DNA from: an uncultured Hyphomonadaceae bacterium
Lineage (GTDB): Bacteria > Pseudomonadota > Alphaproteobacteria > Caulobacterales > Hyphomonadaceae
Reading direction: 5' to 3'
Length of the DNA stretch: 35,992 nucleotides
Assembly: GCA_938011445.1 (NCBI GenBank)
Contig: CALLUH010000102.1
Location: forward strand, 1-35,992
Positions 1 through 35,992 of the stretch are shown here, piece by piece. Both the position numbers and the translations under genes were made by a program. The notes beneath the pieces were generated by a model. It was not told where the DNA came from. It did not search any database and saw only the letters and a list, made by a program, of their open reading frames with translations. Within the stretch, counting starts at the first letter, position 1, and each line of letters opens with the position of its first letter.

Positions 1-155
1 GTGCAAGCCAGACCGGCATTGCCTGAAATTCAAGCAGACTTGACATTACATTTCCGGCCTTACGCTTACGACGCATAGTTTATGTGCAGAATTGACCGTG
101 CTGTCAAAGCGAAATCTTTCTGGCGAAGTTGCGGCGGAAGACTTAAGGAGGGCTC

Positions 156-1307
156 ATGAGCAGACCAATTGCAATCATTGTCGCCGCAGGCCAAGGCAAG
201 CGGACCGGCGGGGAGACGCCGAAACAGTTCCGCGCTTTGCTGGGGCGGCGAGTGATTGACTGGAGCCTTGCCGCCTTCAAAGCCCATCCGTCAGAGCCTC
301 TGCTGATCATTGTCGTCCCGCGCGGAACCTTGGCTGATCATCAGGATTTTTCAGCTCTGTGCGACCATCTTGTCGAGGGCGGGCAGACCCGTTCGGAATC
401 GGTCGCAGCGGGTCTTGAGGTTGTTGACGTTGCAGCGAATACGCCCGTCATGATCCACGATGCGGCCAGACCCGGGCTGTCGGGCCGGATGATTACCCGC
501 CTACTTGCAGCCCTCGAAGAGGCAGATGCCGCCGCCCCTGCTCTTATGGTTTCGGACGCGTTGAAAGACGTATCCGGAAAGCGGCTTGTCACCCTTGACC
601 GGTCCCCGCTACGCCGGATCCAGACACCGCAAGTGTTTCGATATGCCGATATATGCGCGGCAATTGGCGACGGCGCACGCGATTATGTTGACGATCTCGA
701 AGCGGTCGAAGCGGCTGGGCGGACGGTCAAGCTAGTGTCCGGCGAGGCGCGGCTTGGGAAAATTACTTATGAAGAGGATTTCGAGGTGATTGCGAGCTTG
801 ATGATGGGCGGCCAAACGGTGCCGCGAATTGGCTCGGGCTATGATGTTCACCAATTTGGCGAGGGGGATCATGTTACATTATGCGGTGTGCGTATCCCCC
901 ACACACATGGCCTTGTCGGGCATTCCGACGCCGACATTGGCTGGCATGCTTTGACCGATGCGATCCTCGGCGCTTTGGCCCTTGGCGATATTGGCGATCA
1001 TTTTCCACCCTCTGATCCACAATGGGAAGGCGCGGATTCTGGGGTCTTCCTAACCCATGCCGCAAAACTGGCCGATGAGGCGGGCTATATCATTGCAAAT
1101 GTGGACATAACCTTGATTTGCGAAGCGCCGAAAATCAAACCCCATCGCGAAGCTATGCGCATCAAAACGGCGGAGCTTTTAGGCCTCGAACGCTCCAAGG
1201 TCAGCGTCAAAGCGACGACGACCGAAAAGCTCGGCTTTGAAGGCCGACAAGAAGGCATGGCCGGACAGGCTGTCGCGGTTCTGGCGCCCGCACCGAAACT
1301 CGACTAG
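156..1307 (+). CDS. ispDF: Bifunctional 2-C-methyl-D-erythritol 4-phosphate cytidylyltransferase / 2-C-methyl-D-erythritol 2,4-cyclodiphosphate synthase (IspDF)
   Basis: 383 aa; N-terminal IspD motif [22 protein letters not shown]-terminal IspF motif [11 protein letters not shown]...[22 protein letters not shown]; upstream RBS-like aaggaggg. Confidence 0.96.
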
Positions 1308-1317
1308 GATCAGATCC

Positions 1318-1812
1318 ATGTTTCCAGATCATCTTATCAATCTCGCTTTGCTTGTGTCTGACGATGCCCGCCAGAAGCGACTTCGTATTTCCACAGCCGA
1401 AAGCTGCACGGGCGGGCTTCTGGCCGGACTGTTTACCGAGCTTGCGGGGTCTTCGGATGTCTTTGACCGGGGCTATGTCACCTATTCCAATCGCGCCAAG
1501 CAGGATGTGCTCAACGTACCGGGCGATATGCTGGCAGACTTTGGCGCAGTCTCGGAGGCCGTCGCGCGGTCAATGGCCGAGGGCGCGTTGGAAGAAAGCC
1601 GAGCAAATATTGCAATTGCCATTACCGGCATTGCAGGCCCGGGCGGCGGCACGCGCATGAAACCGGTAGGAACCGTGCACATTGCCTGCGCGCGTGAGAA
1701 CAAGGCGATCCTTCACGAGCTTTGCCAGTTTGGCGACATCGGGCGCTCTCAAGTTCGGATAGAAACACTGGCGACTGCGCTGAGCATGTTGCAGCAGCAG
1801 ATCGCGGCCTAG
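1318..1812 (+). CDS. CinA C-terminal domain protein / nicotinamide-nucleotide amidase (PncC-like)
   Basis: Motifs STAESCTGGLLAGLFTELAGSSDVFDRGYVTYSNRAK and AITGIAGPGGGT; ATG at 1318 (MFPDHLINLAL) preferred over the ORF-track start at 1237, which overlaps ispDF. Confidence 0.92.
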   Translation: MFPDHLINLALLVSDDARQKRLRISTAESCTGGLLAGLFTELAGSSDVFDRGYVTYSNRAKQDVLNVPGDMLADFGAVSEAVARSMAEGALEESRANIAIAITGIAGPGGGTRMKPVGTVHIACARENKAILHELCQFGDIGRSQVRIETLATALSMLQQQIAA

Positions 1813-2255
1813 CCGTATCGCCGCTTCGCTTCAGCGAGAAACGCGCCCATGATCCGGTCGATTGCAATGTCTTTGTTGGCATTGGCGAGCGTGCGGAGAA
1901 TGAGGTTGCTGAACTCATAGTCGATCGTAAAGTCGATAATTGTGCCGCCCGCTCCATCCGCCGCAAAGCACCAATTGTTCTCCAGCTTGCGAAACGGGCC
2001 ACGCACCAGTTTGACCGCCACGGTCTTGTCTTCGGAATGGGCCGCGACGCTGGTCGAGAAGCTTTCGGTAAAGCCCTTAAAGCCGACGACCGCTTCTCCG
2101 ACGCAAGTGTGCAGCGGGCCTTCGGTCTTTGGCCCACTGACCCGCAGCGCTTTTATCCATTTGATAAATTCCGGATAGCGGGAAATGTCCGAAACAAGCT
2201 CGAACAATTGTTCGGGCGTGTACGGAACATTTAACGCTTGATGATGCTTCGGCAC
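1809..2255 (-). CDS. COQ10/RatA-type SRPBCC (START-like) ubiquinone-binding family protein
   Basis: PKHHQALNVPYTPEQLFELVSDISRYPEFIKWIKALRV and C-terminal DFTIDYEFSNLILRTLAN are typical of the family; probable GTG start at 2255, just downstream of lipA. Confidence 0.88.
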   Translation of the reverse strand: MPKHHQALNVPYTPEQLFELVSDISRYPEFIKWIKALRVSGPKTEGPLHTCVGEAVVGFKGFTESFSTSVAAHSEDKTVAVKLVRGPFRKLENNWCFAADGAGGTIIDFTIDYEFSNLILRTLANANKDIAIDRIMGAFLAEAKRRYG

Positions 2256-2265
2256 GTCGCGCGAC

Positions 2266-3237
2266 CTAGCTTCTCGCCTCGGCAAGCTTGGCCTCGCGGG
2301 CTTTGCGCAAACGGGCAAAGTCCTCCCCGGCATGATAGCTTGAGCGCGTCAGCGGCGAGGACGACACCATTAGAAAACCTTTCGAGCGGGCAATCTCTTC
2401 ATAATGGGCAAACTCGGACGGCTCGACATAGCGGTCCACGGCGGCATGTTTGCGCGTCGGCTGGAGATACTGGCCGATGGTAAGAAAGTCGATGCCCGCC
2501 GAGCGCATATCATCCATCACCTGCATCACCTCTTCCTTGGTCTCGCCAAGACCAACCATGAGGCCCGATTTGGTAAACTGGGTCGGGTCGCGCTCTTTGA
2601 CTTTCTCAAGCAGGCGCAGCGAGTGGAAATAACGCGCACCGGGCCGGATAGAGAGATAGAGGCGCGGGACGGTTTCAAGATTGTGATTGAACACATCGGG
2701 CCGCGCGTCGATAACTTTATATTCCCAGCCAGTTTTACGCAGGAAGTCCGGCGTCAAAATCTCGATTGTGGTGCCAGGGCTAGCGGCGCGGATAGCATTG
2801 ATCGTGTGGACAAAATGCATCGCGCCGCCATCTTCGAGATCGTCGCGGTCAACACTGGTGATGACAACATGTTCAAGGCCCATTTCTGCCACCGCTTCGC
2901 CAACACGGCGGGGTTCATCTTCATCAAGCCCTGCGGGTGGTTTGCCCGTGGCGACATTGCAGAACGAACAGGCACGGGTGCAGACCTCACCCATAATCAT
3001 CATGGTGGCGTGTTTTTTCGTCCAGCATTCGCCGATATTCGGGCAGCCCGCTTCCTCGCAAACGGTCACAAGATTTTTCGATTTGACGATCTCGCGGGTT
3101 TCTGCATAGCCTTTGCCCATGGGCGCTTTAACGCGAATCCAGTCGGGTTTACGCAAAACCGGCGTATCAGGACGGTTGCGTTTTTCCGGATGCCGATGCT
3201 CGCGCGGCTGGTGAGGGTCATTGATCAAAGTCGCCAT
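2266..3237 (-). CDS. lipA: Lipoyl synthase
   Basis: 323 aa; radical [16 protein letters not shown] plus N-terminal [12 protein letters not shown] cysteine motif; conserved [12 protein letters not shown]. Confidence 0.97.
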
Positions 3238-3347
3238 ACATAGCTAAATGGACCCAAAGACCGAATCTATCAAGCGGGCAAAACTGCACATCTGCCATCT
3301 GGCATAAGCATGGCTGGCCAGCTTAACGCCATGCAATAGGAGCAAGC

Positions 3348-4925
3348 ATGACCGATCAACCTGAAAGCCCGCATCATCCGTTTCGACTGTCGCAGACGAA
3401 AATTGACCTGTTTTCTGCACTTTTGCGGGCGCGAAAGACCTTCGGTAAAGCCAAAGTGGCGGTGGTTGATGGCGATGGCCGCAAGCTGACCTATACCGAT
3501 CTGGTGCGCGCATGCTTCGGGTTGGGCGCAGCGTTGAAAAAACACACGCGAGCGGGCGAGACCGTCGGTGTGATGTTGCCAACAGGCGTTGGCGCAATTG
3601 TCGTCTTCTATGCCTTGCTGGCCTATGGGCGGGTTCCGGCCATGCTGAATTTCACCGCCGGATCGCGTAATCTCAAAGCTGCGATGAAGGCAGGCGAGAT
3701 CTCGAAAATCATCTCCGCGCATCAATTTATCGAACTGGGCGCATTGGAGCCGTTAATTGCAGAGCTAACCGATGCGGCTGAATTTATCTATGTCGAGGAT
3801 GTCCGCGAAGGGCTGACAACGGCAAACAAGCTCGCCGCAGCGCTTGGCCCCGTTATGCCCGGCCTGTTTCGTCGGCCAGCCCATTACGACAAACCCGGCG
3901 TGGTCTTGTTTACGTCCGGCACCGAAGGCGAGCCAAAGGGTGTGGTGCTCAGTCATCAGAATATTATGGCCAATGTCGAACAGGTCCGCGCGCATATCGA
4001 GCTTGATCCTGAGACCGACAGCGTGTTCAATCCTCTGCCAACCTTCCACTGTTTCGGGCTAACGGTGGGTGCCGTCCTGCCGCTGATCGCTGGCGTCAAA
4101 GCGATCTGCCATCCAACTCCGCTCCAGCCCAAGGAGATCGCCAAACGCGTGCGCAAGACCGGCTCTACAATCCTGCTCGCAACGGACACCTTCATTTCGC
4201 AATATACGCGCGCTGGCTCGGAGGGCGATTTATCAAGCGTCCGGCTTGCCGTTTGCGGGGCGGAACGCGTGCGCGACGAGACGCGGGCATTGGTGCGCAA
4301 GAAGTTCAATATCGAAATCCTTGAAGGCTATGGCGCAACCGAAGCGGCGCCTGTCATTGCCGCCAACCGCGTCGGCGCAAACAAGCCCGGCACGGTCGGC
4401 CAGTTAATGGCAGGCATGGAGCATGAATTGCTGCCGGTCGAGGGGATTGAAGAAGGTGGCCGCTTACGGGTGCGCGGGCCAAATGTGATGCAAGGCTATT
4501 TGCGGGCGTCCAATCCGGGCGTGCTCGAACAGATGAATGAAGGCTGGCACGATACCGGAGACATTGTTTGCGTCGATGAGGAGGGATTTATCCGTATTCT
4601 CGGACGCGTGAAACGGTTCGCCAAGATTGGCGGGGAGATGGTCTCGCTTGCTGTGGTCGAGAATTGCGCAAGCGCGATCTGGCCGGAAAATATGCACGCT
4701 GCCGCCGCCCTACCCGATCCGCGCAAGGGCGAACAGATCATCCTCTTATCAGACGCAAAAGAGGCCAATCGCGACGAAGTGCTGACATGGTGCCAGAACC
4801 ACGGCACGCCGGAAATTGCGGTCCCGCGCAAAGTCTTGTTTGTGGATGAAATACCGGTTTTGGGGACGGGCAAGCTTGATTATGGGACAATCCAGAAACT
4901 TGCCGAGCAGCTAACTGCGGCATAG
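3348..4925 (+). CDS. AMP-binding acyl-CoA/acyl-ACP synthetase (Aas ligase-domain-like)
   Basis: 525 aa; P-loop-like VVLFTSGTEGEPKGVVLSH; EGYGATEAAPV; C-terminal GTGKLDY; RBS ggagcaagc. Confidence 0.88.
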   Translation: MTDQPESPHHPFRLSQTKIDLFSALLRARKTFGKAKVAVVDGDGRKLTYTDLVRACFGLGAALKKHTRAGETVGVMLPTGVGAIVVFYALLAYGRVPAMLNFTAGSRNLKAAMKAGEISKIISAHQFIELGALEPLIAELTDAAEFIYVEDVREGLTTANKLAAALGPVMPGLFRRPAHYDKPGVVLFTSGTEGEPKGVVLSHQNIMANVEQVRAHIELDPETDSVFNPLPTFHCFGLTVGAVLPLIAGVKAICHPTPLQPKEIAKRVRKTGSTILLATDTFISQYTRAGSEGDLSSVRLAVCGAERVRDETRALVRKKFNIEILEGYGATEAAPVIAANRVGANKPGTVGQLMAGMEHELLPVEGIEEGGRLRVRGPNVMQGYLRASNPGVLEQMNEGWHDTGDIVCVDEEGFIRILGRVKRFAKIGGEMVSLAVVENCASAIWPENMHAAAALPDPRKGEQIILLSDAKEANRDEVLTWCQNHGTPEIAVPRKVLFVDEIPVLGTGKLDYGTIQKLAEQLTAA

Positions 4926-4954
4926 GCGCGCCAACAGAGCGGATATGGAACAGC

Positions 4955-6064
4955 GTGTGCATGGCGCTCGCCCGGAGCGTGTTGTCCGTCCAAGGATGGC
5001 CGGTTCCTTCAGATTGGAAAGTTGATAACGTGCCGCAGAACTATTTCACACCGATCCGGCTATTGCTCGCCTTTATCGTTGCGTTCGAACATGTCTTCTA
5101 TTTTCAGGCGGGCATGGCGGATTCGCCGTTCGAGCTTGGCCACACATCGCTTGGCTATTTTGCGGTCAACGGGTTTTTCATTCTGAGCGGCTATCTGATC
5201 ACTGGCAGCGCCGAGCGTTCTGGTGACGTGCTGGTCTTTGCGCGGTCGCGATTGCTGCGGATTATGCCAGCGCTCATCTTTGTGACGCTGTTTCTGGGGC
5301 TTGTCCTGGTGCCGCTCCTCGGGACGACCGATCTGGCGAGTTATTACACAAGCGGCAAAGTCTGGGCAGACATGGCGAAAGTGGCGAGTTTTATTTCGCC
5401 CAATCCGGACTGGCTGGGCCTGACCATGGCGGGCAATCCATTTGCGGGCGATGTGACGGGGCCGATCTGGACGCTGCGTTATGAAGTGCTTGCCTATATC
5501 GGAACCGCGGGATTGCTGCTCGTCGGGCTGCACCGGAATTTAACAATTGCCCTGCTTGGCGCGGCTGGTGCGACCGTACTGTTTGCGATTGATCTTGAGA
5601 CGCATCTGGTCACCGAGACCAATGCAACACTCGGCAGCCTTGTTCGGTTTGGCAGCTGTTATCTCTATGGCGCGGTGGCCTATTTGCTGGCCGAGCGGGC
5701 GCGGGTCACGATGAAGCTTGCATTACCGGTCTTGGTTGCCGGTGGCGGATTAATCCTCTTGGGCGTTGCATCGGCCGAAGTGCTGATGAACCTGGCGTTG
5801 ACGCCGATCCTCTTTGCCTTGGCTTTCTCAAAGGCGAGCGCACCCGCATGGCTCTCCAAGCCGCCCGATTTTTCTTATGGGCTCTATATTTTCCATTGGC
5901 CGATTTACCAGATGCTGACCGAATGGGTCGGGCGTCCGCCAAATGCTGCGCTCTTGTTCGGCATAGGCCTGCCGCTCGCAATATTGGCTGCGCTCGCGTC
6001 ATGGTATCTGCTCGAAAAACCTATGCTGAAACTGAAGGCACCCGCCGCGCTGCGTCCCGATTAA
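4955..6064 (+). CDS. Acyltransferase family 3 membrane protein
   Basis: FTPIRLLLAFIVAFEHVF, HTSLGYFAVNGFFILSGYLITGS, many hydrophobic segments; start could be GTG at 5030 (VPQNYFTPIRLL). Confidence 0.82.
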   Translation: MCMALARSVLSVQGWPVPSDWKVDNVPQNYFTPIRLLLAFIVAFEHVFYFQAGMADSPFELGHTSLGYFAVNGFFILSGYLITGSAERSGDVLVFARSRLLRIMPALIFVTLFLGLVLVPLLGTTDLASYYTSGKVWADMAKVASFISPNPDWLGLTMAGNPFAGDVTGPIWTLRYEVLAYIGTAGLLLVGLHRNLTIALLGAAGATVLFAIDLETHLVTETNATLGSLVRFGSCYLYGAVAYLLAERARVTMKLALPVLVAGGGLILLGVASAEVLMNLALTPILFALAFSKASAPAWLSKPPDFSYGLYIFHWPIYQMLTEWVGRPPNAALLFGIGLPLAILAALASWYLLEKPMLKLKAPAALRPD

Positions 6065-7371
6065 GCCGCCGTGAGCGCTGCGTGATAGGCCTCGGCCGCT
6101 TTGCCCTCTTCGGCGGTGTATTGCCGGAAAGCTTTGAAAACACCCAGATCAAGATCAGGCGTGTACCCTGCGCCCATTCGCTTGATCTGCAAACAGAACC
6201 AACCTTGCTGGCCCCAGCCATTTAGGCCTTTGATAAGATTGATCGGCGAGTTCGGCCCAAGAAAACGCGTCGGCCCGAGCTTGAGTTTCTTCTCCCAGCT
6301 CTCGGCGCTCATCTGCTGGCCGGAGATAAGCTTATTGGGCAAGGCAGGCTCGGCACATAAAGGACGACCAAGACCAATCAGTGCCGCCTCGCCGCTTTCC
6401 AGAGCTGCATTCATAGCGGCGACCGTCCGGAAGCCACCTGTCACCAGAAGCGGCATTTGCGCACGCACCTGAATGCTGCGGGCATATTTCATAAAATAGG
6501 CTTCGCGGGCGCGGGTGGACTCCCTTACATCCTCTTCGAACTTTGGCTCTGCGCCTTCGATGCCCGCCATTTGCGGCTGTTCGTAGTTTCCGCCGCTGAT
6601 CTCGACAAAATCAAGCCCGAGCGTGTTGAGCATGTCGATCACATCAAGACAATCCTGATGGCTGAACCCGCCCTTCTGGAAATCTGTGGAGTTAAGTTTG
6701 ACCGAGACGGAGAATTTCTCGCCGCAGGCTGTCTTCACTGCTTTGATGCTGTCGATCAGAAGCCTTGCGCGGTTTTCAAGACTGCCGCCCCATTCATCAG
6801 AGCGCCGATTTGCGAGCGGCGAGAGGAATTGCGAAACCAGATAGCCATGGGCCGCGTGGATTTGTACGCCATCAAAGCCCGTATCCTGCGCCACTTTGGC
6901 CGCCGCGCCGAAGCCTGTGATAACATGGGCAATCTCTTCACCCGTGATTTCGCGCGGCATGCCGAACACGCCGCCGGGCATTTTCAACTCGACGGAGCTT
7001 GGGGCTGCGGGCGTCTCATTGACAGATTTCGGTGTTTGGCGGCCAGCATGGGAAAGCTGCATGACAACCTTCCCGCCTGCGGATTTCGCAGCCTCGGCAT
7101 AAGCCGCAAGGCCCGCGCGCGCCTCGTTTGATTGCTCCCCTTCGATCACAACATTGCCGGGGCGCTCAAGATGGCGGCGCGAGATTTGGACATTTCCGGT
7201 CAGTTGCAATCCAATACCGCCCTCAGCCCAAGTCTTATACAAAGTGACATGTTTTGCGGTGGCATGATTGTTCGCATCGGCCAGCCCCTCTGTCATCGCA
7301 GCCTTGACGAGCCGATTGGGCACTGTAAGCCCCGAGGCCAGAGTTAATGGATCCTTAATCAGAATTGGCAT
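6061..7371 (-). CDS. NADH:flavin oxidoreductase / old yellow enzyme family protein
   Basis: 436 aa; QLSHAGRQTP, DGVQIHAAHGYLVSQFLSPLANRRSDEWGGSLENRARLL motif; VTGGFR near the C-terminus. Confidence 0.92.
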   Translation of the reverse strand: MPILIKDPLTLASGLTVPNRLVKAAMTEGLADANNHATAKHVTLYKTWAEGGIGLQLTGNVQISRRHLERPGNVVIEGEQSNEARAGLAAYAEAAKSAGGKVVMQLSHAGRQTPKSVNETPAAPSSVELKMPGGVFGMPREITGEEIAHVITGFGAAAKVAQDTGFDGVQIHAAHGYLVSQFLSPLANRRSDEWGGSLENRARLLIDSIKAVKTACGEKFSVSVKLNSTDFQKGGFSHQDCLDVIDMLNTLGLDFVEISGGNYEQPQMAGIEGAEPKFEEDVRESTRAREAYFMKYARSIQVRAQMPLLVTGGFRTVAAMNAALESGEAALIGLGRPLCAEPALPNKLISGQQMSAESWEKKLKLGPTRFLGPNSPINLIKGLNGWGQQGWFCLQIKRMGAGYTPDLDLGVFKAFRQYTAEEGKAAEAYHAALTAA

Positions 7372-7413
7372 GAATCTCTCCCATAGACCGCTCGTCAGCC
7401 TAAGAGAGATAGC

Positions 7414-9414
7414 ATGGCCAAATCAAATCAAGCAAAGTTGTTCGCAGATATGTCGTCTGACCCGTCAGGTTATAGCGCCAAAGATATTGAAGTCCTTGAG
7501 GGGCTGGAGCCTGTGCGCAAGCGCCCTGGCATGTATATTGGCGGCACCGACGAGCGCGCGTTTCACCATCTATTTGCAGAAATTCTTGATAATTCAATGG
7601 ACGAAGCCGTTGCAGGCCATGCCAGCCGTATCGAGGTCGAGCTGGCAGCGGACGGGTATCTTACGGTCACAGATAATGGGCGCGGCATTCCGATTGGCGA
7701 ACATCCGAAATTCCCGGGCAAGTCCGCACTCGAAGTGATCATGACGACATTGCATGCTGGCGGCAAATTTTCTGATTCGGCCTATGAGACAGCAGGCGGT
7801 CTGCACGGGGTTGGTATCTCTGTGGTCAACGCCCTGTCCGAACGGGTCGAAGTGGAAGTCGCACGCGACAAGAAGCTTTATGCACAGAATTTCGAACGCG
7901 GGCTGGTTATGGGCCCGCTCAAGGCGATCGGGACAGCGGCAAACCGGCGCGGAACGAGCGTGCGGTTCAAGCCCGACCACGAGATTTTTGGCGACAAGCT
8001 GCGCTGGAAACCGGCCATATTGTTCCAGATGGCCCGCTCGAAAGCCTATCTCTATCGCGGGGTGGAACTACGCTGGAAATGCGCGCCCGAATTGCTCCCC
8101 GAAGAGTCCAAGGTTCCCGCCGAAGCGACGCTGACCTATCCGAACGGGCTGGCCGATCAGCTGGCAGAAGTCTTCGAAGGCAAAAACACGATTACCAGCG
8201 AGCCTTTTACAGGGCTCGTCGAGACACCGGACGGGAAAGTCGAATGGGCCATCTCGTGGACCGCTGCGGGCTTTGGCGAGACGGACGGGTTCTCGCGCTC
8301 ATATTGCAATACGATCCCGACCCGAAATGGCGGCACCCATGAAGCAGGTCTTCGCTCGGCGCTGACCAAGGGCATCCGCAATTATGGCGAACTGACGGGG
8401 CAGAAAAAATCGAGCCTGATCACCGCCGACGACGTCATGGGGCATGCGGGGCTACTTCTGTCCGTCTTTATTCGTGGGCCGGAATTTGTCGGCCAGACAA
8501 AAGACAAGCTCTCCACAACGGCCGCTTTCCGTCTGGTCGAAAATGCCATTCGTGACCGCTTCGACCACTGGCTTGCCGCCAGCCCGAAAGAAGCCGACAA
8601 GCTGTTTAACTGGGCGATGGAACGCGCTGATGAACGCGCCAAAAGGCGTAAGCAACGCGATGTTCAGCGCCAGTCTGCGACAAGGCGTTTGCGTCTGCCG
8701 GGCAAACTTGCCGACTGCTCGAACAAGGGACCAGAGGACACCGAAATCTTTTTTGTCGAAGGCGACAGTGCGGGCGGCTCGGCCAAACAGGCACGCGACC
8801 GGAAGACCCAAGCCATCCATCCCTTGCGCGGTAAAATCCTCAATGTTGCGAGCGCCACGGACGACAAAATTGCGGGCAATCAGGAGTTATCGGATGTTGG
8901 CCTCGCGCTTGGTGTCCGGTTCGGCACGCAATTTAATGCCGATGATCTGCGCTATGAGAGAATCATCATCATGACCGATGCCGATGTCGATGGTGCACAT
9001 ATCGCCGCGCTGCTTATCACATTCTTCTTCAAGAAAATGCCCGGCCTGATAGAGCAAGGGCGCTTGTTTCTGGCCATGCCGCCGCTTTACAGTCTCAGCT
9101 ATAAAGGCAAGACGGTCTACGCCATGGATGACGAACAAAAAGCGCATTTGCTGGAAACCGAGTTCAAGCCGAACCAGGACGTGAAAATCGGCCGCTTCAA
9201 AGGGCTCGGCGAAATGAACCCCGCCCAGCTCAAGGTCACAACGATGAACCCGCAAACCCGCACCCTCGCGCGGGTGACATTGCCCGATAGCTTCGACGAG
9301 TTAACCGAGGTCAAACCGGCCGAGCTGATCGAGACGCTGATGGGCCGCAAGGCAGAGCTTCGCTTCAAATACATTCAGGAGAATGCGCATTTTGTTGAAG
9401 AGCTGGATTTGTAG
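7414..9414 (+). CDS. parE: DNA topoisomerase IV subunit B
   Basis: 666 aa; GHKL motifs RKRPGMYIGG, EILDNSMDEA, TDNGRGIP, GLHGVGISVVNALS; TOPRIM EGDSAGGSAKQARDRKTQAI and MTDADVDGAHI. Confidence 0.97.
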   Translation: MAKSNQAKLFADMSSDPSGYSAKDIEVLEGLEPVRKRPGMYIGGTDERAFHHLFAEILDNSMDEAVAGHASRIEVELAADGYLTVTDNGRGIPIGEHPKFPGKSALEVIMTTLHAGGKFSDSAYETAGGLHGVGISVVNALSERVEVEVARDKKLYAQNFERGLVMGPLKAIGTAANRRGTSVRFKPDHEIFGDKLRWKPAILFQMARSKAYLYRGVELRWKCAPELLPEESKVPAEATLTYPNGLADQLAEVFEGKNTITSEPFTGLVETPDGKVEWAISWTAAGFGETDGFSRSYCNTIPTRNGGTHEAGLRSALTKGIRNYGELTGQKKSSLITADDVMGHAGLLLSVFIRGPEFVGQTKDKLSTTAAFRLVENAIRDRFDHWLAASPKEADKLFNWAMERADERAKRRKQRDVQRQSATRRLRLPGKLADCSNKGPEDTEIFFVEGDSAGGSAKQARDRKTQAIHPLRGKILNVASATDDKIAGNQELSDVGLALGVRFGTQFNADDLRYERIIIMTDADVDGAHIAALLITFFFKKMPGLIEQGRLFLAMPPLYSLSYKGKTVYAMDDEQKAHLLETEFKPNQDVKIGRFKGLGEMNPAQLKVTTMNPQTRTLARVTLPDSFDELTEVKPAELIETLMGRKAELRFKYIQENAHFVEELDL

Positions 9415-9444
9415 CGAACGAGAAATTCTCTGTGCACCGACGAC

Positions 9445-10668
9445 TTAAAGCCCAAGCACCATCTTCGCCATGATATTGCGCTGGATTTCGTTCGAGCCCG
9501 CATAGATACTGGTCTTGCGATAATTGAAATAGCTTGGCGCAGCGGGCGCGGCATAATCGGGCGTCGGCATGTCATAATTCGTCCCCGCCCGCAAATGGCC
9601 CCAAGTGTCCTGCACGAACGGCGCGGCATAACCTCCGCACGCTTCAACAACTAGCTCACTAATCGCTTGCTGGGTCTCCGAGCCCGCGCATTTGAGCATG
9701 GAACTTTCTGGCCCAACCGCTTCGCCAGCCGACAGCGCCGAAAAAATGCGCAGCTCTGTGGCGTTCAGCGCTTCGATACGCATTTCCATCGCCGCCATTT
9801 TGCGCTGGAAGTCGGCGTCCTCTATCAGAGGCCGACCATTTGACTGCTCGACGCTGGCAATCTTCTTCGCCTTGCTCAGCATGTTTTTCAGGCCCGGCGC
9901 ATAGGCATTTCCGCGCTCGAATTGCAGGAGATATTTGGCATAGGTCCAGCCCTTATTCTCCTCTCCGATCAGCGCGTCTTTGATGTTCACACGGACATCC
10001 TCGAAGAAGACTTGATTGATTTCTTGCTGATTGTCAGTCGGGCCATCAAGCGTTGGCAACGAGGAAACCGAGATGCCCTTCAAATCCATCGGGAAGACAA
10101 TAAAGCTTATGCCTTCCTGCGGCTTGCCTTCTTTGGATGTGCGCACAAGGCAGAACATCCAGTCCGCCCATTGGGCATGTGTCGTCCAGATCTTAGAGCC
10201 ATTGAGGACATATTCATCACCGTCGCGCACAGCGCTCATTTGCAAGCTGGCAAGATCAGAGCCGGACCCGGGTTCGGAATATCCCTGACACCACCAAATG
10301 TCCGTAGACAGAATAGGCGGCAAGTGCTGTGCCTTCTGTTCGTCATTGCCAAAGGCCATAATCACGGGCGCAACCATGCCAAGGCCCATCGGCGTCACTT
10401 GCGGCGTACCAGCGGCAGCCATTTCCATATGGAAGATATATTTCTGGCCTGCCGTAAAGCCCGCGCCGCCATATTCGGTTGGCCAATTGGGCGCAATCCA
10501 ACCGCGCTCATGCAGCTTCTTCTGCCATTCGACCATGCCTTCCTTATCAAGATAACCGTTTTTGGACATGGCCTGTTTGGCCCGCAATTCAGCCGTATAG
10601 GCGGTGGCAATCCAGTCGCGCACTTCCTGTGCAAAAGCGCGGTCTTCAGATGTGAAGGCAAGATCCAT
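9445..10668 (-). CDS. Acyl-CoA dehydrogenase (PimC/FadE-like large-subunit type)
   Basis: 407 aa; WCQGYSEPGSGSDLASL, GSKIWTTHAQWADWMFCLVRT, YAGSNEIQRNIMAKMVLGL. Confidence 0.93.
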   Translation of the reverse strand: MDLAFTSEDRAFAQEVRDWIATAYTAELRAKQAMSKNGYLDKEGMVEWQKKLHERGWIAPNWPTEYGGAGFTAGQKYIFHMEMAAAGTPQVTPMGLGMVAPVIMAFGNDEQKAQHLPPILSTDIWWCQGYSEPGSGSDLASLQMSAVRDGDEYVLNGSKIWTTHAQWADWMFCLVRTSKEGKPQEGISFIVFPMDLKGISVSSLPTLDGPTDNQQEINQVFFEDVRVNIKDALIGEENKGWTYAKYLLQFERGNAYAPGLKNMLSKAKKIASVEQSNGRPLIEDADFQRKMAAMEMRIEALNATELRIFSALSAGEAVGPESSMLKCAGSETQQAISELVVEACGGYAAPFVQDTWGHLRAGTNYDMPTPDYAAPAAPSYFNYRKTSIYAGSNEIQRNIMAKMVLGL

Positions 10669-10706
10669 TGGGCGATCCTCGTCTTAAGTTGGGCGGCTCG
10701 GCCGGA

Positions 10707-10997
10707 CTAGCTGACAATATCCAGCGTTTCAATTTTTGGCGCGGCGGCAAGACAAGCGCCAAGCCCGCCTTGGGCCGCAAGGAAATAATCGGTTTTGCCA
10801 TGCGCATCGAGCGCCTCTTGGGAGGCATATTGCTCAAGCACGGTGTAGGTCGTCGCGCTGGTTTTCGATTTGAACAATTGATACCAGATGCATCCGGGTT
10901 CATTGGCGTGCACCTTGGCCATTAGGTCTTTGAAGACACCTTCGAAATCTGCCTGTTTTCCATCTTGCACTTCGAGCGTTACGACGAGTCCGATCAT
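10707..10997 (-). CDS. Antibiotic biosynthesis monooxygenase (ABM)-domain protein
   Basis: MIGLVVTLEVQDGKQADFEGVFKDLMAKVHANEPGCIWYQLFKS...YTVLEQYASQEALDAH; start moved to the internal ATG at 10997. Confidence 0.88.
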   Translation of the reverse strand: MIGLVVTLEVQDGKQADFEGVFKDLMAKVHANEPGCIWYQLFKSKTSATTYTVLEQYASQEALDAHGKTDYFLAAQGGLGACLAAAPKIETLDIVS

Positions 10998-11159
10998 GTT
11001 CTTTATCCTTCTTGGGGTTTCTATCTGGCACTCTAAGGCCAGAGGGCGGTTCTGCAATGCCTAACGTAAGGACAGGCTCTTTTGGAGCCATCACCCTGCC
11101 CTTGACGTCTGCCGCTTAAGCCATAGCCTTGAATAAGGCTGAACAAGGAGACCCCGCTG

Positions 11160-11750
11160 ATGCCAAGATTAAATGCCGCGCCTACCGACGCACTGGCCAA
11201 GGTCCAACCGCTTCTGGATCAGGCCGCCCAAGTGATGGGCTTTACGCCAAATTCGCTAAAGATCATGGCACGTTCACCCGCCATGCTTGAGGGCTTTATG
11301 GCGCTATCTTTTGCCTTGATGGGACCGGGCGCGAAACTCGACCCGCAATTGCGCCAGATGATTGCCAATATTACGAGCGTCGCGGCGGGGTGTAATTATT
11401 GTCAGGCACACACAGCACATGGGGCCGAACGCGTGGGCCTGCCAGCGGAGAAGGTCGAGACTCTCTGGATGTATGAAACAAGTGAGCATTTCAGCGAGGC
11501 AGAACGAGCCGCCCTCTCGCTGGCGCAAGCCGCTGGCAGCGTCCCGAACCAAGCCACAGAGGCACATTTCGAGGCGCTCAAAACCCATTTCAGCGAAGAC
11601 GAAATTGCCGAAATTGTCGGCATTATCTCCTATTTCGGATTTCTGAACCGCTGGAATGACACGCTGGCCACCCCGCTTGAAGAAAACCCGCTACGCTTTG
11701 GCGAAGCGCATCTCGCCGCGTCGGGCTGGAAAGTGGGCAATCATGGCTGA
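11160..11750 (+). CDS. Carboxymuconolactone decarboxylase / AhpD-like family protein
   Basis: 196 aa; AhpD-type CNYCQAHTAHGA CxxC...H motif; RBS acaaggag upstream. Confidence 0.9.
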   Translation: MPRLNAAPTDALAKVQPLLDQAAQVMGFTPNSLKIMARSPAMLEGFMALSFALMGPGAKLDPQLRQMIANITSVAAGCNYCQAHTAHGAERVGLPAEKVETLWMYETSEHFSEAERAALSLAQAAGSVPNQATEAHFEALKTHFSEDEIAEIVGIISYFGFLNRWNDTLATPLEENPLRFGEAHLAASGWKVGNHG

Positions 11751-12726
11751 GCGCTGGACCTATACCAAGGGGCTTAAAGAGCTTGGGGCTGGACAATACG
11801 CCTATTTACAGCCCGATGGCGGCTGGGGCTGGTCGAACGCCGGGCTAATCGTCGATGGCGAAGCCTCACTTCTGGTCGATACGCTGTTTGATATGCCCCT
11901 CACCTATGACATGCTCAAGACAATGAAAGATGCCGCCGGCGTCTCCGGCTCGGACATCCGCGTCATCGTCAACACCCATGCCAATGGCGACCATACCCAT
12001 GGCAATGGCTGCTGCCCCCATGCGGAGATTATCGCCTCTGAGGCGAGTGCGGCAGAAATGGAAGCTTTTGGGGCGAGTGAACTGGCGCAGATTATGAAGA
12101 TGGCGCCGCAGATGGGCGAAGTCGGGGCGTATTTTACCGATGTGTTCGGCATGTTCGATTTTGCCGGCGTCGAGGAACGCCTCCCAACACAGACATTTTC
12201 AGGCCAGCTTGACCTGACCGTGGGCGACCGCAAAGTCGAGCTGATCGAAGTCGGCCCGGCCCATACCGCAGGCGACGTTCTGGTGCATGTACCGGACACA
12301 GGCACGATCTATACCGGCGACATCCTGTTCATCAATTCAACACCCTTGATGTGGGCTGGCCCCGTTTCAAACTGGATTGCCGCTTGCGACCGGATTCTGG
12401 CGCTCAACCCAAGCGCAATTGTGCCCGGGCACGGCCCGATCACCGATGCGGCGGGGGTAAAGCAGGTTCAGGCCTATTTGCGCTATGTCGATGCCGAAGC
12501 CCGCAAACGCTATGATGCGGGGCTATCGGTGCGCGAGGCTTGCCATGATATTGCGCTGGGGGATTTCTCAAGCTGGGGCGACGCCGAGCGGATCGCGGTG
12601 AATGTCTCGACGCTTTATCGCGAATATGACGGCAAACTCGACGCACCCGATGATCCGGTTGGCCTGTTCGTGCTGATGAACGAGATGCGCACTGCCCAAC
12701 GTAACCAACATACAGCCGGACCTTAG
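11743..12726 (+). CDS. MBL-fold metallo-hydrolase
   Basis: VIVNTHANGDHTHGNGCC metal motif variant, GPAHTAGDVLVHVP, TGDILFI, PGHGPIT; ATG at 11743 overlaps the upstream stop (ATGGCTGA). Confidence 0.9.
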   Translation: MAERWTYTKGLKELGAGQYAYLQPDGGWGWSNAGLIVDGEASLLVDTLFDMPLTYDMLKTMKDAAGVSGSDIRVIVNTHANGDHTHGNGCCPHAEIIASEASAAEMEAFGASELAQIMKMAPQMGEVGAYFTDVFGMFDFAGVEERLPTQTFSGQLDLTVGDRKVELIEVGPAHTAGDVLVHVPDTGTIYTGDILFINSTPLMWAGPVSNWIAACDRILALNPSAIVPGHGPITDAAGVKQVQAYLRYVDAEARKRYDAGLSVREACHDIALGDFSSWGDAERIAVNVSTLYREYDGKLDAPDDPVGLFVLMNEMRTAQRNQHTAGP

Positions 12727-12752
12727 TCTGTTCAATATTGCAAGACTGTCGG

Positions 12753-13562
12753 TTACTTCCCTTCAAAGATGGCGTCACGCTTCTCAAGAATCGCGTTGAC
12801 GCCTTCGATATGATCATCCGTGTGATGCATCATCGACTGGGCGGCGGCGGACATTTCCATAATGGTTTCATAGCTCGCGGTCTGGCCATGGCGCAGGAGC
12901 GTCTTGGCAACGCGCAAGGATTGGGGCGGTTGGGCGGCCATCTCCTCGGCAAGCTTGATCGCTTCATCCATGAGCTGATCAGGCGCAACGGCGCGGGAGA
13001 CGAGGCCCCAATCGGTTGCCGTCGCCGCATCAATGACACGCCCTGTAAATAGCAGTTCAGCCGCGCGCGAATTACCAATAATCCGCGGTAGGAGCCACGC
13101 CCCACCATCGCCCGGGATCAGGCCGAGCTTCAGGAATGTGACACCGAATTTCGCTCTCTCCGACGCAATCCGCACATCCGCCATGCAGGCCACATCGCAG
13201 CCCAGCCCAATGGCCGCGCCATTGACCGCAGAGATCAGCGGTATTTCAAGATTGTAGAGACTGGTCACGATCCGGTGGATATTGCGCCGATACCCTTCGC
13301 GCACATTATAGGGACTGCCCGCGAAAGCGCCCGTCCGGTCGCGCATGGCTTTCACATCGCCACCAGCGGAGAAAGCCCGCCCTGCCCCCGTCAGGATCGC
13401 AACACGGATCGAAGGATCATCCTCAATGGACGCGCAAGCTGCTGCAACCGCCGCGCCATCGCCTTCTTGGCCAAGCGCGTTCATCATGTCGGGCCGATTT
13501 AGGGTGAGAACGGCGATAGCGCCGCGCTTTTCAGTAAGAATAATGTCAGACATGTGTGGCAC
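12753..13562 (-). CDS. Enoyl-CoA hydratase/isomerase family protein
   Basis: 269 aa; AILTGAGRAFSAGGDVKAM, LISAVNGAAIGLGCDVACMADVRIASERAKFG. Confidence 0.93.
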   Translation of the reverse strand: MPHMSDIILTEKRGAIAVLTLNRPDMMNALGQEGDGAAVAAACASIEDDPSIRVAILTGAGRAFSAGGDVKAMRDRTGAFAGSPYNVREGYRRNIHRIVTSLYNLEIPLISAVNGAAIGLGCDVACMADVRIASERAKFGVTFLKLGLIPGDGGAWLLPRIIGNSRAAELLFTGRVIDAATATDWGLVSRAVAPDQLMDEAIKLAEEMAAQPPQSLRVAKTLLRHGQTASYETIMEMSAAAQSMMHHTDDHIEGVNAILEKRDAIFEGK

Positions 13563-13623
13563 CTTTTATGAAGAGTTCGATCGCTGCTAATGGCTTAACG
13601 GCTGATCTTATGAGGGGGAAGTC

Positions 13624-14277
13624 TTATTGCTCGGCCCGAACGCCTTGCGGCGGATCAGTGTCTTCGGCTCGGGCGGCGTCATAGCCCGGCACAACCACCC
13701 ATTTGATCGCTACTGAAAACAGTATAACTGCAACAAAAAAATCCCCGAACGTTGTATAGTAAAGCCAGATGTCTTTCGAAACGAGGCGCACAACCCCCCA
13801 ATTGAGCAAAGCCATGATAATAGACATAGCTCCAAGCGCGAGCGCCAAACGCTGCGGGACAATATCAGGCATAAACATATAGCGGGAAGTCCGTTCACCC
13901 AGATAACGCCCCTTCAATATCACCCCATCTAACAAATAGAGCGTCGCGCCGAAAAGGCCCATCACCGTCGTGCGCATCTGGATAAGATATTCGTCTTGCA
14001 GCACAAACGCGTAGATCGCCGATATGATCATCATGACAATGCCGAACAGGGCCAGCCCGCCAAGCAGATCAACCTTTTTGACAAATTGCTGGACCACGAC
14101 GAGCGCCAGCCCTGCGACCGCGCCCCAAATGGCAGCCGTCGTAAGGTCGGTCCATTTGGCCACAAAGAAAAAGACAAAACCCAAGCCAATGTCCACCGCA
14201 AGCGATGGCCAATTGCGCTTGAACTTCTCTCTCTGATCCGTCTGCGCGTTTCTACTCTGCAGCAACAGACATATCAC
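13624..14277 (-). CDS. IspZ/YciB-like inner membrane-spanning (septation) protein
   Basis: 217 aa, multiple TM segments; LAVDIGLGFVFFFVAKW, DLLGGLALF, LGERTSRYMFMPD and LNWGVVRLVSKDIWLYYTTFGDF resemble the IspZ/YciB family. Start overlaps the 3' end of the upstream acyl-CoA dehydrogenase. Confidence 0.75.
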   Translation of the reverse strand: MICLLLQSRNAQTDQREKFKRNWPSLAVDIGLGFVFFFVAKWTDLTTAAIWGAVAGLALVVVQQFVKKVDLLGGLALFGIVMMIISAIYAFVLQDEYLIQMRTTVMGLFGATLYLLDGVILKGRYLGERTSRYMFMPDIVPQRLALALGAMSIIMALLNWGVVRLVSKDIWLYYTTFGDFFVAVILFSVAIKWVVVPGYDAARAEDTDPPQGVRAEQ

Positions 14278-15409
14278 CCGCTGAAAGCGCAGTGTAGCGC
14301 TTCATATGGTGATCGACATTGCCAAGCTCGGCATCGATCATGGTCAGGCGTTTGAAGTAGTGGCCAACAGCCAACTCTTCAGTCATTCCCATACCGCCAT
14401 GGATCTGGATAGATTCCTGCCCGACAAATCGCCCAGCCTGTCCGATCTTCACCTTGGCAGCAGAGGCAGCTTTCTTGCGCTCGATCTCGTCTTCGCCAAG
14501 CTTCAGGGTCGCCATATAGGTCATGGATACCGATTGCTCATGCTCCATGAACATGTCGACCATACGGTGCTGGAGCACTTGGAACTTGCCAATCGGCGTG
14601 CCGAACTGCTTACGCTGGCGGGAATATTCAACCGTCATTTTATGCGCAACCCCCATCACCCCACACGCTTCTGCGCAAAGGGCCGCAACCGCTTCGTCCG
14701 CAATTTGCTCGACGAGCGGTAATCCGTGATCTGCTTCGCCGACCAGATGCTCGGCGGGCACTGACACATTCTCGAAATAAACCTCAGAGGCGCGACGCCC
14801 ATCAACCGTAGGATAGTCGCGTGTGGACACGCCTTCAGACCCTTTCTCCACAATGAAGACAGAGACCCCGCCTCCATCGCGCTGGCCGCCGCTTGTGCGC
14901 GCGGTGACGATGAAATGGGTCGCCCAAGGCGCGCCGATGACGACAGCCTTATGGCCATTAAGAACATAACCGCCCGCCTCCGATTTGGCGGTCGTTTCCA
15001 GATCGGCAAGATTATAGCGCCCGCGTGGCTCGGCATAGGCAAAGGCGAAGATCTGCTCGCCGCTCATAATACCCGCAAGATGGTTCTCTTTCTGCGCGGA
15101 CGTGCCCGCGCTGCGAAGGAACCCGCCGCCACAAACGACGCTTGGGATAAATGGCTCTGTGACAAGGCCTTTGCCGAACTCTTCCATGACGACCATCGCA
15201 TCAATCGCATCTCCGCCCAGCCCGCCATCTTCTTCACTAAACGGCGCCATTAGCAAGCCAAGCTCGGCAAATTGCGCCCATAATGCCGGATCGCGGCCAA
15301 GCTCTGTCCCAAGAGCTGCGCGCCGCGTATCGAAATCATACTTCTCGCGGATCAGCCGTGCGAGGCTGTCCCGGATCATGGTTTGCTCGTCGGTAAAATT
15401 GAAATCCAT
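14252..15409 (-). CDS. Acyl-CoA dehydrogenase (PimD-like small-subunit type)
   Basis: 385 aa; MDFNFTDEQTMIRDSLARLI, EYSRQRKQFGTPIGKFQVLQHRMVDM, IQIHGGMGMTEELAVGHYFKRL. Confidence 0.92.
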   Translation of the reverse strand: MDFNFTDEQTMIRDSLARLIREKYDFDTRRAALGTELGRDPALWAQFAELGLLMAPFSEEDGGLGGDAIDAMVVMEEFGKGLVTEPFIPSVVCGGGFLRSAGTSAQKENHLAGIMSGEQIFAFAYAEPRGRYNLADLETTAKSEAGGYVLNGHKAVVIGAPWATHFIVTARTSGGQRDGGGVSVFIVEKGSEGVSTRDYPTVDGRRASEVYFENVSVPAEHLVGEADHGLPLVEQIADEAVAALCAEACGVMGVAHKMTVEYSRQRKQFGTPIGKFQVLQHRMVDMFMEHEQSVSMTYMATLKLGEDEIERKKAASAAKVKIGQAGRFVGQESIQIHGGMGMTEELAVGHYFKRLTMIDAELGNVDHHMKRYTALSAGDMSVAAE

Positions 15410-15554
15410 CTTCGGCTCTTCCCATCATTTAGTGTGCGAATGACTTACGCTTCATCCACCGTTACCCTCTGTTCTATTCTAACAGGCAAATGAGGCAATA
15501 ATTATTGTTGGCTACCGCAGCGTCAGCTTACCAGTTTATCCAGCAAGCACCGAT

Positions 15555-16175
15555 CTATTCATCAAGCAATTGCGCGCACTCGCCGAGCGCGGCCAAATTC
15601 GCAGGCGTTTCGGGCACAACCGGCGAGAACATCTCAATCGCACGGTCATTCTCGCCATCATCCCAGCCAAACCGGACCGTCGTGCCCCAATCGAGCGAGA
15701 CCACCACACTGGTTTCAATATCCCCATCGACTACGGTCACATATTGGGCCGGCCGTTTGCCATCAATTTGTGACACAGCATAACTTGTCCGCTGACCGGC
15801 CTTATACGTCGTTAGCACCGTGTCTGCGCTACCGACTTCAACCGAGCGGCCAGCCTGTAGTGGCCAGAATCGCATCAGGTTTTCGCGCTCTCGCTTACTG
15901 GGCATCTGATAGGCGCAGGAGGTGATGTGAATTCCCGAAAACTCTACGAAATAGGATAAGGGTTCTTCGAGGTCGTTAAAGAGATCATAGACGTATATCG
16001 CAAAATCTTCACCGCGTGCGACGACTTTGCTGATACGCTTGTCGCGGCCATCCTTGTTGAATTGGCCCTGCCAAGTGATCTGGGTGCCAATCTCCGGTGA
16101 CTTGTAGCTTGGTTCCGCAAACCCCCAACTAGCCAAGATCAGTCCCGTTATGACAAGGCTTAAAACACGTATCAT
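15555..16175 (-). CDS. Hypothetical secreted protein
   Basis: 206 aa; N-terminal hydrophobic signal-like MIRVLSLVITGLILASWGFA; no family recognised. Confidence 0.65.
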   Translation of the reverse strand: MIRVLSLVITGLILASWGFAEPSYKSPEIGTQITWQGQFNKDGRDKRISKVVARGEDFAIYVYDLFNDLEEPLSYFVEFSGIHITSCAYQMPSKRERENLMRFWPLQAGRSVEVGSADTVLTTYKAGQRTSYAVSQIDGKRPAQYVTVVDGDIETSVVVSLDWGTTVRFGWDDGENDRAIEMFSPVVPETPANLAALGECAQLLDE

Positions 16176-16284
16176 GGACCCACTTTCTGCGAGCGCTAAA
16201 GGCGGTAATTCTTCCCAGCGTTAACTCTATTACCCAAGCGCTCAAGTGACGTAAAGTCCGGTTCGCAGATCAGATCATTCCGCG

Positions 16285-17478
16285 TTAAAGCCCGAGGATC
16301 ATTTTGGAGATGATGTTGCGTTGGATCTCATTGGAGCCACCATAGATCGAGGTTTTCCGCATGTTGAAATACAGCGGCGCGGAAGCGGGTGCATATTCCG
16401 GTCCGATCGGACGGGTATTGGAGCCGTCTTCCGGAAATCCGCGAAAATATGGGTGACCATAATTCCCGGCTGCTTCGAGTGTTAACTCGGTCAGCCGCTG
16501 CTGGATTTCAGTGCCTTTGATCTTGAGGATCGAACTTTCCGGACCCGGCCCCTTGCCCTGGGCCTCTCCAGCCAATGTCCGCAATTCAGTAAACTCAAGC
16601 GCGGTCAGATCAATCTCCAATTGGGAAATCTTACGGGCGAAATCGCGATCCGTGATCAGTGGCTCACCATCCAGCAATTCAGTTGACGCCAATGACCGCA
16701 GACGCTCAACCCCGCGTTTCGACCGGGCAACACCGGCAATACCGGAGCGTTCGTGCGCAAGCAGGAATTTCGCATAGGTCCAGCCCATATTCTCCTCGCC
16801 GACGCGGTTTTCAACAGGCACACGGACATCGGTTAGCCATGTCTCATTGACCTCATGCCCGCCATCAATTGTGATGATCGGGCGCACTTCAATGCCCGGC
16901 GTTTTCATATCTATCAGGATAAAACTTATGCCCTTTTGGGGTTTGTCCGCATCGGGGTCCGTCCGGCACAGGAAAAAGCCCCAATCGGCATGCTGGGCAA
17001 GCGTCGTCCATGTCTTTTGGCCATTGATGACATAGTGATCACCATCACGCACCGCCGTGGTCTTGACGCTGGCAAGGTCGGACCCCGCGCCCGGCTCGGA
17101 ATAACCCTGACACCACCACTCTTCGCCCGAGAGAATTTTCGGCAAATAGCGGTCTTTCTGCTCCTGCGTACCAAAAGTATATATCACAGGCGCCACCATC
17201 GCGATGCCGAACGGAAGCGGCATGATCGCATCAACAGCAGCATTTTCTTCAGACCAGATATAGCGCTGTGTTGCCGTCCAGCCTGTTCCGCCATGTTCGA
17301 CAGGCCATGCCGGCGCGGCCCAACCCTTTTTCGCTAGGATTTTGTGCCAGGCAAGGAACTCATCTTTGGTCAGATCATCCGCACCACGCATCGCCGCCTG
17401 TTCGGGATAATTCTCTTGGATGAAGGCTCTGACTTCATCCCGAAACGCGATCTCTTCCGCTGAAAATTCCAAATTCAT
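16285..17478 (-). CDS. Acyl-CoA dehydrogenase (PimC-like large-subunit type)
   Basis: 397 aa; WCQGYSEPGAGSDLASVKT, GQKTWTTLAQHADWGFFLCRT, YGGSNEIQRNIISKMILGL. Confidence 0.93.
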   Translation of the reverse strand: MNLEFSAEEIAFRDEVRAFIQENYPEQAAMRGADDLTKDEFLAWHKILAKKGWAAPAWPVEHGGTGWTATQRYIWSEENAAVDAIMPLPFGIAMVAPVIYTFGTQEQKDRYLPKILSGEEWWCQGYSEPGAGSDLASVKTTAVRDGDHYVINGQKTWTTLAQHADWGFFLCRTDPDADKPQKGISFILIDMKTPGIEVRPIITIDGGHEVNETWLTDVRVPVENRVGEENMGWTYAKFLLAHERSGIAGVARSKRGVERLRSLASTELLDGEPLITDRDFARKISQLEIDLTALEFTELRTLAGEAQGKGPGPESSILKIKGTEIQQRLTELTLEAAGNYGHPYFRGFPEDGSNTRPIGPEYAPASAPLYFNMRKTSIYGGSNEIQRNIISKMILGL

Positions 17479-17551
17479 ATCAAGCCCTCTAAAATGCAGT
17501 TTATCATTAGCGTGTTTCCAGAAATTGCAAAATCATACCAATTGTCGCTGG

Positions 17552-18544
17552 TCAATTATCCATTGGCTTAGCGATAAACGGGGCGCAGGCGGTCCGCAAC
17601 AGTCCAATAGCCGTCGCCGATCCAAGCCCGCCGCCGGTCTGGAACTTCATATCGATCAAAGGCCGCAGCCCAATACGCTCAAGCGCCGCCTGATGTGCGG
17701 GCCGTCTGGTCTCGTGTGCTGCAAGGACATGCGACAGAGCCTCCGGATTAATCGCATGGACAATGCTGGCAGCAATCGTGGTCGCAAATCCATCAAGCAC
17801 CAGCGGGACACCTTGCAGACGTGCCGCAAGTATCGCGCCGACACAAGCGGCCAGTTCGCGGCCACCAAGACAGGCGAGCGCAGCGAGCGGATCATTGATT
17901 TCCGACCTGTGCAATGCCAGAGCCTTGGCGACAAGTTCGGCCCGCATCGTCGTCATCTCGCCCGGCGTGCCCGGCCCGGGCCGCACCCAATATTCCGGCG
18001 CACCGCCAAACAAAGCACAGGCCACCGCTGCCGCCGCCGTGCCGATGCCTGCCCCACTTACCCCAATCGACAAGAGGTCGGGCTCTCCGGCCAAGGCTTC
18101 AAATCCATAGGCAATGGTTGCAGCACAGTCTCTGGGCGACATGGCCGGCGCTTCGGAAATGTTTTGCGTCGGAACATCGAGCGCCAATTCCATGACGCGA
18201 ATCTCCGCGCCAACCTGGGTGGCGATCGCTGAAAGCGGTGCCGTGCCGCTTCGAAGCGCCTTCACATGGTCATGGGTCTGACTGGTGGTGGCCAGAGACA
18301 CGCCGCTGGAAACAAGCCCATGAGAGCCAGCGAAAATAGCCAAACTAGGCTTCTCGATGCGCGGCGGCGTGCGACCTTGCCAACCTGCCAACCATTGCGC
18401 CGCCTCACCAAGCCTGCCGAAATCGGTCTCGCGTCCCATTTTGCGCAGCTGCTGACGAACGGCTTCGGCGGCGTCCTCATCCGGTGCGGCATTTTGCAAA
18501 GCGAGTTGCCTTGCATCTTCAAATGGCTGGAGTTTTTCGGTCAT
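17552..18544 (-). CDS. CobT-like nicotinate-nucleotide--dimethylbenzimidazole phosphoribosyltransferase homologue (divergent motifs)
   Basis: 330 aa; FGRLGEAAQWLAGWQG, LAIFAGSHGLVSSGVS, DPLAALACLGGRELAACVGAILAARLQGVPLVLDGFATTIAA, RRPAHQAALERIGLRPLIDM match the CobT layout, but the GEMGI and GEG motifs are altered. Confidence 0.82.
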   Translation of the reverse strand: MTEKLQPFEDARQLALQNAAPDEDAAEAVRQQLRKMGRETDFGRLGEAAQWLAGWQGRTPPRIEKPSLAIFAGSHGLVSSGVSLATTSQTHDHVKALRSGTAPLSAIATQVGAEIRVMELALDVPTQNISEAPAMSPRDCAATIAYGFEALAGEPDLLSIGVSGAGIGTAAAAVACALFGGAPEYWVRPGPGTPGEMTTMRAELVAKALALHRSEINDPLAALACLGGRELAACVGAILAARLQGVPLVLDGFATTIAASIVHAINPEALSHVLAAHETRRPAHQAALERIGLRPLIDMKFQTGGGLGSATAIGLLRTACAPFIAKPMDN

Positions 18545-18675
18545 TCTGTTTACTCATTATCCATTCCGCTCGGGTTATCATAGCCCGGCAACCCTTCTGC
18601 AACACACTAACACATTTTTTAAGCCTGTAATCAGACCTCTTCCCAACCCCATACACAGAGTTAGATAAGCTTAAT

Positions 18676-18888
18676 ATGACAGAAAGCGCGATCACATCTC
18701 CCTGTATCAATGTCTGCGCGGTGGACGCCCAGACCGGATATTGTCTGGGATGTGGCCGAACAATGGGAGAGATTGGCGGATGGGTAAAGCTCGGCACCCA
18801 GGGCCGCGCCCAAGTGCTCGCGCAATTACCAAAGCGCATGGAAGCCCTGACCAAACAGGGCAAGCTCGGTCCGGTGCAAAATGATTGA
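18676..18888 (+). CDS. DUF1289 domain protein
   Basis: 70 aa; [29 protein letters not shown] cysteine motif. Confidence 0.9.
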
Positions 18889-19405
18889 GCGCATTCTGGC
18901 CGTTCTGATCGGCGCCGTGGTCATCGCCCTGACGGTTACATTCCTGATCAATGCCAAATTCTCCGGCTCGTCCGAGCCAGAGGCAAACACACCTACGCTC
19001 GCACAAACAGCCCCTACAGCTGCTAATTTAAGCGCCAATACCGCCATGCTGAGGCGGGAAGATGATGGCCATTACTGGGCACGGGCCGATATTGACGGCA
19101 CCAGTATCAAACTATTGGTCGATACCGGTGCAAGCATTGTTGCCCTAACTTGGCGCGATGCCCAAAGGCTGCGACTAAAGCCAGAGGAACTGGACTTCAA
19201 ATGGGGGATCAACACGGCGAACGGCCAAACCCAGGGCGCGTCAGTGCTCATACCATCGATACGTGTCGGAAATGTCGAAATCGAAAATGTCGAGGCGATG
19301 GTATTGAAAGATGGGCTGCTGGAAAATTCACTCCTTGGCATGAGTTTTTTGGGCAAGCTATATTCTTATGAATTCAAGCAGAACCAGCTCATCATCCAGG
19401 AATGA
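18881..19405 (+). CDS. TIGR02281-type clan AA aspartic protease
   Basis: N-terminal [46 protein letters not shown]; start overlaps the DUF1289 stop. Confidence 0.88.
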
Positions 19406-20216
19406 CGCCATAAAGCATGCGTCCGGCGACCAGCAAGAGCAAAAGACCGAAGACCCGCTTTAGCAAAGCCTGATCCATTCTATGTGCAAGCCGCGCGCCC
19501 ACAGGGGCCATCATCACGGTAAACACCGACAGGAGAACGAAGGCGGGTATGTTGACAAAGCCCACGGAGCCTGCCGGAAGGCCCTCTCGGCCGAACCCCG
19601 TAACCATCGCAGCCAAAGCACTCGGTAGACCAATCGCAGCGCCAAAGCCCGCCGCCGTTCCGATGGCCTGATGCATTGGCCTGCCAAACATGGTCATCAG
19701 TGACACCCCAAATGTGCCGCCACCAATTCCCATAAGTGCCGACAGTCCACCAAGCGATACCCCCAATCCTGCGCGCGATGCCCCCTCTGGCAGATCATCA
19801 GCCAAACGCCAGTCCGGCCGGCCAAAGATAAACTGCGCAGCAATTACAAGCCCGATAATGCCGAACAAAGCCCTCAATATTTGTTCTGACAGGTCCGCCG
19901 CCAGCCACATGCCAACCCCAGCGCCGACCACAATCCACGGGCTCCAACTGGCCAGCACCGACCAATCCACCGCCCCCCGCTTGTGATGGGCCATAACCGA
20001 GCGAACCGATGTCAGGATGATGGTCGCTAGCGAGGTCGCAATGGCCACATGTTGGGCGGTTTCAGCAAAGCCGAGCGTGGTCATCAGAATAGACAATGTG
20101 GGCACGATCACAATGCCGCCGCCAATACCAAACAGCCCGGCGGCCAAGCCAGCCAAAAGCCCGGCACCAACCAAACCGCCGATCAGAGGCCAATTCTCAA
20201 GCATGAGTGAAATCAT
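19392..20216 (-). CDS. Sulfite exporter TauE/SafE (TSUP) family permease
   Basis: 274 aa; GLAAGLFGIGGGIVIVPTLSILM; GLSALMGIGGGTFGVSLMTMFGRPMHQAIGTAAGFGAAIGLPSA. Confidence 0.92.
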   Translation of the reverse strand: MISLMLENWPLIGGLVGAGLLAGLAAGLFGIGGGIVIVPTLSILMTTLGFAETAQHVAIATSLATIILTSVRSVMAHHKRGAVDWSVLASWSPWIVVGAGVGMWLAADLSEQILRALFGIIGLVIAAQFIFGRPDWRLADDLPEGASRAGLGVSLGGLSALMGIGGGTFGVSLMTMFGRPMHQAIGTAAGFGAAIGLPSALAAMVTGFGREGLPAGSVGFVNIPAFVLLSVFTVMMAPVGARLAHRMDQALLKRVFGLLLLLVAGRMLYGVIPG

Positions 20217-20542
20217 GGCTGTTGCTTTGGCAGCTCAGCCTGCCAAGAGCAAGCCTACCCCTCCAGAGATCTCCGCCGACTGAAATCTTGCTATCTTTCG
20301 CATCGGACGATGAGGAGATCTAAGGGAAATTATGCAGGCCGCTTGACCCCTGATGAACACAAAAGAAGACGTCGATGTGACATTACAAAAATTTATCGTT
20401 TAGCAATACGCTCAAAAATATCACTTTTTTGCAGATATTATTTTTTATCAATATTTTTTTATTGTAATTCGATACTTTTATGCCATCTTGATTGTGTCGA
20501 GACAAACCAAGCGTCCCGACACACACAGAAGCAAAACAAGGA

Positions 20543-20743
20543 ATGAGAACTATGAGCCCGCGTGTCAATGACAATGCGACTGCCCCTTCGGCTAACCCGA
20601 TTGTGGTTAAGGTTGGACTCCAAATGGCGAGAGAGATGGACTTACACACCCGACCCGTCTCGATCACCACACCTGACAAGCCGATAGGCAAACGCCCCTT
20701 ATTAGAGCGTCGTCGCAATCGTTGGTCTCGCAGGTCTTCATAG
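20543..20743 (+). CDS. Possible small hypothetical protein (start at 20543 or 20552)
   Basis: Open frame of about 64-67 codons, MSPRVNDNATAPSANPIVVKVGLQ..., with aagga 5' of the ATG at 20552; no homology recognised. Confidence 0.35.
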   Translation: MRTMSPRVNDNATAPSANPIVVKVGLQMAREMDLHTRPVSITTPDKPIGKRPLLERRRNRWSRRSS

Positions 20744-20837
20744 GCAGGGGCCGGGTCGTGGCGATCTCCATATCAAGGCGACCCGGTCACTGTTGAAAAC
20801 TCATCAAAACATCCCTCAAAGCAAAAGGAAACTCATC

Positions 20838-21149
20838 ATGAAAAGCACACTCCTCCCTCTGATCGCATTCGTTGGTCTTGCAATCGCCCCCGCCGCTTCA
20901 GCCTCGGACAAGTTTGAAATAGATTTTGAATATTCGCCCGTTGAAGTGTCCACCGAATATGGCGCCAAGCAGGTCTATGCCGAACTCGAAGCAGAAATAA
21001 CCAAGCAATGCACACCAAACGTCCGACCAATCGAGCGTCTCCGGCGTGATCGCGAAATCCGGGCCTGTATCGACGAGGCTATCGGTACAGCCGTGGCACA
21101 AATCAATCAGCCAGAAGTGTCCAAGGTCCACAAAGCCAAACGCGGTTAA
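20838..21149 (+). CDS. UrcA family protein (secreted)
   Basis: Signal peptide MKSTLLPLIAFVGLAIAPAASA; UrcA-type ITKQC...RDREIRACIDEAIGTAVAQIN with paired cysteines; aaaaggaa RBS. ORF-track start at 20793 judged too early. Confidence 0.82.
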   Translation: MKSTLLPLIAFVGLAIAPAASASDKFEIDFEYSPVEVSTEYGAKQVYAELEAEITKQCTPNVRPIERLRRDREIRACIDEAIGTAVAQINQPEVSKVHKAKRG

Positions 21150-21175
21150 TCAGCTCGCCGGACACCCAAAGCTGT

Positions 21176-21210
21176 AAAGCCGTTCTGTTCCCTTGCAGAA
21201 CGGCTTTTCT
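21176..21210 (+). terminator. Rho-independent terminator downstream of the UrcA gene
   Basis: Perfect 12-bp stem AAAGCCGTTCTG (21176-21187) / CAGAACGGCTTT (21196-21207) followed by T-rich tail TTCTT; may serve both convergent genes. Confidence 0.85.
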
Positions 21211-21226
21211 TCGCGCGCGGGCCCTA

Positions 21227-21757
21227 TCAGAAACTGTCCGATCGCCGCAGAGGCTTGGCCGTCAGAAAGTCTACCAGACGGTAGCTCCCGCTCTGGGACG
21301 CCACATTCTCATCCGCCTCAAACACCGCAACCGCACATGTCGGCATCTTGGCTTCCAGCGTCCTGAGGCCCTCAAAGTCGCTATCAGGATGCGCCTCGGC
21401 CAATTGGTGCCCAAATTCTTGAACCCCCGGATTATGACCGATGACCAGCAGGCTGTCAGTCGTCTCTAATTCCTCAAGCACGATGCTGGCCAATGTATCG
21501 CGTGGGCACAGATACAACGCCTCCAGAACCTGATGCTCAATACCTGACATCTGCTCGGACATCGCCTTCCACGTCTCGCGTGTGCGCCGGGCTGTTGATA
21601 ACAAAACCCGCTCTGGCAGCCAATCACGGGCGACAAGCACTTCCGCCATCAATCTCGCATCAGCCCAGCCGCGCGCCACCAGAGCACGCCCTTCATCATC
21701 AGTGCCCTGATACCAGTTTTCCGTTTTGGCGTGGCGCATGAGGAGGAGACGTTTCAT
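21227..21757 (-). CDS. SixA-like histidine phosphatase
   Basis: 176 aa; MKRLLLMRHAKTENW RHG motif; LLVIGHNPGVQEFGHQLA. Confidence 0.9.
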   Translation of the reverse strand: MKRLLLMRHAKTENWYQGTDDEGRALVARGWADARLMAEVLVARDWLPERVLLSTARRTRETWKAMSEQMSGIEHQVLEALYLCPRDTLASIVLEELETTDSLLVIGHNPGVQEFGHQLAEAHPDSDFEGLRTLEAKMPTCAVAVFEADENVASQSGSYRLVDFLTAKPLRRSDSF

Positions 21758-21867
21758 TGGCTTAGAAAAACTTATCCGAAAGTTGAGGCCATCAAGGCTT
21801 GAGACATAGCCTGTAAAGGGCCAATTCGAATGGTAAGATCAAGCCCGATCAACCATGGAGTTGTATT

Positions 21868-22506
21868 ATGACCTTATTACTTGGCGATGTCGCCCCCGAT
21901 TTTGCTGCCGAGACGACGCAAGGCCCCATCGAGTTTCACGCCTGGGCCGCAGATCAGTGGGTAGTCTTGTTCTCGCATCCAGCCGACTATACGCCCGTTT
22001 GCACAACAGAGCTTGGCTATACTGCCAAGTTGAAAGACGCTTTTACCGAGCGCAATGCAAAAGCGATTGCCATCTCGGTTGATAGTCTTGAAAGCCATCA
22101 GGGCTGGGTGGGCGATATTGAAGAGACACAAGGAACAGCAGTAAATTTCCCATTGATCGCAGACGAAGACGGCAAGGTCGCAACGCTTTACAATATGATC
22201 CACCCAAATTCGAACGCGAAGCTAACCGTTCGTGCCGTTTATGTAATCGACCCCAATAAGAAAATCCGCGCCAGCATTCTCTATCCCCCAAGCACGGGCC
22301 GGAACTTCGACGAAATCGTCCGCTTGCTCGACAGCTTACAATTGGCCGATAGCCATCAGGTTGCAACGCCGGTGAATTGGACCGATGGCGACGATGTAAT
22401 CGTCTTGCCAAGCGTTACCGATCCCGATGAAATTGCCCGGCTGTTTCCCCAAGGGGTAAAGGTGATCAAACCCTATTTGCGCACAACACCGCAGCCAAAC
22501 AAATAA
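21868..22506 (+). CDS. Peroxiredoxin (1-Cys, Prx6-like)
   Basis: 212 aa; FSHPADYTPVCTTELGYTAKL; LYPPSTGRNFDEIVRLLDSLQ; only one Cys seen in the translation. Confidence 0.93.
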   Translation: MTLLLGDVAPDFAAETTQGPIEFHAWAADQWVVLFSHPADYTPVCTTELGYTAKLKDAFTERNAKAIAISVDSLESHQGWVGDIEETQGTAVNFPLIADEDGKVATLYNMIHPNSNAKLTVRAVYVIDPNKKIRASILYPPSTGRNFDEIVRLLDSLQLADSHQVATPVNWTDGDDVIVLPSVTDPDEIARLFPQGVKVIKPYLRTTPQPNK

Positions 22507-22653
22507 CAAGTCAAAGCCCATCTGCGAAAAATGGGAGTCCGTTTCGTCGCCGAGATACGCGGAAAAACCAAAGCTGAAGCACGTTTGAAACGGATATATA
22601 AGAACGTGTCCTAAGCGTCCCCTGCCGCGAACAAGGCGGCGTGTCGGGGCATC

Positions 22654-22686
22654 CGGTTTTAGAACTTGTCCCGGGTTCTAAAACCG
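22654..22686 (-). repeat. 12-bp perfect inverted repeat spanning the stop codon of the 22659-24221 CDS
   Basis: CGGTTTTAGAAC (22654-22665) / GTTCTAAAACCG (22675-22686), 9-nt loop; stop TAA lies in the stem. Confidence 0.85.
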
Positions 22687-24221
22687 CCACCCCCCCGTCT
22701 TGGCCTGTTCGAACGTGTCCGCCGACCCGAACGCCGCTTGGGCGAGCGGCCTCCTCGGCCTGAGCCAGCACCAAAGTCGCCAATATCAAACCCGCCGCCT
22801 CCGCTACGCATAGCTTCGCGGGCAATCTCCCAAGCCACATCACCGAGCACTTGTTCAAAGCCCTTTGAGCGCCTGCGATAATGTCTGCTGCGGTGCGTTC
22901 CCGAACGCCGCCGCTCACGCTTTTGTAGCCCCCTGGCCAAGCGCTTCATAACTTTCTCGACGCTCCGGTCCCCGCCAAGTAAATCGTCAACCGCCTCGTC
23001 AAGAGCAGCCGCATGAAACGCGACATGAGCACTATCAAAACCGGCTTTCTTAAATTTGGACCGCAGGTTTTCGAGCTTTTTCAGCTCCCAGCGGCGGCGC
23101 TCCGGCAAGACACCGTTCTCACTGGCGGAGAGGTCGATCTGCATTTCCTCTGCCCTTAACTTTACCAGCTTATCGACCTGCTCATCATCATCGCGTGTGC
23201 TGGTCTGGGCTGCCAGAACGCGCAAATCAGGAAAGCTGGCCTTGCGCAATTCCTGCTCGATCACGCGGCGAGCCTCACTGGCTGGCCCAGTACGCGCCTG
23301 CAAGGCGTCCTGATGCGCACGAGCCTTGGCAAGATGGGCCGTTTCGGACTGTTCAATCTTGCGATCAAGCACTTCCAGCGCCTCGCGTTCAGCTTCGGCA
23401 TTGTCCCGCAAAGCCGCTGCGCCGCCAGCTTCAAGCGATTTGGCTTCGGCGCCAGCCAAGGCTTCCAGTGCGTTCGATTCGAGAACGGCAACCCGCTCGA
23501 CATGTTCGGCCAGCCGGTCAGGCAGTTCGACGAGCCGTGCATAATTCAAGTGCGCCTTGTCATACCCGCATAGACCCGCCACCCAGCCATCGAGAAACCG
23601 GACAAATGGGCCGGCCTGATAGTCAGGGGTGCGAAACTGCCTGTCCCACAAATATGAAAACAGCGCGTCCTCATCATATGGCGCGCCTTTCTCTTCCCTG
23701 TCCGCACGCGCAAGCTCAAGCTTCTGCGCGGCGCGGTCCTGAACCAGTCGTGCCCGTTCAGCCGCATCCATAAGCTTTATATAATCAGGATCGTCTGCGA
23801 GCGCTTCAAGAATCTCTCTGCTTTTGTCCTGCCAAAGCTGAACACGCTCGTCGAGTGTCTGCGCTTGCGCCTCACGGTCCGCTTCGAGCCCTGCAATTTC
23901 CCCCGCCAGAGTGTCGAGCCGCGCCGTTTCACGTTCGACAAATTGCGCGTGCTGTTTCATCAGCTTGGCAGCTTTTTTGTCGAGGTCATGCAGGTTAGCG
24001 CCGTCACGCTGTTTGCGTAGCAAATCAATGCGCACATCAGCCATGGCGCGATAGGCCTCTAATTGTTCTTGTTGCACTTGTGCACTTCGCCGTGCCTGCA
24101 TATCCACCGTTTCAAGCGCCGAAGTAAGTGCACGACGGGCATCCGCGATCACCATATCTACAATATGCAAAGCATCGCGCCCATTAACGAGGCCAGAAGA
24201 AGATCGGTGCCGTTTTACCAT
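22659..24221 (-). CDS. Hypothetical coiled-coil protein with Arg/Gly-rich C-terminal tail
   Basis: 520 aa; long charged Ala/Glu-rich helical regions; tail GGGGFDIGDFGAGSGRGGRSPKRRSGRRTRSNRPRRGGGGFRTRDKF; ATG overlaps the stop of the upstream gene. Confidence 0.82.
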   Translation of the reverse strand: MVKRHRSSSGLVNGRDALHIVDMVIADARRALTSALETVDMQARRSAQVQQEQLEAYRAMADVRIDLLRKQRDGANLHDLDKKAAKLMKQHAQFVERETARLDTLAGEIAGLEADREAQAQTLDERVQLWQDKSREILEALADDPDYIKLMDAAERARLVQDRAAQKLELARADREEKGAPYDEDALFSYLWDRQFRTPDYQAGPFVRFLDGWVAGLCGYDKAHLNYARLVELPDRLAEHVERVAVLESNALEALAGAEAKSLEAGGAAALRDNAEAEREALEVLDRKIEQSETAHLAKARAHQDALQARTGPASEARRVIEQELRKASFPDLRVLAAQTSTRDDDEQVDKLVKLRAEEMQIDLSASENGVLPERRRWELKKLENLRSKFKKAGFDSAHVAFHAAALDEAVDDLLGGDRSVEKVMKRLARGLQKRERRRSGTHRSRHYRRRSKGFEQVLGDVAWEIAREAMRSGGGGFDIGDFGAGSGRGGRSPKRRSGRRTRSNRPRRGGGGFRTRDKF

Positions 24222-25159
24222 TCCAGTATCGCTCCGCCAGGCGTCGGCACCTGATATTCAGGCACCAGCACGCCGCGTGCTTTGGTTCCGATAATATCAT
24301 GCTGGATAATCTGATCATCGCTCTTGTCGGCAAGTATGCGATTGAAAGTCGCCTGGTCAACGCGCTGGGCCCAACGCTTGACGCGGGCACGGGTGTTCTC
24401 CTCCTCACTTTCGACGAAAACGTCCAGCACATCACCCGACGAGGTGACCGCCTCCACGATCAGATAATAGTTTCGCGCCAAGGGGGCGTCATCCGGCACC
24501 CGCGTGAAGCCGCTATCAGCACCACCGCGATAGCGTATCCGCACATCATAAATGGCTGACAAATCATCATACAAGGCTGACAATGCAGCAAGGTTTCCTT
24601 CAGCAGCTCTCACCTGACGGCGCTCGATAGCGGCCAAGCCATCCTGATAATAACCCTCGGCAATCCCGCCTACCCGCTCGGAGATAGCGAGGTCTTGAAC
24701 CCGATCCCGCATGGCACCTAGCTCAGTAGGCAATGTCACGTTCAGCGCCTGTTCAAGCCGAGCCTCCTCTGCGCGCTTGGGACCGGCAACCCCGAACTGG
24801 TAGACACCAAACCCGGCCAACAGCGCAATCAGTGCGCCCGTAACTTGCCGCCACCAACGCTCGCGCGAGACATAAAGCTTTGCAAGCCGAACGGGGAAGC
24901 CGCCCTTAGGGGGGTCATAGAGGAACCGTCGCTCCTCAAGCGCCTTTACGCCATCTTCGAGAATATGATCGGGCACCTCGATGCCTTGGGCGGTATATAT
25001 TTCCCGCAATCGCTTAATCAGATCAGCTTTGCGCGTCTCGGAGTCCAGCTCTGCACCAACCAATTGCTCGCGATGGCGCAGCGTGTCTACCACATCCATA
25101 GCGAGCATTACCTCGTCGAGCGTTTCCGGCGTTGGGTTAGATGGAGTTTCTTCGCTCAC
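24215..25159 (-). CDS. DUF6384-like membrane protein
   Basis: 314 aa; LDEVMLAMDVVDTLRHREQLV...LIKRLREIYTAQGIEVPDHILEDGVKALEERRFLYDPPKGG, single central TM (VTGALIALLAGFGVYQF); GTG start overlapping the upstream TGA. Confidence 0.75.
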   Translation of the reverse strand: MSEETPSNPTPETLDEVMLAMDVVDTLRHREQLVGAELDSETRKADLIKRLREIYTAQGIEVPDHILEDGVKALEERRFLYDPPKGGFPVRLAKLYVSRERWWRQVTGALIALLAGFGVYQFGVAGPKRAEEARLEQALNVTLPTELGAMRDRVQDLAISERVGGIAEGYYQDGLAAIERRQVRAAEGNLAALSALYDDLSAIYDVRIRYRGGADSGFTRVPDDAPLARNYYLIVEAVTSSGDVLDVFVESEEENTRARVKRWAQRVDQATFNRILADKSDDQIIQHDIIGTKARGVLVPEYQVPTPGGAILEW

Positions 25160-26352
25160 GAATCAGACGGTATCAGCGCGACCGCCGCTCCTTCTTGCAC
25201 GAGCCGGGTCAAGCGACGTTTGCCGTCCTCCACCGCATCGCGGATCTCTGCCGAGTTCTTTGTCGCCATCTGGCGCATTTCCACGATAATGCCTTGACTG
25301 CGCTCTTGATAAGATACGACGGAGTCCACCAGCATTTTTACCGAGGCCGCAGAAACGGTTGGCCCATAGCCCGCGCGTGTCGCCGCCTCCTGCACTTGTC
25401 CACCAATCTCGGCCAGCGTTTCGAGGCTCTGATCGACACCCCTTTTCATCGCCTCAAGCGCCTGGGTGCTTTCGTGCAGACCATGCATTCCGGTAAACGT
25501 TGCCGTAAGCGCAGTGAGGACAATCTCATTGGTTCCAAAAAAGCTTATGGACTGCGCGTAAATCCGCTCCTTGGCATTCGTCGTCTGGACAAGCCGTGCC
25601 ATGATAACTTCTGACGTATTGTAGCCAATCGTCAAATTATCGGAGAGGTCTTTTGCAATCTGATAGCGTTTCTCTTCTGCTTGCAGCATGCGCAATTGCT
25701 CATCACGTTTAAGCTCAAGCATTGCACGCTCGGCAGCATCATCGCCCGAATAGGCCTCCACCGCCGCCACAGCGCCACCAACCGCCTCACGCGCACCGTT
25801 CAGCCTCTCCTCTGCCGTCTTGAGCACATCGAGCGCCAACACTTCGGATTGCTTCAGCGCGCCTCGAAAATCGAGATAGGCTTCCAGAATGGTGCGCTCG
25901 CGCTCGATTTGATTGGCCGTCTCGCTTTGAACTTCGAGATAGAGATCTTTAATTTTACCGAACCGGCTTGCTATGTCGCCGCGGGTCATCTTCATCCAGA
26001 CATTCGATGCACGTTCCATGGTTGAAATCTTGCCATCAGCATATTGGTCAACAAGCGACTTGCTATCGTCACGAATGGAATTGAACGCTGTGGAGATCCC
26101 GTCATACCGTTCGCCAGTTTTCATGCCGGAGACATTTTCGCGAACCACATCATTAAAGGTGGACGACTGATCGAGCGTTCTTGCAATGGCTGTCACTTTG
26201 TCCGCATCAAGTTCGGATATCTGGTTGAGCAGAGCAACAATCGGCGCCGGATCGCCCGCCTTATCAGGCACGAGGCCAAGCTTGCGTAGCCCGCCCATTG
26301 CCCGATCCAGATATTGCAGTGCGCTCGGGCTCGATATTGCTAATTCAGTCAT
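25156..26352 (-). CDS. TelA-like (toxic anion resistance) helical protein
   Basis: MTELAISSPSALQYLDRAMGGLRKLG...; all-helical, layout resembles TelA/YaaN (ANQIERERTILEAYLDFRGALKQSEVLALDVL; MARLVQTTNAKERIYAQSISFFGTNEIVLTAL). Start revised to the ATG at 26352 from 26517. Confidence 0.65.
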   Translation of the reverse strand: MTELAISSPSALQYLDRAMGGLRKLGLVPDKAGDPAPIVALLNQISELDADKVTAIARTLDQSSTFNDVVRENVSGMKTGERYDGISTAFNSIRDDSKSLVDQYADGKISTMERASNVWMKMTRGDIASRFGKIKDLYLEVQSETANQIERERTILEAYLDFRGALKQSEVLALDVLKTAEERLNGAREAVGGAVAAVEAYSGDDAAERAMLELKRDEQLRMLQAEEKRYQIAKDLSDNLTIGYNTSEVIMARLVQTTNAKERIYAQSISFFGTNEIVLTALTATFTGMHGLHESTQALEAMKRGVDQSLETLAEIGGQVQEAATRAGYGPTVSAASVKMLVDSVVSYQERSQGIIVEMRQMATKNSAEIRDAVEDGKRRLTRLVQEGAAVALIPSDS

Positions 26353-26481
26353 ATGTCCTATCCCCTCGACACGGTGCGAAACACACCGCCTATGATGTAA
26401 AAATAGGGGGTCTCCCCCGCTTGGCGCAAGGCTGAAGTCAAAATTTCCCAAACGGGATGGCCATATTTCCGCCCGGAAATG

Positions 26482-26513
26482 ACAAAAGACCAATGACGTA
26501 CGCCATTGGTCTT
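26482..26513 (-). terminator. Candidate rho-independent terminator downstream of the M48 peptidase gene
   Basis: Perfect 10-bp stem AAGACCAATG (26486-26495) / CATTGGTCTT (26504-26513), 8-nt loop; on the minus strand the stem runs into TTTT. Confidence 0.7.
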
Positions 26514-26540
26514 CCAAAAGTCTTTCGTTCAGGGCGACCG

Positions 26541-27377
26541 CTAGATAACGTCATAGCCCTTGTCATTGATATATTGCCTAAGTTCCGTGGCACGATTGAG
26601 TGGATCAGGATGTGTAGACATGATTTCAGGTGGACGTTTGCCTTCGCTCTGGGCGGCCATCAAATCCCAAAGCCGTGGTGCCTCGCGCACCGAATAGCCC
26701 GCATTGTGCATATAATCGACGCCAAGCTTATCCGCCTCGGTCTCATGGTTCCGGCTATATGGCAGCACCACGCCAAATTGCAGCGCCGCCCCACCCAGCG
26801 CACCCAAAGAAGGACCAAAACCGCGCAGGGATTCTTGTGACGCAAGCGCAACTGATCCAACGCTCAACGCAGTTTGCGATGCGACGCTGACCGAGAGACG
26901 CTCTGCCGCATGCCGCCCCGTGACATGGCCAACTTCATGACCAAGGACAGAAGACAATTGATCATCATTCTCGGTTAGTTCGGTAATGCCGCGAAATACA
27001 CCGACCTTATTACCCGGCATCACAAAGGCATTGACCGTATCGGCATCGAAGACAGCCACTTCCCAATCTTCATCGCCCCGACCCGCACCATTTGCGATCC
27101 GGCTCCAATTCTCGTTCACACGGCCACGCAAGCGGCTGTCGGAAGTCTGTGGAATTTGGGTTTTCATATCCGACCATGCAGCCAGAGACATATTTGCTAT
27201 CTGCCCCTCATTCACGAGTAAAAACTGGCTGCGCCCCGTTTCAGGATTGGTCGTGCACCCACCTATGATCGGAAACACCGTTCCACAAGCCAGACCCGTA
27301 ATAATCGCACGTCTGGAAATATGTATTTCTGGCGCGCCCTCAAGCAAGCCCTCGGGAATGTCAATACGATCTTCCAT
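26541..27377 (-). CDS. M48 family metallopeptidase, probable lipoprotein
   Basis: 278 aa; HEVGHVTGRHAAERLS zinc motif; NHETEADKLGVDYM; lipobox-like IIGGC after SRRAIITGLACGTVFP. Confidence 0.9.
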   Translation of the reverse strand: MEDRIDIPEGLLEGAPEIHISRRAIITGLACGTVFPIIGGCTTNPETGRSQFLLVNEGQIANMSLAAWSDMKTQIPQTSDSRLRGRVNENWSRIANGAGRGDEDWEVAVFDADTVNAFVMPGNKVGVFRGITELTENDDQLSSVLGHEVGHVTGRHAAERLSVSVASQTALSVGSVALASQESLRGFGPSLGALGGAALQFGVVLPYSRNHETEADKLGVDYMHNAGYSVREAPRLWDLMAAQSEGKRPPEIMSTHPDPLNRATELRQYINDKGYDVI

Positions 27378-27550
27378 GCTATGCAGTCCTCCAATTCATT
27401 CAACACTGTCATCATAACCCCAAAATCGGTTTTATCAAAACGATCTAAGAATCAATATGGTAAACCAACCTATTCATATTCGGCTTGAATATGAGCTGAA
27501 CACGCCGTCATGACAACGGCTATGCATATGCCCCAAATCGCTGAAAGCAA

Positions 27551-28717
27551 TTAGGTGTCCAGGCTATCGGGGCGTTCCAAGCGCTCGAGCAGAGCCTCCG
27601 CAGCGCTTTTCTTATCAGTATCAACCGCCTGATCGGACTTTGTATTTGCATCATCCGTTGCGCCGCCATCAATATAGGCCAAACGTCCTTCAAGATAGCG
27701 GTTGCGCCACCGCAAACGCGCTAATTCCTGCTCAATATCAGCAGGCTCCGGCGCGGGCTCCGCAGTGGTTTCCGTCTGGATAATATTAGGAACAGGATCA
27801 GCGGATGTCTCCTCGGGTGTCGGCTCCGTTTCGTCAGGCGCGTTTACGCGATGTTCGGATACACCGTGCTCTTCCATAAAGGCGAGGCGCTGTCGCAGAT
27901 ATTGGGTCTGCCAGACGGCTTTGTCACGCTCGACCGCAATCCTTGCCGCCTCGGCGTCGGGTACGTCGTCGTCCAAAGCCTTATCATCCATCACCTCTTG
28001 CCCAACGAGCACAGCTCCCGCACCAGCGGCCAGACCCGCAGCGCCCGCAACAACACCATGGTCGCGGGCTTTTTCATCAGCCAGGTCCTGTTCCAATACC
28101 GCTATCTGTTCGCGCAACGCCTTGTTATTGGCTTCAAGCGTTTCAACCTGTTCGCTTATATCTTCAACAATAGACGTTTCCGCTTCAGTCTCGGCAATCT
28201 GGGCGGGCTCTGCGACCGAGGTCTCAAGCGTCCGCACGCGGCTCTCAAGATACCGGTTGCGCCATTCAAGTTGAGCATTTCCAGCGTCCACGTCTGCGTC
28301 AAGTTTTGTAACAGGATCCGGGGCATCCTGTCCGCTTGTCGTGATCACGGCTCCTGTTCCGACCACCGCAGCCGAGGCGGCAGCAGCGGCGAGCATTTTC
28401 TTTTCACTGTCCGCCTTGAACGCGACCAATTCTTCGCGTGCGCTGACCAATTCGGCTTCCAACGCGCCAAGTTTGGCGTCTCGCGCCTGTAATTCCTGAT
28501 GGATTTGCCCATCATTCCCTTGTTTGCGCTGGGCCGCATATAGGCTATCAAGCTCCGCGCGAACCTGATCAAGCTCTGTCAACGCAATATTACGCTCAAC
28601 GATTGCTCGACGGGCACCGCCGCTCACACGGATGCCGCGGAAGGCCCAACCAAGAATGAGGCCAAAGAGGGCCGCCAGTCCGATAAAGATCCAGATGTGG
28701 GTAACAAGCCAGACCAT
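27551..28717 (-). CDS. Membrane-anchored coiled-coil protein with internal W-x3-YL-x2-R repeats
   Basis: 388 aa; N-terminal TM (VWLVTHIWIFIGLAALFGLILGWAF); three copies of a WxxxYLxxR motif; starts 4 nt after the OmpA-family stop. Confidence 0.85.
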   Translation of the reverse strand: MVWLVTHIWIFIGLAALFGLILGWAFRGIRVSGGARRAIVERNIALTELDQVRAELDSLYAAQRKQGNDGQIHQELQARDAKLGALEAELVSAREELVAFKADSEKKMLAAAAASAAVVGTGAVITTSGQDAPDPVTKLDADVDAGNAQLEWRNRYLESRVRTLETSVAEPAQIAETEAETSIVEDISEQVETLEANNKALREQIAVLEQDLADEKARDHGVVAGAAGLAAGAGAVLVGQEVMDDKALDDDVPDAEAARIAVERDKAVWQTQYLRQRLAFMEEHGVSEHRVNAPDETEPTPEETSADPVPNIIQTETTAEPAPEPADIEQELARLRWRNRYLEGRLAYIDGGATDDANTKSDQAVDTDKKSAAEALLERLERPDSLDT

Positions 28718-28720
28718 GTC

Positions 28721-30169
28721 CTAGCCCCCTTCAACTACTTTGAATTCGATGCGCCGGTTGGCCGCGCGGCCTTCGCGGGTTGCATTATCGGCGATCGGAA
28801 TGTCAGGACCGAACCCTATCGCATCCATGCGGTCGTCGGCAATCCCGCGCGCTGACATGTAATCTGCAACAGCCTGTGCGCGCGAACGGCTCAAAGAGAT
28901 ATTAAAACCACGATCACCTTGAGAATCTGTGTGTCCGGAAATCTGAAAGACAAAACCTTCGCACCGACGCGCCACGCCCATAAGCTTGTCAAGTGTGGCG
29001 CCACTTGACCGGTCAATTGTATTCTTTCCGCTTTCAAAAGTCACACGGTTTGTCGCCAATACCGCCCCAAAGGCTGTCTGGCAGGAGGCCAAAGCGTCGC
29101 TCTCGAAATCAAGTCCGGTGATCTCGGCAATATCGGAGTCCACCGCCTCCACATCAAGAACAATCGGAAAACTGGCCTCACTCGCCACATCATCTCGCAA
29201 GAAAGCAATGGCGCTGTCCGCCGCCTCTCCCGAAACGCGATAACCGTCTCCTTCCGGATCAAAGACAACAAGCCCCGATCGAAATCGCAAAAATTGCGGC
29301 AAAATCCGCCGGATCCCATCAAGCCAATCATCGTGCGCATGCTCGCCAATGACCATTTGATCGCTGATATTGCCTGAAAAACTGGACGAGACCAGTTCAA
29401 GAATTTCACCTCGTTCTGATTCGCTGTTCACCAGACCATGAAGTATCACCTCGTCCGCTTCCAGTGAGGCAGACCAAATTCCCGCGCCGCGAACATCCGC
29501 CTCCAATGTAAAATTATCATCAATGCCCGGCAAGCCATTGCGCAGGCTCGTGCGAAATATCGGCGACATTGACAAGCCTTCTATCCGAAGCACCTGATCA
29601 ATTAATTCCACTCGGCCATATTCAAGCTTATCGAGTTGCAGAAGGGCCTGATGCGCCACCATCAGCCAGTCCCCGTCCGGTTGACCGCTACCAATCTTTA
29701 TCCTGTTCTCAACTTCGCCAGGCGCGATCGCCTCGGCATCTATCTGCAAAGCCTCGATGGTCCGCTGGTCTGGTGCATAGCCGCTCAGGACAATACCGCC
29801 ATTGCGCATTTTTTCTGCCACCCAGATATAGGGCGAGATCGGCGCTCCAGCGATCACCTTATCGGTCAAACCTGTGATCGGCCCCATCCAACGATTGCCA
29901 AAAAGTCCTGACGCGGACAGCAATCGAATGGCACCATCCCCTGCGCCATCGCCTGGCGACTGACCTGACAAAGTTGCATGCTGACCGTCCATTTCGATCT
30001 CGGCCCAGCTATAGCCGTTCTCCTGCAAAACCGTCTTCGCCTGCCGCTCGATACCATCTTCAAGTGCGGCCGCGTTCTGGTTACCGCCATAGACAGCCCA
30101 AAAACCCGTTACCACGATACCAATCAGCGCTATGGCCGCCAATATCCAATCTACAAATCGCCCAAACAT
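28721..30169 (-). CDS. OmpA family protein with BON-like domain(s)
   Basis: 482 aa; N-terminal TM; C-terminal OmpA peptidoglycan-binding ISGHTDSQGDRGFNISLSRSRAQAVADYMSARGI...NRRIEF; N-terminal segment GIERQAKTVLQENGYSWAEIEMDGQHATLSG is BON-like. Confidence 0.87.
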   Translation of the reverse strand: MFGRFVDWILAAIALIGIVVTGFWAVYGGNQNAAALEDGIERQAKTVLQENGYSWAEIEMDGQHATLSGQSPGDGAGDGAIRLLSASGLFGNRWMGPITGLTDKVIAGAPISPYIWVAEKMRNGGIVLSGYAPDQRTIEALQIDAEAIAPGEVENRIKIGSGQPDGDWLMVAHQALLQLDKLEYGRVELIDQVLRIEGLSMSPIFRTSLRNGLPGIDDNFTLEADVRGAGIWSASLEADEVILHGLVNSESERGEILELVSSSFSGNISDQMVIGEHAHDDWLDGIRRILPQFLRFRSGLVVFDPEGDGYRVSGEAADSAIAFLRDDVASEASFPIVLDVEAVDSDIAEITGLDFESDALASCQTAFGAVLATNRVTFESGKNTIDRSSGATLDKLMGVARRCEGFVFQISGHTDSQGDRGFNISLSRSRAQAVADYMSARGIADDRMDAIGFGPDIPIADNATREGRAANRRIEFKVVEGG

Positions 30170-30254
30170 GCCTTTCCCTTGCAGCTTACCTCTGCTTTAG
30201 CCATGCATGAAGTCAGACACACAAGCAAGCCGAGCCTGCAGAGCGAACACACAA

Positions 30255-31094
30255 ATGACCACTTCCATGCCGCCCCTTTCGATTACCAGCCCATCCAATC
30301 CGCTCATCAAGCGCCTGCGGGGACTTGATCGCAAAAGGAACCGCACAGAAACCGGCCTGTTCCTGGCAGAAGGAACCCGACTGGTCTTGCAAGGGCTGAA
30401 CAATGGCTGGCAGGCTGATACGCTGGTCTGTGCCAGTTCCATGCTGGAACGGCCGCTTGTGCAGGATCTCGTTTCCCGTGCGATGGCTGACCAAACCAAA
30501 ACCATACAAGTGCCCGACCGCGTTATGGGCCAGATCACCCGCAAAGATAATCCCGGCGCCGTGGTCGCCGCCTTCCGCCAGCAACACCGCACCCTTGCCG
30601 ATCTGGCGACAACCAATAGCGGCATTTGGCTCGCTTTATACGAAATCCGCGATCCGGGAAACTTGGGCACAATTCTGCGCACAGCCGACTGCACCGGACT
30701 GGCAGGCGTTATTCTCCTCGAAACCTGCTGCGACCCTTACAGCATCGAAGCGGTCCGCGCCTCAATGGGTTCGGTGTTTGACATTGCCTTTGCAACCTCG
30801 GATTTTCCGGCATTCAATGCTTGGCGAAAAGATCAGGGCCTGACCATGACCGCCGCAAGTGTAAACGGCACGATCCGGCATGACGAAGCCAGCTATTCGG
30901 GTAAAGCGCTGATCATTATGGGCAATGAGCAAGCGGGGCTTCCGCCAGACATCGAAGCCACCTGCGACACGCTTGCCCTCATTCCCATGCGCGGCGGCGC
31001 AGACAGTCTCAACCTTGCCCAAGCCACCGCAATTATGAGCTATGAGGCATGGCGTCAGCAAGGCTATGCAGGCGCAAGGGGAGCTACCGGATGA
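30255..31094 (+). CDS. TrmH/SpoU family RNA methyltransferase
   Basis: SNPLIKRLRGLDRKRNRTETGLFLAEGTRLV; RDPGNLGTILRTADCTGLAGVIL; IIMGNEQAGL; IPMRGGADSLNLAQATAIMSYE. ORF-track start is 30207. Confidence 0.94.
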   Translation: MTTSMPPLSITSPSNPLIKRLRGLDRKRNRTETGLFLAEGTRLVLQGLNNGWQADTLVCASSMLERPLVQDLVSRAMADQTKTIQVPDRVMGQITRKDNPGAVVAAFRQQHRTLADLATTNSGIWLALYEIRDPGNLGTILRTADCTGLAGVILLETCCDPYSIEAVRASMGSVFDIAFATSDFPAFNAWRKDQGLTMTAASVNGTIRHDEASYSGKALIIMGNEQAGLPPDIEATCDTLALIPMRGGADSLNLAQATAIMSYEAWRQQGYAGARGATG

Positions 31095-31978
31095 AACAGG
31101 ACACCAAGCTTCTCATTGCCGACGACTGGAGCGATTATGCATTGCTCGATTGCGGCGAAGCGATGAAGCTCGAACGCTTTGGCACCCAGACCGTCATCCG
31201 CCCCGACCCGCAAGCCTTCTGGACGCCAGCCAATCCTATAGAGACATGGACTGCCGACGCACGCTTTGCCTCCAAATCAGAGACCGACGAGCGCGGCAAT
31301 TGGCAAATCATCTCGCCAAATGCGCAATCAGAATGGCCAATGCGCTGGAACAATCTGACCTTCAATGCCCGCCGCACCCCGTTTCGGCACTTAGGTATCT
31401 TTCAGGAACATTCGGTTCATTGGCGCTTTGCACAAGAGAAAATACGCGCCGCCGGACGCCCCGTCAAAGTGCTCAACCTTTTCGGCTACACCGGCATGAT
31501 GTCCCTCGCCTGCGCAGAGGCGGGCGCAGAAACCGTCCACCTTGACGCCAGCCCGAAGTCAAACGGATATGGCAAGCAGAACCAGATACTTTCAGGGCTG
31601 GACGACCGCACAATTCGCTGGATTGCCGACGATGCCATGAAGTTCATTGCCCGCGAACAAAGACGCGGAAACCAGTATGACGCGATTGTGCTCGACCCGC
31701 CAAAATTCGGACGCGGCCCCAAGAATGAGACATGGCGCTTTGAAGACGATTTCCCCGACCTGCTCGACGGCGTGCGGGCATTGCTCTCGCCAGACCCGCT
31801 ATTCGTGATCGTTACCGCCTATGCCGTACGGCTCTCTTATTTGGCCATCGCTCAAACACTGGCAGACCGCATGCGCGACCTTGGCGGAACAACGCAAGCA
31901 GGCGAGATGGCACTCCCCCAAAAAGACAGCGACAGATTACTGCCCACAGCGCTCTATGCGCGCTGGTACAGCGATTGA
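31091..31978 (+). CDS. Class I SAM-dependent RNA methyltransferase (RlmI/RlmK-like)
   Basis: VLNLFGYTGMMSLACAEAGAETVHLDASPKS; DAIVLDPPKFGRGP; start MKQDTKLL at 31091 overlaps the upstream stop. Confidence 0.9.
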   Translation: MKQDTKLLIADDWSDYALLDCGEAMKLERFGTQTVIRPDPQAFWTPANPIETWTADARFASKSETDERGNWQIISPNAQSEWPMRWNNLTFNARRTPFRHLGIFQEHSVHWRFAQEKIRAAGRPVKVLNLFGYTGMMSLACAEAGAETVHLDASPKSNGYGKQNQILSGLDDRTIRWIADDAMKFIAREQRRGNQYDAIVLDPPKFGRGPKNETWRFEDDFPDLLDGVRALLSPDPLFVIVTAYAVRLSYLAIAQTLADRMRDLGGTTQAGEMALPQKDSDRLLPTALYARWYSD

Positions 31979-32048
31979 GAAACAGGCTAAAGCTACTTGC
32001 AAATCGTGCAGCCCCCAAAACGCTCTCAATGAACGAGGTCGCAGGTCA

Positions 32049-32161
32049 CCTCATCCAAAGCGAGTTCCGAGCCTCATGGTGAGCGAAGTCGAACCACGAG
32101 GCGGGCTTGGCGAGACCCGTCAAACGTCTCAAGACATCCTTCGACTTCGCTCAGGATGAGG
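32049..32161. repeat. Intergenic palindromic dispersed-repeat-like element
   Basis: Outer arms CCTCATCC (32049-32056) / GGATGAGG (32154-32161); 13-bp perfect inner arms gagcgaagtcgaa (32081-32093) / ttcgacttcgctc (32140-32152); local hairpin CCTCATGGT (32072-32080) / ACCACGAGG (32093-32101, one mismatch). Confidence 0.8.
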
Positions 32162-32196
32162 GACAAGACGACCGCCCAGCCAAAAATCAACCCGAG

Positions 32197-33921
32197 CTAG
32201 CCGCCCAGCACCGACGCCCCGGCCCCCGCTCCCAGACATTCAGTCCGCAAAGCCCGACGGTCGGTTTTCTCCGTCCCGCCGCGCGGAAGCGGCTCGGAGC
32301 GGAACCAGATTTTCACAGGCACTTTGAACGCCGAAATCTGTTCGCGCAGAAAGCCTTGCAAAGCGGCCTCATCAAGCTCGGCATCCGGCTTCAGACGAAC
32401 GCCCGCGCCCACTGTCTCTCCCAACCGCTCGTCAGGCATAGAAAAGACTGCCGCTTCAAGAACATCCGGATGCATGTGCAGCGCCGCGTCCACCTCCAGA
32501 CAGGAAATATTCTCGCCGCCGCGAATAATCATATCCTTTTTGCGGTCAACAATGGTCACAATGCCCTCATCATCAACCGTCGCCAGATCACCCGTATAAA
32601 GCCAGCCATCGCGCAAGGCGTCCGCTGTTGCTTCCGGCTTGTTCAGATAGCAGCGCATATTCGCCGAGCTACGGATTGCCAACTCCCCAACCTGACCATT
32701 GGGCACGATATTGTCATCATCATCGACAATTTTGAGCTCTTGCAAGGGCGGGTAAAGCCGGCCCGCCGCGCCCGGACGCTCGATATAGTCCGTCCCGCGA
32801 ATACCAATGCCAAGCGCATTCGTCTCGGTCATGCCAAAGCCTGTGGCCGGTTCGGCGTGGGGCATGGCCTTGGCCAATTTGGCAACTTGCGCGGCCGGAC
32901 GTTTCGCCCCGCCCGCCTCAAGCGCGCGCAAAGTTGGCAAAGACTTGCCCGACCTTATCGCCGCCTCCATCAATTCGGCCGACATAGTGGGCACACCAAA
33001 AAAGCGGGCGACATTTTCGCGCTCGATCAGATCGACTGCGGCGTCGGCATCCCATTTGTGCATCAGAATTAACCGCCCGCCTGTCGCCAGCGAGACCAGA
33101 AAACAAGCATGGGTCGCTGAAACGTGGAACATGGGCGTGGTCAGCAGCATGGCGGGCTGTAGCTCTTCGCCGTCCGCATCGGTCGGCATGGCAACCCCAT
33201 TGCCCATCGCCTCACGCACCAGTGCACTCATTAGCCAACTCAACAAGGCCGAGATGGCCCCGCGATGGGTTTGCACAACGCCCTTGGGGTGGCCGGTCGA
33301 TCCGGACGTGTACATCACCGCAAAATCTGCGTCCGTATCGATCTCGACATCTGGCGCGGCATCCGAGGACGCATTGGCCATAAGGTCTGCATAGGCGCGC
33401 GTGTTTGCAATGGCCTCACCGCGCACCAGAATAATTGCCAGCCCCATTCGCTCGGCAAAAGGCGCCATCGCCCCGACGCGCGGCCCGTCCGCAAAAACAA
33501 GGCGTGCGCCGCTGTCCTCAAACCCGTAAACCAGTTCCTCACTTGTCCACCAGCTATTGAGGAAGACAACCACGCCGCCGACCGAGACAATCGCCATCAT
33601 CGCCGTCATATATTCAGGATAATTGCGCATGCAGATCGCAACCTTGTCTCCCGGCTTGATGCCATATTCGGCGATCAGGACATTGGCGAGCCTGCTCACT
33701 TCCGCCTCGAAACCGGAAAAGCTCGTTCGCTTCCCTTCATAGACGAGAAAATCCTTGTCGGCATGTTCGGCGGCAGAGAGTTGTAATACTGCGCGCAAAT
33801 GCGGCGGCGCATTGTCAAACACTTTCAGCCGCACACCGCGAATATCCGCCTCGCCAACCGAGAACATCGGCTCGGTCGAGGTAATGTGCGCTATGGCTTC
33901 AGCCGCAGTTTCAAAGGTCAT
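32197..33921 (-). CDS. AMP-binding acyl-CoA ligase (class I adenylate-forming)
   Basis: 574 aa; AVMYTSGSTGHPKGVVQTH; GFGMTETNALG; GWLYTGDLATVDDEGIVTIVDRKKDMIIRGGENISCLEVD. Confidence 0.94.
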   Translation of the reverse strand: MTFETAAEAIAHITSTEPMFSVGEADIRGVRLKVFDNAPPHLRAVLQLSAAEHADKDFLVYEGKRTSFSGFEAEVSRLANVLIAEYGIKPGDKVAICMRNYPEYMTAMMAIVSVGGVVVFLNSWWTSEELVYGFEDSGARLVFADGPRVGAMAPFAERMGLAIILVRGEAIANTRAYADLMANASSDAAPDVEIDTDADFAVMYTSGSTGHPKGVVQTHRGAISALLSWLMSALVREAMGNGVAMPTDADGEELQPAMLLTTPMFHVSATHACFLVSLATGGRLILMHKWDADAAVDLIERENVARFFGVPTMSAELMEAAIRSGKSLPTLRALEAGGAKRPAAQVAKLAKAMPHAEPATGFGMTETNALGIGIRGTDYIERPGAAGRLYPPLQELKIVDDDDNIVPNGQVGELAIRSSANMRCYLNKPEATADALRDGWLYTGDLATVDDEGIVTIVDRKKDMIIRGGENISCLEVDAALHMHPDVLEAAVFSMPDERLGETVGAGVRLKPDAELDEAALQGFLREQISAFKVPVKIWFRSEPLPRGGTEKTDRRALRTECLGAGAGASVLGG

Positions 33922-34029
33922 AGTCTATAAGCCCTGTCGTTTCTTTTCATCACTAGACCAGTGGATGAAACCTTCGGCAAGGGCGGAATACTAGAGTTGC
34001 CGTGGCGGCATATAGAGTCATTACGAGAG

Positions 34030-35058
34030 TCAGCTATAGCCCAGCGCAGCCATGCCCGGAGCGCAGGCGCGCTCAAGCCGCCCAATCGCGTCAGAAGGCA
34101 GGTCTTGCCACTTCGGCGGCGCTTTGCGGGGGAGTTCGGCCGCCACTTCCAGCCAGTCTTCATTGGCAAGATCAGGCGCGGCAAACTGTTGGAAACGTTC
34201 AATCGTATCCCGAGGGCGCTCGACCAGATCATTATAGCTCATCGTATGGATGTTCTCGGGCGGGAGCGCGGCCAAATCTTTCAAGCCCTGCATAATCATC
34301 GCTGACCAGAACATGCCAGCCTCTTCGGGTTTCGGCTCGGTATCGAGGAAGTAGTCGATTGGCATCAGCCCCGAGATAACCGGCGCAAATGTGTTAACCA
34401 TCAAACTATCCGAATAGCGAAAAGGCGTTTTGAGCAAATCAATCCCGACCCGCCGCAGCCTGATCCATGAATGGAAGAATACACGCAGCGGCATGAAATT
34501 GCGGATCGACATAGCCACTTCACGGCCATCTCGGTGGATATGGATGAATTTCGCGTCAGGGAATAGACGATAAAGCGCTTTAATCATGGTGATCGAGTTG
34601 CCTGTGCGTTCGATCCACATCGCTCGGTCATGGCGCTTTGCGAGCCAGTCAAACCAGAACCGATACTGCTCGCCCATGCCCGCTTTTGGCCTTGCTTTGA
34701 TAATTGGCTCCATTTCACGATAAAGCGCATCCGGATCACTGCTCAAATGCGGCAACGTCATGTAAAGGCTGGCTGGCAGGTCTTTCATTGTCCACGGGCT
34801 GTCCTCGGTGAACTCATAGGTAAACTCGACAGGACTGCGGGTCGGATTAATTGCTTTGCGCAAGACCGGAGATGCATCGGTCAGAAGTCTCCAGAACCGC
34901 TCACCATCCATCCTGCGATGCACCAGCCCCTCGGTCGCAAACGAGACGAACACTTCAGACAGGCTTAGTATATCAGGATGCAAATTAACCAGATTAGACA
35001 TCAAGGTCGAGCCGCATCGGCCCGTGCCGACAATGAAAACAGGTCGATTTTGGGACAT
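34030..35058 (-). CDS. Sulfotransferase family protein
   Basis: 342 aa; 5'-PSB loop-like PVFIVGTGRCGSTLMSNLVNLHPDI; FIHIHRDGREVAMSIRNF. Confidence 0.9.
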   Translation of the reverse strand: MSQNRPVFIVGTGRCGSTLMSNLVNLHPDILSLSEVFVSFATEGLVHRRMDGERFWRLLTDASPVLRKAINPTRSPVEFTYEFTEDSPWTMKDLPASLYMTLPHLSSDPDALYREMEPIIKARPKAGMGEQYRFWFDWLAKRHDRAMWIERTGNSITMIKALYRLFPDAKFIHIHRDGREVAMSIRNFMPLRVFFHSWIRLRRVGIDLLKTPFRYSDSLMVNTFAPVISGLMPIDYFLDTEPKPEEAGMFWSAMIMQGLKDLAALPPENIHTMSYNDLVERPRDTIERFQQFAAPDLANEDWLEVAAELPRKAPPKWQDLPSDAIGRLERACAPGMAALGYS

Positions 35059-35221
35059 ATCTACCCTCTGGCTAGGAATTGGTCTCTTGCATTTGTTTCA
35101 TTGCAGGAACCGCCATCAAAGAAAAGCCATGATGTGGGTTGTATTAGAGCGGGCGTAGACAAATATCTTTGCGTCAGCCATAGAAAACACTTTGCAACAC
35201 TGATCCGGACCAATTGATTCC

Positions 35222-35854
35222 ATGATAGATATGACACGCACCGCGATGAACCTCGTCCCTATGGTGGTCGAACAGACCAGCCGCGGTGAGCGCGCCTTCG
35301 ATATTTTCTCGCGGCTGCTCAAGGAACGCATCATCTTTATTACCGGCCCTGTGGAAGATGGGATGGCCGCGCTGATTACCGCGCAGCTTTTGTATCTTGA
35401 GTCCGAAAATCCCAAAAAAGACATCGCAATGTATATTAATTCCCCCGGCGGCTATGTCTCATCGGGCCTCGCCATCTATGACACAATGCAGTATATTCGC
35501 TGCCCTGTGGCCACCGCTTGCATTGGACAGGCGGCAAGCATGGGATCACTGCTATTGGCCGCCGGCGAGCCCGGCTCACGCACAGCGTTGCCGAACGCCC
35601 GGATCATGGTGCATCAGCCGTCAGGCGGCTATCGCGGCGTCGCAACCGATATTGAAAGGCACGCTGAGGAGATAATTGATCTAAAGCGCCGATTAAATGA
35701 AATCTACGTTAAACACACAGGGCAGAAATACGATTCGATCGAGAAAAAGCTTGATCGCGACACGTTTATGACGGCCGAAGAAGCTGCAGAGTTCGGGATT
35801 GTAGACAGGGTTTATGAGCCTCGTAGTGTTAAAGGTGACGAAGACAAGGTGTAA
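35222..35854 (+). CDS. clpP: ATP-dependent Clp protease proteolytic subunit
   Basis: 210 aa; [69 protein letters not shown]. Confidence 0.97.
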
Positions 35855-35962
35855 CGGCGTAAGTCTTGCTTGGGCGAGATGACGCGGTAAGAATAAATTA
35901 TTCCCTGCGATCACGCAGCTTTGTAAGCTTTGTGTTAAATTTTATGGGGCATTGAGGTAGAT

Positions 35963-35992
35963 ATGACGAAACAAACCGGCTCCGGCGACTCG
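35963..35992 (+). CDS. clpX: Probable start of clpX (truncated by the window edge)
   Basis: ATG at 35963 preceded by gaggtag, reading MTKQTGSGDS; position immediately after clpP fits the common clpP-clpX order. Confidence 0.7.
   Translation, partial: MTKQTGSGDS

Follow-up and report, generated by a model that had tools for sequence, protein, structure and literature searches.

A conserved three-gene unit with a DUF6384 membrane protein, carried by alphaproteobacterial chromosomes, very large plasmids and a jumbo phage

What might three overlapping genes of an uncultured Hyphomonadaceae bacterium do together, and do they form one unit at all? The window considered here, i.e., the whole stretch of DNA analysed (35,992 nucleotides of contig CALLUH010000102.1), carries on its minus strand gene A (25156..26352; ATG at 26352, stop at 25156-25158, an open frame of 398 aa), gene B (24215..25159; GTG at 25159, stop at 24215-24217, 314 aa) and gene C (22659..24221; ATG at 24221, 520 aa). 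The first-pass annotation had described them as an overlapping operon for a TelA-like protein, a single-pass DUF6384 membrane protein and a coiled coil with a cationic tail, and both the coordinates and the overlaps are as it claimed: the TGA of A lies inside the GTGA at the start of B (4 nt, 25156..25159, minus strand), and the end of B overlaps the start of C by 7 nt (24215..24221, minus strand). Such overlap of start and stop codons on one strand, found at both junctions, suggests a translationally coupled operon. The overlaps are not universal among relatives, with the 4-nt A/B overlap being exact in about 24 of 62 loci and the genes of the remainder mostly adjacent or at most 160 nt apart. 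Two Parvularculaceae loci have a possible HD-type hydrolase, without a Pfam match, between B and C. Upstream of the trio in the window lies an M48 peptidase gene with its end at 26541; on its 3' side comes a long hairpin with a T-rich run, a likely terminator (26465..26530, minus strand; folding z=-4.0), and, given this strong hairpin and T-rich run, the trio is probably transcribed separately from the M48 gene. The leader of gene A itself holds a small GC hairpin with a T run (26405..26418, minus strand), a possible terminator or attenuator of a kind that the underlying scan finds about as frequently as expected by chance. A peroxiredoxin gene lies downstream of the trio in converging orientation.

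The question of whether these genes belong together can be answered from their distribution. Among 61 related genomes, B and C were each found in 19 and A in 18, and the genomes coincide; the one exception (G031) has C with a 3' fragment of B, and this copy looks decayed. The occurrence of A within the genomes carrying B has a probability of P=1e-14 if the 61 relatives are treated as independent. Phylum-wide, the trio is rare (2/299 genomes), and a species-level genome scan for A recovered 57 loci, mostly in Hyphomonadaceae and Parvularculaceae, with the remaining loci in a few other alphaproteobacteria and on one contig labelled Kangiella. Every genome contig that extends far enough to cover the trio (53/53) has the genes in the order A-B-C. 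That is, the trio is a single conserved unit, marked by strict co-occurrence and fixed order, and a scattered distribution of homologues without co-occurrence is firmly rejected by the same data.

The unit is also found outside these chromosomes. Ten of ten plasmid records, from Pseudomonas, Bradyrhizobium, Microvirga, Methylorubrum and Rhizobium and with sizes of 335 kb to 1.39 Mb, show the A-B-C order (the smallest plasmid carrier overall has 323 kb), and the 262-kb Yersinia jumbo phage phiR1-37 carries the trio as g190-g191-g192. The assignment of g192 as C was made from its position, size and tail motif; a C profile built from alphaproteobacterial sequences only misses it, and the broader profile that finds it was built including it. 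Three IMG/VR contigs hold the whole trio, again as A-B-C, and a fourth ends within B; on two of the three, an integrase-like ORF is located 1-2 kb or more from the trio. The genes g190-g192 do not appear in the main texts consulted on phiR1-37 expression and on pMPPla107. Around the trio, the recurring neighbours in alphaproteobacteria resemble ordinary chromosomal genes, with no hint of stress or defence and no functional link, and we found no additional neighbour recurring across lineages, which indicates that the three genes suffice as a unit. A fourth gene following C on Pseudomonas plasmids was considered and set aside, being limited to two sister megaplasmids.

The three genes also evolve in parallel: the pairwise distances of their gene trees correlate with r=0.90-0.93, as would also be expected from shared vertical descent, with A evolving slowest and C fastest. 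From co-occurrence and correlated evolution we infer a stoichiometric complex, and since the genes travel as a fixed set, it is very probable that they encode one uncharacterised membrane-anchored machine. The first-pass annotation knew of no characterised function for the trio, and the open-licence PubMed Central literature yielded none either.

The membrane anchor of such a machine would be B, which matches DUF6384 (PF19911) over its full length (E=1.1e-108; 363 bits, with a curated cut-off of 25; positions 5-308 of the 308-position profile). Together with a sole hydrophobic stretch (residues 106-124; 24788..24844, minus strand), predicted to be the membrane anchor, this match bears out the earlier description of a single-pass DUF6384 protein. 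Lysine and arginine are commoner on the N-terminal side of this stretch and, given these preceding basic residues, the C-terminal domain is predicted to be periplasmic. The structure model, which is confident in the C-terminal half, gives B a helical N-terminal part, one transmembrane helix and then C-terminal helices with a beta-rich domain of high pLDDT (residues 204-314; 24218..24550, minus strand); a fold search of B against the PDB returned no convincing match. The Pseudomonas and phage homologues of B also match DUF6384 (g191 of phiR1-37 at E=4.7e-26), and those scanned are longer, at 440-498 aa vs. 314 aa in the window. DUF6384 was not mentioned in the open-licence PubMed Central papers searched.

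Gene A encodes the best conserved protein of the three, with 75-79% identity to homologues in other Hyphomonadaceae genera and 40% to the phiR1-37 homologue. According to the structure model and hydrophobicity it is soluble and all-helical, without a transmembrane segment, and the helical character claimed for it earlier agrees with this prediction. Long helices at residues 126-200 and 206-287 are mostly modelled with confidence and residues 284-333 with low confidence although they are well conserved; the overall confidence of the A and B models is moderate (pTM 0.62 and 0.58, respectively). Neither A nor C had a convincing family match in Pfam, NCBIfam, PHROGs or PADLOC, and A, B and C gave chance matches only against the sequences of solved structures in the PDB. 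A fold search of A against the PDB produced generic long-helix matches, including pore-forming toxins, that we judged uninformative. Other records annotate A homologues as "cell surface protein" or "merozoite surface protein 3b", and a search of the open-licence PubMed Central literature for the latter name together with plasmids returned nothing.

Gene C encodes a coiled-coil-like sequence, as had been proposed, followed by a low-complexity tail and with no transmembrane segment; it is about 40% identical to homologues from other genera. The tail, approximately residues 475-520, is rich in Gly, Ser and Arg (22662..22799, minus strand) and its last ten residues in the window are GGGFRTRDKF, with an aromatic-x-Thr-x-x-x-Phe-COOH ending. 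A cationic tail, as had been ascribed to C, is present in the window and, with few exceptions, in the chromosomal relatives, where the 70 C-terminal residues of complete proteins carry a net charge of +3 to +17. Positive charge is not a conserved property, though: the homologues on Pseudomonas and rhizobial plasmids and in the phage have acidic tails (-2 to -7), and the whole set of more than 60 sequences spans +17 to -7 over these 70 positions. Conservation lies instead in the richness in Gly and Ser and in the aromatic-x-Thr-x-x-x-Phe ending. Specifically, 26 distinct ten-residue endings have Phe or Trp at position -7 in 24 cases, Thr at -5 in 24 and a final Phe in 22; the motif is conserved between phage and alphaproteobacteria, and in some C proteins it is tandemly repeated. 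A fixed last residue on a flexible tail suggests a putative C-terminal docking peptide.

How might these parts work together? We tentatively favor, as a whole statement that falls somewhat short of an even chance, the hypothesis that the three proteins are obligate partners in a membrane-anchored complex that probably guards or monitors the envelope. B would be anchored in the inner membrane by its single helix, exposing the DUF6384 domain to the periplasm, and its conserved cytoplasmic N-terminal part may recruit A, which would serve as the long helical, slowly evolving cytoplasmic core. C, as a cytoplasmic coiled coil, could dock through the aromatic-x-Thr-x-x-x-Phe-COOH end of its flexible Gly/Ser tail, and such docking might cluster or bridge complexes beneath the membrane. 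Most probably, the resulting complex would stabilise the envelope or sense its state, a task similar to that ascribed to TelA-type proteins under stress, and protection of the cell under envelope stress might explain its retention in some chromosomes, in very large plasmids and in one jumbo phage.

Alternatively, it is possible, although we would lean against it, that A is a true but very divergent TelA and the trio the alphaproteobacterial counterpart of TelA stress modules, a hypothesis compatible with the envelope complex just described. The earlier TelA-like assignment did not hold up at the sequence level: the PF05816 (TelA) profile matched neither A of the window, nor 18 A homologues, nor anything in genome G000, and profile-profile comparison by hhalign, with small as well as large alignments, gave probabilities of 1-5%, so that TelA membership by sequence had to be rejected as unsupported. 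Reversed and block-shuffled controls were used in this comparison. Against a 38-member TelA alignment the probability was 3-5% with 2 of 100 decoys scoring higher in local mode, and in global mode at least 8 of 100 block-shuffled decoys reached the same score; these decoys keep only local helix content, which makes the test weak in both directions. The weak profile-profile alignments are, nonetheless, roughly colinear, and three TelA-annotated phage proteins rank 13, 14 and 16 in a viral fold search of A with Foldseek (TM 0.23-0.36, E 0.025-0.034, prob 0.80-0.98), two of these entries having the best TM (0.32-0.36) among the listed matches of similar length. All structure matches have E>0.001, and we regard the resemblance to TelA as suggestive, not significant, since any long-helix protein gives such matches. 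On two megaplasmids, stiP, which encodes a tellurite-type protease, closely precedes the trio, and no genome carries both the trio (19/61) and TelA (11/61), an exclusion with P=0.01 under the assumption, not valid here, that genomes are independent. The two distributions, however, follow family boundaries, and relatives of A, B or C were never present at the TelA loci.

The patchy distribution of the trio (the fractions of relatives and of the phylum given above) and its occurrence on megaplasmids, in phage-like contigs and in a jumbo phage genome would also follow if it were an anti-phage or superinfection-exclusion system, the membrane anchor and the two helical proteins reacting at the envelope to an incoming infection. 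Consistent with such a role, two of the Pseudomonas megaplasmid carriers have CRISPR-associated genes within about 12 kb, integrase-like ORFs lie near the trio in the IMG/VR contigs, and the trio of phiR1-37 is complete. We consider this explanation unlikely, however: PADLOC-DB 2.0.0 gave chance-level matches only for A, B and C, whether in their window, plasmid or phage versions, none of the three has a recognisable effector domain, and the recurring neighbours in Hyphomonas and relatives look like ordinary chromosomal genes with no defence island. Still less probable is a function for large replicons or for the architecture of the cell, be it anchoring, segregation or scaffolding of the membrane, with C and A as filaments or a scaffold attached by B. 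The large size of the plasmid and phage carriers would fit such a function, and a long helical A with a coiled-coil C would suit a scaffold; the structural argument is weak because long-helix proteins match everything helical, and the trio has no ParA/ParB-like or tubulin/actin-like member and sits beside ordinary chromosomal genes in most carriers. Finally, gene overlaps are common in bacterial operons, and A, B and C could in principle be ordinary coupled neighbours with no joint function. This last reading, to which we assign hardly any weight, is already refuted by conservation, given that the genes keep their order and company across alphaproteobacteria, Pseudomonas and phage, in unrelated surroundings.

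The trio is new in composition, and newness is claimed for its composition alone: no described system of this make-up was found in the libraries and open-licence PubMed Central literature searched, two of the three families are missing from all protein-family libraries searched, and the third is a DUF. The boldest reading, about which we are nearly evenly divided while inclining slightly to doubt, is that of a new inner-membrane machine with three parts, distinct from Ter as well as from known defence systems, in which the Phe-ended coiled-coil tail docks on the conserved helical core; its carriers would be alphaproteobacterial chromosomes, Pseudomonas and rhizobial megaplasmids, and a jumbo phage. 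Seeing one obligate unit turns three unknowns into a single testable system, with A, B and C as the minimal set, and supplies a hypothesis on the docking motif along with several possible hosts, cultured carriers such as Hirschia maritima and Methylorubrum extorquens AM1 among them. Further, its carriage by a jumbo phage and by very large plasmids raises the question of how such elements might benefit from an envelope-linked complex.

The trio can be compared with several known systems. With ClyA-type alpha-pore-forming proteins, A shares weak long-helix fold matches in the PDB (E>0.01, TM 0.2-0.3) and no sequence similarity that we could find, i.e., a generic long-helix resemblance. With TelA (PF05816), A shares a helical make-up and a length of 360-400 aa; it differs in having no profile match, no common neighbours and no co-occurrence in genomes. 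As to the Ter system, on pBASL58 and pMPPla107 stiP and a PTH2-like gene precede the trio by no more than about 4 kb, and the one StiP scanned has a PELOTA domain. TerD, in contrast, is not linked to the trio; of six plasmids tested, three, these two included, encode it at another site, and it is absent from the other three plasmids, from G000 and five related genomes and from phiR1-37. Its absence from the tested alphaproteobacterial chromosomes and phage argues that the trio is independent of Ter; the trio may serve a need related to that of Ter, though it is not a Ter component. As for DUF6384, a family without assigned function, it appears here as part of an obligate trio.

TelA (PF05816), the toxic-anion resistance family to which the first-pass annotation had likened gene A, was found in 11 and the trio in 19 of 61 related genomes, and no genome carried both, a pattern that is confounded by phylogeny. 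Related genomes also encode very divergent TelA-like proteins (E-values of about 1e-6 to 1e-17), namely at G037:C23:61750-62379, G041:C6:130585-130980, G220:C53:62130-63134 and G149:C15:13241-14146, and these could represent a link between TelA and other helical families.

A Hyphomonadaceae contig (L074:11102-11773) carries a partial second DUF6384 reading frame between genes B and C, as if B had been partially duplicated. In two Parvularculaceae-type loci, an additional ORF of ~200 aa is inserted at this position (L083:11132-11743 and L091, about 11242-11908); its pattern, H.YH.W.HI...YHDAVY, appears by eye to be HD-hydrolase-like, and a Pfam search of one of these two ORFs returned zero matches.

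In the window, a GGGGGAGACCCCC hairpin in the leader of gene A (26405-26418, about 53 nt before the A start) precedes a run of T residues and is possibly an attenuator, with such sites expected about equally often by chance. Further upstream, on the trio's strand (27551-30169), an OmpA/BON gene and a gene for a 388-aa protein with a TM segment, a coiled coil and repeated 'WRNRYLE' segments are spaced 3 nt apart, and possibly form a separate envelope pair outside the trio.

On the plasmids pBASL58 and pMPPla107, the trio is directly preceded by genes for StiP (a tellurite-type protease) and a PTH2-like protein, together with a metallophosphoesterase on pMPPla107, and is followed on both by genes for a ~225-aa unknown protein and a dCTP deaminase.
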